A stretch of DNA of 53,348 nucleotides, taken from NCBI GenBank assembly GCA_003209895.1, contig QCOH01000009.1:1-53348 (forward strand), in the 5' to 3' direction. The first letter of the stretch is position 1. Each line of letters opens with the position of its first letter. Below the pieces are notes generated by a model, which was given only the letters and a program-made list of their open reading frames with translations, did not search any database and had not been told where the DNA came from. Positions 1-53,348 of this stretch are shown here, piece by piece. The position numbers and the translations under genes were made by a program. The DNA comes from Pelagibacteraceae bacterium AG-430-I06. GTDB taxonomy: Bacteria > Pseudomonadota > Alphaproteobacteria > Pelagibacterales > Pelagibacteraceae.

Positions 1-189
1 GATCTAATTTTAAAACTCATGATTCTATCGGCTACATTTGAGCTTATGTTTAGTCATAAAACCCCTATAAAAGTAGTTGTTAGTGAATATATAAAAATAT
101 CAGATTTCTTTTTAGAAACTGCCCATAAAGGGTATTTAAATGCAATTTTAGACAAAGTATCTAAAAAAGTGAGAAAAAGCGGTGAATAA
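1..189 (+). CDS. nusB: Transcription antitermination factor NusB, C-terminal part (5' truncated by window)
   Basis: This frame is open from the first base and stops at TAA 187-189, giving 62 residues. The stretch ILSATFELMF, then TPIKVVVSEYIKISDFF and GYLNAILDKVSKKVR, matches the last helices of NusB (consensus-like LxxAxxEL, PxKVxINEYVxLAKxF, FVNGVLDKI). NusB binds boxA RNA with NusE/S10 in rRNA antitermination complexes. The N-terminal half lies outside the window. In many alphaproteobacteria thiL follows nusB; here hppA follows directly after 67 bases. The family call is fairly sure although only the tail is visible. Confidence 0.85.
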   Translation, partial: DLILKLMILSATFELMFSHKTPIKVVVSEYIKISDFFLETAHKGYLNAILDKVSKKVRKSGE

Positions 190-242
190 TTTCTTGCCTT
201 TTATTCTTTTTTTTGGCAATTTCCTTTTTTTTAATAGGTCTT

Positions 243-250
243 AAGGAGAT
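243..250 (+). promoter_or_regulatory. Strong Shine-Dalgarno sequence deciding the TTG start of hppA
   Basis: AAGGAGAT lies 6-8 bases before the TTG at 257. Most genes in this window show no clear ribosome-binding site, so this strong match both supports the unusual TTG start and suggests that hppA is efficiently translated. Confidence 0.6.
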
Positions 251-256
251 ATATCA

Positions 257-2347
257 TTGGAAAATTTATATTTAATTATTTTGGCTGGTATTATTGCTGT
301 TGTTTACAGTTACATTCTAAGTAATCAAATTGTTTCAGCAAGCCCAGGCAACTCAAAAATGCAAGAAATTGCTGAAGCAATCCAAATTGGAGCAAAAGCT
401 TATTTAAATAGGCAATACAAAACTATCGCTATCGTAGGTGTAGTTGTTTTGATTATAATTAGTTATTTTTTTAGTTTGCTTGTTGGACTGGGCTATTTAA
501 TCGGAGCTTTATTATCAGGTGTTGCTGGCTATATAGGTATGCTAATTTCTGTAAAAGCTAATGTTAGAACAGCTGAAGCATCAAGAAAAAGTTTACAAAG
601 TGGTTTGACAATGGCTTTTAAGTCTGGAGCTATCACTGGACTATTAGTTGCTGGATTAGCTCTTTTGGCAATCTCACTATATTATTTGGCTCTGTTAGCT
701 TTTAATGTAGATAGCAGAGAACTAATTAATGCTTTAATAGCACTAGGATTTGGAGCTTCTCTAATATCAATTTTTGCTAGACTTGGTGGTGGTATTTTTA
801 CGAAAGGAGCTGATGTTGGTGCAGATTTAGTTGGTAAAGTTGAGGCCGGTATTCCAGAGGACGATCCAAGAAATCCGGCAGTAATAGCCGATAACGTAGG
901 AGATAATGTGGGTGATTGCGCTGGAATGGCCGCAGATTTATTTGAGACATACGCAGTAACAATTGTTGCTACCATGGTTTTAAGCTCAATCTTTTTTCAA
1001 AATAATGCAGATATGATGATTTATCCGCTAGCAATTGGAGGCGGATGTATAATTGCATCAATAATTGGAACTTTTTTTGTAAAACTAGGCAAGAGTAAAA
1101 ATATAATGGGGGCACTTTACAAAGGTTTTGTGGTCACAGCTTTAATTTCATTAATATTACTTTATCCGATTACATCACATGTAATTGGACTAGAAAATTC
1201 TTTTAGCGTTGGAAATAAAAATTTTTCAGGCTTGGATTTATATTATTGTGGAGTTGTTGGCTTAATCGTAACTGGATTAATTATATGGGTAACTGAATAT
1301 TATACAGGCACAAGTTATAGGCCTGTAAAAAGTGTAGCCAAATCTTCAACAACCGGTCATGGAACTAATGTAATTCAGGGCCTAGCTGTCTCTATGGAAG
1401 CTACTGCTTTACCTGCTTTGATAATAGTAGCTGGTATTATAGTAACAAACCAATTAGCTGGTTTATTTGGAATTGCGATTGCAGTTACTGCAATGTTGGC
1501 ATTAACTGGAATGGTTGTAGCTTTAGATGCTTATGGCCCAGTTACTGACAATGCGGGAGGTATTGCCGAAATGTCTAAGTTGCCAAAAAATGTAAGAAAG
1601 ACTACTGACGCCTTAGATGCAGTTGGTAATACTACAAAAGCTGTTACAAAAGGTTATGCAATTGGATCAGCTGGTTTAGGTGCTTTAGTTTTATTTGCTG
1701 CGTATACAGAAGATATAAAATTTTTTTCTAAAGTTTCAGGATCTACATTAGAAGGTATAGATGTTAGTTTTGATCTATCCAATCCATTTGTAGTTATAGG
1801 TTTATTATTCGGTGGTATGTTGCCGTATTTATTTGGATCTATGGGAATGCAAGCTGTCGGAAGAGCAGGTGGGGCAGTAGTGATTGAAGTTAGGAGGCAG
1901 TTTAAAAAAATCCCTGGCATAATGAAGGGAAAAAGAAAACCTGACTATGGAAAACTAGTTGATTTATTAACTAAAGCAGCAATTAAAGAAATGATCATCC
2001 CATCATTATTACCAGTCCTTTCTCCAATAATTTTATATTTAGTTATATATTCTATTGGCGGTTTAGAAGCAGCTTTGTCCTCAGTAGGCGCAATGCTTTT
2101 GGGTGTTATAGTTACTGGTCTTTTTGTTGCAATTTCAATGACTGCTGGTGGCGGTGCTTGGGATAATGCTAAAAAATTTATAGAGGACGGAAATTATGGT
2201 GGAAAAGGTTCAGAGTCGCATAAAGCGGCTGTAACTGGCGATACTGTAGGAGATCCCTACAAAGACACTGCGGGTCCTGCAGTAAACCCAATGATTAAAA
2301 TAACTAATATTGTAGCGCTTTTACTTTTAGCGGTAATATCACACTAA
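257..2347 (+). CDS. hppA: H+-translocating membrane pyrophosphatase
   Basis: Integral membrane enzyme coupling pyrophosphate hydrolysis to proton export. It has 696 residues, normal for the family, with about 16 hydrophobic segments. The pyrophosphate/Mg site is complete around residues 187-225 ([28 protein letters not shown]). A second acidic cluster is near the C-terminus ([28 protein letters not shown]). The motif GNTTKA near residue 457 carries lysine where K+-dependent enzymes have alanine; in this family that lysine marks the K+-independent proton-pumping subclass. Translation starts at a TTG with a strong upstream AAGGAG. bamE converges on it, its stop codon lying 2 bases beyond. In an energy-limited marine cell it would recover energy from biosynthetic pyrophosphate (inference). 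Confidence 0.97.
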
Positions 2348-2349
2348 AA

Positions 2350-2820
2350 CTATCTTCTATTAGCGTACATTTTCTCTCTAATACTTGATACGAAAGAGTC
2401 TATAAAACCACCTCTCACGACTTCGTTTTTAGTTGTAGCTTCAGCAAATTTATATTCGTTCATATCTTTTTTTTGGTATAAAAATTTTTCTTCTATAACA
2501 CCATAATTGTTAAATTTAATTACTAAAACGTTATTATTTAATAAAACATTTCTTCCTAAATGTGTTAATTTACCTTTAGTTATCGTTCTTTCTATGTATA
2601 ACCATGTATTCCTATCCTGAATTGACTTAGTATGCGGTTGACCGAGTATTTTGATAACATCATTTTTATTGGAACTATTAACTTTTAAAAGACTATCCCT
2701 GTTTTCTAGATAAAATATACCGTGACTTTTAATTACTTTATTGTTTTGGCAATTTGTTAGAAAAAAAGATAAAAATATAATTAATATTGGAGCAAAATGT
2801 TTAGTTCTTATAAAAAGCAT
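2350..2820 (-). CDS. bamE: Outer-membrane assembly lipoprotein BamE (SmpA/OmlA family)
   Basis: A lipoprotein of the BAM complex that inserts beta-barrel proteins into the outer membrane. The first 20-odd residues form a signal sequence ending in a lipobox (FFLTNC), so the mature protein would start at Cys. The SmpA/OmlA core follows: SSNKNDVIKILGQPHTKS, then a WLYIER strand and a VLVIKFNNYGVIEEKF strand. I chose ATG 2820 over a TTG three codons upstream. The first 24 bases overlap, head to head, with the 5' end of the plus-strand gene at 2797. The position beside a bc1 chaperone and plsX genes is typical for alphaproteobacteria. Confidence 0.85.
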   Translation of the reverse strand: MLFIRTKHFAPILIIFLSFFLTNCQNNKVIKSHGIFYLENRDSLLKVNSSNKNDVIKILGQPHTKSIQDRNTWLYIERTITKGKLTHLGRNVLLNNNVLVIKFNNYGVIEEKFLYQKKDMNEYKFAEATTKNEVVRGGFIDSFVSSIREKMYANRR

Positions 2821-3300
2821 AATAATCAACTCTATAACAATTTAGTTAAATTATCACGAAATAATTTTTTTTATATAGACGTAAAACTCGAAGATAAAAT
2901 AGAGACTAGGCTTATATTAATTTTCTTTCATTTTGCGGTTATATTAACAGCTTCAAGGATTGAAACAAAAAAAAAACAAGCACAGGAAATTTTTGATAAT
3001 ATATTTCAAAATATTGAATATTCAATTAGAGAGCTAGGATATGGAGATGTTGCGGTTAATAAAAAAATGAAAGATCTTACAAGACTATTTTATGATATAT
3101 TGTTAAGTTTTGATAAAAGTGACTCCGTATTATCTGATAAAAATTTCTATTTTTTAAGAAAATATTTCTCAAGTAATGAAAAAAAAGACACGGAAAATAT
3201 GGTAAAATTGACAGAATATTTCAATAAATTTAGGAATTTTTGTTTTGATTTAGACATGAAAAATATGCTAAATGGATCTTTTAACTTTGTATATAAATAA
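2797..3300 (+). CDS. Ubiquinol-cytochrome c chaperone family protein (CBP3-like)
   Basis: 167 residues resembling the ubiquinol-cytochrome c chaperone family (mitochondrial CBP3 relatives), which help assemble the cytochrome bc1 complex. The N-terminal pattern NQLYNNLVKLSRNNFFY, then KIETRLILIFFHFAVILTASR, fits the family opening (LYxxIVxxAR...FY, RFdllvlHvfLvlxRL). Later come RELGYGDVAVNKKMKDL and a YDILLSF-like helix. Family length is about 170-200 residues. Its 5' end overlaps divergent bamE by 24 bases. In many alphaproteobacteria a DUF177 (YceD) gene sits between this gene and rpmF/plsX; here rpmF starts 3 bases after the stop and no yceD is seen. Confidence 0.75.
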   Translation: MFSSYKKHNNQLYNNLVKLSRNNFFYIDVKLEDKIETRLILIFFHFAVILTASRIETKKKQAQEIFDNIFQNIEYSIRELGYGDVAVNKKMKDLTRLFYDILLSFDKSDSVLSDKNFYFLRKYFSSNEKKDTENMVKLTEYFNKFRNFCFDLDMKNMLNGSFNFVYK

Positions 3301-3303
3301 TTT

Positions 3304-3477
3304 ATGGCAGTTCCAAAAAGAAAAACATCTGTATCTAGAAGAAATAAAAGACGATCTCATCATAAGATTGTCGGCTCAAATATTATAGAAGATAAAAAAA
3401 CCGGTGAATACAGGCTTTCCCATCATATAGATTTAAAAACTGGTTTTTATAATGGTAAAAAAATTTTAGATAAATAA
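3304..3477 (+). CDS. rpmF: 50S ribosomal protein L32
   Basis: A short gene of 57 codons. The product opens with [20 protein letters not shown], the diagnostic start of bacterial L32 ([19 protein letters not shown]), and includes [20 protein letters not shown]. Length is normal. It lacks the zinc-binding cysteines of some L32 forms, as is common in alphaproteobacteria. It starts 3 bases after the upstream chaperone gene and is followed after 26 bases by plsX, the widespread rpmF-plsX linkage of ribosome and phospholipid synthesis. Confidence 0.96.
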
Positions 3478-3503
3478 TTTTTTAACAACTAAAATTAAAT
3501 TAA

Positions 3504-4559
3504 ATGGATAATTTAAAGAACAAATTTAAGGTATCAATTGATTTAATGGGTGGTGATAATTCACCTAATAAAACACTTGAAGGAATTGACCTTTTCGTCG
3601 AAAGGTATAAAAAAAAAAATGATTATTTCTTTTATCTTTTTGGAGATGAAACAGTTGTTCTTCCTAAAATAAAAAAGTTAAAACATTTAAAATCTAACTT
3701 CAAAGTTATCAATACTAAAATTGTAGTTTCTAACGACCTATCTCCAATGTCCGCATTAAAAAAAGGTAAAGGATCAAGTATGTGGGAGAGTATTCAATCT
3801 CAGACAATTTTAAATTCTGATGTTACTTTATCAGCAGGTAACACTGGTGTTTTTTTAGTTATGTCTAAAATGATTTTAAAAATGTTAGAAGGTATTGATA
3901 GACCAGCTCTTGCAGGACTTTGGCCCTCAAACAATGGAATGAATTTAGTACTTGATCTTGGCGCTAACGTGGAGTGTAGTGAAAAAAATTTAATAGATTT
4001 TTCAGAAATGGGTTCTGCATTGTACCGATCACTATTTCCAGAAGAAGAAGTCAAAGTATCTTTGTTGAATATTGGATCTGAAGAACTTAAAGGAACTGAG
4101 GTTTTAAAAAATGCATATTCAAAACTTAAAATTTTAGAACAAATGGGAGATTTTAAATTTGTTGGTTATATTGAGGGCAATGAAATTACCACAAATACTT
4201 CAAATGTAATTGTAACGGATGGTTTTACGGGAAATGTTGCTCTCAAAACAGCTGAAGGTGTTGCAAATTTTCTTACTAGTAATTTAAAAAAATATTTAAG
4301 TGAAAATTTATTATCTAAAATATCAGTTATTTTTTCATATTTCTCCCTTAAAAAATTTAAAGATAAACTTGATCCAAGAAAATATAACGGAGCTATTTTT
4401 TTAGGATTGAAAGGTCCTGTCGTTAAAAGTCATGGAGCAACCGATGCACTTGGATTCTCATATTCTGTTGAACTCTGTTATAAGATAGCAAGAGGAAAAT
4501 TAAATGAGAAGATTAAAAAAAATTTAGATCATGTAAAAAATTTGGATGAAAAGGGATAA
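3504..4559 (+). CDS. plsX: Phosphate acyltransferase PlsX
   Basis: Converts acyl-ACP and phosphate to acyl-phosphate, the acyl donor for PlsY in phospholipid synthesis; a peripheral membrane enzyme. The product has 351 residues, normal length. The N-terminus contains the family signature SIDLMGGDNSP, followed by SAGNTGVFLVMSKMIL, PALAGLWPS, and late motifs GFTGNVALKTAEG and GPVVKSHGATDALGFSYSV. The 3' end overlaps ihfA by 14 bases. In most alphaproteobacteria fabH (ketoacyl-ACP synthase III) sits between plsX and ihfA; it is absent here. Confidence 0.97.
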   Translation: MDNLKNKFKVSIDLMGGDNSPNKTLEGIDLFVERYKKKNDYFFYLFGDETVVLPKIKKLKHLKSNFKVINTKIVVSNDLSPMSALKKGKGSSMWESIQSQTILNSDVTLSAGNTGVFLVMSKMILKMLEGIDRPALAGLWPSNNGMNLVLDLGANVECSEKNLIDFSEMGSALYRSLFPEEEVKVSLLNIGSEELKGTEVLKNAYSKLKILEQMGDFKFVGYIEGNEITTNTSNVIVTDGFTGNVALKTAEGVANFLTSNLKKYLSENLLSKISVIFSYFSLKKFKDKLDPRKYNGAIFLGLKGPVVKSHGATDALGFSYSVELCYKIARGKLNEKIKKNLDHVKNLDEKG

Positions 4560-4845
4560 TTTTACTAAGAAAGATTTAAAAAACGAAATATATAATAATC
4601 TTGGCTTACCAGACACGTTTTCAGAAAAAATTTTGAATATCTTTTTTGATATTATTATTGATGGTCTTATTAGAGACGGGGAGGTTAAAATAACAAACTT
4701 TGGCAAATTCAAATTATCAACTAAAAATCAAAGAATTGGCCGTAATCCTAAAAATAAAAGAGAGTATATTATAAATAAAAGAAAGGTAGTTAGTTTTTAT
4801 CCTTCTTTAACTATAAAAAGAAAAATGAATGAGAAAAAAAAATAA
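4546..4845 (+). CDS. ihfA: Integration host factor alpha subunit
   Basis: DNA-bending histone-like protein, 99 residues, HU/IHF fold. Visible: the helical N-terminal half with FTKKDLKNEIYNNLGLP, the core VKITNFGKFKLSTKNQRIGRNPK, and the beta-ribbon end RKVVSFYPSLTIKRKMN. The GRNPK arm keeps the proline that intercalates in the DNA minor groove. It overlaps plsX by 14 bases and the merR-like gene by 17 bases, so the three are probably one transcript. The alpha rather than HU assignment rests on the plsX/merR context. Confidence 0.92.
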   Translation: MKRDNFTKKDLKNEIYNNLGLPDTFSEKILNIFFDIIIDGLIRDGEVKITNFGKFKLSTKNQRIGRNPKNKREYIINKRKVVSFYPSLTIKRKMNEKKK

Positions 4846-5212
4846 AATTGCATATAAAACTATAAGTGAAGCTGCAGTTGAAATTGGTCTAATTAACCGG
4901 ATAAATAAAAAACCAAATACACATACATTGAGATTTTGGGAAAAGAACTTTAAACAAATTAAACCAAAAATTCTATTTGGAAACAGGAGATATTATTCGA
5001 AGGATGATATTGATATTCTTAAATTAATTTTTAGTTTGTTGAAAAAACAAGGAATGACAATTAGTGGAGCAAAAAGAGCTTTAAATAGTGGCTCAATAAA
5101 TCTTGACCAAAAAATTATCTCAGATATAAAAGGAGAAAATTTTAAAAAGAATATTAAAAATAAAGTTAAAAAAATAAAGTTAATACTAAGCAAAATAAAA
5201 AAAGAAAATTAA
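4829..5212 (+). CDS. Small MerR-family transcriptional regulator
   Basis: 127 residues with an N-terminal MerR winged-helix DNA-binding domain: YKTISEAAVEIGL, HTLRFWEKNFKQIKP, GNRRYYSKDDIDILKLI and a helix with KKQGMTISGAKRAL. Little follows the DNA-binding domain beyond a Lys-rich helix, so there is no recognisable effector-binding domain. A merR-like gene directly after ihfA is a conserved alphaproteobacterial arrangement of unknown target. It overlaps ihfA by 17 bases and its last base is the first base of rpmG. Confidence 0.88.
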   Translation: MRKKNKIAYKTISEAAVEIGLINRINKKPNTHTLRFWEKNFKQIKPKILFGNRRYYSKDDIDILKLIFSLLKKQGMTISGAKRALNSGSINLDQKIISDIKGENFKKNIKNKVKKIKLILSKIKKEN

Positions 5213-5403
5213 TGGCAAAAAAAAGTTCAGTAAAAGTCAGATTAGTTCCGGAAAAAAAACCAGATAGTCCTTTTTTTTACTATGTAAAAAAACCAAGTAA
5301 AGGTGAAAAAGCTAAGGTTAAATTAAAACTAAAAAAATATAATCCGCAAACCAGAAAACATGAATTTTTTATAGAAAAGAAATTACCGCCCCATAGTAAA
5401 TAA
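5212..5403 (+). CDS. rpmG: 50S ribosomal protein L33
   Basis: 63 residues starting MAKKSSVKVRLV, with the L33 pattern PFFYYVKKPSKGEKAKVKLK and KYNPQTRKHEFFIEKK, which is close to the usual KKYDPVxRKHVxFKExK. It belongs to the form without the zinc cysteines. The tail LPPHSK is a few residues longer than the common 55-residue form. It is joined to the merR-like gene without a gap and converges on the chorismate mutase gene, whose stop is 2 bases away. Confidence 0.92.
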   Translation: MAKKSSVKVRLVPEKKPDSPFFYYVKKPSKGEKAKVKLKLKKYNPQTRKHEFFIEKKLPPHSK

Positions 5404-5404
5404 T

Positions 5405-5692
5405 TTATTTTTTTTTAAACTTTCGATATTCAAAATCAATATAAGCTTTTATCATTCCTTTCCAGATCATATTTGTTAACCTCGTATCAATTTTTTTAGA
5501 AGAAGATTTTTTTTTAATGTTTTTTAGAATTATCTTAATTCTTTTATTATCTACAATTTGTTTTTTAGATGTTTTATTTTGAAGTATTTTTTTAACTAAA
5601 TTAGTTCTTTTTTTAATTAAACCTAATAATCTATTATCCAGTAAGTCTAATTTTCTTCTTATTTGTGTCAATTTTTTTTTTCGTAGCGACAT
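5405..5692 (-). CDS. Chorismate mutase (AroQ class, stand-alone)
   Basis: 95 residues, an all-helical AroQ domain converting chorismate to prephenate for Phe/Tyr synthesis. The first helix has LTQIRRKLDLLDNRLLGLIKKR, matching the AroQ pattern LxxIRxxIDxIDxxLLxLLxxR, with the two conserved arginines and the Lys in VKKILQNK. The N-terminus is strongly basic. It is the only minus-strand gene of this stretch, facing rpmG, and is divergent from ctaA with 42 bases between starts. Confidence 0.85.
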   Translation of the reverse strand: MSLRKKKLTQIRRKLDLLDNRLLGLIKKRTNLVKKILQNKTSKKQIVDNKRIKIILKNIKKKSSSKKIDTRLTNMIWKGMIKAYIDFEYRKFKKK

Positions 5693-5734
5693 AAATGTAA
5701 TTAAAATTATAATTTAATATTATATAACAAATAA

Positions 5735-6766
5735 ATGGAAATCTTGTTAAGAAAAGAATATTCGGGGTTAGTCTATTATTGGCTTTTATCATTACTATCT
5801 TTAATTGGTATTATAGTTATAGTCGGGGGATTGACCAGATTAACCGATTCTGGCTTATCTATAACAACATGGGATGTTGTTTCTGGAATTTTACCACCTC
5901 TAAATAGTAAACAATGGGACGATGCATTTAATTTGTATAAAGAGATTCCTCAATATTATTTAATGAATACAACAATGACTTTAAATGAATTTAAAGTCAT
6001 TTATTACTGGGAATATATTCACAGAATTTTAGGAAGAATTTTAGGCCTTTTATTTTTAATACCATTTATTTTTATTTATTTTAAAAAAATTTTTATTAAA
6101 GAATATAATATTAATTTCTTACTATTATTTTTACTAATTCTTCTTCAGGGAACTGTAGGCTGGTATATGGTAAAAAGTGGTTTGATAGAAAATACAACTG
6201 TCAGTCACTACAGGCTCGCTGTTCATTTAAATTTAGCATTAATTTTGTTTTCAGCAATTTTTTGGTATTTTCTAAATATAAAAGCAAATACGAATAAAAA
6301 TTTTTTTAGGTTAAATAAAGAAAATATTTTTATTCAGATTTTGATTTTTATGATCTTTCTACAAATAACTTTTGGTGCTTTTACATCGGGTTTAGATGCA
6401 GGTAAAATTTATCAAACATGGCCCTCAATGAATAATTCTTTTTTTCCAGACGATCTTTCATTGGGAAGTTTAATTTTTCCCGAAATATTTAGCGAACCAT
6501 CTTTTGTTCAATTTATTCATAGAATGCTCGCATACATAATATTTTTATATGTTGCTTATATTTCAATTTATATTTTTTATAAAAAAAAATTAGATTTGTA
6601 TAATTCAGTTTACTTTTTAATATTTATGATTTTCACCCAAGTAGTACTTGGTATTTTAACCTTGATTAGTGGTGCTCATATAGTAATTGCTTCATTTCAC
6701 CAAATCTCAACTATTTTTTTATTAATTTCCTCGATTTATTTTTATTTTAAATCTTCCAAATCTTAG
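5735..6766 (+). CDS. ctaA: Heme A synthase (Cox15/CtaA)
   Basis: 343-residue membrane protein, about eight transmembrane helices, converting heme O to heme A for cytochrome c oxidase. The opening GGLTRLTDSGLSITTWDVVSG is diagnostic for the family. The heme-ligand histidines occur in YIHRILGRILG, HYRLAVHLNLALI, FIHRMLAYIIF and ASFHQISTIFLL, the expected four helices in two repeats. Length matches the alphaproteobacterial type 2 CtaA. It stands alone; rplM starts 47 bases downstream after what looks like its own promoter. Confidence 0.96.
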   Translation: MEILLRKEYSGLVYYWLLSLLSLIGIIVIVGGLTRLTDSGLSITTWDVVSGILPPLNSKQWDDAFNLYKEIPQYYLMNTTMTLNEFKVIYYWEYIHRILGRILGLLFLIPFIFIYFKKIFIKEYNINFLLLFLLILLQGTVGWYMVKSGLIENTTVSHYRLAVHLNLALILFSAIFWYFLNIKANTNKNFFRLNKENIFIQILIFMIFLQITFGAFTSGLDAGKIYQTWPSMNNSFFPDDLSLGSLIFPEIFSEPSFVQFIHRMLAYIIFLYVAYISIYIFYKKKLDLYNSVYFLIFMIFTQVVLGILTLISGAHIVIASFHQISTIFLLISSIYFYFKSSKS

Positions 6767-6772
6767 TTTTTA

Positions 6773-6799
6773 TTGACATAATAAATAATTAATTGTAAT
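6773..6799 (+). promoter_or_regulatory. Possible sigma-70 promoter of rplM-rpsI
   Basis: A perfect TTGACA (6773-6778) is followed after 15 bases by TGTAAT (6794-6799, five of six bases of TATAAT), ending 14 bases before the rplM start. The spacer is shorter than ideal, so this is a suggestion only. Confidence 0.35.
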
Positions 6800-6813
6800 T
6801 ATCCCCAAAATAT

Positions 6814-7269
6814 ATGACTCCATTTACTAAAAAAAAAGATATTAAAAACGATTGGTATATTGTTAATGCCGAAAATCTAGTAGTAGGAAGACTAGCCGCA
6901 TATATATCTAAAGTTTTAAGGGGAAAAAATAAGACAAAGTTTAATCCTAATCAAGATAATGGTGATTTTGTAATTGTCACAAATGTCGAAAAATTAAAAT
7001 TTAGCGGAAAAAAGTTTTTTAACAAAAAATATTATAAACACACCGGATATCCTGGAGGAATTAAAAGTACTACTCCTTTTGAATTAAAAAACAAAAACAA
7101 AACTCAAGAAGTTCTAAAATTCGCAGTAAAAAGAATGTTACCTGGAGGACCCTTGGCAAAAAAACAACTAAGCAAATTAAAAATGTATTTTGGTGATAAA
7201 CACCCTCACTCCTCTCAAAATCCAATTGAAATTAATTTCTCAAAATTAAATAGAAAAAATAGTATTTAA
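6814..7269 (+). CDS. rplM: 50S ribosomal protein L13
   Basis: 151 residues. Visible motifs of L13: DWYIVNAENLVVGRLAAYIS near the N-terminus, RGKNKTKFNPNQDNGDFVIV, then KYYKHTGYPGGIKS and AVKRMLPGGPLAKKQLSKLK, and a late HPHSSQNP segment. Normal length. It is followed after 2 bases by rpsI; rplM-rpsI is one of the most conserved ribosomal operons. Confidence 0.97.
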   Translation: MTPFTKKKDIKNDWYIVNAENLVVGRLAAYISKVLRGKNKTKFNPNQDNGDFVIVTNVEKLKFSGKKFFNKKYYKHTGYPGGIKSTTPFELKNKNKTQEVLKFAVKRMLPGGPLAKKQLSKLKMYFGDKHPHSSQNPIEINFSKLNRKNSI

Positions 7270-7271
7270 AA

Positions 7272-7718
7272 ATGAATCAGCTACAAACAAATAAAATTGA
7301 CAAAAAACAAAAAAAATTACCAATTGATTTTAAAGATAGTCAGTCAGCAACAGGAAGAAGAAAAAGATCCATCGCAAGAGTTTGGGTAAAAAAGGGATCT
7401 GGAAAGATTTTCGTTAATGGAAAACAAATGATGCAATATTTTAAAAGACCAGCACACCAATTAATTGTTACTAGACCACTCGATGAAATTAAAGCAACTT
7501 CCGATTATGATGTTAAATGTAATGTTAAGGGTGGCGGACTAACAGGTCAAGCAGGAGCAATAATTCATGGAATTTCTAGAGCTCTGGTTAATATTGACTC
7601 ATCATACAAAAAAACCTTAAAAAAAAGCAAACTTACTACGAGAGACCCTAGAAAAGTCGAGAGAAAAAAATATGGTCATCGTAAAGCTCGTAGAAGTTTT
7701 CAGTTTTCTAAAAGATAA
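7272..7718 (+). CDS. rpsI: 30S ribosomal protein S9
   Basis: 148 residues, with a short alphaproteobacterial N-terminal extension before the core. Core motifs: ATGRRKRSIARVWVKKGSG, VNGKQMMQYF, GGGLTGQAGAIIHGISRAL and the basic tail TRDPRKVERKKYGHRKARRS, ending in KR as required for contact with initiator tRNA in the P site. Second gene of the rplM-rpsI operon; argC starts 42 bases downstream. Confidence 0.97.
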   Translation: MNQLQTNKIDKKQKKLPIDFKDSQSATGRRKRSIARVWVKKGSGKIFVNGKQMMQYFKRPAHQLIVTRPLDEIKATSDYDVKCNVKGGGLTGQAGAIIHGISRALVNIDSSYKKTLKKSKLTTRDPRKVERKKYGHRKARRSFQFSKR

Positions 7719-7760
7719 ATCATTTATTTTTATTAACTTTAAAAGTGATATAAGGAAATT

Positions 7761-8795
7761 ATGTCATTAAATAAAAAAATTAATGTTGCCGTAGCAGGTG
7801 CTACAGGTTATGTGGGACTTGATTTAATTAGAATTTTAAGCAATCACCCAAATGTCAATATAAAATATTTATGTGCTCAAAAAAATATTGGAAAAAAAAT
7901 ACAATATTTTGATAAAAGGATCAAAAAAAACTTACCAAAAATATCTAAATTACAAAATGTAAAATGGAAAAATATTGGTGTTCTTTTTACATCTCTTCCT
8001 ACTGGTGAGTCACAAAAAATAATTAAAAAATTATTTAGTTTTACAAATTTAAAATTTATCGATTTGTCTGCAGATTTTAGAATTAAAAATAAAAAAATTT
8101 ACAAAAAATATTACGGATCTGAACATAAAGCAATAAAACTTTTGAAGTTATCGAAATATGCTGTTTCTGAATTTGTAAAGAATGATATTAAAAATAAGAA
8201 AATTATTGCTTGTCCAGGATGTTATCCTACTTCCATACAAATACCCTTGATACCTCTTCTTAAAAAAAAATTAATTAAAAATCAAAATATAATAATAGAT
8301 TCAAAGTCTGGTTATTCTGGTGCGGGAAAAAATCTTAAAAAAAAATTTAGTCACAAAAACATTTATTCATCTATTCAATCTTATGCCATTTACAATCACA
8401 GACACAGAAGTGAAATCGATCAAGAATTATCAACCGCTTCTAAGTCAAAGGTAAAATATGTATTTACACCAACCTTGATACCTACATTTAGAGGAATTCT
8501 GTCAGCAATTTATGTTGATAAGAATAAAGGTGTTACTTTAAAAAAAATTCATAATGAGTTGGTTAGATCTCATAAAAAAAATCATTTTGTTAAGATTTTA
8601 AAACCAAACATAAATATTGGCACAGGAAACGTTATTAATACTAATATTTGCGAAATATCTGTCTGTGAATTAAAATTAAAAAATAAAGTTTTGATTCTTT
8701 CAGCAATCGACAACCTAATTAAAGGAGCAGGAGGACAAGCCGTGCAAAATATGAACATAATTTTTGGTTTAAAAGAGAATGTAGGTTTAAAATGA
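7761..8795 (+). CDS. argC: N-acetyl-gamma-glutamyl-phosphate reductase
   Basis: NADPH-dependent third step of arginine synthesis. 344 residues: N-terminal dinucleotide-binding loop VAGATGYVGLDLIRIL, catalytic cysteine in IACPGCYPTS, SGYSGAGKN, the AIYNHRHRSEI histidine region and the late IDNLIKGAGGQAVQNMN signature. All are expected for type 1 ArgC. The rpsI-argC link is common in alphaproteobacteria. The last four bases overlap the start of the next gene (ATGA). Confidence 0.96.
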   Translation: MSLNKKINVAVAGATGYVGLDLIRILSNHPNVNIKYLCAQKNIGKKIQYFDKRIKKNLPKISKLQNVKWKNIGVLFTSLPTGESQKIIKKLFSFTNLKFIDLSADFRIKNKKIYKKYYGSEHKAIKLLKLSKYAVSEFVKNDIKNKKIIACPGCYPTSIQIPLIPLLKKKLIKNQNIIIDSKSGYSGAGKNLKKKFSHKNIYSSIQSYAIYNHRHRSEIDQELSTASKSKVKYVFTPTLIPTFRGILSAIYVDKNKGVTLKKIHNELVRSHKKNHFVKILKPNINIGTGNVINTNICEISVCELKLKNKVLILSAIDNLIKGAGGQAVQNMNIIFGLKENVGLK

Positions 8796-9316
8796 AAAAA
8801 TTATTACCATTTATTTTTTTATCAATAATTAGCTGCTCAAGTACAAATCAGGTTTATATCTGTGGAGATCATCCATGTAAAAACAAAAAAGAAATCGATG
8901 ATTATTTTAAAAACAATATTTCAATCGAGATTTATGTTGTTGAAAGTGAAAAACAAAAAAAAGAAAACCAAGATTTGGTTGATATCAATTTATTAAAAGA
9001 CCAAAAAAATCAAATAAAAGAGGAGGAAAATAATTTGTCTTTTTTAAAAAAAAGAAAAGAAGATGTAAAGTTATCAAGATTAAGTCAAAAACCAATGAAA
9101 CTTAACATAAAAACCGATAATAAAAATTCTAAAAAAACAATGAAAAAAGAACCAATGATAGAAAAAAATATTAATAAGGTTTATTCACCAAAAAAAAACA
9201 ATATAACAAAAATTGTCCATTTATGTAAAAAAACAAATGAATGTGATATTGAAACTATATCTAAAAAAATTGATGAATTAGGGAAAAATAAATCTTTTCC
9301 AAATATAAATTTTTAA
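8792..9316 (+). CDS. Lysine-rich lipoprotein with a cysteine pair at each end (unknown function)
   Basis: 174 residues, not assigned to a named family. The N-terminus is a short signal peptide with lipobox IISC, so the protein is probably lipid-anchored. Right after the anchor is YICGDHPCKNKKEIDDYF, and near the C-terminus a similar segment HLCKKTNECDIETISKKI: each has two cysteines 4-5 residues apart followed by a charged helix. Between them lies about 90 residues of highly charged, probably disordered or coiled linker (KKKENQD, IKEEENN, KKRKEDVK). It overlaps argC by 4 bases and precedes hom by 4 bases, so it is co-transcribed with amino-acid synthesis genes. A disulfide or metal-binding role is possible but unproven. 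Confidence 0.7.
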   Translation: MKKLLPFIFLSIISCSSTNQVYICGDHPCKNKKEIDDYFKNNISIEIYVVESEKQKKENQDLVDINLLKDQKNQIKEEENNLSFLKKRKEDVKLSRLSQKPMKLNIKTDNKNSKKTMKKEPMIEKNINKVYSPKKNNITKIVHLCKKTNECDIETISKKIDELGKNKSFPNINF

Positions 9317-9320
9317 AACA

Positions 9321-10616
9321 ATGAAAAAATTTAATTTTAATATAGCAATAGTTGGGCTTGGAAATATAGGCTCTAACCTTTATAAACATTTAATATTAAA
9401 TAGAAAAAGTATTTATAAAAAAACAAATTCACATTTTTATTTAAAGTATGTTTCCTCAAAAAATAAATCAAAAAAAAGAAAAATTAAAATACCTAAAAAT
9501 CAATGGCTTAAAAATTATTCCGAAGCATACACAAAAAAAGATATAGACATTGTAATCGAATTAATTGGAGGCTCAGAAGGTGCCGCCAAAAATTTAGTTT
9601 TTAATGCTCTAAAAAATAAAAAACACGTAGTAACCGCAAATAAAGCTTTAATTTCTAAATATGGAGATACTTTGTCTAAGTTAGCAGAAAAAAATAATGT
9701 AAATTTAGAATTTGAAGCTGCTGTAGCAGGAGGAGTACCAATTATACGTACTATAAAAGAGGGATTGATAACAAATAAAATTAGTAAAATTTATGGAATT
9801 TTAAATGGAACCTCAAATTTTATACTTTCAGTAATGAGCAAAACTAATTTAAATTTAAAAGATGTTATTAAAAAAGCTCAAAGTTTAGGTTATGCTGAAA
9901 GTAATCCTAAATCTGATTTAGATGGTACAGATGCAGAATCTAAAATTCAAATTTTATCTTCTCTTGCATTCCAATCATTTATTAATAGATCAAAAATTAA
10001 TGTTGAAGGCATTGAAAAAATTGACCAAGTTGACATTAAGAATGCTAAGATCCTTGGTTTTAAAGTAAAACATTTAGCAATTGCTGAAATTAAAAACAAT
10101 AAATTAATCCAAAGAGTACATCCTTGTTTTGTGAAGAAAGACTCTTATATCAGTAATATAAACGGTGTTCTAAATGCGGTAATTATTGAAGGATTACCAA
10201 TTGGAAAATTTACAATTCAAGGAGAAGGTGCTGGTCCTGGACCTACTACATCCGCTTTAACTTCTGATATATGTTCTATACTAAGAGGTAATATTAAGCT
10301 TCCATTTTCTATACCAAATTCTAAAAGAAAAAGAATTTCATCTATTGATATTTCTGAAGAATTTTTTTCATCATATATAAGGCTTGATGTAAAAGATAAA
10401 ACTGGTGTTTTGTCCTCTATAACTAAAATACTTTCAAAAAATAATGTATCAGTAAAACGATTAATTCAAAACCCGTATAAAAGTAAAAAATTTGCATCCA
10501 TAATAATTATTTCACATAGATCTAAAAATACGAACATTGAGAAATCAGTTCGTGAGCTGGGAAAGAAAAAATTCATTTTAAATAAACCAAAATTTTTTAG
10601 GATTGAAGAAATTTGA
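9321..10616 (+). CDS. hom: Homoserine dehydrogenase with ACT domain
   Basis: Reduces aspartate semialdehyde to homoserine for Thr, Met and Ile synthesis. 431 residues, normal for the monofunctional form. The NAD(P)-binding loop GLGNIGSNLYKHL is at residues 10-22. The catalytic core shows VVTANKALIS, FEAAVAGGVPIIRTI and GILNGTSNFILS, and the substrate region YAESNPKSDLDGTDAESKI. A C-terminal ACT domain (about 350-425, SSYIRLDVKDKTGVLSSI) suggests feedback control by threonine. The gene ends in a TTGA overlap with glpX. Confidence 0.96.
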   Translation: MKKFNFNIAIVGLGNIGSNLYKHLILNRKSIYKKTNSHFYLKYVSSKNKSKKRKIKIPKNQWLKNYSEAYTKKDIDIVIELIGGSEGAAKNLVFNALKNKKHVVTANKALISKYGDTLSKLAEKNNVNLEFEAAVAGGVPIIRTIKEGLITNKISKIYGILNGTSNFILSVMSKTNLNLKDVIKKAQSLGYAESNPKSDLDGTDAESKIQILSSLAFQSFINRSKINVEGIEKIDQVDIKNAKILGFKVKHLAIAEIKNNKLIQRVHPCFVKKDSYISNINGVLNAVIIEGLPIGKFTIQGEGAGPGPTTSALTSDICSILRGNIKLPFSIPNSKRKRISSIDISEEFFSSYIRLDVKDKTGVLSSITKILSKNNVSVKRLIQNPYKSKKFASIIIISHRSKNTNIEKSVRELGKKKFILNKPKFFRIEEI

Positions 10617-11560
10617 AAAATATAAATCCAGAACTTTTAAAAATGTTTACTAAAGTTACTGAAAGAGCGGCCTTTGGCGCATCAAAATTTAGAGGAAAAA
10701 ATAATAAAATTGCAGCTGACCAAGCAGCTGTTGATCAAATGAGGAGTAAACTAAACAAAATAAATATAAACGGCAGAGTTGTCATTGGAGAAGGTGAAAT
10801 GGATGAAGCCCCAATGCTTTATATTGGTGAAAAAATCGGTACAGGTTTTGGCGATCAATTGGATATAGCAGTTGATCCTTTAGAGGGAACTAATTTTACT
10901 GCCAAAAATTTACCTAACGCAATTTCTGTATTATCTGTTACACAGAAGGGAGGTTTACTGTCTGCTCCCGATACATACATGGAAAAGATTGCTATTGGAA
11001 AAGGTCTTCCTGAAAACTTGATTGATTTAGATAATTCTGTAGAAAAAAATATTAAATTAGTTTGCGAAGCAAAAAATACTATTCCTGAAAAAATAACGGC
11101 ATGTATTTTAAAAAGATCCAGGCACAACAAGATAATAGATGACCTAAATAGACTTAATGTAAAAATTCAATATATCTCTGACGGAGATGTAACGGGAGTA
11201 ATTTCAGTAATAGATTCTAAATCGCCTGTTGATATTTACTTAGGAATTGGCGGAGGACCTGAGGGTGTTTTGGCTGCTTGCGCCTTAGATTGTTTGGGCG
11301 GACAAATGCAAACCAGACTTGTTTTGAATGATGATAACGAAATTAACAGGGCAAAAAAATTAGGTATTAAAGATTTAGGAAAAAAGTACAATATTGAAGA
11401 TATGGTTAAAGGAGATGTAATTTTTTGTGCAACAGGTGTTACAGATGGTGAAATGTTAAATGGTATAAAAGAAAGCAACGAATCCTATGAAGCAAACTCA
11501 TTCGTTTTGCACAAAAGCCAAAATATAGCGAAAAAGGTCACAAATAAAATCAAAAAATGA
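10613..11560 (+). CDS. glpX: Class II fructose-1,6-bisphosphatase
   Basis: Gluconeogenic enzyme hydrolysing fructose 1,6-bisphosphate. 315 residues, typical for GlpX. The metal and phosphate sites are seen in VVIGEGEMDEAPMLYIGE, DIAVDPLEGTNFTAKNLPNA, and GGGPEGVLAACALDCLGGQ, with DGDVTGVIS between. Translation starts at TTG 10613, overlapping the TGA of hom, which implies translational coupling. The last four bases (ATGA) overlap the start of recJ. Confidence 0.96.
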   Translation: MKNINPELLKMFTKVTERAAFGASKFRGKNNKIAADQAAVDQMRSKLNKININGRVVIGEGEMDEAPMLYIGEKIGTGFGDQLDIAVDPLEGTNFTAKNLPNAISVLSVTQKGGLLSAPDTYMEKIAIGKGLPENLIDLDNSVEKNIKLVCEAKNTIPEKITACILKRSRHNKIIDDLNRLNVKIQYISDGDVTGVISVIDSKSPVDIYLGIGGGPEGVLAACALDCLGGQMQTRLVLNDDNEINRAKKLGIKDLGKKYNIEDMVKGDVIFCATGVTDGEMLNGIKESNESYEANSFVLHKSQNIAKKVTNKIKK

Positions 11561-13341
11561 ACGATATTTCAGTTTTAGGAAAAGATTGGATATCAAAAAA
11601 GTATAGTGAAGAAAAAGTTAATTTTCTAAAAGATAATTATAACTTGAGTGAAATTGTATCAAAACTGATTGCAATTAGAAATATTAAGGCGGAAGAAGTA
11701 AAGTTATTTTTAGAACCAAAAATTAAAAATCTTTTGCCAAACCCTTTCGTTTTAAAAGATATGGAAAAAACTGTAGACAGAACTGTTAAAGCAATAATCA
11801 AAAATGAAAAAATCGGAATCTTTGGAGATTATGATGTAGATGGAGCCTCATCTACTGCATTACTTGGAAATTATTTTAAAAGAATTAACAAAATTGTTAA
11901 TGTTTATATACCTGATAGAAAATTAGAGGGATATGGTCCAAATAAAAAAGGTTTTAATCAATTAATTTCCAACGGCTCAAATATTATTTTTACGGTTGAC
12001 TGTGGAACGTTGTCTTTTGATGCTATAGAGTTTTCTCAAAAACAAAATATTGATGTTATAGTTTTGGACCATCATCAATCAGAAATAAATCTTCCAATAG
12101 CATTTTCTATTGTTAATCCGAATAGAATTGATGATAGTTCTAATTTAAATTATTTATGTGCAGCTGGCGTTTGTTTTATGTTTTTAGTGGCTTTAAATAA
12201 AAAATTAAGAGAACTTAATTGGTTCGAAAAAAATAATACAATCGAACCTAATCTAATTAATTATCTTGACCTTGTATCTTTAGGAACAGTATGCGATGTA
12301 GTTCCACTTATAGGATTAAATAGAGCAATTGTTAGTCAAGGATTAGAAATTATGAAAAGAAAAACTAATCCTGGTCTTAAAACTTTGAAAAATATTTGCG
12401 GAATTGAAAATAATATTACAGTTTATCACCTTGGCTATATCTTAGGGCCACGCATTAATGCAGGAGGAAGAGTTGGCAAATGTTCTCATGGCGCTAACCT
12501 TTTTTTAAGCAATGATTCAAAGGAAATTTTTAAAATTGCATCTGAACTTGAAACTTTTAACCAAGAAAGAAAAAATATTGAAGGGGAGATGTTAAAAAAA
12601 ATTGAGACCAATATAAATATTGATTTAAACGATCCAGTTATAGTTTTATCTGGACACAACTGGCACGGAGGCATTATTGGTATAGTCGCAGCTCGATTAA
12701 AAGATAAATACAATAAACCTACAGTAATAATCTCAGTAGAAAATGGAATTGGCCGAGCATCAGCAAGATCTGTATTAGGTTTTGATATTGGAAGCACTAT
12801 AATTGCTGCTGTGCAATCCAAAATTTTAAAAAAGGGTGGGGGTCATAAAATGGCCGGTGGATTCACTGTTGAAGAGAATAAAATAAATGAATTTAAATAT
12901 TTTTTAATCAAAAATTTCTTAAAAATAGAAAAAAAAATAAACAAGAGAAATCATTTGTATTTTGATTCCAAAATTTCTCCGTCCGCTCTAAATGAAGAAT
13001 TTGTTTCTCAAATAAATGCACTTTCGCCCTTTGGTTCGGGAAATCCAGAACCAAAATTTGTTATAGAGAATCTTAAATTATTAAAATCTTCAGTGGTTGG
13101 TGAAAAACATATAAAATCTTTATTTTCGGCCCCAGATGGCACTGTAATAAAAGGCGTGACATTTAATGCCGTAAAAACTGATTTAGAAAGCTATTTATTA
13201 TCAAAAAAAACTAAAAAAATTAATATTTTTGGAAAAATTAGTCTTAATGAATGGAAAGGCAAAAAAAATGTAGAGTTTATTATCGATGATATTTCTGTTA
13301 TTAAGACAATCAATAATTCGGTCCCATCGTCTAACGGTTAG
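11557..13341 (+). CDS. recJ: Single-stranded-DNA-specific 5'-3' exonuclease RecJ
   Basis: 594 residues. DHH phosphoesterase motifs are complete: FGDYDVDGASSTALL, FTVDCGTLSFDA, VLDHHQSE, and the DHHA1 half with GHNWHGGIIGIVAARL and KKGGGHKMAGGF. The OB-fold end follows (NALSPFGSGNPEPKF, VKGVTF-like). It acts in recombination and mismatch repair. The last 22 bases, encoding VPSSNG and the stop, lie inside the tRNA-Glu gene on the same strand, so the normal C-terminus seems to have been trimmed or replaced by tRNA sequence. The hom-glpX-recJ order occurs in other alphaproteobacteria. Confidence 0.95.
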   Translation: MNDISVLGKDWISKKYSEEKVNFLKDNYNLSEIVSKLIAIRNIKAEEVKLFLEPKIKNLLPNPFVLKDMEKTVDRTVKAIIKNEKIGIFGDYDVDGASSTALLGNYFKRINKIVNVYIPDRKLEGYGPNKKGFNQLISNGSNIIFTVDCGTLSFDAIEFSQKQNIDVIVLDHHQSEINLPIAFSIVNPNRIDDSSNLNYLCAAGVCFMFLVALNKKLRELNWFEKNNTIEPNLINYLDLVSLGTVCDVVPLIGLNRAIVSQGLEIMKRKTNPGLKTLKNICGIENNITVYHLGYILGPRINAGGRVGKCSHGANLFLSNDSKEIFKIASELETFNQERKNIEGEMLKKIETNINIDLNDPVIVLSGHNWHGGIIGIVAARLKDKYNKPTVIISVENGIGRASARSVLGFDIGSTIIAAVQSKILKKGGGHKMAGGFTVEENKINEFKYFLIKNFLKIEKKINKRNHLYFDSKISPSALNEEFVSQINALSPFGSGNPEPKFVIENLKLLKSSVVGEKHIKSLFSAPDGTVIKGVTFNAVKTDLESYLLSKKTKKINIFGKISLNEWKGKKNVEFIIDDISVIKTINNSVPSSNG

Positions 13342-13394
13342 GACAGATGGTTTTCAATCATCTAATCGGGGTTCGATTCCCCGTGGGACCGCCA
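13320..13394 (+). tRNA. tRNA-Glu (anticodon TTC)
   Basis: A 75-base cloverleaf with encoded CCA. The acceptor stem GGTCCCA pairs with TGGGACC, the discriminator is G, the T arm CGGGG-TTCGATT-CCCCG is perfect, and the anticodon stem GATGG/TCATC encloses loop TTTTCAA with anticodon TTC. The 5' 22 bases also encode the last residues of RecJ, so the tRNA must be cut from a recJ read-through transcript or start from a promoter inside recJ. Confidence 0.97.
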
Positions 13395-13419
13395 CTTAAA
13401 ATAAATTTGAGGAAAGTTT

Positions 13420-14265
13420 ATGAAAATATGTAGGGTGGGAGCCAAGGGTAATGAAAAACCAGTAATTATCGATAAAGAAAATAATTATAAAGATTTATCA
13501 TCAATTATAAAAGATTTTGACCCATCTACATTGAATTTTGAAACATTAGAAAAAATTAAAAAGATAGATATCTCAAAATTACCATCTATTAACTCGCAAC
13601 AAAGATTGGGCTCATGTGTGTCAAAACCATCAAAATTTATTGGCATTGGATTAAACTATATAGATCACGCTAAAGAGCAAAATTTACCAATTCCAAAAGA
13701 ACCAATAATTTTCTCAAAATTTGTAAATTGTATATGTGGCCCAAATGACGATATAATTATTCCGAAAAATTCTACTAAAACTGATTGGGAAGTTGAATTG
13801 GGATTTGTAATTGGAAAAAAAACTTCGTATGTAAGCGAGTCGGATGCTCTTGATTATATTTTAGGTTTTTTTTTGGTTAATGATATTAGTGAAAGAGAAT
13901 TTCAAAAAAATAAAGGACTTACTTGGGACAAAGGAAAAGGTTTTGATACATTCGGTCCTATAGGACCTTATATTTTAACCAAAAACGATCTTCCTGAATA
14001 TCAAAAATTAAATATGTATCTTGATGTTAACGGTAAAAGAATGCAAAAAGGAAATACTAATCAAATGATTTTTAATATCAAAAAATTAGTTTCATATATG
14101 AGTCATTGTATGACTCTTGAGCCAGGTGATATTTGTTGCACAGGGACCCCACCAGGTGTTGGTGAAAATATGAAACCCTCTCAATTTCTAAAAAAAGGTG
14201 ATCGTGTGATACTTGGAATGGATAAGCTTGGAAAGCAAGAACATAAAGTTGTATCTTTTTATTAA
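13420..14265 (+). CDS. Fumarylacetoacetate hydrolase family protein
   Basis: 281 residues with the FAH C-terminal fold: GIGLNYIDHAKEQNLPIPKE, the metal-site glutamates in TDWEVELGFVIGK, FLVNDISEREFQ, and the signature GDICCTGTPPGVG. The family includes 2-oxo-acid isomerases/decarboxylases, acylpyruvases and 2,4-diketo-3-deoxy-sugar-acid hydrolases; the exact substrate cannot be read from the sequence. It is joined end to end with a D-2-hydroxyacid dehydrogenase (0 bases apart), pointing to a two-step 2-oxo/2-hydroxy acid conversion. The inositol genes lie 1.5 kb downstream, so a link to sugar-acid degradation is possible. Confidence 0.88.
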   Translation: MKICRVGAKGNEKPVIIDKENNYKDLSSIIKDFDPSTLNFETLEKIKKIDISKLPSINSQQRLGSCVSKPSKFIGIGLNYIDHAKEQNLPIPKEPIIFSKFVNCICGPNDDIIIPKNSTKTDWEVELGFVIGKKTSYVSESDALDYILGFFLVNDISEREFQKNKGLTWDKGKGFDTFGPIGPYILTKNDLPEYQKLNMYLDVNGKRMQKGNTNQMIFNIKKLVSYMSHCMTLEPGDICCTGTPPGVGENMKPSQFLKKGDRVILGMDKLGKQEHKVVSFY

Positions 14266-15222
14266 ATGTTTAAAATTGGAATAGTAGAAAAAATTGACAA
14301 TACTGGATTGAAACTTTTTGATAATCACAGTAATTTTAAATATGAAATAGTTGAAAACGTTTCTAAAGATAATTTAATTAAAGTCTTACCCAAATATGAT
14401 GGTTTAACGTTGCGAGTAGCCAAACTTGATACCGAAATTCTTAGTCATTGCAAAAAGCTTAAGGTTATATCAAGACACGGTGTTGGATATGACAATATAG
14501 ATCTCAATTACATTAAAAAAAATAATATTTCGTTACTTATAACAGCAACTGCTAATGCTGTAGCTGTTGCAGAACACGCGATGTATATGATTTTATCTTT
14601 GTCTAAGGGAATAACTTCATATGATAAAGCTGTGAGGTCAGGAGAGTTTAAAAAAAATGTATCTCAAATTGAAACGTATGAATTGTATAATAAAGAAATT
14701 CTAATAGCAGGATTCGGGCGAATTGGAAAAAATTTAATAAAAAAATGCAAAGGTTTTGAGATGAAAGTAAATATTTATGATCCTTTCGTAGACGATGAAA
14801 CCATTAAATCTTTAGGTGGTAATAAAGTTCAAAATTTAAGTTCAGCTGTTAAAACAGCAGATTTTATATCAATTCATATACCTTTAAATAATGAAACAAA
14901 GAATTTAATTGATATTAATATGCTTAATAAAATGAAAAAAAATGCAATTATTATAAATACATCAAGAGGAGGGGTTATTAATGAAAAAGATTTAGACAAG
15001 GCCCTTAAAGAAAAAATTATTTTTGGCGCTGGTCTGGACGTATTTGAAAAAGAACCGCCAGATTTAAATAATCCTTTACTAAAAAATGAAAAAGCTTTAT
15101 TAAGCCCTCATTCATCTAGCTTTACAAACGAATGCAAGAAAAGAATGAGTGTAGAAACGGTTCAAAATATAATTGATTTTTTTGAAAATAAAACAAAACC
15201 ATATATGATTGTTAAATTATGA
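14266..15222 (+). CDS. D-isomer specific 2-hydroxyacid dehydrogenase (SerA-like)
   Basis: 318 residues, two-domain NAD(P)-dependent dehydrogenase. The nucleotide loop GFGRIGKNLIKKCKGFEM is near residues 148-165. The catalytic triad is seen as Arg in NTSRGGVINEKDL, Glu in DVFEKEPPDLNNPLL and His in LSPHSSS. It lacks the ACT domain of full SerA, so it may act on phosphoglycerate, hydroxypyruvate or another 2-oxo acid. It directly follows the FAH-family gene and overlaps the next gene by 4 bases. Confidence 0.88.
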   Translation: MFKIGIVEKIDNTGLKLFDNHSNFKYEIVENVSKDNLIKVLPKYDGLTLRVAKLDTEILSHCKKLKVISRHGVGYDNIDLNYIKKNNISLLITATANAVAVAEHAMYMILSLSKGITSYDKAVRSGEFKKNVSQIETYELYNKEILIAGFGRIGKNLIKKCKGFEMKVNIYDPFVDDETIKSLGGNKVQNLSSAVKTADFISIHIPLNNETKNLIDINMLNKMKKNAIIINTSRGGVINEKDLDKALKEKIIFGAGLDVFEKEPPDLNNPLLKNEKALLSPHSSSFTNECKKRMSVETVQNIIDFFENKTKPYMIVKL

Positions 15223-15731
15223 ATAATTTTTTAATTAAATTTAAAAATTATGGGTTATTAGAACTTTTGGTATTTTCTTCTGCAATTTATGTTGTTGGTA
15301 TGTTGTTATGGACGGCTTCAACTCGGTCTGCAGTAGAAGAAAAAGCAAATACCGTAAAATCTAATCATAAACAAATTGTTGATTTCATTAACACAGAAAT
15401 AAACAATTGTAATCAGGGTGACGAAAATTCCAGGACAATTTGGGGCGATCTATGCAAAGATGAGTGGTTCTCGTTAAAAGTTATCGAATATATAAATAAT
15501 AATATGAAAATGGTAAATCCATATTCATCAAGCAGAAAAATTTTAAAGCAAGCTCAAGATCCAAGGCTTCAAGCAGAAGGAAAAGCCGGACAATCAACAG
15601 AGATGGGAGTTATTTTTTTAAGTTCTCAAAATTTTAGTTCAGAAGCTGGATCTGAATGGGTTATTGGAACTTGTATAAAATCACCTTGTGTAGCCGCTGG
15701 GAATAACGAACTCACTTCTGTATACAGATAA
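15219..15731 (+). CDS. Unknown protein with one N-terminal membrane anchor
   Basis: 170 residues, no family recognised. Residues about 12-33 form one hydrophobic helix (LLELLVFSSAIYVVGMLLW), followed by a charged helix and a polar domain carrying four cysteines: NNCNQGD, DLCKDEW, and the pair GTCIKSPC near the end. The layout (anchor, long helix, C-terminal disulfide-like pair) recalls pilin-like proteins, but no prepilin peptidase site is present. ATG overlaps the stop of the dehydrogenase gene. It converges on iolE with 2 bases between stops. Confidence 0.65.
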   Translation: MNNFLIKFKNYGLLELLVFSSAIYVVGMLLWTASTRSAVEEKANTVKSNHKQIVDFINTEINNCNQGDENSRTIWGDLCKDEWFSLKVIEYINNNMKMVNPYSSSRKILKQAQDPRLQAEGKAGQSTEMGVIFLSSQNFSSEAGSEWVIGTCIKSPCVAAGNNELTSVYR

Positions 15732-15733
15732 AC

Positions 15734-16633
15734 TTATTTAATAATTTCAAATCCTACATTAACCGCCGTTTTTTTTAAATATGCATAGCCTTTTTTTGCA
15801 TACTCAAGTGGATTTGCTTTATTTGGGTCTTGTTCAGCTTCAACGACTAACCAACTATTATAATCGTTTCTTTTAAGTTGATCTAAAACTGGTTTATAGT
15901 CTATACAACCATCACCAGGAACTGTAAAAGCACCCTCAAGAAATGCATGTCTAAAACTTAAATTTTTAGATAAAGATTTTTTTAAAACATTTTCTCTCAT
16001 ATCTTTACAATGTACGTGAGCAATTTTTTCTTTAAAGTTCTTTATTATTTTTAAATAATCTCCACCTGCAAATAACATATGACCAGTATCAATAGTAAGC
16101 TTGACCGAGTCATTTGTTTCTTGCATTAGTCTGATCGTATCTTCTTCCGACTGTATTACAGTGCCCATATGATGATGATAAGCCAATGGCATTTCCTCAT
16201 CTTCTAGTCTTTTTCCAATCTCATTAATTTTTTTGCAATAAGAATTCCAAGTATCATTATCAAGCGTAGGTCTTTCAGATAATGGTTTATTTTCGTCTCC
16301 TTGAATTGAATCAGTAACTTCAGCAAAAACAATACATGGAGCTTTACAGTCTTTAAATAAATTTAATTGACCCCTTATGTTTTCCATTTCTTCTTTAACT
16401 GTGCGTTTCAATAAATTCGCTCCATACCAACCAGAACATAATTTAATATCAAATTTATTTAATATTGGTATTAATTCTCTAGATGTTTTTGGAAATTTAC
16501 CTCCTGACTCAACACCGGTAAATCCAGCCTGTTTTGCTTCATACAGACATGTTTCAAGAGATGTTTCACCACCAAGTTCTGGCATATCATCATTACTCCA
16601 AGCTATTGGTGCTATTCCTAATTTTACTGACAT
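15734..16633 (-). CDS. iolE: Inosose dehydratase IolE
   Basis: TIM-barrel enzyme of the xylose-isomerase-like superfamily that dehydrates 2-keto-myo-inositol. 299 residues from ATG 16633; an upstream in-frame ATG would add 16 hydrophobic residues not expected in this family. The start KLGIAPIAWSNDDMPELGGE is characteristic of IolE, followed by GFTGVESGGKFPK, YHHHMGTVIQSEEDTIRL, TIDTGHMLFAGGD, AHVHCKDM and VPGDGCIDYKPVL. His, Glu and Asp metal ligands are present. Divergent from iolG with 63 bases between, presumably a shared control region. Confidence 0.92.
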   Translation of the reverse strand: MSVKLGIAPIAWSNDDMPELGGETSLETCLYEAKQAGFTGVESGGKFPKTSRELIPILNKFDIKLCSGWYGANLLKRTVKEEMENIRGQLNLFKDCKAPCIVFAEVTDSIQGDENKPLSERPTLDNDTWNSYCKKINEIGKRLEDEEMPLAYHHHMGTVIQSEEDTIRLMQETNDSVKLTIDTGHMLFAGGDYLKIIKNFKEKIAHVHCKDMRENVLKKSLSKNLSFRHAFLEGAFTVPGDGCIDYKPVLDQLKRNDYNSWLVVEAEQDPNKANPLEYAKKGYAYLKKTAVNVGFEIIK

Positions 16634-16696
16634 TTTTTTTATATTTGTTAGGATAATGCTAGATATCAATACTAAAAACAATACAAAATTTATAGA

Positions 16697-17644
16697 ATGA
16701 AAATTAATGTTGCATTATTTGGTCTTGGCAGAATTGGCATAATGCACGCCCAAAATTTAAAGATAAATAAAAAATTTAACCTTAAGTATGTTTTCGATAT
16801 TGATAAAAAATTATCTTTAAAAGCAGCAAAAAAACTAAAATCAACTTATATTAAAAATCCGAGTATTGCTTTCAAAGATAAAAATATAAATGTAATTTTT
16901 ATTTCATCAACAACTTCAACCCATATACCTTTAATTACATTGGCTGCAAAACATAAAAAAATAATCTTTTGCGAAAAACCTTTGGATTTAAATATTAATA
17001 GGGTAATTAAATGTAAAAAAAAAATTAATAAATTTAATCCTAAAATACAATTAGGATTTAATCGACGATATGATCCAGGACACTATTTTTTAAAGAAATC
17101 ACTTTTGAAGGGGAAAATTGGCAAGTTAGAAAAAATAATAATTACAAGTCGAGACCCGGCACCACCCTCTCTAAATTATTTAAAAAATTCAGGAGGAATA
17201 TTTAGAGACATGACAATTCACGATTTTGACTTAGCTAGGCTTTATCTTGATAAAGATCCAATTAAAGAAATCTTTTCATCTGCAACTAATTTATCTGATT
17301 TAAGATTTAAAAAAATTAAGGATTTTGAAATTGCAACATGTGTTTTAAAATCAAAAAAGGGAGTAATTATAGTTATTAACAATTCTCGACATTGTAAATT
17401 TGGATACGATCAAAGAGTAGAGATTTTTGGAGATAAAGGAATGTTAATATCAGATAACAAGCGCAAATATAATTTTTTTATAGATAGATATAAAATTGCC
17501 TATAAACTTCAACTTAATGATCTTTATAATCTTGTAAAAAAAAATAAGAAACCCAGATCTACTTTTGATGATGGTGAAAAATCGCTGTTAATTGCAAATG
17601 CTGCATATAAATCTCTTAAGACTAAAAAAATCGTTAAAATTTAA
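16697..17644 (+). CDS. iolG: Inositol 2-dehydrogenase (Gfo/Idh/MocA family)
   Basis: 315 residues. Rossmann loop LFGLGRIGIMHAQNL at the N-terminus, then CEKPLD with the catalytic Lys of the Gfo/Idh/MocA family, GFNRRYDPGH and RDMTIHDFDLARL, the substrate-site Asp/His pattern typical of IolG. Predicted to oxidise myo-inositol to 2-keto-myo-inositol with NAD+. Beside divergent iolE and upstream of an ABC sugar importer, which supports the inositol assignment. Another cyclitol or sugar substrate is possible. Confidence 0.85.
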   Translation: MKINVALFGLGRIGIMHAQNLKINKKFNLKYVFDIDKKLSLKAAKKLKSTYIKNPSIAFKDKNINVIFISSTTSTHIPLITLAAKHKKIIFCEKPLDLNINRVIKCKKKINKFNPKIQLGFNRRYDPGHYFLKKSLLKGKIGKLEKIIITSRDPAPPSLNYLKNSGGIFRDMTIHDFDLARLYLDKDPIKEIFSSATNLSDLRFKKIKDFEIATCVLKSKKGVIIVINNSRHCKFGYDQRVEIFGDKGMLISDNKRKYNFFIDRYKIAYKLQLNDLYNLVKKNKKPRSTFDDGEKSLLIANAAYKSLKTKKIVKI

Positions 17645-17719
17645 TAATTTTTTTTAAACCTCAAGTTGTAAAAAAAATTCTCCTTCTTTCTTTTTAATAA
17701 TATTTTTGTTTAAATAAAA

Positions 17720-17737
17720 ATAATTAATTAATTAATA
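17720..17737. repeat. Short TAAT-type repeat before the binding-protein gene
   Basis: A run of four TAAT units lies about 25 bases before the periplasmic binding-protein start, inside the only sizeable gap (117 bases) of the inositol region. It is self-complementary and could be part of a promoter or operator, or just A+T-rich sequence. Confidence 0.3.
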
Positions 17738-17761
17738 TAACAACAAAAAATGAGGGGAAAT

Positions 17762-18682
17762 ATGAAAAAATTATATTTAACTTTAATAGCTTTCCTTACT
17801 TGGATGACAATGTCAGTTGCTTCTTTTGCGATTGATGTAATTGTTGTCTCACATGGACAAGCTAACGATCCTTTTTGGTCAGTTGCCAAAAATGGAGTGG
17901 ACTCTGCTTGCAAAGATATGAAAATTAAATGCAAGTACACTGCGCCTGGTACATTTGATATGGTAGAAATGGCAAAACTTATTGATAATGCTGTTTCACA
18001 AAAACCAAAAGGTATTGTAATTACTTTACCCGATGCTGCAGCACTAGGTAAATCTGTTAAAGCTGCTATTGCAGCTGGAATACCGGTTGTATCTATGAAC
18101 TCTGGTTCCGATGACTTTGCTAAACTTGGTATTAGCGCTCATGTTGGACAAACTGAGTTTGAAGCTGGAGTAGGTGGCGGTCAAAAAATGAAAGCTGCTG
18201 GTGGTAAAAAAGCACTTTGTGTCAACCACGAAGTTGGTAACGTAGCTCTTGATAGAAGATGCGCAGGTTTCAAAAAAGGTTTTGGCGGTTCAGTAGAAAT
18301 ACTTGGTACGTCAAATGACCCAACTGAAATTCAAAAAGCTGTTGCTGCTAAATTAGGAGGCGTAGATACTATTCTAACATTAGGAGCAGGTCTTTCAGGT
18401 GAAGCTGCTTTAAAAGCTCTTAAATCTGCAGGAAAAGTAGGTCAAGTAAAACTAGGAACATTTGATATGTCACCTGGTATGCTTAAAGCTGCAGCCGCAG
18501 GTGAGGTTGAGTTCTTAATTGACCAACAACAATATCTTCAAGGATATTTACCTATTGCGATATTTGCACAGTATATGAGATGGGGAACAATGCCAGCAGG
18601 TGTTGTAATGACGGGACCTGGTTTCGTTACTCCTGATAATGCTAGCAAAGTAATTAAGTGGGCAGCACAAGGTTATAGATAA
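17762..18682 (+). CDS. Periplasmic sugar-binding protein of an ABC importer (CUT2/RbsB type)
   Basis: 306 residues. A signal peptide (MKKLYLTLIAFLTWMT to about ASFA) is followed by a type I periplasmic binding fold: VIVVSHGQANDPFWSVAKNG, GIVITLPDAAALGKSV, AAIAAGIPVVSMNSGSD, HVGQTEFEAGVGGG and a LIDQQQYLQGYLPIAI hinge. I chose ATG 17762, preceded by GAGGGG six bases upstream, over ATG 17750, which overlaps that site. First gene of the importer; the stem-loop after it would favour higher expression than of the membrane parts. The likely ligand is inositol or a related polyol from the context. Confidence 0.93.
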   Translation: MKKLYLTLIAFLTWMTMSVASFAIDVIVVSHGQANDPFWSVAKNGVDSACKDMKIKCKYTAPGTFDMVEMAKLIDNAVSQKPKGIVITLPDAAALGKSVKAAIAAGIPVVSMNSGSDDFAKLGISAHVGQTEFEAGVGGGQKMKAAGGKKALCVNHEVGNVALDRRCAGFKKGFGGSVEILGTSNDPTEIQKAVAAKLGGVDTILTLGAGLSGEAALKALKSAGKVGQVKLGTFDMSPGMLKAAAAGEVEFLIDQQQYLQGYLPIAIFAQYMRWGTMPAGVVMTGPGFVTPDNASKVIKWAAQGYR

Positions 18683-18690
18683 CAATAATT

Positions 18691-18725
18691 AAAAAAGGCC
18701 CGGTTCTAAATCGGGCCTTTTTTTT
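18691..18725 (+). terminator. Strong stem-loop (rho-independent type) inside the importer operon
   Basis: A 12-base-pair stem, AAAAAAGGCCCG (18691-18702) with CGGGCCTTTTTT (18712-18723), a 9-base loop and a run of eight T. It lies 8 bases after the binding-protein stop and 22 bases before the permease start. Probably a partial terminator or mRNA stabiliser giving more binding protein than permease. Confidence 0.9.
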
Positions 18726-18746
18726 ATAAAAAAAATAAAAACCTAT

Positions 18747-19865
18747 ATGTCAGTTAAGTCGAAAAGTATTCAAAATAAATCAAAAGATGAAAGATTAAGA
18801 AAAGTTTCAAGACTTAAGGTTTTGTTGAATAGACCTGAACTTGGAGCTCTAGGTGGATCAATACTTGTTTTTATTTTTTTTGGTATAGTTGCTGGCGACA
18901 CTGGAATGTTCAGTGCGTATGGAACAATTAATTTTTTAGAAGTCTCCGCTAATTTAGGTATTATTGCTGTTGCTGCTGCTCTTTTAATGATTGGTGGTGA
19001 ATTTGATTTATCTGTTGGCTCAATGATTGGTTTTGCGGGTATTTGTATAGCAATACCTGCCATATATTGGGGGTGGCCTCTTTGGTGTAGTATTTTGTTT
19101 GCTTTTTCAATGGCTGTCCTTGTTGGCTATACAAATGGTATTCTTGTAGTTAGAACAGGCCTTCCATCTTTTATTGTTACACTGGCGATGCTTTTTATTT
19201 TAAGAGGCGCAACGTTAGCTTTAACTAGACTAATTACAGGAAGGACACAGGTTCCAGGTTTAAGGGTTCTAATCGAAAATGACCCAATAGCATGGATATT
19301 TTCTGCAGATGCATTTAAAGGTCTATTTTCCTGGTTAGGGTCTTTAGGAATTATAGCTCTAAGACAAGATGGAACCCCTTTAGCAACTGGTGTCCCTGCA
19401 TCAGTCTTATGGTGGATAGGCATGACTATTTTTGCCACTTGGTTACTAATGAAAACTAGATATGGAAATTGGATATTTGCATCAGGTGGAGATAAATTAG
19501 GAGCTAGAAATGTTGGCGTTCCAGTAGGAAGGGTTAAAATAAGCTTATTTATTGGAACTGCTGTAGCAGCCACTATTTATGCATGTGTTCAAGTATTAGA
19601 TGCGGGTTCAGCAGATACTATGAGGGGATTTTTAAAAGAGCTTGAGGCTATTGTTGCTGCTGTTGTGGGAGGATGTTTGCTCACAGGTGGTTATGGATCT
19701 GCAATTGGTGCGGCTTTTGGAGCTCTAATTTTTGGAACTGTATCAATGGGAATTTATTACACAGATGTAGATACAGATTGGTTTAAAGTCTTTTTGGGTG
19801 GAATGATGTTGATAGCAGTTATTTTTAACAATTATATTAGAAGAAGGGTCACAGAAAATAAATAA
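18747..19865 (+). CDS. ABC sugar importer permease (RbsC/FrcC type)
   Basis: 372 residues, about 8-10 transmembrane segments, BPD_transp_2 family. Typical motifs: [33 protein letters not shown], the cytoplasmic coupling region [18 protein letters not shown], and [22 protein letters not shown]. Compared with RbsC (about 320) it is longer, mainly through a loop between residues 165 and 220. It shares its last base with the ATPase gene, so the two are translationally coupled. Confidence 0.94.
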
Positions 19866-20659
19866 TGTCAAAAAACTTGGTAGAATTTAATAATATAAGT
19901 AAATTTTTTGGGTCAGTTATTGCTCTAAAAGACGTAACAATGCACATAAAAAAAGGACAAATAATGTGTTTACTTGGAGATAATGGCGCAGGCAAATCTA
20001 CTCTTATAAAAACTTTGTCCGGTGTCCACAAGCCAACTCGTGGCGAGATAATTGTAGAAGGAAAAAAAACTATTTTTGACTCACCAAGAGATGCTTTAGA
20101 CTTAGGTATAGCTACAGTTTATCAAGATCTTGCTTTAGTTTCACTTATGAGTGTAACAAGAAATTTCTTTATGGGCAGAGAACCAATGAAAGGTTTTGGA
20201 CCTTTTAAAACTTTTGATGTTGAAAAAGCTAATAACATAGCATCAGAAAGAATGGGTCAAATTGGTATTGATGTGAGAGATCCCTCACAGGCAGTAGGAA
20301 CAATGTCTGGCGGTGAAAGGCAATGCTTAGCTATTTCTAGAGCAATATATTTTGGTGCTAAGGTTTTAATTCTTGATGAACCAACATCTGCTTTAGGAGT
20401 ACATCAAGCCTCAGTAGTATTAAAATACATTGTAAAGGCTGCTACATCCGGTCTGGGTGTGATTTTGATTACCCACAATGTTCACCACGCATACCCTGTT
20501 GGAAATAGTTTCACAATTTTAAATAGAGGCAAAAGCATGGGAACTTTTGAAAAAAAAGATTTATCAAGAGAAAAACTTTTAGGCATGATGGCAGGTGGTG
20601 AAGAATTAGACAAGTTAGAAGTTGAATTAAAAGAAATCGACAGAACCTTAAAGAATTAA
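19865..20659 (+). CDS. ABC sugar importer ATPase, single-domain (FrcA type)
   Basis: 264 residues, one ABC domain: Walker [14 protein letters not shown]-loop VYQDLALV, signature [15 protein letters not shown], Walker [12 protein letters not shown] and switch His in ITHNVHHAY. Related RbsA proteins carry two such domains; the single-domain form and the gene order binding protein-permease-ATPase-ROK kinase match the rhizobial frcBCAK fructose-type operon. Last base is shared with the ROK gene. Confidence 0.94.
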
Positions 20660-21561
20660 TGCAAATTGGAATAGATTTAGGTGCAACAAAAATTGAATAT
20701 GTTTTACTCGATGATAAAAATAAAGAGTTAGAGAGAAGTAGGTCAGAAACACCTAAAAACTTTAACGATACTATCAAGTCAATTGTTACAATTGTTCAAA
20801 ATTTAGAAAAAAAGTATAGCTCTAAATTTGTGATAGGAATTTGCCATCCTGGAAATCTTGACAGTTCAGGTGCAATAAAAAATGCACATAATTCACAATG
20901 GTTAAATAATAAGAATTTAATTAAAGAATTAAGAAAAAAGATTAAAAATGAAATTTTTTCTGAAAATGATGCCAATTGTTTTAGTTTATCCGAAGCTGTA
21001 GATGGAGCAGCACGACATTACAACAGTGTGTTTGGAATTATATTAGGTTCTGGGTGTGGAGGAGGTCTAGTTATAAATAAGAAAATTTTTTCCGGCATTA
21101 ATGGATTAGGTGGCGAATGGAGTTTGAATCAAATGCCGCTAAGAGAAATTAAGTCAAACATTCACCATTCAGAAAGTTTTGATTTTACAAAAAGAGTCGA
21201 AGGTTATTTATCAGGTAAATCTATCGAAAAAAATTATTACCTATTGTTTAAAAAAAAAATGACCGCAAAAGAAATATTTGCCAAATATCGCAATAAAGAT
21301 AAAGATGCGGGAAAATTCATTAATAAATATAAAGATTATTTAGCAAGAAGTTTAGTTATAGTTGTATCAACAATAGATCCTGATGCTATCGTTTTTGGAG
21401 GTGGTGTTTCTAATGAAATAGATTTCTTGGATGAAATAAAATTAATTACATCAAAATATCTTAATGAAAAAAATCTTAAAACAGTTTTTTTAAAACCTAT
21501 TTATGGTGACGCAAGTGGTGTAAGAGGTGCAGCTTTACTAGGTAGACAAAATCTTATTTGA
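20659..21561 (+). CDS. ROK-family sugar kinase lacking the zinc motif
   Basis: 300 residues. The phosphate loop GIDLGATKIEYVLLDD is at the N-terminus, the catalytic Asp in FSENDANCFSLSEA and the glycine-rich loops in GSGCGGGLVINKK and IVFGGGVSNE. The usual ROK zinc site (His in GEWGHN plus CxCGxxGC) is absent: the corresponding stretch reads GGEWSLNQMPL and contains no cysteine cluster. Fourth gene of an frcBCAK-like operon, so it probably phosphorylates the imported sugar or its product; it could stand in for the missing IolC. Convergent with the next gene (8-base overlap). Confidence 0.85.
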   Translation: MQIGIDLGATKIEYVLLDDKNKELERSRSETPKNFNDTIKSIVTIVQNLEKKYSSKFVIGICHPGNLDSSGAIKNAHNSQWLNNKNLIKELRKKIKNEIFSENDANCFSLSEAVDGAARHYNSVFGIILGSGCGGGLVINKKIFSGINGLGGEWSLNQMPLREIKSNIHHSESFDFTKRVEGYLSGKSIEKNYYLLFKKKMTAKEIFAKYRNKDKDAGKFINKYKDYLARSLVIVVSTIDPDAIVFGGGVSNEIDFLDEIKLITSKYLNEKNLKTVFLKPIYGDASGVRGAALLGRQNLI

Positions 21562-22711
21562 GAATTTTTTTTATTTCTGCTGAGGTAAATCTTTTGGGTA
21601 TCTTACATGTAGATCTAATATTTATTCTTTTTCTTTTTCTTGCAGCTTCCATTATTGATTTTATTATATCTAAAACATGAAATGATAATTCGCCATTACA
21701 TCTATGTTTTTTTTTATTTTGAATACAATATACCATTTCGGATAATCCAACACCTCTGTAATTTGCGTTAGTAGGGGCCTCATTCGCTCTCAGACTTTTT
21801 TCTCTTATATTTATTCTACCCAGGTACATTTTATTTGTTTTGTGTTCTTTCCAAGCTCCACCAAGTTTTTTACACGTAAAAACAGATCCACCAAACATAT
21901 TTGGATCTGGCACAAGGATTGACCCCTTGCTTCCATATAATTCTATATGATTTCTATGATGTGCTATTACATCAAATGATAAAGTGAATCTAATTATTGT
22001 TCTATTTTTAAAAAAAATTGTACCTAAATATGTGGTTGGACAAAGAACTTTAATTGACTTTCCTTTTCTTGGGCCAATTCCTATTATTCTTTTTTTCTTG
22101 TTCCACATTAAGCTTCCCCAGACTTGTTTTGCAGGCCCAAGTAAATTTACCAAGGCGGTCAAATAATACGGTCCCATATCAATGACGGGACCACCTTCCT
22201 TTTTTGCGAACCACGGTTCGGGATTTGGGTGATAAGATTGAACACCTGGATATGCAAATATTATATTTCCTAAATTAATTTTTCCAATTAAATTATTTTC
22301 TAACAATTGTTTTGATTTTTGATTGCCACCACCTAGAAATGTATCCGGAGCATTTCCTATGTATAAATTTTTCTTTTTTGCTATTTGCAATAATTTTTTT
22401 GCATCATTTACGTTTATAGCCATAGGTTTTTCTGTATAAACATGTTTATTGTGTAAAAGTGCTTTTTTAGTAACATCGTAGTGTGCTTTAGGCACCGTTA
22501 GGTTCAATATAATTTCTACCTCTTTATCATTAAGCAAATCTTCTACACTGAGTGCTCTAATTTTATATAATGAGGCACATTTTTCAGCAGCTTTAATATT
22601 TATATCAGCACATTTTATAATTTTAAAATTATTAAAATATTTATGTGCCCTAAAGTAGGTTTCAGCAATATGACCGCAACCTATAAGACCGACCTTAAAT
22701 ACCTTAACCAT
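21554..22711 (-). CDS. Gfo/Idh/MocA-family oxidoreductase
   Basis: 385 residues, a second dehydrogenase of the family. Rossmann loop VGLIGCGHIAETYFRAH, catalytic Lys in YTEKPMAINV, and GPVIDMGPYYLTALVNLLGPA in the substrate domain. It is 70 residues longer than iolG in this window and differs in the active-site region (GPYY rather than IHDFD), so it probably acts on another isomer or derivative such as scyllo-inositol or a keto-inositol. It follows iolD on the minus strand after 5 bases, likely co-transcribed. Confidence 0.85.
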   Translation of the reverse strand: MVKVFKVGLIGCGHIAETYFRAHKYFNNFKIIKCADINIKAAEKCASLYKIRALSVEDLLNDKEVEIILNLTVPKAHYDVTKKALLHNKHVYTEKPMAINVNDAKKLLQIAKKKNLYIGNAPDTFLGGGNQKSKQLLENNLIGKINLGNIIFAYPGVQSYHPNPEPWFAKKEGGPVIDMGPYYLTALVNLLGPAKQVWGSLMWNKKKRIIGIGPRKGKSIKVLCPTTYLGTIFFKNRTIIRFTLSFDVIAHHRNHIELYGSKGSILVPDPNMFGGSVFTCKKLGGAWKEHKTNKMYLGRINIREKSLRANEAPTNANYRGVGLSEMVYCIQNKKKHRCNGELSFHVLDIIKSIMEAARKRKRINIRSTCKIPKRFTSAEIKKILK

Positions 22712-22716
22712 TTTAA

Positions 22717-24561
22717 TTAAACACCCTGTCTTTGTTTAGATTTTCCCTGAAGGTGTTCTTTTAATGCTCTTTCATTTTCTTTATTGGAAGTCTTGGTTAA
22801 TGTTGGGCTTTCCCAAAAAGCTGAACCTTCTAACCACTGATATCCATCTGTTTTAATAGATATTACATATGTTGATTTTGATTTTTTGGCTCTAGTAAAT
22901 GCTTGTTCAAGTTCATTTATTGAATTTACGTTTTCACCTGTAGCCCCTAAACTCTCTGCGTGTTTTGCAAAATCAATCTTTTTAATATTTTCTACTTTTG
23001 AACTTTCGAATAAGCAATTAAATTCTTTTCCACCTTTATAGAGTTGTAATCTGTTTATTACCGCATGTCCTCCATTGTCACAAACTATTATTATTAATTT
23101 GTGGTTTGTTAAAACTGAACTGTAAATATCAGAATTGTAAAGCAGGTAAGATCCGTCCCCAACAAAAGCTATAACCTCTTTTTTTGGATTTGCCATTTTG
23201 ATACCTAGGGCTCCTGATATTTCATAACTCATGCAGCTAAAACCCCATTCTGTTTCATGAGTATTTAATTCTCTAGGTCTCCAAACTTGAAGAACTTCAC
23301 CAACTAAACCTCCGGCAGCAGTAACCGCTATATCAGATGGATCTGATTTTCTATATATTGCACCAGCAACATGGGCATATGACGGAAGCTTTTGATTTGT
23401 TGAACCACTTTCTTTATCAATATAATTATTCCATGTTTGCACAGCTTTTCTAGATTTTTTATACCAATCGTCTTGAGATTTCCAATTCCCTAGAGCTACT
23501 GACAATTCTTGAATTGAAACTTTAGCATCACCAACTATAGATTGTGCCAAATGTTTATTTGCGTCAAATCTTGAAACATTTAAAGAAACTAATTTAAAAT
23601 TTGGATTTTCAAAATTAGACCATGATCCAGTAGTAAAGTCAGCTAGTTTTGTACCAATTGCAATTGCTAAATCAGTTTTTTTCATAAAATCATTTGGAGC
23701 CTTACCACCAAAACCACCAATTGCTCCTAAAAAATAAGGATCATCTTTTTTCATAGTTGAATAACCCATTACAGTCTGTGCAGTTGGGATATTATGTTTT
23801 TTTGCAAATTGACTTACTTCAACCATTGCATCTGAGTAAAAAACTCCACCTCCAGAGATGATAATTGGATTTTTTGATTTTTTAATTAATGCGGCCGCTT
23901 CTTTAATTTGATAATCATCAGGTCTAGGTCTACGTATGGTATGAATTTTTTCTTTAAAAAATTCTTCAGGATAATCGTAAGTTTCACCCTGAACATCTTG
24001 AGATAAAGAAATACATGCAGGACCACAATCAGCTGGATCTATCATAGTTTGTATAGCTTGTGGGAAAGTTTGTAGAATTTGTTCGGGTCTTGTGACTCTA
24101 TCAAAATATCTTGTAACATATTTAAATGAGTCATTTTGTGTTATGTTGGGATTATTAAAATGCTCAACTTGTTGTAAAACCGGATCTGGCATTCTATTTG
24201 CATATGTATCACCTGGCAAAAAAAGGATTGGAAGGCGATTACTCATTGCAACAGCAGCGGCTGTTAACATGTTTGTTGAACCCGGACCAACAGAACTAGT
24301 GGCTATAAAAATTTGTTTTCGTCTTTTTGCTCTTGAATATGCAATTCCTGTTAAAGCCATATTTTGCTCATGATGTCCACGCCAAGTAGGCAGTTCGTTT
24401 TTACTCTCCTCTAAAGCTTGGCCTAAACAAGCCACATTACCATGACCGAAAATTCCAAATGCACCAGGAAACAACGGTAACTTTTTGCCCCCAACTAATA
24501 TTTTCTGAGAAATAAGATATTTTACTATAGCGTGTGCACAAGTTAGTTGAATTTTTTTCAT
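22717..24561 (-). CDS. iolD: 3D-(3,5/4)-trihydroxycyclohexane-1,2-dione acylhydrolase
   Basis: Thiamine-diphosphate enzyme that opens the ring of the diketo-inositol to 5-deoxyglucuronate. 614 residues, near the usual 620-640. The catalytic Glu is in WRGHHEQNMALTG, the FAD/ThDP fold middle domain has NPIIISGGGVFYS, and the ThDP motif is GDGSYLLYNSDIY...CDNGGHAVINRLQ. The start TCAHAIVKYLISQKI and FGIFGHGNVACLGQAL are IolD-like rather than acetolactate-synthase-like. Divergent from the aldehyde dehydrogenase gene. With iolG and iolE it gives three consecutive inositol steps. Confidence 0.93.
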   Translation of the reverse strand: MKKIQLTCAHAIVKYLISQKILVGGKKLPLFPGAFGIFGHGNVACLGQALEESKNELPTWRGHHEQNMALTGIAYSRAKRRKQIFIATSSVGPGSTNMLTAAAVAMSNRLPILFLPGDTYANRMPDPVLQQVEHFNNPNITQNDSFKYVTRYFDRVTRPEQILQTFPQAIQTMIDPADCGPACISLSQDVQGETYDYPEEFFKEKIHTIRRPRPDDYQIKEAAALIKKSKNPIIISGGGVFYSDAMVEVSQFAKKHNIPTAQTVMGYSTMKKDDPYFLGAIGGFGGKAPNDFMKKTDLAIAIGTKLADFTTGSWSNFENPNFKLVSLNVSRFDANKHLAQSIVGDAKVSIQELSVALGNWKSQDDWYKKSRKAVQTWNNYIDKESGSTNQKLPSYAHVAGAIYRKSDPSDIAVTAAGGLVGEVLQVWRPRELNTHETEWGFSCMSYEISGALGIKMANPKKEVIAFVGDGSYLLYNSDIYSSVLTNHKLIIIVCDNGGHAVINRLQLYKGGKEFNCLFESSKVENIKKIDFAKHAESLGATGENVNSINELEQAFTRAKKSKSTYVISIKTDGYQWLEGSAFWESPTLTKTSNKENERALKEHLQGKSKQRQGV

Positions 24562-24589
24562 AAATTAATTAAAGTGAACCCTAGGAAAT

Positions 24590-24607
24590 ATTGCACTTTT
24601 AAGCAAT
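24590..24607. promoter_or_regulatory. Short inverted repeat between divergent iolD and aldehyde dehydrogenase genes
   Basis: ATTGC and GCAAT arms separated by 8 bases, in the 59-base gap between two divergent start codons. It could be an operator, but the arms are short and chance is a real alternative. Confidence 0.22.
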
Positions 24608-24620
24608 AAAAATTTAAAAA

Positions 24621-26063
24621 ATGTACTCAAAATTTGGTCAATTCATACATGGTAAGTGGCAACAATCAGAAAAAAAAGAAACATACGATGTAATTAATCC
24701 GGCGACTGAAGAAGTTATCGGCCAAGCATCTAAAGCTACTAAAAACGATGTTCTGAAAGCGCTAGAGTCATCAGCGGAAGGTTTTAAAGAATGGAAAAGA
24801 ACTCCTCCCTGGAAAAGATCATATAAAATCAGAAAAATTGCAGATTTAATGCGTGAAAGAAAAAGAGATCTTGCAAAGTGGCTTACTTTAGAAGTTGGAA
24901 AACCTTTATTAGAGGGAGAAGGTGAGGTTGGTGGTGGAGCTGATATATTTGAATGGAATGCAGAGGAGACCAAAAGAATTTTCGGTCAAACTGTAGAAAG
25001 CAGATTTGAGGATACTAGAGTTCAAATCATTTACCAACCAGTAGGTGTTGTTGCCGCTCTAATTCCTTGGAATTTCCCAATTATTCTAGCATCAAGAAAA
25101 ATCTCAACAGCTCTTGCGGCAGGATGTTCTGTAATTGTCAAGCCAGATGTTATTACACCTGGGGCAGTAATGGAACTTATGAATATAATAAATGATGCCG
25201 GTATACCCCCAGGTGTTGTAAATTTATTATCTGGTGATCCTGAACAGGTTTCTAATGAATTGCTCTCTTCCGATATTGTAAAAAAAGTTTCTATAACAGG
25301 ATCAACAAGAGTTGGTAAACTTATATTAAAAAAAGCTGCTGATAAAGTTCAAAGAGTTACGATGGAACTTAGTGGTCATGCTCCTTTTATCGTATTTGAA
25401 GATTCTAATATAGAAAAAGTTACAGATATGGCTATTGCATCAAAATATAGAAATAATGGTCAGGTATGTATCTCCCCAAGTAGATTTTACATTCATGAAA
25501 GTAAAAAAAATGAATTTGCTAAAATTTTTGTTGAAAAAACAAAAAAACTCAAACTTGGTGATGGTTTAAAAGATGGTATTAGTCTTGGTCCAATAACTAC
25601 AAAAAAACGTTTAGAGGCAATTGAAAAACTTGTTGAAAAAACAAAAAAAGAAGGTGGAAAAATTCTTTATGGAGGGAAAAGACCTTCTGGCTTTAATAAG
25701 GGTTATTTTTATGAACCAACAATTATTGATAATGTAAAAGACAATTTTACAGTTATGACGGAAGAACCTTTTGGCCCAATTACCGCAATTACCACATTTA
25801 AAGATTTCGACGAAGTAATAAAAAGAGCGAACAAACACGATTGTGGTTTAGCCGGCTATGTCTGCACAAATTCAATGGAAAAAGCATTTAAAGCATCAGA
25901 ACAGTTAGAAACCGGTGTTGTAGCAGTCAATACACCTGTTGTAGCTACTGCCGAAACTCCTTTTGGTGGTATAAAACAAACTGGATATGGTAGAGAAGGT
26001 GGTTCCCTTGGTATTAAAGATTATTTAAATATTAAATATACTCATCTAGGCATATCTGGTTAG
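24621..26063 (+). CDS. NAD(P)-dependent aldehyde dehydrogenase (succinate-semialdehyde-dehydrogenase-like)
   Basis: 480 residues of the ALDH superfamily. Cofactor site IPWNFPIILASRK and SITGSTRVGKLI, general-base Glu in VTMELSGHAPF, catalytic Cys in NGQVCISPSRF, and EPFGPITAI near the end. The pattern is closer to GabD/lactaldehyde-type enzymes than to CoA-acylating IolA. It is followed after 2 bases by an HpcH aldolase, suggesting it oxidises an aldehyde made by, or feeding, that aldolase. Substrate not determined. Confidence 0.9.
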   Translation: MYSKFGQFIHGKWQQSEKKETYDVINPATEEVIGQASKATKNDVLKALESSAEGFKEWKRTPPWKRSYKIRKIADLMRERKRDLAKWLTLEVGKPLLEGEGEVGGGADIFEWNAEETKRIFGQTVESRFEDTRVQIIYQPVGVVAALIPWNFPIILASRKISTALAAGCSVIVKPDVITPGAVMELMNIINDAGIPPGVVNLLSGDPEQVSNELLSSDIVKKVSITGSTRVGKLILKKAADKVQRVTMELSGHAPFIVFEDSNIEKVTDMAIASKYRNNGQVCISPSRFYIHESKKNEFAKIFVEKTKKLKLGDGLKDGISLGPITTKKRLEAIEKLVEKTKKEGGKILYGGKRPSGFNKGYFYEPTIIDNVKDNFTVMTEEPFGPITAITTFKDFDEVIKRANKHDCGLAGYVCTNSMEKAFKASEQLETGVVAVNTPVVATAETPFGGIKQTGYGREGGSLGIKDYLNIKYTHLGISG

Positions 26064-26065
26064 AG

Positions 26066-26854
26066 ATGCGAAAAAATAAATTAAAAAAAATTTTTTCTGA
26101 AGGCAAAGCTGTAATAAATGGTTGGCTACAAATTCCAAATTCATTTTCCGCAGAAGTTATGACTAATCAAGGGTGGGATTCATTAACAATAGATATGCAA
26201 CACGGGGTCGTTGATTACCCCAATGCTCTTAAAATGCTCCAAGCTATTTCAACTACAGATGTTGTTCCCATGGCAAGGGTTAATTGGAATGAGCCAGGGC
26301 AAATTATGAAAATATTAGATGCTGGATCTTACGGAGTTATATGCCCTATGGTGAGCAATAGAAAAGAAGCTGAAAATTTTGTTAATGCATGTCTTTATCC
26401 CCCAAAAGGCTATAGAAGTTTTGGACCAATAAGAGGTCTTTTATATGGTGGTCCAGATTATGGAAAATTTGCAAATGATGAAATTTTAAAATTTGCCATG
26501 ATAGAAACCAAAGAGTCTTTGGATAATTTAGATTCAATAATGACTACACCAGGCCTTAGTGGAATCTATATAGGACCAGCAGATTTGAGTCTGGCTATCG
26601 GAGAAGAACCAAGTTTTGATAAACCAGAAAAAGATAAAGTTTATAGTACAATTATGAAAATTTTAGAACATGCTAAAAAAAATAAAATTATTGCAGGAAT
26701 CCACAATATGAAAGCTGAATATGCACTCAAAATGATCGAAAAAGGTTTTCAACTTGTAACAATTGGATCTGATCAGAGGTTTATGTCTGCTGGAGCCAAG
26801 GATGCAATAAGTAAATTTAAAAATATTAAAACTAAAGAAGGAAAGGCTTATTAA
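26066..26854 (+). CDS. HpcH/HpaI-family class II aldolase
   Basis: 262 residues. Family motifs: SLTIDMQHGVVDY near residue 38, MARVNWNEPGQIMKILDAGSYGVICPMV (substrate Arg and acidic base), then MIETKESLDNLDSI and YIGPADLSLAIG with the metal-binding Glu and Asp. These enzymes cleave 2-oxo-3-deoxy acids to pyruvate (or oxaloacetate relatives) and an aldehyde. Placed 2 bases after an aldehyde dehydrogenase at the end of the inositol region, it may replace the class II aldolase IolJ, implying a route that avoids deoxyketogluconate phosphate. This is inference. Confidence 0.9.
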   Translation: MRKNKLKKIFSEGKAVINGWLQIPNSFSAEVMTNQGWDSLTIDMQHGVVDYPNALKMLQAISTTDVVPMARVNWNEPGQIMKILDAGSYGVICPMVSNRKEAENFVNACLYPPKGYRSFGPIRGLLYGGPDYGKFANDEILKFAMIETKESLDNLDSIMTTPGLSGIYIGPADLSLAIGEEPSFDKPEKDKVYSTIMKILEHAKKNKIIAGIHNMKAEYALKMIEKGFQLVTIGSDQRFMSAGAKDAISKFKNIKTKEGKAY

Positions 26855-26881
26855 TTCTTATATTAGCCAAAACAAATAAGA

Positions 26882-27133
26882 GTGAACTCTTTTTATATCT
26901 ATGTACTAAAATCAATAAAAGGTGAAAACTTAACTTACGTAGGGTATACAAATAATATAAAAAAAAGGTTAAAATTACACAACGAAGGTAAAGGAGCCAA
27001 ATTTACTAGAGGAAGAAAATGGAAAGTAATATATAAAGAAAAATTTATGAGCAGAAAAAAAGCAATGGCTAGAGAATATTTTATTAAAAAAAATCGCAAA
27101 GCAAGAAATTTTATTAAAAATAAATTTTCATGA
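26882..27133 (+). CDS. Small GIY-YIG nuclease-fold protein
   Basis: 83 residues made only of the GIY-YIG fold: FYIYVLKSI and TYVGYTNNIKKRLKLHNEGKGAKFTRGRKW, then KREYFIKK-like end (AREYFIKKNRKA). It matches the UPF0213/YhbQ type of stand-alone proteins of uncertain role in DNA maintenance. Start is GTG at 26882. Its stop codon overlaps the start of the large glycosyltransferase gene by 4 bases (ATGA). Confidence 0.85.
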   Translation: MNSFYIYVLKSIKGENLTYVGYTNNIKKRLKLHNEGKGAKFTRGRKWKVIYKEKFMSRKKAMAREYFIKKNRKARNFIKNKFS

Positions 27134-29265
27134 AAATTTCTATATTATTACCTTATAAAGAAAATTTCTCCCCAAATTACCCTGGCGCAGTATCACTTTT
27201 TGTAAACGACACTCTTAAATTAAGCAAATTTAAAAAAAATATTAAAGTTTACGGTAATACGGCTTTCAAAAATAAATTTTCTAAAAATTATAGAAATATA
27301 AAATTAAAAAAAATATTTTTGGGAAGCCAAAGCGAAAATTATATGGATGAATTTATTAAAATAGAAAAATTCAATTCATCAGATATAATAGAAATTCATA
27401 ATAGGCCACATTATTTAAATTATCTGATAAATGAAGGTGTTAAATCAAAATTTGTATTATATTTTCATAACGATCCTCTAACCATGACTGGATCTAAGGT
27501 TTTAGCAGAAAGAAAATTTTTAGTTGATGCATGTCACAAAATTATTTTTAATAGCACTTGGTCAAAAAAAAGATTTTTAGAAAATATACCCTCGGGATCA
27601 ATAAGCAGCGAAAAATTAATAGTTATTTTTCAATCAGCATCTAAAAATAAGATTAATTTTAATAATAAAAAAAAATGGATTACATTTGTTGGAAAATTAA
27701 ATCGTTCAAAAGGATACGATATATTTGGATCAGCCGTCATAAAGATTTTAAACAAATATAAAGATTGGTCTGGAGTAGTTATAGGTGATGAACAAAGAGA
27801 TAAAATTAATTTTAATCATAAAAGGCTTAAAAAATTGGGTTTTGTTCCACATAACAGAGTAATAAATGTTTTTAAGAAAACTAGTATTGCTGTTGCATGT
27901 TCAAGATGGAATGAGCCGTTTGGTAGAACAAGTTTGGAAGGTTCTGCTAATGCGTGCGCTGTTATAATAAGTAACAAAGGAGGTCTTCCAGAAACAGTAA
28001 CAAATGCAATCATTTTAAAAAGACTTAATTCCTTTGAATTAAAAAAGAATATAGAAAAACTTATCAAAAACGAGAAATTAAGAAACCAATATCAGAAACT
28101 TGCTTATAAAAATTTTTATTTAACCCATAAAAATAGCAGTAAACAAATTGATCACTACAGACAAGAAATTCTTTATACAAATAAAAAAATAAATTTTTTT
28201 CAAAAACCAGATAAACTTAGAATTATTCATGTTACTAATTTTAACGAAAGGCATGATGGACGATTATATTTTAATACAGGAAGAAGAATTAATAACGGAC
28301 TAATAAGACTTGGTCACAGCATATTAGAATTTAGTGACAGAGATATACAAAAATATTATAAAAATTATAAAGACCTGTCTGGAACAAAAAAATTAAATTC
28401 CAAACTTATTAATACGTGCTACAATTTCAAGCCAGATATGATTGTACTTGGTCATGCTGACTCTATTTACCCAGAAACATTAAAAAATCTTAAAAAAAAC
28501 TATCCTAATCTTAAAGTTGCTCAATGGTTTTTAGATCCATTAAGTAAGAAAGGTCCAGATTTTTTTAAAAATAAGCAAAGGATATTAAACAAAGTGAATT
28601 ATGTTGATAAAAATTTTTTAACAACTTCTCCAAAAGTTTTAAAATTTATAAAAAATAAAGAAAATTTTCATTTTATACCAAATCCTTCGGATAGTTCTTT
28701 TGAGACTTTGAATAATTTTAAAAAATCTTGCAATATGGATGTTTTTTATGCTTTGAGCCACGGAGTTCATCGTGGAGTTTTAAAAAAAGGAAAATATGAT
28801 GAACGTATAAATTTTGTTTCTAAATTAATTGGTATGACACCGAATATTAAATTTGATATTTATGGATTAAATAATGTTCAGCCAGTATGGGCAGATAACT
28901 ATTTTAAAGCAATTTCAAATTCAAAGATGGGTTTAAATCTTAGCAGGGGAGAGCCCATAAGATATTATAGCAGTGATAGAATAACACAAATAATAGGAAA
29001 TGGTCTTGTTACCTTAATTGATGAAAAAACTCATTACAGAGATTTTTTTTCAGATAAAGAAATGGTTTTTTATAAAAATGTTAGTGATCTATCAGAAAAA
29101 ATCACAAAAATAAGCAAAGATGAAAAATTAAGAAAAAAGATTGGACAAAAAGGAAAGGAAAAATATTTAAAATATTTTAATTCAACCGAGGTTGCAAAAT
29201 ATATAATAAATAAAACTTTTGAATTAAAAAATAAAAAAAATAATTTTTATTGGGAATTAAATTGA
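27130..29265 (+). CDS. Double glycosyltransferase (GT4 domain + CgeB-like GT1-type domain)
   Basis: 711 residues, about twice the size of a single GT-B enzyme. Residues 1 to about 345 form a GT4-type transferase: TFVGKLNRSKGYDIFGSAV and the donor site SRWNEPFGRTSLEGSANACAV followed by GGLPET. Residues about 365-711 form a second GT-B unit like spore-maturation CgeB/DUF3880 proteins: RLYFNTGRRINNGLIRLGH, PDMIVLGHADSIY, and EPIRYYSSDRITQIIGNG followed by a glycosyltransf_1_2-like tail. No signal peptide, so it is cytoplasmic, making surface polysaccharide or LPS. Overlaps both neighbours by 4 bases. Confidence 0.85.
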   Translation: MKISILLPYKENFSPNYPGAVSLFVNDTLKLSKFKKNIKVYGNTAFKNKFSKNYRNIKLKKIFLGSQSENYMDEFIKIEKFNSSDIIEIHNRPHYLNYLINEGVKSKFVLYFHNDPLTMTGSKVLAERKFLVDACHKIIFNSTWSKKRFLENIPSGSISSEKLIVIFQSASKNKINFNNKKKWITFVGKLNRSKGYDIFGSAVIKILNKYKDWSGVVIGDEQRDKINFNHKRLKKLGFVPHNRVINVFKKTSIAVACSRWNEPFGRTSLEGSANACAVIISNKGGLPETVTNAIILKRLNSFELKKNIEKLIKNEKLRNQYQKLAYKNFYLTHKNSSKQIDHYRQEILYTNKKINFFQKPDKLRIIHVTNFNERHDGRLYFNTGRRINNGLIRLGHSILEFSDRDIQKYYKNYKDLSGTKKLNSKLINTCYNFKPDMIVLGHADSIYPETLKNLKKNYPNLKVAQWFLDPLSKKGPDFFKNKQRILNKVNYVDKNFLTTSPKVLKFIKNKENFHFIPNPSDSSFETLNNFKKSCNMDVFYALSHGVHRGVLKKGKYDERINFVSKLIGMTPNIKFDIYGLNNVQPVWADNYFKAISNSKMGLNLSRGEPIRYYSSDRITQIIGNGLVTLIDEKTHYRDFFSDKEMVFYKNVSDLSEKITKISKDEKLRKKIGQKGKEKYLKYFNSTEVAKYIINKTFELKNKKNNFYWELN

Positions 29266-30041
29266 ATATTATAGATTCACATTGTCATTTAGATTTCGAT
29301 GATTTTAATAGTAATTTAGATATAATTCTTAATAGAGCAAAAGAAAATGGTGTCAAATATTATTTAACTATTTGTACTCATGATAAAAGTTTTAAAAAAA
29401 TCTTAAATATATTGATCAAGTATAAAAATATTTTTGGTACATATGGCATACATCCACATGAAACTAAATTATATAAAAAACTAACAGTTTCACAAATAAT
29501 TAATAATCTTAAAAAACATAAAAATATAATTGGAGTTGGAGAAACTGGTCTTGATTTTTACTATGAGCATTCTGACGTTATTTCACAAAAAAAAAGTTTC
29601 ACAAAACATATACAAGCATGCCAAGAACAATCATCAACACTAATAGTTCACTCAAGATCAGCCGAAAAAGAGACTTATGAAATTTTAAATAGTGAAATCA
29701 AAAACAAAAACTTTAAAATTTTAATGCATTGTTTTACTGGATCAAAAGAATTTGCACATAAATTATTAGATCTAGGATGTTACTTCTCTGCAAGTGGCAT
29801 TATTACTTTTAAAAAATCTTCAGAATTAAATGAAGTTTTCAAAGAAATACCAAATAATAGAATTCTTTTGGAAACAGATTCACCATATTTGTCACCTGAA
29901 CCCAAAAGAGGCCAAGTAAATGAACCGTCCAATATTATTTATACTTTAAGACATATGAGTAAATTAAAAAATGATACCGTGGAAAATCTTGCGCTACAAA
30001 CTACAAATAATTTCATTAAATTATTTAATATTAATTTATGA
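29262..30041 (+). CDS. tatD: TatD-family metal-dependent DNase
   Basis: About 259 residues. Metal-ligand motifs are complete: IIDSHCHLDF at the N-terminus, GVGETGLDFYY, HSRSAEKETY, ILMHCFTGS and LLETDSPYLSPEP. I chose TTG 29262, which overlaps the TGA of the upstream gene (TTGA, as between hom and glpX); a TTG four codons earlier is possible. In most alphaproteobacteria this gene follows metG; here metG lies 16 kb away on the other strand. Confidence 0.93.
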   Translation: MNIIDSHCHLDFDDFNSNLDIILNRAKENGVKYYLTICTHDKSFKKILNILIKYKNIFGTYGIHPHETKLYKKLTVSQIINNLKKHKNIIGVGETGLDFYYEHSDVISQKKSFTKHIQACQEQSSTLIVHSRSAEKETYEILNSEIKNKNFKILMHCFTGSKEFAHKLLDLGCYFSASGIITFKKSSELNEVFKEIPNNRILLETDSPYLSPEPKRGQVNEPSNIIYTLRHMSKLKNDTVENLALQTTNNFIKLFNINL

Positions 30042-30802
30042 AATTTATTATATTAGGTTCTGGAAGTTCCGTGGGTGTACCATGGATTACAGGTAATTGG
30101 GGAAAATGTAATAAAAAAAACAAATTTAATCAACGAAGTCGATGTTCCGCATTTTTGCAAAAAGGGAAAATCTCAGTTCTTATCGATACATCTCCTGATA
30201 TAAAAAAACAAATTTTAGATAATAAAATCAATAACATTGATTATGTTTTGTTTACTCATGAACACGCAGATCAAACTAGCGGTATTTTTGAATTGAGACC
30301 TTTTTTCTGGAAAAATAAAAAACAAATTAGTATTTATGCTAATAAGGAGACTCTTGTTAATTTAAAGAATAAGTATGATTACTGTTTTTATGGGGGTAAA
30401 GGATATTTACCAATTTTAAAAGGAAATCTTGTTAAAAAAAAATTTTCATTAGTTAAAAAAAAAGAAAAAATTATAATTAAGTCTTTTTATGTTAACCATG
30501 GCGAAATCAAATCTACAGCTTATATTATTGGGAAATTAGCATATATCAGTGACACAAACGGTATATTTGAAAAAGATTTTTTTAAATTAAAGAATTTAAA
30601 ATACTTAATCATAGATTGTCTGAAATTTAATAGTCATCAGTCACATTTTAATCTTGAACAAGCAATAAATATTAGCAGAAGAGTAAAAGCTAAAAAAACA
30701 ATTTTTACCAATCTACATTCAGATCTAGATTATAATTTTCTAAAAAAATCTTTACCAAGAAATATGGTCCCAGCTTACGATGGCATGATACTAAACATAT
30801 GA
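30038..30802 (+). CDS. PhnP-like metallo-beta-lactamase-fold hydrolase
   Basis: 254 residues. GSGSSVGVPWITGNWG at the N-terminus and the metal motif FTHEHADQTSGIFELRPF, then YISDTNGI with the bridging Asp and TNLHSDLDY near the end. The canonical HxHxDH motif reads HEHADQ, with Gln for the last His. Phosphodiesterase activity is likely (PhnP and relatives cleave cyclic phosphodiesters). Overlaps tatD by 4 bases (ATGA); the tatD-MBL pair is a conserved alphaproteobacterial unit usually after metG. Confidence 0.87.
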   Translation: MKFIILGSGSSVGVPWITGNWGKCNKKNKFNQRSRCSAFLQKGKISVLIDTSPDIKKQILDNKINNIDYVLFTHEHADQTSGIFELRPFFWKNKKQISIYANKETLVNLKNKYDYCFYGGKGYLPILKGNLVKKKFSLVKKKEKIIIKSFYVNHGEIKSTAYIIGKLAYISDTNGIFEKDFFKLKNLKYLIIDCLKFNSHQSHFNLEQAINISRRVKAKKTIFTNLHSDLDYNFLKKSLPRNMVPAYDGMILNI

Positions 30803-31159
30803 TTAAAGTGCTTTTTTTAAAGCGTAATATGGCAACATTATACAATCCTTTCTGCTCAAGTACTTTTTTGATAAGAGAGGATTAAATTTCTTAGAAAATA
30901 TAATTTTATCAATTTTATCAATATTAATATTTTTAATTTTTTTTGATAATAAGCTTGCAGACGCTTTGCAAAATAAACAAGACTCTGTTTCATAATGCAT
31001 ATTGATAATTTTTTTATTCTTTATATTTAAACTAATTTCAATTTTATCACCACATTTCTTATTTTTGAGTGATGCATAGTATTTTGTTTTCTTTAATCCA
31101 TAATTGGATGTATCTAAAGCGAGATTAAAAATTTTTTTATCTATTATTTTTTTGAACAT
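30803..31159 (-). CDS. IscU/SufU-like Fe-S scaffold protein
   Basis: 118 residues. Cys36 in KKCGDKIEISL (with the adjacent Asp), Cys61 in ESCLFCKASASLLSKK and Cys106 in LSRKDCIMLPYYALKKAL have the order and spacing of the three cluster-ligand cysteines of IscU/SufU. The extra Cys64 is unusual. The LPPVK motif used by HscA is absent, so it is nearer to SufU-type scaffolds. It overlaps the nhaA 3' end by 16 bases, with no other Fe-S genes visible around it. Role inferred from cysteine pattern only. Confidence 0.75.
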   Translation of the reverse strand: MFKKIIDKKIFNLALDTSNYGLKKTKYYASLKNKKCGDKIEISLNIKNKKIINMHYETESCLFCKASASLLSKKIKNINIDKIDKIIFSKKFNPLLSKKYLSRKDCIMLPYYALKKAL

Positions 31160-32322
31160 AATAAAATTAAAAAGTAACCAAATAATGTCGACAATAATGA
31201 ACCAAGTAGTACACCTATTTTAACATCACTTAAATATTGAGTAGTTTCAATGAATGCTAAATTTCCAACAAATAGACTCATTGTAAAACCAATTCCTGTT
31301 AAAACACCAACACCATAAAATGTTCCCCAATTAGAATTACTCGGCATATCCGCAATTTTTAATTTTATTGAAATATAAGAAAACAAGAAAACCCCGACTT
31401 GTTTTCCAATAAATAGTCCACAAAGTATACCGAGTGGTACTGGACTCATCAAATTTGAAAAACCTACTCCATCGAGTGACACCCCTGCGTTTGCAAACGC
31501 AAATATAGGCATTATTCCGAATAATACATACGGTGAAATATTATGTTCAAGCTTGATAAGCAATGAATTTTTATGGCTTTTTTTACTATTTTTATGAGGA
31601 ATTGTAAGAGCCAATAGCACACCAGCGATTGTAGCATGTATCCCTGATTGGTGAGTAAATTCCCAAAGAAATACCCCAACTATCAAATAAGGAATGAAAT
31701 TTCTTATACTAAATTTATTTAAAGCTATTAAAATAATTACACACATAAGCATAAGCAGCAAATAGAAAGACTGAACATTACCTGAATAAAAAAAAGCAAT
31801 AATTACAATTGCGCCTAGATCATCAATAATTGCTAATGCAGTTAAAAAAACTTTTAATGATATTGGAACTCTTTTACCCAAGAGTGATAAAACACCCAAA
31901 GAGAAAGCAATATCTGTTGCTGAAGGAATGGCCCAACCACGTAAAGTTTCTGAGTCACTATAATTAATCGCTATATATATAAGTGCCGGAACCAGCATAC
32001 CCCCAACAGCTCCAATTATTGGAAGCAAAGCTTGCTTTGGGTTTGAAAGTTCACCTTGTATAAATTCTCTTTTTATTTCTAACGAAACTAAAAAGAAAAA
32101 TATTGCCATTAAGACATCATTGATCCAATGAATCACGCTAAGCTTAATAGTAAATTTACCAAAACCAATACTAAAGTAACTTTCTAGTGTACTAATGTAA
32201 AATTGGTTTAATCCTGTATTACTCACTATTAGAGCTGCGATTGCGGCAAAAAGTAAAACCAATCCTGATGCAGCCTCTAACTTAAAAAACCATTTAAAGG
32301 GTTTTGAAATATATTGAATCAT
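31144..32322 (-). CDS. nhaA: Na+/H+ antiporter NhaA
   Basis: 392 residues with about 12 transmembrane segments, normal for NhaA. The ion-site aspartate pair is in LAIIDDLGAIVIIAFFYS, the discontinuous helix has GWAIPSATDIAFSLGVLSLLG, and the late segments include GVGVLTGIGFTMSLFVGNLAF. It exchanges sodium for protons across the inner membrane, fitting a marine cell. Divergent from the tRNA-Pro/fad operon with 86 bases between it and the tRNA. Confidence 0.96.
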   Translation of the reverse strand: MIQYISKPFKWFFKLEAASGLVLLFAAIAALIVSNTGLNQFYISTLESYFSIGFGKFTIKLSVIHWINDVLMAIFFFLVSLEIKREFIQGELSNPKQALLPIIGAVGGMLVPALIYIAINYSDSETLRGWAIPSATDIAFSLGVLSLLGKRVPISLKVFLTALAIIDDLGAIVIIAFFYSGNVQSFYLLLMLMCVIILIALNKFSIRNFIPYLIVGVFLWEFTHQSGIHATIAGVLLALTIPHKNSKKSHKNSLLIKLEHNISPYVLFGIMPIFAFANAGVSLDGVGFSNLMSPVPLGILCGLFIGKQVGVFLFSYISIKLKIADMPSNSNWGTFYGVGVLTGIGFTMSLFVGNLAFIETTQYLSDVKIGVLLGSLLSTLFGYFLILLCSKK

Positions 32323-32369
32323 TTTGAAGCAATTATATCCGTAATTTTATAAATGTAATTATCTTTCAA

Positions 32370-32400
32370 TTGATAAAATAGCACATTTAATCTATATAAA
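32370..32400 (+). promoter_or_regulatory. Probable promoter of tRNA-Pro and the downstream acyl-CoA operon
   Basis: TTGATA (32370-32375) and TATATA (32393-32398, or overlapping TATAAA 32395-32400) are separated by 17 bases and end about 9 bases before the tRNA. No other promoter fits between the tRNA and the gene at 32491, so the tRNA and the operon may share this start. Confidence 0.5.
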
Positions 32401-32408
32401 TAGGCTTT

Positions 32409-32485
<77 letters not shown>

Positions 32486-32490
32486 TTTTT

Positions 32491-34713
32491 ATGAAAATAC
32501 AAAAAGTAGTTATTATAGGTTCTGGAACAATGGGAAGTGGAATTGCTGCACATTTGTGTAATGCCGATATACCCGTTGTACTTCTTGATTTAAAAACTGA
32601 AATTGCTGAAAAAGCAAAGGAAAGAATTTTAAAGTCTCGACCTCCATTACTATTTGAAAGTTCTAAAATTAAAAGTCTTAAAACCGGGAACATTATAGAT
32701 AATTTTGATAATGTTTCTGATGCTGATTGGATAATAGAGGCTGTTGTAGAAAGAATTAATATAAAACATGATATTTATGAAAAAATTTTGAAAGCAAGAA
32801 AAAAAGAGTCTGTCATTTCCTCGAATACTTCGACAATACCACTTAAAATTCTTTCAGCAAAAATGGATAGTGCTGATAAAAAAGATTTTTGTATTACACA
32901 CTTTTTTAATCCAGTCAGATACATGGGTCTTTTAGAAATTGTTAGAGAAAAATCAAATGATCAAGGTAAAATTAATTTATTAAAAAACTTTTGTGAAAAA
33001 AAATTAGGAAAAGGAGTTATTATTTGCGGTGACACACCCGGTTTTTTAGGAAATAGAATAGGGGTTTATGCAATGCAAATTGCAATGACAGAGGCAATAA
33101 AAATGAATTTATCTGTAGAAGAAGCAGATGCTGTATTTGGTCGGCCAATGGGTATACCTAAAACAGGTGTTTTTGCTTTATATGATTTGATTGGAATCGA
33201 TTTAATGTCAGACGTTTTAAAAAGTTTTCGAAAAGAATTGCCAGAAAAAGATAAATTTCAAGAAGTCGCTCATGGTATTCCAATAATACAAAAATTAATT
33301 GATACAGGTTATACTGGAAGAAAAGGTAAGGGTGGTTTTTATCGTATAAATAAAGTTAATAATCAAAAAATTTTGGAGGCTTTAAATATAAGAAACAATA
33401 CTTATTCACCTGCAAAGAAGATTGATCTTCAAATTAAAAAAATTAACTTATTAGATTTAATTAATAGAGATGATCTTTATGGAAAATATGCTTGGTCAGT
33501 AATTTCAAAAATTATTCTTTATTCTTCTTCATTAGTCCCGCAAATTACGAAAGAATATAATGATATCGACGAAGCTTTAAGACTTGGTTTTAATTGGGCA
33601 ATGGGACCTTTTGAAATGTTAAATAATATTGGATTAGATAATTTTTTCAATAAAATAGGTGATGTTAAGACAAATTCTTTTCTAGAAAATCTTAAAAGTA
33701 AAAACACAAAAAAGTTTTATGATCAAAGACAGAAATATACAGATATCGAAACTTTAGGAAAAGTTAAAAAAACAGTTGTTAAAATTGATAAAAATGACTC
33801 AGCTGAAATTTACAGATTTAAAGATTTTAATATTGTAGAATTTAATACCAAAGCAAATGCCTTAGATTATAATTCCATGGACGCTTTAATGAAAGCTACA
33901 GATAAACCATTGATCATTATCAATGAGAGTATGCAGTTTTCTGCAGGGGTTAATTTAAATTATGTAATGGAGTTTGTAGAAAAGAAAGATTTTAAATCTG
34001 TTGAAAAATTTATTAAATATTTCCAAAAAACTTGCGAACATTTAAAGTATAGTGACAAATTAGTAATCTCAGCACCATCCGGGTTATCATTGGGTGGAGG
34101 TGAAGAAGTGTTACTGCAAAGCAATTATGTTGTATCACACACCAATATAGTGATGGGACTGGTTGAAACTATTGTTGGTTTAGTACCAGCTGGTGGTGGA
34201 TGTAAAGAACTTTTATGGAGATGGGCCCAAACTGATGATGCCCAAAAGGATCCTGATTTTGCACCACTTAAGGTTTTTGATATAATAGGATATGCAAAAA
34301 CAGCCACTTCTCCTCTTGAAGCCAAACCACTTTTATTTTTGGATGATTCTCATGAAGTCATAATTAACAGGAATAACCTTTTACCAATGGCCAGATTGTA
34401 TATTGAAAAACATAAAAATTTTAAACCACCAATTAAATGCAAATTTAAATTATCAGGTGCACAAGTAAGGAAAAAAATGCAAAAAGTACTTGATGAATTA
34501 TATAATGGAAAGAAAATACTAGATCATGGTATGATGGTAGGTAATGAATTAGCCAATGTTTTGAGTGGTGGAGATACTGATTTAAATAAGGAAATAAGTG
34601 AAGAAGAGATGTATAAATTAGAACTTGAGAGCTTTATGAAACTTTTAGAAACAGAAAATACACAAAAAAGGATAATGCATACTTTAAAAACAAGTAAACC
34701 ATTAATAAATTAA
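32491..34713 (+). CDS. 3-hydroxyacyl-CoA dehydrogenase / enoyl-CoA hydratase (FadN-like order)
   Basis: 740 residues. The dehydrogenase half comes first: VVIIGSGTMGSGIAAHL, SNTSTIPLKIL, THFFNPVRYMGLLEIV, GDTPGFLGNRIG and GYTGRKGKGGFY. The C-terminal half (from about 445) is a crotonase domain with both glutamates in place, SLGGGEEVLL and MGLVETIVGLVPAGGG. FadB/FadJ have the reverse order; this order is that of FadN. It would hydrate an enoyl-CoA and oxidise the 3-hydroxyacyl-CoA. No thiolase gene is present in the operon. Starts 5 bases after tRNA-Pro. Confidence 0.93.
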   Translation: MKIQKVVIIGSGTMGSGIAAHLCNADIPVVLLDLKTEIAEKAKERILKSRPPLLFESSKIKSLKTGNIIDNFDNVSDADWIIEAVVERINIKHDIYEKILKARKKESVISSNTSTIPLKILSAKMDSADKKDFCITHFFNPVRYMGLLEIVREKSNDQGKINLLKNFCEKKLGKGVIICGDTPGFLGNRIGVYAMQIAMTEAIKMNLSVEEADAVFGRPMGIPKTGVFALYDLIGIDLMSDVLKSFRKELPEKDKFQEVAHGIPIIQKLIDTGYTGRKGKGGFYRINKVNNQKILEALNIRNNTYSPAKKIDLQIKKINLLDLINRDDLYGKYAWSVISKIILYSSSLVPQITKEYNDIDEALRLGFNWAMGPFEMLNNIGLDNFFNKIGDVKTNSFLENLKSKNTKKFYDQRQKYTDIETLGKVKKTVVKIDKNDSAEIYRFKDFNIVEFNTKANALDYNSMDALMKATDKPLIIINESMQFSAGVNLNYVMEFVEKKDFKSVEKFIKYFQKTCEHLKYSDKLVISAPSGLSLGGGEEVLLQSNYVVSHTNIVMGLVETIVGLVPAGGGCKELLWRWAQTDDAQKDPDFAPLKVFDIIGYAKTATSPLEAKPLLFLDDSHEVIINRNNLLPMARLYIEKHKNFKPPIKCKFKLSGAQVRKKMQKVLDELYNGKKILDHGMMVGNELANVLSGGDTDLNKEISEEEMYKLELESFMKLLETENTQKRIMHTLKTSKPLIN

Positions 34714-36474
34714 ATGACGATTTATAACGCACCAGTAGATGAAATGATGTTTTTATTTAACAATCTAAAAGACAATAAAAACTATAATGAAATTGAAAAA
34801 TATAAGGAAATAAACTCTGATTTAGTAAAAGATATATTGGAACAAGCAGCTAAAATTAATCAAGAAATTGTATTACCTCTTGCTAAAATTGGTGATGAAA
34901 AGCCTTGTGTCTATGAAAACGGTATTGTGAGATCACCACCAGGTTATAAAGAGGCCTATAAAAAATTTATTGAAGATGGTTGGACTTCGTTATCTTGTGA
35001 TCCAAAGTATGGTGGCCAAGGAATGCCTAAGACTGTCAGTACTTTTTTTGAGGAAATGCTTTCATCAGCAAGTTTGTCTTTCAAGTTATATAGTGAACTA
35101 AGTATTGGAGCATATAACTGTATACTTCATCATGCGGATCAAAAAATTAGAGATAGGTATTTACCTAAAATGGTTGAGGGTAAGTGGAGTGGCACAATGT
35201 GTTTAACCGAGTCACATTGTGGTACCGACTTAGGTTTGTTGAAAACCAAAGCTGTTAAACAAAAAGATAATTCTTACAAGATTTCTGGTCAAAAAATATT
35301 TATTACGTCAGGCGATCATGACTTAACAGAAAATATTATTCATCTTGTTTTAGCTAGAGTCCCTGGTTCACCTACCGGAACAAAAGGAATAAGTTTGTTT
35401 TTGGTACCAAAGTTTGTGGTCAATGATAACGGTTCAGTAGGACCTCGTAATGGTGTTAACACTGCATCTATTGAAACTAAAATGGGCATTAAAGGTTCTC
35501 CAACTTGTGTTTTAAATTTTGAAGAAGCTAAAGGTTATATGATTGGACCAGAAAACAAGGGACTCAGCTCTATGTTTACAATGATGAACTTAGAGAGAAT
35601 AGTTGTTGGCATACAAGGTCTTGGTATTTCCGAAACCGCATATCAAAATGCTTTAGCGTATGCAAAAGAGAGAAAGCAAGGTAAGGCAAATAATAGCAAA
35701 AATGGTGAAGCAGATTTAATTATTAAACATGCTGATATAAGAAGAAGTTTAATGAATATGAAATCTTTAATTGAAGGTCAAAGATCTTTAGCATTTTGGG
35801 TCTCACAACAAATCGATGTAAGCTTAAATCATTCAGATCAAAAAATAAAAACAAATGCTAATGAAATAGTTGCTTTAATGACTCCTATTATTAAATCTTT
35901 TTTTACCGATATTGGAATGGAAATTACAAATGATGCAATTCAAGTTTTTGGAGGTTATGGTTACACTAAAGATCAGGGTATTGAGCAATTATTTAGAGAT
36001 AACAGAATAACACCTATTTATGAAGGAACAAATTCTGTTCAAGCAATAGATCTTGTTTATAGAAAAATTTTAAATAATAAAATCTTCGATAAATATATTG
36101 ACCAACTTTCAATGGAGGTTAAAGAATTTGCTAAAGATGAAAAACTTTCTTTATTTGCTGATAAATTTTTCAAATATTTAGAATTATTAAATAATTTTAC
36201 TCTATGGCTTAGTGAGAAAAATAAATCATCAAAAGATGATGTCAGTTCAGCCTGTAATGACTATCTAAAAGTTCTCGGATATGTAGCTCTTTCACACTCT
36301 TGGTTAAAGATATTAAAGGTAAGTCATTCAAAACTTAACGAAAATAAAACTTTTTTTGAGGATAAAATTAATACCGCGAAGTATTTTTTCGACAAAATTC
36401 TTCCAAGAGTTCAGAGCCATTATTTATCAGCTATAACAGGCAGTGATACTATGATGAAATCTAATTTTAATTAA
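34714..36474 (+). CDS. Long acyl-CoA dehydrogenase (DmdC/FadE-like)
   Basis: 586 residues, the long flavoprotein subclass with an extra C-terminal helical region. Motifs: GQGMPKTVSTFFEEML, MCLTESHCGTDLGLLKT (FAD contact), KISGQKIFITSGDHDLTENI, MGIKGSPTCVLNFEEA, VFGGYGYTKDQGIEQLFRD and the catalytic Glu in IYEGTNSVQAIDLVYRK. Length and pattern are shared by 3-methylmercaptopropionyl-CoA dehydrogenase DmdC and by general FadE paralogs; sequence alone does not separate them. Follows the upstream gene with no gap. Confidence 0.92.
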   Translation: MTIYNAPVDEMMFLFNNLKDNKNYNEIEKYKEINSDLVKDILEQAAKINQEIVLPLAKIGDEKPCVYENGIVRSPPGYKEAYKKFIEDGWTSLSCDPKYGGQGMPKTVSTFFEEMLSSASLSFKLYSELSIGAYNCILHHADQKIRDRYLPKMVEGKWSGTMCLTESHCGTDLGLLKTKAVKQKDNSYKISGQKIFITSGDHDLTENIIHLVLARVPGSPTGTKGISLFLVPKFVVNDNGSVGPRNGVNTASIETKMGIKGSPTCVLNFEEAKGYMIGPENKGLSSMFTMMNLERIVVGIQGLGISETAYQNALAYAKERKQGKANNSKNGEADLIIKHADIRRSLMNMKSLIEGQRSLAFWVSQQIDVSLNHSDQKIKTNANEIVALMTPIIKSFFTDIGMEITNDAIQVFGGYGYTKDQGIEQLFRDNRITPIYEGTNSVQAIDLVYRKILNNKIFDKYIDQLSMEVKEFAKDEKLSLFADKFFKYLELLNNFTLWLSEKNKSSKDDVSSACNDYLKVLGYVALSHSWLKILKVSHSKLNENKTFFEDKINTAKYFFDKILPRVQSHYLSAITGSDTMMKSNFN

Positions 36475-36476
36475 TA

Positions 36477-38105
36477 ATGAATCATTACGAACTAAATCTT
36501 AATAAAAATAGAGCAAATTTTGTACCACTTACACCACTTTCATTTTTACAACGGGCAAAAGATATATATCCGACATATGAAGCACTAATCTATGAGGATC
36601 GTAAATATACATGGAGTCAGGTTTACAATAGGTGTCTAAAGTTTGCGAGTGCTTTAGAAAAAATTGGAATTAAAAAAGGGGACACGGTTTCTTTTTTAGC
36701 CTTCAATACACCTGAAATTTTTGAGGCGCATTATTCAGTTCCTATGACTGGTGCTGTTTTAAACACTATTAATATCAGATTAGATGCAAAAACTATTGCT
36801 TATATTTTAAATCATAGCGATGCAAAAGTTTTAGTTGTAGATAGACAGCTACATAAAGAGGTTAAAAAAGCATTAATGACTATTAAAAAAAAAATTACCA
36901 TAATTGATATAGCTGATAAATATGCTGACAAATCAAAAACAGAAAAAATTGGTGACTTAGAGTACGAAACATTTTTAAAAACTGGTGATGATAATTATGA
37001 ATGGAAGATGCCCGAAGATGAATGGCAAGCAATATCACTAAGTTATACTTCTGGTACAACTGGAAATCCAAAAGGAGTTGTTTATCACCACAGAGGATCA
37101 TATTTAATGTCAACTGGTAGTGCAGCTGCTTGGAATATGCCAAATAGATTGAATTTTCTAACTGTTGTTCCTATGTTTCACTGTAATGGTTGGGGTTATC
37201 CCTGGACAGTCCCAATGTTAAATGGTCGTACAATTTGTTTACGTAATATTGATATAAAAAAAATTTTTGAGTTAATAGATAAATATAAAATTACTCATTT
37301 TGGAGGTGCTCCAATAGTATTAAATATGATAACTGGCGCTTCTGAAAATGAAAGAAAAAAATTAAAGCATAAAGTCTCTGTTTTAACTGCAGGTGCTCCT
37401 CCACCAAGTATTATTTTTAAAAAAATGGAAGCTCTTGGATTTGATGTAATGCACGTTTATGGGTTAACCGAAACATATGGTCACGTAACACAGTGTGCCT
37501 GGAATGATAACTGGAATAATTATGATGAAGAGAAAAAAAACGAGATTAAAGCTAGACAAGGAGTAAGATATCCAAATACCGAAGGTGTAACAATTATGGA
37601 TCCTGAAACCATGAAAGAAGTTCCTAAAGATGGCAAAACCATTGGTGAAATAATGATAAGGGCAAATGTTGTAATGAAAGGTTATTTTAAAGATAAAGAC
37701 TCAACCGACAAAGCAATGAAAGGTGGCTGGTTCCATTCTGGTGATTTAGCGGTTATGCATGAGGACGGCTATGTTAAAATTCAGGATAGATCAAAAGATA
37801 TAATCATTTCAGGCGGTGAAAATATATCTTCTATAGAGATAGAAAATACATTAGCAAAACATCCTTCAGTATCTATTGCAGCAGTGGTTGCTAAACCAGA
37901 TGATAAATGGGGCGAAGTCCCCTGTGCTTTTATTGAGACCGTTAAAGATAAAAAGGTTACGGAAAAGGAACTAATTTCTTTTTGTAAAGAAACACTAGCA
38001 GGATTTAAAGTTCCAAAAAAAGTTGAATTCTGTGAATTGCCAAAAACATCAACAGGTAAAATTCAAAAATTTGAACTTAGAAAAAAAGCAAAAGATTTAA
38101 ATTAA
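36477..38105 (+). CDS. AMP-forming acyl-CoA ligase (DmdB/fatty-acyl-CoA-synthetase-like)
   Basis: 542 residues of the ANL superfamily. P-loop SYTSGTTGNPKGVVYHHRG, MFHCNGWGYPWTVPML, YGLTETYGHVTQ, GWFHSGDLAVMHEDGYVKI, DRSKDIIISGGENISSIEIE and the catalytic Lys in KTSTGKIQKFELR. The pattern is that of medium-chain acyl-CoA ligases including DmdB, which activates methylmercaptopropionate. In front of an acyl-CoA dehydrogenase and DmdA-like gene, DmdB is a reasonable reading but a general fatty acid is possible. Confidence 0.93.
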   Translation: MNHYELNLNKNRANFVPLTPLSFLQRAKDIYPTYEALIYEDRKYTWSQVYNRCLKFASALEKIGIKKGDTVSFLAFNTPEIFEAHYSVPMTGAVLNTINIRLDAKTIAYILNHSDAKVLVVDRQLHKEVKKALMTIKKKITIIDIADKYADKSKTEKIGDLEYETFLKTGDDNYEWKMPEDEWQAISLSYTSGTTGNPKGVVYHHRGSYLMSTGSAAAWNMPNRLNFLTVVPMFHCNGWGYPWTVPMLNGRTICLRNIDIKKIFELIDKYKITHFGGAPIVLNMITGASENERKKLKHKVSVLTAGAPPPSIIFKKMEALGFDVMHVYGLTETYGHVTQCAWNDNWNNYDEEKKNEIKARQGVRYPNTEGVTIMDPETMKEVPKDGKTIGEIMIRANVVMKGYFKDKDSTDKAMKGGWFHSGDLAVMHEDGYVKIQDRSKDIIISGGENISSIEIENTLAKHPSVSIAAVVAKPDDKWGEVPCAFIETVKDKKVTEKELISFCKETLAGFKVPKKVEFCELPKTSTGKIQKFELRKKAKDLN

Positions 38106-38112
38106 TTCTGAA

Positions 38113-38562
38113 ATGTCAAAAATATCAATTGATCTCATTTGGAAACTTGAAAATGGAAGCATGGCTCCCGGAAAATATTCAAATCAACACGAAATAACAT
38201 TTACACCTAGTACCAAAATCATTGCAGATTCTGCCCCAGATTGGAGAGGAAATGAATTAAATACGAATCCTGAACAAACACTTGCGGCATCTCTCAGTAG
38301 TTGTCATATGATGACTTTCTTGGCCCTAGCAGCTAAAATGAATTGGCCTGTTAAGTCATACAAAGATACTGCAATAGCAACACTGGGAAAAAACCTTAAA
38401 GGACTAATGTCGGTCACCGAAATTGAGCTTAATCCCAAAGTAGAGTTTTCTAATAATTTTTCTGTAGATATTTCGAAAATGAAAGAAGTACAAGATAGAG
38501 CTCATCGATATTGTTTTATATCTAATTCACTTTCTAAAGATGTTAAGGTTAAAATTAATTAA
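38113..38562 (+). CDS. OsmC-family protein
   Basis: 149 residues. The OsmC fold is recognised from LNTNPEQTLAASLSSCHMMTFLALAAK with the first redox cysteine, and RAHRYCFISNSLSKDVKVKIN with the second. The two cysteines reduce organic or lipid hydroperoxides in this family. Being embedded in an acyl-CoA degradation operon, it may protect against peroxides of lipid or sulfur substrates. Follows the ligase gene by 7 bases. Confidence 0.9.
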   Translation: MSKISIDLIWKLENGSMAPGKYSNQHEITFTPSTKIIADSAPDWRGNELNTNPEQTLAASLSSCHMMTFLALAAKMNWPVKSYKDTAIATLGKNLKGLMSVTEIELNPKVEFSNNFSVDISKMKEVQDRAHRYCFISNSLSKDVKVKIN

Positions 38563-39348
38563 ATGAGAAATAATTCTTACACAATTTTACAAGGATCAAA
38601 TAGCGGTATAACTAGACTTAAATTAAATGATCCAGGCACATATAATTCCTTATCAACCGATATGCTTAAATCATTAATCAGCAGATTTAAAGAATTTGAT
38701 AAAGACCAAAAAACTAGAGTTATTATTATTGAGGGATTAGGAAAAGGTTTTAGCGCCGGTCATAATTTGAAAGAGGTACAATCTTTAAAAGGAAAAACAA
38801 ATTATAAAAAATTATTTGAATTATGCTCAGAATTGATGATGTTTATAATTAACTGCGATAAACCAGTTATTGCAAAAGTACATGGCGCAGCATTTGCAGC
38901 AGGGTGTCAATTAGTTGCTACCTGCGATTTAGCATTGAGTACTGACGATGCAATTTTTTCAACCCCCGGAGTTAACATAGGTCTTTTTTGTAGTACTCCA
39001 ATGGTTGCTTTAAGTAGAAACGTTAAACGAAAAAAAGCAATGAAAATGCTTTTAACAGGCGAACCAATTAGCGCCAAACATGCAAAAAATATTGGTTTAA
39101 TAAATGATCATTTTAGTGAAAATAATTTAGAAGAGGAGGTTTTAAAGTTAGCAGAAAATATTTCTTCAAAGTCTAGGAAGGTTGTTAAAATCGGAAAAAA
39201 AGCTTTCTATAAGCAATTAGAAATGCCTTTAGACAAAGCCTATAAATACACAAGTCAAATTATGAGTGAAAACATGATGGCTTTAGATGCAAAAGAAGGA
39301 ATAGATGCTTTTATAAATAAAAGAAATCCTAAATGGCAAGATAAATGA
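38563..39348 (+). CDS. Crotonase-superfamily protein without the two catalytic glutamates (ECHDC3-like)
   Basis: 261 residues with the crotonase fold: FSAGHNLKEVQ oxyanion-hole region, AKVHGAAFAAGCQLVATCDLALS and FSTPGVNIGLFCSTPMVAL. Canonical hydratases have Glu in GGGxELA and in PExxLG; here these positions read Gln (GCQLV) and Gly (TPGVNIG), as in ECHDC3-type proteins. A normal hydratase role is therefore doubtful; the FadN-like protein upstream retains both. Overlaps the next gene by 4 bases. Confidence 0.88.
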   Translation: MRNNSYTILQGSNSGITRLKLNDPGTYNSLSTDMLKSLISRFKEFDKDQKTRVIIIEGLGKGFSAGHNLKEVQSLKGKTNYKKLFELCSELMMFIINCDKPVIAKVHGAAFAAGCQLVATCDLALSTDDAIFSTPGVNIGLFCSTPMVALSRNVKRKKAMKMLLTGEPISAKHAKNIGLINDHFSENNLEEEVLKLAENISSKSRKVVKIGKKAFYKQLEMPLDKAYKYTSQIMSENMMALDAKEGIDAFINKRNPKWQDK

Positions 39349-40118
39349 TTTTCGAAGTAGAAAATAAAAAAGTCTTTTCTTCAGATGTCGGTAAAACTTT
39401 TGATAAAAATAAACATACCATTATTCTTCTACATGGAAGTGGCCAATCGCATGTTGTTTGGTCTTTGACAGATCAGTACCTTGCCGACAAAGGTTATAAT
39501 GTTTTTGCACTAGACTTACCAGGTCATGGTAATTCCGAGGGTTCCTCCCTCAAGTCTATTGAGGATATGGCCGATTGGTTAAATAAATTAGTTAGAGTTA
39601 TAGGCATAAAGGATTTAACTTTATTAGGACATTCTCAAGGATGTTTAATAGTTTTAGAATATCTAAATAAATTTCCAGCAAATATTAAAAATTTAATTTT
39701 TGTTGCCGGTTCTTATCAAATACCTGTAAATCAAAGTTTAATAGAACTTGCTAGTTCAGGGGATCTAGAGTCATTAAATTTAATGATGAAATGGGGTTAT
39801 GGCTATTCAAAGCAATTTATTGGCGGAAACCCTCTTCAAAAGATATTAAATTCTACAAGAGAAGTTCGGGAAGTTTTAGCTGTGGACTTAATAGCTTGTA
39901 ATAATTATAAGAACGGCATTAATTGTGTTAAGAAAATTAGATGTCCCACTTTTTTTATATTTGGTGAATTAGATAAAATGATTAAATTAGATAAAGGCAA
40001 AGAATTTTCAGGTCTAATAGATGGGTCAAAAACACATATCATCAAAGATTGTGGTCACATGATAATATTGGAAAATGCATTTGAAATGAGAGAACAAATA
40101 GCTAAATTTTTAAAATAA
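39345..40118 (+). CDS. Alpha/beta hydrolase
   Basis: 257 residues. [14 protein letters not shown] gives the oxyanion loop, [15 protein letters not shown] the nucleophile elbow with Ser, [10 protein letters not shown] the acid and [13 protein letters not shown] the His. No lid specific to a known subfamily can be read, so the substrate (ester, thioester or C-C bond) is open. A thioesterase acting on an acyl-CoA from the same operon would fit. Overlaps both neighbours by 1-4 bases. Confidence 0.88.
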
Positions 40119-41227
40119 TGAAAAAATTTTCAATAGCAAAAACAAGGCGTCTGAGAAGTACACCATTTACCTCAAGATTAGAAAAATATGGGGTAGGGGG
40201 ATATACGGTTTATAACCATATGTTACTACCTACATTTTTTAAATCTGTTGAAGAAGAATACGAACATTTAAAAAATTATGTACAATTATGGGATGTTAGT
40301 GTCCAAAGACAAATAGAAGTTAATGGAAAAGACTCATATAAATTAATACAACTAATGTCATGCAGAGATCTTTCTAAAGCAAAAATAAATAAATGTTATT
40401 ACGTTCCTCTTGTAGATAAAGACGGAAATATAGTAAATGATCCTTTAATTTTAAAAGTCCAGGAAAACAAATGGAGAATTTGTATAGCTGATTCTGACGT
40501 ATTATTTTTTGCCAAAGGTATAGCAGGATCGTTTAATTTCGATGTAAATATATTTGAAACAAATATTGCCACATTAGCAATTCAGGGGCCAAAATCTGAA
40601 AATGTAATGAAAAAACTATTTGGAAAAAATATTAAAAATTTAAAATTTTTTAATTTTGATTATTTTGATTTTAATGGTTCAAAATATATGATTTCAAAAT
40701 CAGGGTTTTCAAAGCAAGGTGGTTATGAAATCTATATAGAAAATTTAAAAGAAGGATTAGTATTGTACGACAATCTTATACTTGAAGGAAAAGAGTTTAA
40801 TATTAAACCAGGTTGTCCAAATGCAATCGAGAGAATTGAAGGAGCATTGCTTTCTTATGGTAATGATATGGATAATAATGATAATCCATTTGAATGTGGT
40901 TTTGATAAATATATAAGTTTAGATAATGGAATTAATTATTTAGGAAAAAAAGCTCTTTTAAATATTAAGCAAAAAGGGATTAAAAAAAAATTGATGGGAG
41001 TAAAAATTGATATAAAAGAAATTGATTTAATTAAAGAAGAAAATCTTTTAGATCACAAGGAAAATGTAATTGGCTTTTTGAGATCTGCAGCTTTTTCGCC
41101 TAAATTTAACAAAGTTGTTGGAATTGCTATGATGGTTAGTAAATACTCTAATCCATCACAAAAATTTAAAGTTATTATTAATAATAAAATTTCAACAGGA
41201 GAAGTTTGTAATTTACCAATAATTTAA
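40118..41227 (+). CDS. DmdA-like GcvT-family methyltransferase (possible DMSP demethylase)
   Basis: 369 residues, a tetrahydrofolate-binding aminomethyltransferase fold. Features: [67 protein letters not shown] and [16 protein letters not shown], then [18 protein letters not shown] and [15 protein letters not shown]. DmdA and relatives share this N-terminal pattern and this length; glycine-cleavage T proteins do not. With DmdB- and DmdC-like genes upstream it suggests DMSP demethylation to methylmercaptopropionate, but a related methylated substrate cannot be excluded. 1-base overlap with the hydrolase gene. Confidence 0.75.
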
Positions 41228-41230
41228 TTT

Positions 41231-41515
41231 ATGAGAAAAGCTAAAATTTACATTCCGTCTAAAACAGCGATGCAATCAGGTAAGGGTAAAATTAAAAATT
41301 GGATACTTAAGTTTGATACAAAAGATAATAAAATCAATCCTTTAATGGGGTGGGAGTCAGGAGAGGATACCATGAAAGAAGTAGTTTTAGAATTCTCTTC
41401 TAAGGATAACGCAATACAATATGCAAAAAATAATAATATAGATTTTGAAATTATTGAACCTAAAAAACGTAGTTTCATATTAAAATCTTATGCAGATAAC
41501 TTTTTAAAGGACTAA
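41231..41515 (+). CDS. NDUFS4-like respiratory complex I accessory subunit
   Basis: 94 residues of the ETC complex I subunit family (18-kDa NDUFS4). Family pattern: AKIYIPSKTAMQSGKGKIKNWIL, NPLMGWESGEDTMKEV, LEFSSKDNAIQYAKNNNIDFEI and KSYADNFL. Family length is about 95-105 in alphaproteobacteria. It supports complex I assembly or stability. It lies 3 bases after the DmdA-like gene, an unexpected neighbour, and 1 base before the transporter gene. Confidence 0.92.
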   Translation: MRKAKIYIPSKTAMQSGKGKIKNWILKFDTKDNKINPLMGWESGEDTMKEVVLEFSSKDNAIQYAKNNNIDFEIIEPKKRSFILKSYADNFLKD

Positions 41516-41516
41516 A

Positions 41517-42521
41517 ATGTGGAGAAGTTTTTTTACTGAAAAAAAATGGCTATTGTGGTCATGGGGCGGAGCCTTTTTTATATTTTTATCGTTGTTATCT
41601 CAAACTTGGATAGATGTTCAAATTAATGAGTGGTATAAGGGTTTTTACGACCTTCTTCAAAAAGCTACAGAAAGAGATATATCAGAGTTTTATGATGGTA
41701 TTTTCTTGTTTATGAAATTAGCTATTCCTTATGTAATTATTTATACAGTCACAAATTATTTTACACGATTGTGGGCATTTAGATGGAGAGAAGCAATGAC
41801 TTTTTCATATATGCCATATTGGAGAAAAATAGACGCTAAAGTTGAGGGTGCTTCTCAAAGAATTCAAGAAGATTGTATGAATTTTGCAAAAATTGTCGAA
41901 AGCTTAGGCTTGCAGGTTGTAAGAGCAATAATGCTTTTAATTGCTTTTATACCGATATTATGGGGTCTATCTTCTAATGTTGTAATTCCTTTTTTTAAAG
42001 ATATTAATGGATCTCTCGTTTGGGTTTCCTTGACAGCAAGTTTAGGTGGTTTAATAATAAGTTGGATAGTTGGAATAAAATTACCAGGCTTAGAATATAA
42101 CAATCAAAAAGTAGAAGCAGCTTTTAGAAAAGAATTAGTTTATGGTGAGGATGATAGAAATAATTACGTTAAGCCACCGACTATATTAGAATTATTTACT
42201 GGCATAAAATTTAATTATCATAGGCTCTTTTTGCATTATGGATATTTTGATTTATGGTTAATTATGTACAACCAAACTATGATAATCGTACCATATCTGT
42301 TAATGGGCCCAGGCTTATTTACTGGCGCAATGACGCTGGGAGTCTTGATACAAACATCTAGTGCATTTAGAGAGGTTCAAAGTAGTTTTTCACTTTTTTT
42401 ACAAAATTGGACCAGAATAACAGAATTAAGATCTATTTATAAACGATTGAACGAATTTGAAAAAGCAATCGGTTTCAATAAACCCTTGAGAAAACCAAGA
42501 AAATCTGATGTAAGAGCTTAA
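41517..42521 (+). CDS. SbmA/BacA-like peptide transporter
   Basis: 334 residues with about six hydrophobic segments. SbmA/BacA signature stretches: DVQINEWYKGFYDLLQKAT, RLWAFRWREAMTFSYMPYW, ASQRIQEDCMNFAKIVESLG and WGLSSNVVIPFF, then LPGLEYNNQKVEAAFRKELV. The family takes up antimicrobial peptides and supports very-long-chain lipid or cobalamin functions in relatives. It is somewhat shorter than E. coli SbmA (406) or rhizobial BacA (420). No ATPase domain is attached. Shares its last base with the AEC transporter gene. Confidence 0.88.
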   Translation: MWRSFFTEKKWLLWSWGGAFFIFLSLLSQTWIDVQINEWYKGFYDLLQKATERDISEFYDGIFLFMKLAIPYVIIYTVTNYFTRLWAFRWREAMTFSYMPYWRKIDAKVEGASQRIQEDCMNFAKIVESLGLQVVRAIMLLIAFIPILWGLSSNVVIPFFKDINGSLVWVSLTASLGGLIISWIVGIKLPGLEYNNQKVEAAFRKELVYGEDDRNNYVKPPTILELFTGIKFNYHRLFLHYGYFDLWLIMYNQTMIIVPYLLMGPGLFTGAMTLGVLIQTSSAFREVQSSFSLFLQNWTRITELRSIYKRLNEFEKAIGFNKPLRKPRKSDVRA

Positions 42522-43420
42522 TGGAGCTCTACCTCAAACTCATAGATGTACTTTTTCCAGTATTCTTTATTATTGGTATAGGTTATTACATTGGTAAAAA
42601 GGATCCAAAATTTAATACTAAATTTATAACAAATTTTGCAGGTACTATTGGAACTCCTGCTATGATTTTTTATACCATCACAACTACTGGTGTCACCTTA
42701 GAAATTTTCATAGAATATTTCATTTACGCTGTAATTATTTTAGGAGCGTTTGCTATTGTTGGATTTCTTTTTTTATTGTTTTTAAAGAAAGATCCGATTA
42801 CAGAACTCCCCCCTATGTTCTTACCAAATACTGGAAATATGGGTGTGCCAATTTGTTTGTTTGCTTATGGGACTGCTGGACTTGGCGTAGCTTCAGCAAT
42901 CGCATCTGTTATAATTTTATTTCACTTTACAATTGGAATTTTTTTAGCCAGTAAAAAATTTTCTTTAACTATTTTAATTAAAAATGGTCCGATTTATGGA
43001 ATAATTGTATCGATATTTTTTTTGTATTTTAAATGGGATGTTCCTGGATATCTAGAAAATACGACTTTTTTATTAACTTACACAACAATATTTTTAGTTT
43101 TAATGTCCCTTGGAGTTGCTTTGACAAGACTGAAAGTTGTTTCCTGGACACATGCAGCTATTTTAGGCGCTGTAAGGGTTATACTTGGACCGTTAATTGG
43201 ATTTGCCTTAATAAACTTTCTAAACTTGAGTGGTTTTATGGCCGGTGTTTTACTTATTCAATCTGCTATGCCTAGCGCTGTTCTTACTTATTTAGTCGGA
43301 TCTATGTATTCAAGTAAGAGGGCAGTGGACAATATTGCTAGTGTTATCGTTTCCTCAACCTTAATGTCTTTTATAACAATACCTGTTGTTGTCTATCTTG
43401 CGTTGAAGTTCTTTAACTAA
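42521..43420 (+). CDS. AEC-family membrane transporter
   Basis: 299 residues with about ten transmembrane helices, auxin-efflux-carrier family. Visible: LFPVFFIIGIGYYIGKKDP, LPNTGNMGVPICLFAYGTAGL (conserved NTGNMGLP-type segment), MSLGVALTRLKVVSW and GVLLIQSAMPSAVLTYLVGSMY. Bacterial members export or import organic acids, including malonate-like substrates. Last gene of the operon starting at tRNA-Pro; a weak stem-loop follows 17 bases after the stop. Confidence 0.9.
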   Translation: MELYLKLIDVLFPVFFIIGIGYYIGKKDPKFNTKFITNFAGTIGTPAMIFYTITTTGVTLEIFIEYFIYAVIILGAFAIVGFLFLLFLKKDPITELPPMFLPNTGNMGVPICLFAYGTAGLGVASAIASVIILFHFTIGIFLASKKFSLTILIKNGPIYGIIVSIFFLYFKWDVPGYLENTTFLLTYTTIFLVLMSLGVALTRLKVVSWTHAAILGAVRVILGPLIGFALINFLNLSGFMAGVLLIQSAMPSAVLTYLVGSMYSSKRAVDNIASVIVSSTLMSFITIPVVVYLALKFFN

Positions 43421-43818
43421 TTGTGAATTGTCTTGTCTTAAAGTGATACTTTAAGTTATTAATGTATATAATTGTTTTTATTGAATAAAATTGATATAAT
43501 AATAGGGATTTTAAATTACCTGATTTGTTAGAGTTTTAAACAATTCTTGTTATCCAATATATTAAAACTTCAAAAGAGGGCTTAAAATATGGAAAATGAT
43601 CAAATATGAACAAATAAAACCCTTAATTAAACATTTTATTTAAGAGCATTGCAGTATTAGAATATGCCGATTAATGGGCCATATATGGGTCTATTTTTAA
43701 CGTTTATACATACAGGCTCTAATAGGGCTCATAAAAGCTTGTTTTTTAAACAAATACACTTATAGATTGCAAAAAACGTTGAAAAATAAGGGTTTTTATA
43801 GATAAAAAGTGGGCTATT
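43421..43818. other. 398-base stretch without a convincing gene
   Basis: The longest gap in the window. No reading frame of useful length and no tRNA are seen. It holds a weak stem-loop near 43437-43455 and several copies of a GGGCT/GGGTT-like core followed by A/T (near 43504, 43578, 43677, 43688, 43724, 43790 and 43811), two of them as a close direct repeat (ATGGGCC and ATGGGTC, 11 bases apart). The meaning is unknown. It separates the AEC gene from the cupin-integrase patch. Confidence 0.5.
43437..43455 (+). terminator. Weak stem-loop after the AEC transporter gene
   Basis: A perfect 8-base stem, CTTAAAGT (43437-43444) with ACTTTAAG (43448-43455) and loop GAT, located 17 bases after the operon's last stop. 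The stem is A+T rich and the following T run is interrupted, so a terminator role is only plausible. Confidence 0.35.
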
Positions 43819-44214
43819 TTAGCTGTTTTTTTGGTATCTAGAGTACTTCTTAGATCCCTTGTTTGGACCTACTAATATTAAGGTCCATGTTGATTTGCCC
43901 TCCGGCATCCTTAAACTGTGTCTATCAGTACCTTTTCTGAAGCCCATATACCCAGGGCCTCGCCAAAAAGTGCCATTTTCCCTAGTTTCCCAATATCCAC
44001 CTTTAAGGATGATAGTAAAATATGACCAATAATGATCATGTAGATCACCTCTATCGCTTTTTAAGATCTTATGTACGAAGATATTAAAAGGGAACCATTT
44101 GGGTCTTTTGCGAAATAATGGATAATAACGTACCATAAATGGTTCAGCCTTATCATAGTCTGGCCAACTTGGACCTCTGTCTAGCACAACACGTTTACGA
44201 TTTTTAAAAAACAT
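43819..44214 (-). CDS. Cupin-like protein of unknown function, G+C-rich relative to surroundings
   Basis: 131 residues. The centre SDRGDLHDHYWSYFTIILKGGYWE carries a His/Asp/His metal-type motif of the cupin fold; RHSLRMPEGKSTWTLILVGPNK gives the second motif with His. Similar small proteins occur in phages and bacteria. Two hand-counted 60-base lines of the gene (43861 and 43921) are about 43% and 47% G+C, while a line of the neighbouring integrase (44641) is about 17%. This contrast suggests acquisition from elsewhere. Divergent from the integrase gene with 85 bases between. Function unknown. Confidence 0.72.
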   Translation of the reverse strand: MFFKNRKRVVLDRGPSWPDYDKAEPFMVRYYPLFRKRPKWFPFNIFVHKILKSDRGDLHDHYWSYFTIILKGGYWETRENGTFWRGPGYMGFRKGTDRHSLRMPEGKSTWTLILVGPNKGSKKYSRYQKNS

Positions 44215-44267
44215 AATTCGTTATAATAAATCATAGCTTGACATCTTAAAAACGATTATTTATATTG

Positions 44268-44292
44268 TTCCGATAATTAATGGTTATCGGAA
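44268..44292. repeat. Perfect 9-7-9 inverted repeat upstream of the integrase (candidate recombination core or operator)
   Basis: Arms TTCCGATAA (44268-44276) and TTATCGGAA (44284-44292) are exact reverse complements with a 7-base spacer, ending 7 bases before the integrase ATG. The geometry equals a tyrosine-recombinase core site (two inverted binding arms around a 6-8 base overlap), and the inner GATAA/TTATC resemble Xer/dif half-sites. Autoregulation by an operator is the alternative. Confidence 0.6.
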
Positions 44293-44299
44293 AATATAT

Positions 44300-45214
44300 A
44301 TGAATGATTTAGTAACAGATGTTAAAAGCCTTGAAATTGAAACACTTAAAAATTTAAGAAGCTCTAAGGCAGAAAATACATTGAGGGCTTATAAAGCAGA
44401 TTTTAGAGATTTTTCATTATTCTGTAATCAAAATGGATTAAAGTCAATGCCTACTGATCCTAAAATAATTACAATCTACATCACGCATCTGTCTAAAACA
44501 TCAAAATTTAGCACTTTAAAAAGAAGATTGGCATCAATAAGCGTTATTCATAAATTAAATGGGCATTATTTAGATACAAAACATCCAATTATTAAGGAAA
44601 ATCTTCTGGGCATCAAAAGAGCAAAAGGTACATATCAAAAAGCAAAAAAACCTATATTAATCAATGATTTAAAATTAATTATTAATGCAATAAATCAAGA
44701 TAAAAAATCAAAAAATAATCAAAAAAATAAGGCTTTAATATTAGTGGGGTTTGCAGGAGGTTTTAGAAGATCTGAATTGGTATCCTTAGAATATGAAGAT
44801 ATAGAGTTTGTAAAAGAAGGAGTTAAAATTTTTGTTAAAAGATCAAAAACCGATCAATCTGGGGAGGGAATGACTAAAGCTATCCCCTACTTCACTAATT
44901 CTGAATTTTGTCCTGTGAAAACATTAAAAAAGTTGATCGCGCAAAGAAATATTAAATCTGGACGAATATTTGATATGTCTGACAAAAATGTATCTTTAAT
45001 AATTAAAAAATATGTTGAATTAGCTGGTTTAGATCCAAATAAATACTCTGGTCACAGTTTACGATCTGGATTTGCTACATCCACAGCTGAATTAGGAGCG
45101 GAGGAAAGAAGTATAATGGCTATGACAGGACACAAAACCACTCAAATGGTAAGAAGATATATTAAAGAAGCAAATCTATTTAAAAATAATGCTCTTAATA
45201 AAATTAAAATTTAA
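44300..45214 (+). CDS. Tyrosine recombinase / phage-type integrase
   Basis: 304 residues. The N-terminal SAM-like core-binding domain (about 1-105: ENTLRAYKADFRDFSLFCNQ, TYITHLSKTSKFSTLKRRL) is followed by the catalytic domain with Arg in AGGFRRSELVSLE, Lys in KRSKTDQSG, HSLRSGFAT (His and Arg), the late His in MTGHKTTQMV and Tyr in RRYIKEAN. All six catalytic positions are kept, so it should be active. It is not next to a tRNA. The stop codon overlaps the stop of the convergent glycosyltransferase gene by 4 bases. Confidence 0.93.
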   Translation: MNDLVTDVKSLEIETLKNLRSSKAENTLRAYKADFRDFSLFCNQNGLKSMPTDPKIITIYITHLSKTSKFSTLKRRLASISVIHKLNGHYLDTKHPIIKENLLGIKRAKGTYQKAKKPILINDLKLIINAINQDKKSKNNQKNKALILVGFAGGFRRSELVSLEYEDIEFVKEGVKIFVKRSKTDQSGEGMTKAIPYFTNSEFCPVKTLKKLIAQRNIKSGRIFDMSDKNVSLIIKKYVELAGLDPNKYSGHSLRSGFATSTAELGAEERSIMAMTGHKTTQMVRRYIKEANLFKNNALNKIKI

Positions 45215-46200
45215 GAAAATATTATTTTAGATAAATTTCGTTCAATTTTTATAAATTCAGATCTATAAACAACGCAATAATTCCTTAAATAAGAAGTAAG
45301 ACGATTATAATGTTTTTCTTTTTTTTCCTCTATAATATCAATTTTTTTAATATTAAAAGAATTTGATGCATGGGTTATTGCGCCATGGCAAGCAATTAAT
45401 ATTTCAGTATTTCTCAACATAGACTCTAAATCTTCAAACGTCGGCTTATCAACGAGATAAATTAAATTATTTAATTTTTTATAAAAAATATTTTTTTTTC
45501 TTTTATTAAAATATTCATTCTTTAGACGTTCGATTAAATCAAGATCTGTGAGACCAGTTGTAATCAAGACATTATACATAGAACTAACCCTATCCAGAAA
45601 AGATGTAAATTGATTAAAGCTTGGATTTATATCTGTGTAATGAGATATATATTTTTGCGAAAACCACTTTTCATCTAAATGTATATGTAAATAATTTTTA
45701 ATATTTAGATTAGACGCAAATTTGTTATCTGGCTTTAATGTTAAAAAATTAAAATTTGTAATATTATTATTATTTTTGGTAAATTTAAGAAATTCATGAA
45801 AAATTTTATGAATGTCATTTTCATCATTATCTAAAAAAAATTTAATTTTAGACAAATTATAATATAATTTATGTTTAGTGATAAGACCAACTTTAATATT
45901 AGCATTTAAAAAAAAAGTGCTAATAATGGATCTTTCTTTTCCGTCATATATAAAAATTTTATCATACTTGATTTTCCTTAATTCTTTAATAAAAATTATT
46001 TTTTTTAAAATATTTTTTTTTGGAAAAAGATACACTTTATCAAAAAACTTTAATGTTTTTGCATAAGAAAAATTTTTTTCAGAAGTCACAACTGTAAGTT
46101 CAGTATCGGGAGAGGATTCTTTAATTGACTTTATAGATGGACAAGACAATAATAAATCTCCAATTCTATCGCATCTAAATATTAAGATATTTTTAGTCAC
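45211..46200 (-). CDS. GT9-family glycosyltransferase (heptosyltransferase-like)
   Basis: About 329 residues. N-terminus NILIFRCDRIGDLLLSCPSI is the classic GT9 (WaaF/WaaC) signature; the C-terminal half has EDLESMLRNTEILIACHGAITHASN, the donor-site GxxH-like segment. Adds heptose or a similar sugar to lipopolysaccharide core or surface glycan. I use GTG 46200; a TTG at 46206 would add two residues. It overlaps metG by 8-14 bases, so it is read from the metG transcript. Confidence 0.86.
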   Translation of the reverse strand: MTKNILIFRCDRIGDLLLSCPSIKSIKESSPDTELTVVTSEKNFSYAKTLKFFDKVYLFPKKNILKKIIFIKELRKIKYDKIFIYDGKERSIISTFFLNANIKVGLITKHKLYYNLSKIKFFLDNDENDIHKIFHEFLKFTKNNNNITNFNFLTLKPDNKFASNLNIKNYLHIHLDEKWFSQKYISHYTDINPSFNQFTSFLDRVSSMYNVLITTGLTDLDLIERLKNEYFNKRKKNIFYKKLNNLIYLVDKPTFEDLESMLRNTEILIACHGAITHASNSFNIKKIDIIEEKKEKHYNRLTSYLRNYCVVYRSEFIKIERNLSKIIFS

Positions 46201-47734
46201 TATCAATCTTCTTAAATAATATTTTTCCTTGCTGAATTTTATTTCCAGGTTTTAGTAAATTAAAATCTTCTATTTTATCAATTTTAATATTTTCTTTTCC
46301 TAGCCCCATTATCTCAAATGTTTTTTCGACAGAAGAAGGAATGATTGGATAAAGCAAAATACTTATAGATTTTATTTGGTTTAAAATACAAAAAATTACA
46401 GTATTCATTCTTGAAATATCAGTTTTTTTAAGTTTCCAAGGCTCTAAATCATTAAAGTACTTATTTGAGTCAAAAGAAAAATCTATAATTTCTTTAACAT
46501 ATGAATTTAGCTCTTGTTTTTCAATCAATGTTTTTAAGTTAGGAACTTTCTTTACTAAATTATTTATAAGTTTTTTGTCTATATCCTGTAGTTTACTAGG
46601 TTCTGGCAAATTTGAATCACAATTTTTATTTATAAAAGAAAAAACTCTCTGGCATAAATTGCCATAATTGTTAGCCAGGTCATTATTTATACAATTTTTT
46701 AGATTCTCTAAAGATATGCTTCCATCATTTCCAATTGATACCTCTTTAATGAGATAGTATCTAAGCTGATCAACGCCATAATATTTAATAATTTCTAATG
46801 GATCTAATATATTCCCAAGTGATTTGGACATCTTTTTTTCATCTGAAAGTATCCAGCCATGACCATAAACTCTCTTTGGAGGATCTAATTTAGCAGCTAA
46901 TAAAAAAGCTGGCCAATATATTGCATGAAATCTAAGTATATCTTTACCAATTATATGTACATCTGCTGGCCAAAAGTCTTTATATAACTTATCGTTCGTA
47001 TTGGGGAAATTTAATGCGCTTATATAGTTTGTAAGAGCATCTAACCACACGTAGATTACATGCTTATTATTTCTGGGCACGGGTATTCCCCATGAAAAAG
47101 AAGTTCTACTAACAGATAAATCTTTTAATCCCCTCTTAACAAAGTTTATAACCTCTTTTTTACGTGATTTAGGTAAAATAAAATCAGGGTTTTTTTCATA
47201 AAATTCTAATAATTTATTACTCCAAGATGAAAGTTTAAAAAAATATGACTCCTCCTCTACCCATTCAACTTTAGAACCTGAGGCAATAGATTTTTTAATA
47301 CCTCCTTCTTCAGATATTTCATTCTCATCATAATATGCTTCGTCAGATACAGAATACCAACCGCTGTATTTATCTAAATATATATCACCTGATTTTTCTA
47401 ATCTTTGCCAAATTTCCCTTACAGAGTTAAGATGTCTTTTTTCAGTTGTTCTTATAAAATCATTATTTGAAAGATTAAGTGTCTTAGTTAGGTTTTTGAA
47501 AGTAATTGATATATCATCACAAAAACTTTTGGGATCTTTATTAATTTTTTCTGCTTCTCTTTGAATTTTTAAGCCATGTTCGTCAGTTCCGGTTAGAAAA
47601 TAAACTTTATAACCATCTATTTTTTTAAATCTTGCTAAAACATCCGCTATTATACTAGAATATGCATGGCCCATATGAGGTTTACCAGAGGGATAATATA
47701 TAGGAGTTGTTATATAAAAATTTTTATCAGGCAT
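46193..47734 (-). CDS. metG: Methionyl-tRNA synthetase
   Basis: 513 residues, class I synthetase. The HIGH motif appears as HMGHAYSS in TTPIYYPSGKPHMGHAYSSI, then TGTDEHGLKIQREA, WLDALTNYIS and the KMSKS loop in EKKMSKSLGNILDP. The anticodon-binding alpha domain follows (LANNYGNLCQRVFSFINK, EPWKLKKTD). No zinc-knuckle cysteines or C-terminal dimer domain, the short alphaproteobacterial type. Follows holB by 1 base. tatD, normally next, is missing here. Confidence 0.96.
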   Translation of the reverse strand: MPDKNFYITTPIYYPSGKPHMGHAYSSIIADVLARFKKIDGYKVYFLTGTDEHGLKIQREAEKINKDPKSFCDDISITFKNLTKTLNLSNNDFIRTTEKRHLNSVREIWQRLEKSGDIYLDKYSGWYSVSDEAYYDENEISEEGGIKKSIASGSKVEWVEEESYFFKLSSWSNKLLEFYEKNPDFILPKSRKKEVINFVKRGLKDLSVSRTSFSWGIPVPRNNKHVIYVWLDALTNYISALNFPNTNDKLYKDFWPADVHIIGKDILRFHAIYWPAFLLAAKLDPPKRVYGHGWILSDEKKMSKSLGNILDPLEIIKYYGVDQLRYYLIKEVSIGNDGSISLENLKNCINNDLANNYGNLCQRVFSFINKNCDSNLPEPSKLQDIDKKLINNLVKKVPNLKTLIEKQELNSYVKEIIDFSFDSNKYFNDLEPWKLKKTDISRMNTVIFCILNQIKSISILLYPIIPSSVEKTFEIMGLGKENIKIDKIEDFNLLKPGNKIQQGKILFKKIDSD

Positions 47735-47735
47735 T

Positions 47736-48683
47736 TTAAGATAGTGATTTTAATGTTTCCAAAACAGAATTTTTTGAAAGGCTGAAATTTTCATAATCGT
47801 ACATACGTTTAACTATAATTTTCTTCAAAAATCCCATTTTTATAAAGTTTAGCTTTCTCTTTTTAATTCCATCCGCGATTACACTATCTAATAGGAATTT
47901 AATACTTTCCAGATATATCTCCTTTTTATCTTTCCTGAATTTATCCAATAAAATTTCAGCAGAACTATATAAATTTAATTTGTTATTTACTTTGATTTTT
48001 TCTAAGCAATCACAGATCCTAATAAAACTACCCGGTGAAGTTATATTTAAATAATGTTTATAATTATTTATATTGACACTATATTTTTTAGATAATAATT
48101 CAGCAATATTATATTTGTCTTTACTATTTAAGAAGATTTTAAATTCAATTGACCTTGATTTTAAAGTATCAATCATTTTTTTTCTTTTATTATTTATAAG
48201 AATAAAATAATTTTTATCACTTGGCTCTTCTATTAGTTTCAATAAAGCATTAGCTGAATTAGAATTCAATAAGTCAACATCATCTAAGATTGTAAAACGA
48301 GGCAGATTATTTAAAGAAGTGGTGTTAAATTTTTTTTTAATTTCTCTTATATTTTCAACACTAACATTTTTATGAGAGTCTTTCCCAATATATACTAAAT
48401 TTTCATTTATGTTTGACACAGTATTTTTATAAAAAGAATTTTCTGTATTTATCCTATAATTTTTTATGTCATAGGATTCTTTTTTATCATCGAATGTGAA
48501 AAAAAAGTTTATAAGATGGAAAATAAAGGTAAATTTCCCAGAACCTTTTTCTCCAGATAAAAGCAAAATTCTTGGAAAACTATTATTATTATATAGTTTC
48601 GATAGTATCTTAAAATGTTCCCTGTAATTGTATAATTCAATAGACTCCGTCGGGTTAAAATCTTTGTTTGATGAAATATACAT
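47736..48683 (-). CDS. holB: DNA polymerase III delta' subunit
   Basis: 315 residues, AAA+ clamp-loader subunit. P-loop GEKGSGKFTFIFHLI near residue 43, RFTILDDVDLLNSNSANALLKLIEEP (DEAD-like and Asn-Ala-Leu-Leu-Lys signature) and KSRSIEFK sensor region. It helps load the beta clamp at the replication fork. The zinc ribbon cysteines of E. coli delta' are not seen, as in other alphaproteobacteria. Flanked by tmk (0 bases) and metG (1 base). Confidence 0.92.
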   Translation of the reverse strand: MYISSNKDFNPTESIELYNYREHFKILSKLYNNNSFPRILLLSGEKGSGKFTFIFHLINFFFTFDDKKESYDIKNYRINTENSFYKNTVSNINENLVYIGKDSHKNVSVENIREIKKKFNTTSLNNLPRFTILDDVDLLNSNSANALLKLIEEPSDKNYFILINNKRKKMIDTLKSRSIEFKIFLNSKDKYNIAELLSKKYSVNINNYKHYLNITSPGSFIRICDCLEKIKVNNKLNLYSSAEILLDKFRKDKKEIYLESIKFLLDSVIADGIKKRKLNFIKMGFLKKIIVKRMYDYENFSLSKNSVLETLKSLS

Positions 48684-49331
48684 TTATTTTTTAATCCTTC
48701 TCTCTATTAAACGTAAAATTTTATATTCTATTTTTTTATCATCATTTGAATTATCAAGAATGCAATATTTTTTTTTATTTTTATTTGCTATTGATATGAA
48801 AGCTTTTTGAGCTTTATGATAAAATCCTTTTGAAAATTTATCATAACGATTTTTAATTTTACGTTTGTTAAGTCTCCTCATAGCTTTGTTAACATTTGCT
48901 TTTAATACAAAAGTAATGTGAGGTTTAGTTTTACCTAATATTTGCTTATGAATATTTTCAATAAATTTTTTTTTTACATTTTTTCCATAAACTTGGTATG
49001 CAAAAGTAGAGTCTATAAATCTGTCGCAGATTACAATATATTTTTTAGCTAGAAAGGGTCTTATTTTATTTTCTATATGTTCGTTTCTAGCGGCCATATA
49101 AAGCAACGTATCGGTATATTTATGAAATTTTTCTCCATTTTTTTTTTCAAAATAATCCTCAAGTATTAATTTTCTTATTTTTTCTGCTCTTTTGGTGCCC
49201 CCAGGTTCTCGCGTTAAAATAACAGCGGCCCCTCTTCTTTTGAGATTATTGTATAATTTTTTACTAAGATAAGATTTTCCCGAGCCTTCTATGCCTTCAA
49301 AAACTATGAAAAAAGGTTTGCGTTTATACAT
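48684..49331 (-). CDS. tmk: Thymidylate kinase
   Basis: 215 residues. P-loop FIVFEGIEGSGKSYLSKKL, the REPGGTKRAEKIRKLIL motif, VICDRFIDSTFAYQVYGK (DRY/H-type) and the LID segment near NKRKIKNRYDKF. Phosphorylates dTMP for DNA synthesis. Overlaps dacC by 8 bases and abuts holB, the standard dacC-tmk-holB order. Confidence 0.96.
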   Translation of the reverse strand: MYKRKPFFIVFEGIEGSGKSYLSKKLYNNLKRRGAAVILTREPGGTKRAEKIRKLILEDYFEKKNGEKFHKYTDTLLYMAARNEHIENKIRPFLAKKYIVICDRFIDSTFAYQVYGKNVKKKFIENIHKQILGKTKPHITFVLKANVNKAMRRLNKRKIKNRYDKFSKGFYHKAQKAFISIANKNKKKYCILDNSNDDKKIEYKILRLIERRIKK

Positions 49332-50472
49332 CTCCCCAAATCATATAATTAAAGGTTGTGAACAAACTTTTTATAAAATTAACTTTTTTAACTTTTTCGC
49401 TTGAATAAACTTTTATAGTTTCAGATGTATCTCCTTTTTTAATAACAAGACTACCTATTTCTTGATCTTTCTTAATTGGAGCTTTCAAAGGTCCATTATA
49501 ATTTAGTGATACTTTAAAATTTTTTAATTCGTTTTTCTTTATTGTTACATAAAGATCATCTTTTATATACCCGGGAATATTATCTTTTTTTCCAAGCCAA
49601 ACATCAAAAATAAAATTTGGATCATTTTTTTTTGCAATTTCATAAGTGTTAGTATTTCTTAAAGCCCATCTTATAACTTTTATAGAATCATTCGATCTTG
49701 ATTTTTTGGATTTAAAACCGCTAATAACAGATATAATTCTTCTTTCATCTCCAAGAACGGATGCTGCGAGTGAGTACTGTTCTGAGTCTAGATATCCAGT
49801 TTTAATACCATCGGCACCCATATTTTTATATAAAAGGGGATTTCTATTACCTTGTTTAATAGGGTCTCCGCCTGTCCTATCCCAGGTGAAATCTTCTTCC
49901 TTAAAATACTCATAGTAAATAGGATAATTTTCTATTAAATATTTTGACATAATCGCTATATCACGAACGGTAGAATAATTTTGTGGATCGTTAATTCCTG
50001 ATGAATTTGAAAAATTCGTGTTTGTTAAACCTATCTCATCAGCTTTTTCATTCATCATGTCTGCAAAATTTTCTTCTGAACCCGCAATTGCTTCAGCCAA
50101 AGCAACACAAGCGTCGTTTCCTGAAACAACTATAATACCTCTTAATAACTCCTCGATAGTTACTGTATCATTAATCATTATAAACATCGAAGAAAAACCC
50201 TTTTGAGAAAGTCTCCAAGCATTTTCTGAAACTACCGTTTCATCGTCCAAGCTTATTTTTTTTTGTTTCAAAAGGTCGAAAGCTATAATAGATGTCATGA
50301 TTTTAGTCATAGAAGCTGGATATATATGTGTATCAGGTTCAATCTCATACAAAATTTCTCCAGAATTATAATCAATTAGTATTGCACTTTTAACATCTAT
50401 TTTAGGAGTGGCGTAAACAAAACTGAATAGAGTAAAAAATATTATTATTATATAAAATTTAATTTTTATCAT
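49324..50472 (-). CDS. dacC: D-alanyl-D-alanine carboxypeptidase (penicillin-binding protein 5/6 family)
   Basis: 382 residues with a signal peptide (IIIIFFTLFSFVYA). Catalytic motifs: SxxK in PASMTKIMTS, SxN in VVSGNDACVALAEA and KTG in DGIKTGYLDSEQYS. A PBP5_C-like domain follows, ending in an amphipathic helix (FIKSLFTTFNYMIWGD) that would bind the membrane. It trims the stem peptides of peptidoglycan in the periplasm. Overlaps rlpA by 4 bases and tmk by 8. Confidence 0.95.
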   Translation of the reverse strand: MIKIKFYIIIIFFTLFSFVYATPKIDVKSAILIDYNSGEILYEIEPDTHIYPASMTKIMTSIIAFDLLKQKKISLDDETVVSENAWRLSQKGFSSMFIMINDTVTIEELLRGIIVVSGNDACVALAEAIAGSEENFADMMNEKADEIGLTNTNFSNSSGINDPQNYSTVRDIAIMSKYLIENYPIYYEYFKEEDFTWDRTGGDPIKQGNRNPLLYKNMGADGIKTGYLDSEQYSLAASVLGDERRIISVISGFKSKKSRSNDSIKVIRWALRNTNTYEIAKKNDPNFIFDVWLGKKDNIPGYIKDDLYVTIKKNELKNFKVSLNYNGPLKAPIKKDQEIGSLVIKKGDTSETIKVYSSEKVKKVNFIKSLFTTFNYMIWGDV

Positions 50473-51215
50473 TTTTGTTTTATATCTAAATCTTCAAAGC
50501 CATACTTATTTAACTTAAAGTGGTCATTTTTTAAAGTATTAATTGATCTATACGGTCCAGATGATAATTCGTATCTGTTTTTTCCCAAATTTTTGACTAT
50601 TAAAAGATCTTTTTTTATGTTTTTTTTAATCAATATATTTTTTAAAGAATTTGCTGATTGTTTTGAGTAAAATTCACCAATTAAAATATAGAAGCTTCTT
50701 TTTTTTTTCAATTTTTTAACATTGCTTAATTTATTTTTTGAAATATTACTTATTTTAACGCTAGCTACTGGAGCCTTATCAAAAACTTTTTTTTCCTCTG
50801 AATACATTTCAGCTTTTTTAGCAACAAAAGATCTGTTTTTTACAGTTTCACGAACTTCTACGTACGGAAAATCTTTGTCTAGATTTAATTTATTTGAAAC
50901 TTCTTCGGTAATTACAATATTAAAAAAATTTGGATATTTTGCCTTCTTAGTAACCTTTAGTTCTAGAGATTTATTATTACTAGGATTGGTTATTGCTAAT
51001 GATTTATTATAACCAAGCTTTCTATGAGCAATTTGAAATTTTGCGTTATCTAATTTCCTTGAAATAATTTTATTCGAATAGTCTGTTTCATTATAAATTA
51101 ATGCAAAGCCCCTTGAATGATATATATTATTTTTTTTATTTTTTATGTAATTACTTCCATTATATGTATTACATGAATATAAAAATAAAGTAATTAATAG
51201 AATTTTAAATTTCAT
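50469..51215 (-). CDS. rlpA: RlpA-like lipoprotein with SPOR domain, degenerate catalytic region
   Basis: 248 residues. Signal peptide with lipobox LYSCNTYNGSN, then a double-psi beta-barrel-like region (about 30-125) and a C-terminal SPOR domain (about 170-248: SFYILIGEFYSKQSANSLKNIL, YELSSGPYRS) that binds denuded septal glycan. Active RlpA proteins have conserved ND-R-GPF and D-L-S motifs; here the matching stretches read VTKKAKYPNFF and IVITEEVSNKL, so lytic activity is doubtful. Position between mltB and dacC is the normal alphaproteobacterial place. Overlaps mltB by 11 bases. Confidence 0.85.
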   Translation of the reverse strand: MKFKILLITLFLYSCNTYNGSNYIKNKKNNIYHSRGFALIYNETDYSNKIISRKLDNAKFQIAHRKLGYNKSLAITNPSNNKSLELKVTKKAKYPNFFNIVITEEVSNKLNLDKDFPYVEVRETVKNRSFVAKKAEMYSEEKKVFDKAPVASVKISNISKNKLSNVKKLKKKRSFYILIGEFYSKQSANSLKNILIKKNIKKDLLIVKNLGKNRYELSSGPYRSINTLKNDHFKLNKYGFEDLDIKQK

Positions 51216-52200
51216 TTTTAAACTTGTCTTTCAAAGTACATACGGCCAGGGCAAATCTTAACGATCTATTCCATTTAAGAATAAGTTCATAGTTGTCAAA
51301 AATCAAAAAAGCTGGTTTTAAATTTTTAGCTCCAGGTATTATATCCTTATCCGGTATAATTATTGCAGATATAAGATTATCATTTATATGATTTCCCTCG
51401 TATGATTTAAAGTATTTCCTAAAAAACTTTATTTTTCTTTTGTTTTTTATATTTCTTGCTGAACTATTAAGATATTTAGTCGGGATATCTTCTTTAAGTT
51501 CAATTTTATAAAAACATGGTTGATTTGTCTTCCAACCAATTTTTTTTATATAATTAGCTGCGGAAGCGAAAGAGTCTTCAATTTTTTTCAATTCAATATT
51601 GGAATTATTGTTATAATCAATTGCATAGTTTTTAATTGTTGATGGCATAAACTGAAAATTTCCAAAAGCTCCAGCCCATGAGCCATATAAAATATTTTTA
51701 TCTACAACGCCATCATCAACCAACTTTAGTAAAACAATTAATTCATTTGTAAAAAAAGCACTCCTTCTTTTATCAAAGCTAAGTGTTGCTAATGATGATA
51801 CAATATCCATCTTACCAAGATATTTACCATAATTTGTTTCGATACCCATAAGAGCAAGTAAAAGCTCCTTCTCAACTGAGAATTTTTTTTCAATATTATT
51901 TATTATTTCTTTTTCTTTTTTATATAACGATACACCTTTTTTAACTTTTTCGTTATTAGCTCTTTTTTGTATATATGTTTTAGTATCTTCGTAAAATTCA
52001 GGTTGGTATCTGTCGTACTCAATTACCTTTGCAAGAAATTTTGCATTACCCATTACATCGGATACGGTCTGTTTTGATACACCTTTTTTAATCGCAGTTG
52101 TTTTAAAATCATTTAACCATAAATTGAAAGCTTCGTTCGAATGAGCAAACGAAAAGCTTGTTATAAATATAATAGCAGAAAAAATACTTATCTTTTTCAT
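51205..52200 (-). CDS. mltB: Lytic murein transglycosylase (MltB-like, SLT_2 domain)
   Basis: About 331 residues from ATG 52200, which begins a signal peptide (MKKISIFSAIIFITSFSFA). Longer frames upstream run through the tRNA-Ser gene and are not credible. The catalytic Glu is in LMGIETNYGKYLG and the family signature SWAGAFGNFQFMPSTIKNYA is present; the PLP-like peptidoglycan-binding domain is absent, with the end at KFKNEI. First gene of the mltB-rlpA-dacC-tmk-holB-metG operon. Confidence 0.92.
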   Translation of the reverse strand: MKKISIFSAIIFITSFSFAHSNEAFNLWLNDFKTTAIKKGVSKQTVSDVMGNAKFLAKVIEYDRYQPEFYEDTKTYIQKRANNEKVKKGVSLYKKEKEIINNIEKKFSVEKELLLALMGIETNYGKYLGKMDIVSSLATLSFDKRRSAFFTNELIVLLKLVDDGVVDKNILYGSWAGAFGNFQFMPSTIKNYAIDYNNNSNIELKKIEDSFASAANYIKKIGWKTNQPCFYKIELKEDIPTKYLNSSARNIKNKRKIKFFRKYFKSYEGNHINDNLISAIIIPDKDIIPGAKNLKPAFLIFDNYELILKWNRSLRFALAVCTLKDKFKNEI

Positions 52201-52248
52201 TTTAAGCTTATATTCCAATATTTTTTTACATTCTAGAAAATTATTGTA

Positions 52249-52278
52249 TTGCTGAATTTTTTTAATCTTTGATATATA
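52249..52278 (+). promoter_or_regulatory. Possible tRNA-Ser promoter
   Basis: TTGCTG (52249-52254) and TATATA (52273-52278) are 18 bases apart and end 22 bases before the tRNA. The gap also has to hold the minus-strand mltB promoter. Confidence 0.4.
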
Positions 52279-52300
52279 AGGAATAACATTCAGCAAAATT

Positions 52301-52390
52301 GGAGAGGTGGCTGAGCGGTTGAAAGCACTAGTCTTGAAAACTAGCAATGGGTTTACTCATTCGTGGGTTCGAATCCCACCCTCTCCGCCA
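52301..52390 (+). tRNA. tRNA-Ser (anticodon TGA)
   Basis: A 90-base class II tRNA with a long variable arm and encoded CCA. Acceptor GGAGAGG pairs with CCTCTCC, discriminator G, anticodon stem CTAGT/ACTAG with loop CTTGAAA and anticodon TGA, T arm GTGGG-TTCGAAT-CCCAC. Divergent from mltB and ends 8 bases before the stop of sdhE on the other strand. Confidence 0.97.
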
Positions 52391-52398
52391 GTAAGTTT

Positions 52399-52665
52399 TT
52401 AATTGCGTACATTAATTTTAAAATCTTTGAGTAAATCACTAACTTTATTTTTTGGTATCTTTTTTTTGTTATTTTTTTTGAAGTACCATTCGTAAATAAT
52501 TTCATCTTCTATTTCCAAAATATTATAAAGATCAATAAGTTCTTCTTGATTAAAATTATTAACATATTTTTTTACAAAATTTCCTAATAACAAATCTAAT
52601 TCCTTGATCCCCCTATATTCAGATCTATATTTAATTTTTCTTTTAATCGAATCTAATTTATTCAT
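52399..52665 (-). CDS. sdhE: Succinate dehydrogenase assembly factor 2 (SdhE)
   Basis: 88 residues. The family signature RSEYRGIKELDLLLGNF (RRxxRGxxELDxxLxxF) is at residues 14-30, with YNILEIEDEIIYEWYF further on (D-x-D/E-L-xxW-type). It attaches FAD to SdhA. Divergent from recG (27 bases between starts), an arrangement known in alphaproteobacteria. Confidence 0.94.
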   Translation of the reverse strand: MNKLDSIKRKIKYRSEYRGIKELDLLLGNFVKKYVNNFNQEELIDLYNILEIEDEIIYEWYFKKNNKKKIPKNKVSDLLKDFKINVRN

Positions 52666-52692
52666 ATATTAAATAATTATATAATATTTTTA

Positions 52693-53348
52693 ATGGTGAA
52701 TATTAACAACAATAACTTTTTATTTAAAGACGTTTCGTCACTAAAAGGTGTGGGTGAAAAATTAAAAAAGTATTTAAAAAAAAAAAATATCGAAAAAGTA
52801 AAAGATATATTATTAGATCTTCCATACGATATTACTGACAGATCGGAAATAACTAATTTAAATAATTTAGAAATTGGTAAAATAGCCAATATTAAGGTCA
52901 AAGTAAATAAATATAATTTTCCAAGAATAAGAAACCTCCCATTGAAAGTTATATGCACAGATGAAAATTTAAAAATAAATATTATTTTTTTTAATTCAAA
53001 TGAATTTTATATTAAAAAAGTACTCCCGTTAAATAAAACTGTTTTAATAAGTGGTAAAATAAATTTTTATAAAAAAAACTATCAAATAATTAATCCTACA
53101 TATATTAAATTATTCGAAGACAAAAACCAAATACTGAAGGTATTTCCCAAATATTCACTCACAGAAGGATTGACAGAAAAAATTTATAGGAAGTTGGTAC
53201 AAAATACTCTTGAAAAAATTAATGATTTTGATTGGTATGAAAATGATTTTTTAAACATGAATAAATTTAATAAAATTAAAAAGACATTAGATAATTTACA
53301 TAATCCTAAAAATAAAATTGAATTACATTCAAATGATTATAGACGATT
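52693..53348 (+). CDS. recG: ATP-dependent DNA helicase RecG, N-terminal part (3' truncated by window)
   Basis: 218 codons are visible before the window ends. LFKDVSSLKGVGEKLKKYL and VKDILLDLPYDITDRSEI match the RecG wedge-domain start (LxxlxGVGpkxaexLxkLGI, DLLxhLPxxYxDR), followed by an OB-fold strand set and YSLTEGLTEKIYRKLVQ. A run of 12 A at about 52776-52787 lies within the coding sequence. RecG reverses stalled forks. The helicase motifs are beyond the window. Confidence 0.88.
   Translation, partial: MVNINNNNFLFKDVSSLKGVGEKLKKYLKKKNIEKVKDILLDLPYDITDRSEITNLNNLEIGKIANIKVKVNKYNFPRIRNLPLKVICTDENLKINIIFFNSNEFYIKKVLPLNKTVLISGKINFYKKNYQIINPTYIKLFEDKNQILKVFPKYSLTEGLTEKIYRKLVQNTLEKINDFDWYENDFLNMNKFNKIKKTLDNLHNPKNKIELHSNDYRR

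Follow-up and report, generated by a model that had tools for sequence, protein, structure and literature searches.

SAR11 bacteria are described in several abstracts as among the most abundant in the ocean. A survey of dif/Xer systems reported that Pelagibacter ubique, a member of this group, lacks them, and cited the lack as evidence that non-vital systems are shed in streamlining (PMC2731167). The stretch of SAR11 DNA analysed here (the window, 53,348 nucleotides of Pelagibacteraceae bacterium AG-430-I06) contains a perfect inverted repeat directly before a recombinase gene. An earlier note, made from the sequence alone, had seen in the repeat the core site of a tyrosine recombinase and had proposed two uses for it, as an attachment site kept by a tiny element or as the integrase's own operator. 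Based on comparison across SAR11 genomes, plasmids and viruses, we propose, at a probability of about 0.86, that the repeat and the adjacent gene constitute a single-recombinase system of the dif/Xer type for resolution of chromosome dimers in SAR11. If this is true, the published statement that P. ubique has no dif/Xer is wrong, and the function has been kept with its machinery swapped for a plasmid-type recombinase. The proposal also offers concrete objects for testing, namely one 25-bp site and one protein. Our literature search found no title or abstract that names a dif site of SAR11.

The site and its setting in the window

The repeat reads TTCCGATAA, TTAATGG and TTATCGGAA, with perfect 9-bp inverted arms on either side of a 7-bp spacer, and a gap of 7 bases separates it from the ATG of the recombinase gene at 44300. 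This is exactly the arrangement that the earlier note had described. The features of the locus are as follows.

44238..44266, plus strand: probable sigma-70-like promoter of the recombinase gene, TTGACA-17-TATATT (11/12 consensus positions)
44268..44292, plus strand: dif-like recombination core site, 25 bp, 9-7-9 (read directly; conserved; one copy per genome)
44268..44276, plus strand: left arm TTCCGATAA, putative binding site for one recombinase monomer (the right arm inverted without mismatch; also found next to viral and some plasmid relatives)
44277..44283, plus strand: central spacer TTAATGG, presumed strand-exchange region (among 105 distinct upstream regions, 84 have TTAATGG and 16 TTAATTG)
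44284..44292, plus strand: right arm TTATCGGAA (read directly; conserved; viral and plasmid relatives as for the left arm)
44300..45214, plus strand: Cre-like/Xer-type tyrosine recombinase, 304 aa (PF00589, tree, structure comparison)

The repeat is real and not a product of chance. It was the sole match in the window even when up to three arm mismatches were allowed, with a mean of 0.02 matches per window in shuffled sequence, and it is present in one copy in the source genome (77.6% complete). A single arm with up to one mismatch was not above chance in the window (20 found, 18.2 expected). These shuffles and the single copy, together with the conservation in SAR11 and the viral control palindrome described below, rule out a one-off or chance palindrome. 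The site is non-coding, A+T-rich and dyad-symmetric, and its 25 bp compare with the ~30 bp typical of dif/Xer single-recombinase sites. The tRNA genes of the window are kilobases from the site, the nearest being at 52301. On the opposite side of the site is a gene for a 131-aa protein (43819-44214, minus strand) that matches PHROG 4786, which is labelled cysteine dioxygenase, and has no Pfam match.

The promoter is weak as stand-alone evidence because shuffles give 1.3 equal matches in the same stretch; a TTGACA/TATAAT-like pattern is also seen ahead of the site in SAR11 relatives. The promoter stops two bases short of the site, and therefore the expected start point of transcription would fall inside the left arm.

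Conservation and chromosomal position

To describe variation in the site we used 105 distinct upstream regions from 111 SAR11 loci (sets of 30 and 80 closest relatives and the window genome's own). All 105 contain GATAA-N7-TTATC immediately before the recombinase gene. The arms are of the perfect TTCC type in 86 regions and of a longer type, TTACTA..GATAA / TTATC..TAGTAA, in 16, the remaining 3 being near-TTCC variants; the longer type is arranged approximately as 13-7-13 and is imperfect. Core positions are 0.98-1.00 invariant except for one base of the spacer, compared with 0.4-0.9 in the flanks. Conservation of the arms beside homologous recombinases was the test on which the earlier note had staked its interpretation, and the arms are there in every region. 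A tyrosine-recombinase core site tied to the adjacent gene is thus very probable, with arms and spacer beside the recombinase in 105/105 regions, and the likeness that the note had drawn between the inner GATAA/TTATC and Xer/dif half-sites is borne out.

Whole-genome searches found the core GATAATTAATNGTTATC in 103 of 147 Pelagibacteraceae genomes, always as a single copy, with no match for a reversed-pattern control. Among Pelagibacteraceae genomes at least 90% complete, 45 of 53 contain it. One perfect-arm site, whatever its spacer, is present in each of 92 genomes out of 397, and no second site was found in those 92. One candidate second site, in L042 with 3 mismatches, was judged to be chance. 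A class-wide sample of 289 genomes yielded the perfect-arm site in three, two of SAR11 and one of an alphaproteobacterium outside it (G721), where the site is again at the 5' end of a related recombinase. Both the PF00589 protein and the core site are absent from G041, G047, G055, G103, G113 and G117 (83-99% complete; 4/6 of genus g5). Secondary loss of the pair is possible in these six; G041, G047, G055 and G113 are at least 94% complete, and their lack of the pair reflects either loss or an assembly gap.

Position on the chromosome was evaluated in nine single-contig genomes. In all of them the distance from dnaA to the site amounts to 0.42-0.58 of the circle (with rounded lengths for G032 and G108); in one of them, G050, the spacer is TTTATTG. 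The terminus was estimated by a two-step fit to sampled GC skew in five genomes, and in four of them the site falls within or adjoins the skew step.

G101: skew-fit terminus 915-985 kb, site 920 kb
G034: skew-fit terminus 495-550 kb, site 492 kb
G038: skew-fit terminus 735-790 kb, site 774 kb
G106: skew-fit terminus 990-1050 kb, site 1013 kb

In the fifth, G053, the sign of the skew flips between samples at 985 and 1050 kb, with the site at 999 kb, and the best fit falls away from the site because of one odd sample. The gamma domain of FtsK was found in 12 of 13 genomes, including all 12 that are at least 94% complete; the one without it is the window genome, at 77.6% completeness. Among 28 sampled cases of the octamer GGGNAGGG, which we take to be the KOPS of Escherichia coli, 27 are oriented from dnaA towards the site. 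Within approximately 5 kb on both sides of the site at 80 loci (17 contexts), 35 of 35 copies are directed at it, as are 508 of 618 composition-matched octamers. Strand polarity turns at the site; specificity for KOPS is only suggestive because the composition controls are also strongly polarised. One of the two copies in the window, at 44861 inside the recombinase gene, is directed away from the site. A data-driven search for polarised 8-mers returned mainly A-rich words and no new KOPS.

These results bear directly on the two uses that had been proposed for the repeat. If it served only as an operator, through which the recombinase or another regulator repressed the recombinase promoter, its place directly after the -10 box and over the expected start point would be well explained, as would the perfect dyad symmetry that is usual for operators. 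Such a role gives no reason to expect a terminus location in 9/9 genomes, sole-recombinase status (see below) or the occurrence of the same arms in viruses, most of which have no recombinase, and would not need a conserved spacer, so we regard an operator alone as quite improbable. As a second function it is possible, since the site overlaps the expected transcription start of TTGACA-17-TATATT; this much of the earlier operator proposal stands, and the terminus location and the phage copies are left unexplained by it. The other use, an att core belonging to a resident integrative element or decayed prophage, would fit the plasmid or phage origin of the recombinase and the viral relatives that have the same site beside their own gene. 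Against it are the 0 second sites in 92 perfect-site genomes (397 searched), the lack of HTVC-like genes in the regions flanking 111 host loci, and a single orthologous copy across the family, and we judge it highly improbable. The tiny integrated element of the earlier note was likewise rejected on the grounds of no second site and no phage genes in the flanks. Its second copy or empty site was missing from every SAR11 genome searched, and extra copies were found in phages. Because the pair is a fixed, single-copy feature of Pelagibacteraceae chromosomes near the replication terminus, the name of resident Xer-type recombinase suits the adjacent gene better than that of integrase.

The recombinase and comparison with known systems

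The gene at 44300-45214 encodes a complete tyrosine recombinase, as had been noted earlier, with a Pfam PF00589 match of 71 bits; R156, K183, H252, R255, H278 and Y287, which we take to be the catalytic set, are all invariant in a 40-row alignment. It was found in 44 of 61 Pelagibacteraceae genomes, including all six single-contig genomes among the 61. In the full set of nine single-contig genomes, a PF00589 protein is always beside the site or at the site's place. This is the only PF00589 protein in seven of the nine, with one extra in each of G038 and G045. The extra protein of G045 scored below 50 bits for both XerC and XerD, far below the cut-offs. No XerC or XerD was identified in these nine genomes, where seven have one PF00589 protein and the extra protein that was scored is that of G045. 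The recombinase is thus usually the sole tyrosine recombinase of Pelagibacteraceae genomes that carry one.

The SAR11 protein itself does not reach the NCBIfam equivalog cut-offs, scoring 78.2 bits for XerD (cut-off 329.6) and 69.7 for XerC (335.15). These scores, far below cut-off, and its placement in the tree rule out identity as XerC or XerD. Genomes of the sister family mostly have two recombinases. For the five of these that were scanned, the best-scoring models were XerC- or XerD-like, at 284-331 bits; two to three of them exceed a curated cut-off, that of the general tyrosine-recombinase model (NF001399) only, and none of the five reaches the XerC or XerD equivalog cut-offs. In a 49-row tree, the SAR11 clade (100/100) is nested within recombinases of plasmids and phages (100/99) and is separate from the XerC/D of the sister family. 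The nearest solved structures by sequence are Cre (E 8e-26) and then XerD (1e-16), with XerH a weak match (E 4e-9), and a predicted model (mean pLDDT 85) best matches Cre-type structures, which are distant at ~17% identity in the structural alignments.

Relatives of the recombinase are present in 2172 plasmid records. Among 14 plasmid relatives examined, those of Alicyclobacillus dauci and Aureimonas have the SAR11 arms upstream, within one mismatch, three have other perfect palindromes and nine have none above shuffles. The 188 site-bearing viral loci described below include 15 ORFs that match the recombinase profile, and 13 of these adjoin the site. Gene and site are thus paired repeatedly across proteins that are only ~27-43% identical, and this recurring pairing is the best evidence from which we infer that the arms are binding sites of the recombinase. 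The same arms, with quite different spacers, were also seen beside an own recombinase in viral contigs of G+C-rich hosts, namely L329, L340, L326, L366, L333, L351 and L406 (G+C ~0.6) and L335, L372 and L373, extending the site family far outside SAR11. By tree placement and sequence similarity, the recombinase derives from a Cre-like, plasmid- or phage-borne family that carries its site upstream of its own gene, and not from XerC/XerD. A Cre-like recombinase probably replaced XerCD in the SAR11 lineage.

The proposed system draws on conservation, single copy, terminus location, absence of XerCD-type proteins, FtsK-gamma and family placement, all of them features read from genome sequence. When sister chromosomes are fused as a dimer, two recombinase monomers would bind the two arms of each site. 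Two such sites would synapse, and cleavage and strand exchange across the 7-bp spacer would yield two chromosome monomers. FtsK, with its gamma domain kept, would control the reaction by bringing the sites together at the septum. Occupation of the promoter start by the recombinase might in addition lead to autorepression.

Several characterized systems share parts of this arrangement. The XerC/XerD-dif system of most Proteobacteria, including the sister family of SAR11, would have the same function and has inner ATAA/TTAT half-sites, with FtsK-gamma kept in both; SAR11 differs in having one recombinase instead of two, a spacer of 7 bp instead of 6, and perfect symmetry. Cre/loxP of the phage-plasmid P1 is the nearest solved relative in both sequence and fold, and both sites have symmetric arms and a short spacer. 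The architecture of loxP is 13-8-13, whereas the SAR11 site is 9-7-9 and lies at the terminus of bacterial chromosomes, in genomes that encode FtsK-gamma. By analogy, the closest precedent is XerL/dif of Legionellales as described in PMC9765430, which likewise has one recombinase and long perfect dyad arms (10-12 bp, compared with 9 in SAR11), is near the terminus, was missed by homology searches and is exploited by a mobile element with a mimic of the site. In a comparison made by description only, SAR11 differs from XerL in that its site is directly upstream of the gene and its recombinase is nearest to Cre. XerS/difSL of Streptococci and XerH/difH of epsilon-proteobacteria are described as having, likewise, a single recombinase gene linked to a dif at the terminus; those proteins are ~354-362 aa in length compared with 304 aa in SAR11, and difSL is imperfect with an 11-bp centre, in contrast to the perfect 9-7-9 of SAR11 (PMC5357621, PMC2731167).

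A table in PMC5069961 lists SAR11_1019 of strain HTCC1062 as 'xerD, integrase/recombinase'; judging from the order of genes, it is probably the SAR11 recombinase gene. The table concerns responses to sulfur depletion and gives the values 8.50 and 7.63 for SAR11_1019.

Copies of the site in pelagiphages

The arms with any 7-bp spacer were found in more than 120 viral stretches, compared with two for a control palindrome of the same composition. These viral counts rest on arm searches, since a viral scan with the 16-base core includes chance matches. A SAR11-like spacer, TTAATNG, is present in 26 viral contigs. With up to 3 arm mismatches allowed, 188 viral loci contain the site. Of these, 162 are A+T-rich, and HTVC010P/HTVC100P-like proteins are encoded in 137 of the 162 and in only one of the 26 G+C-rich loci. 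TerL is present in 115 site-bearing loci, and the site is 290-1164 bp upstream of it in 114; the one exception is L350, which has a recombinase of its own. The 24 site-bearing viral records, all possibly fragments, include 2 with PF00589, which was not detected in those of 32, 35, 38 and 53 kb. Perfect-arm sites in A+T-rich viral loci number 95, and 31 of these are identical to a host site at 25 of 25 bases. The second SAR11 arm type occurs in 30 viral contigs, 23 of them with HTVC-like proteins. Two cores within 60 bp were found in 19 viral loci, several of which pair both SAR11 arm types. In cultured isolates the perfect site was absent around TerL in all eight examined. Over the whole genome, HTVC100P and HTVC010P each contain a single site, which has 3 arm mismatches; upstream of TerL, three of the remaining isolates have a GATAA-N7-TTATC core in imperfect form and the other three have none.

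HTVC010P-type phages have been classed as lytic, with no integrase or lysogeny genes (PMC8163748, PMC6811365). Their sites usually occur without an integrase, have arms of either SAR11 type and are sometimes in tandem, which suggests that the phages use the host recombinase, and we consider such use likely. As mimics of the host site upstream of the terminase, they would allow the host recombinase to circularise, resolve or integrate the phage genome. This suggests a molecular route by which HTVC010P-type phages without an integrase might persist or circularise in their hosts, and the phage site would be a sequence tag that may link a phage to its SAR11 host lineage. In P1, loxP serves genome circularisation and dimer resolution. 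Circularisation in the style of P1 is attractive here because TerL is located in the direct terminal repeat of Skadi (PMC10504331). We hold the combined scenario tentatively, at slightly less than even odds, in which SAR11 swapped XerCD for a domesticated Cre-like recombinase of plasmid or phage origin whose own site turned into the chromosomal dif, and HTVC010P-type phages carry mimics of this dif, at times as tandem pairs fitting the two SAR11 arm types, through which the host recombinase circularises their terminally redundant genomes or integrates them at dif, giving integrase-free latency and a host tag.

The phage copies could instead be a signal for packaging or replication whose similarity to the host site is due to chance or convergence, and no substrate of the host recombinase. 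The constant place of the site upstream of TerL, the terminal repeat of Skadi and the lack of any integrated copy at the host site in 397 genomes would all agree with this; exact identity to host sites in 31 of 95 cases, the presence of both host arm types, sometimes in tandem, and other viruses with the same arms beside a related recombinase argue against it, and overall we find it unlikely. A different purpose, integration at the host dif as in lysogeny of the IMEX type rather than circularisation or multimer resolution, appears rather doubtful. IMEX elements are known users of dif mimics (described in PMC5357621 and PMC9765430), and the phage copies share with them the trait of a dif-like site on an element without its own recombinase, in records that are possibly fragments. 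Infection dynamics are also described as suggesting lysogeny despite the lack of lysogeny genes (PMC8163748). Integrated copies at the host dif were found in none of the 397 genomes, which is compatible with their being rare. No lysogen of the HTVC010P type was found at the host site among these genomes. A related TerL is present in 7 of the 397, in no case with a symmetric site nearby, and the one prophage examined has its own 425-aa integrase-like protein, with tRNA-Met nearby.

Tandem viral cores with one core of each SAR11 arm type were observed in L312, L330, L363, L385 and L389, near the terminase region where TerL is shown, and these might be dual-host dif mimics. Imperfect tandem cores are present in L205, L250, L282, L306, L540, L551 and L556. 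Prophage-like regions related to HTVC010P were also observed in SAR11 genomes, in G171:C1 at ~246700-274000 (L441, L442), G129:C7, G385:C8 and G327:C12. The integrase-like ORF mentioned above follows the region in G171, and tRNA-Cys or tRNA-Met is present on the prophage-bearing contigs of G129, G327 and G385. Given an integrase-like ORF of their own and this tRNA context, some relatives of HTVC010P look temperate by their own means.
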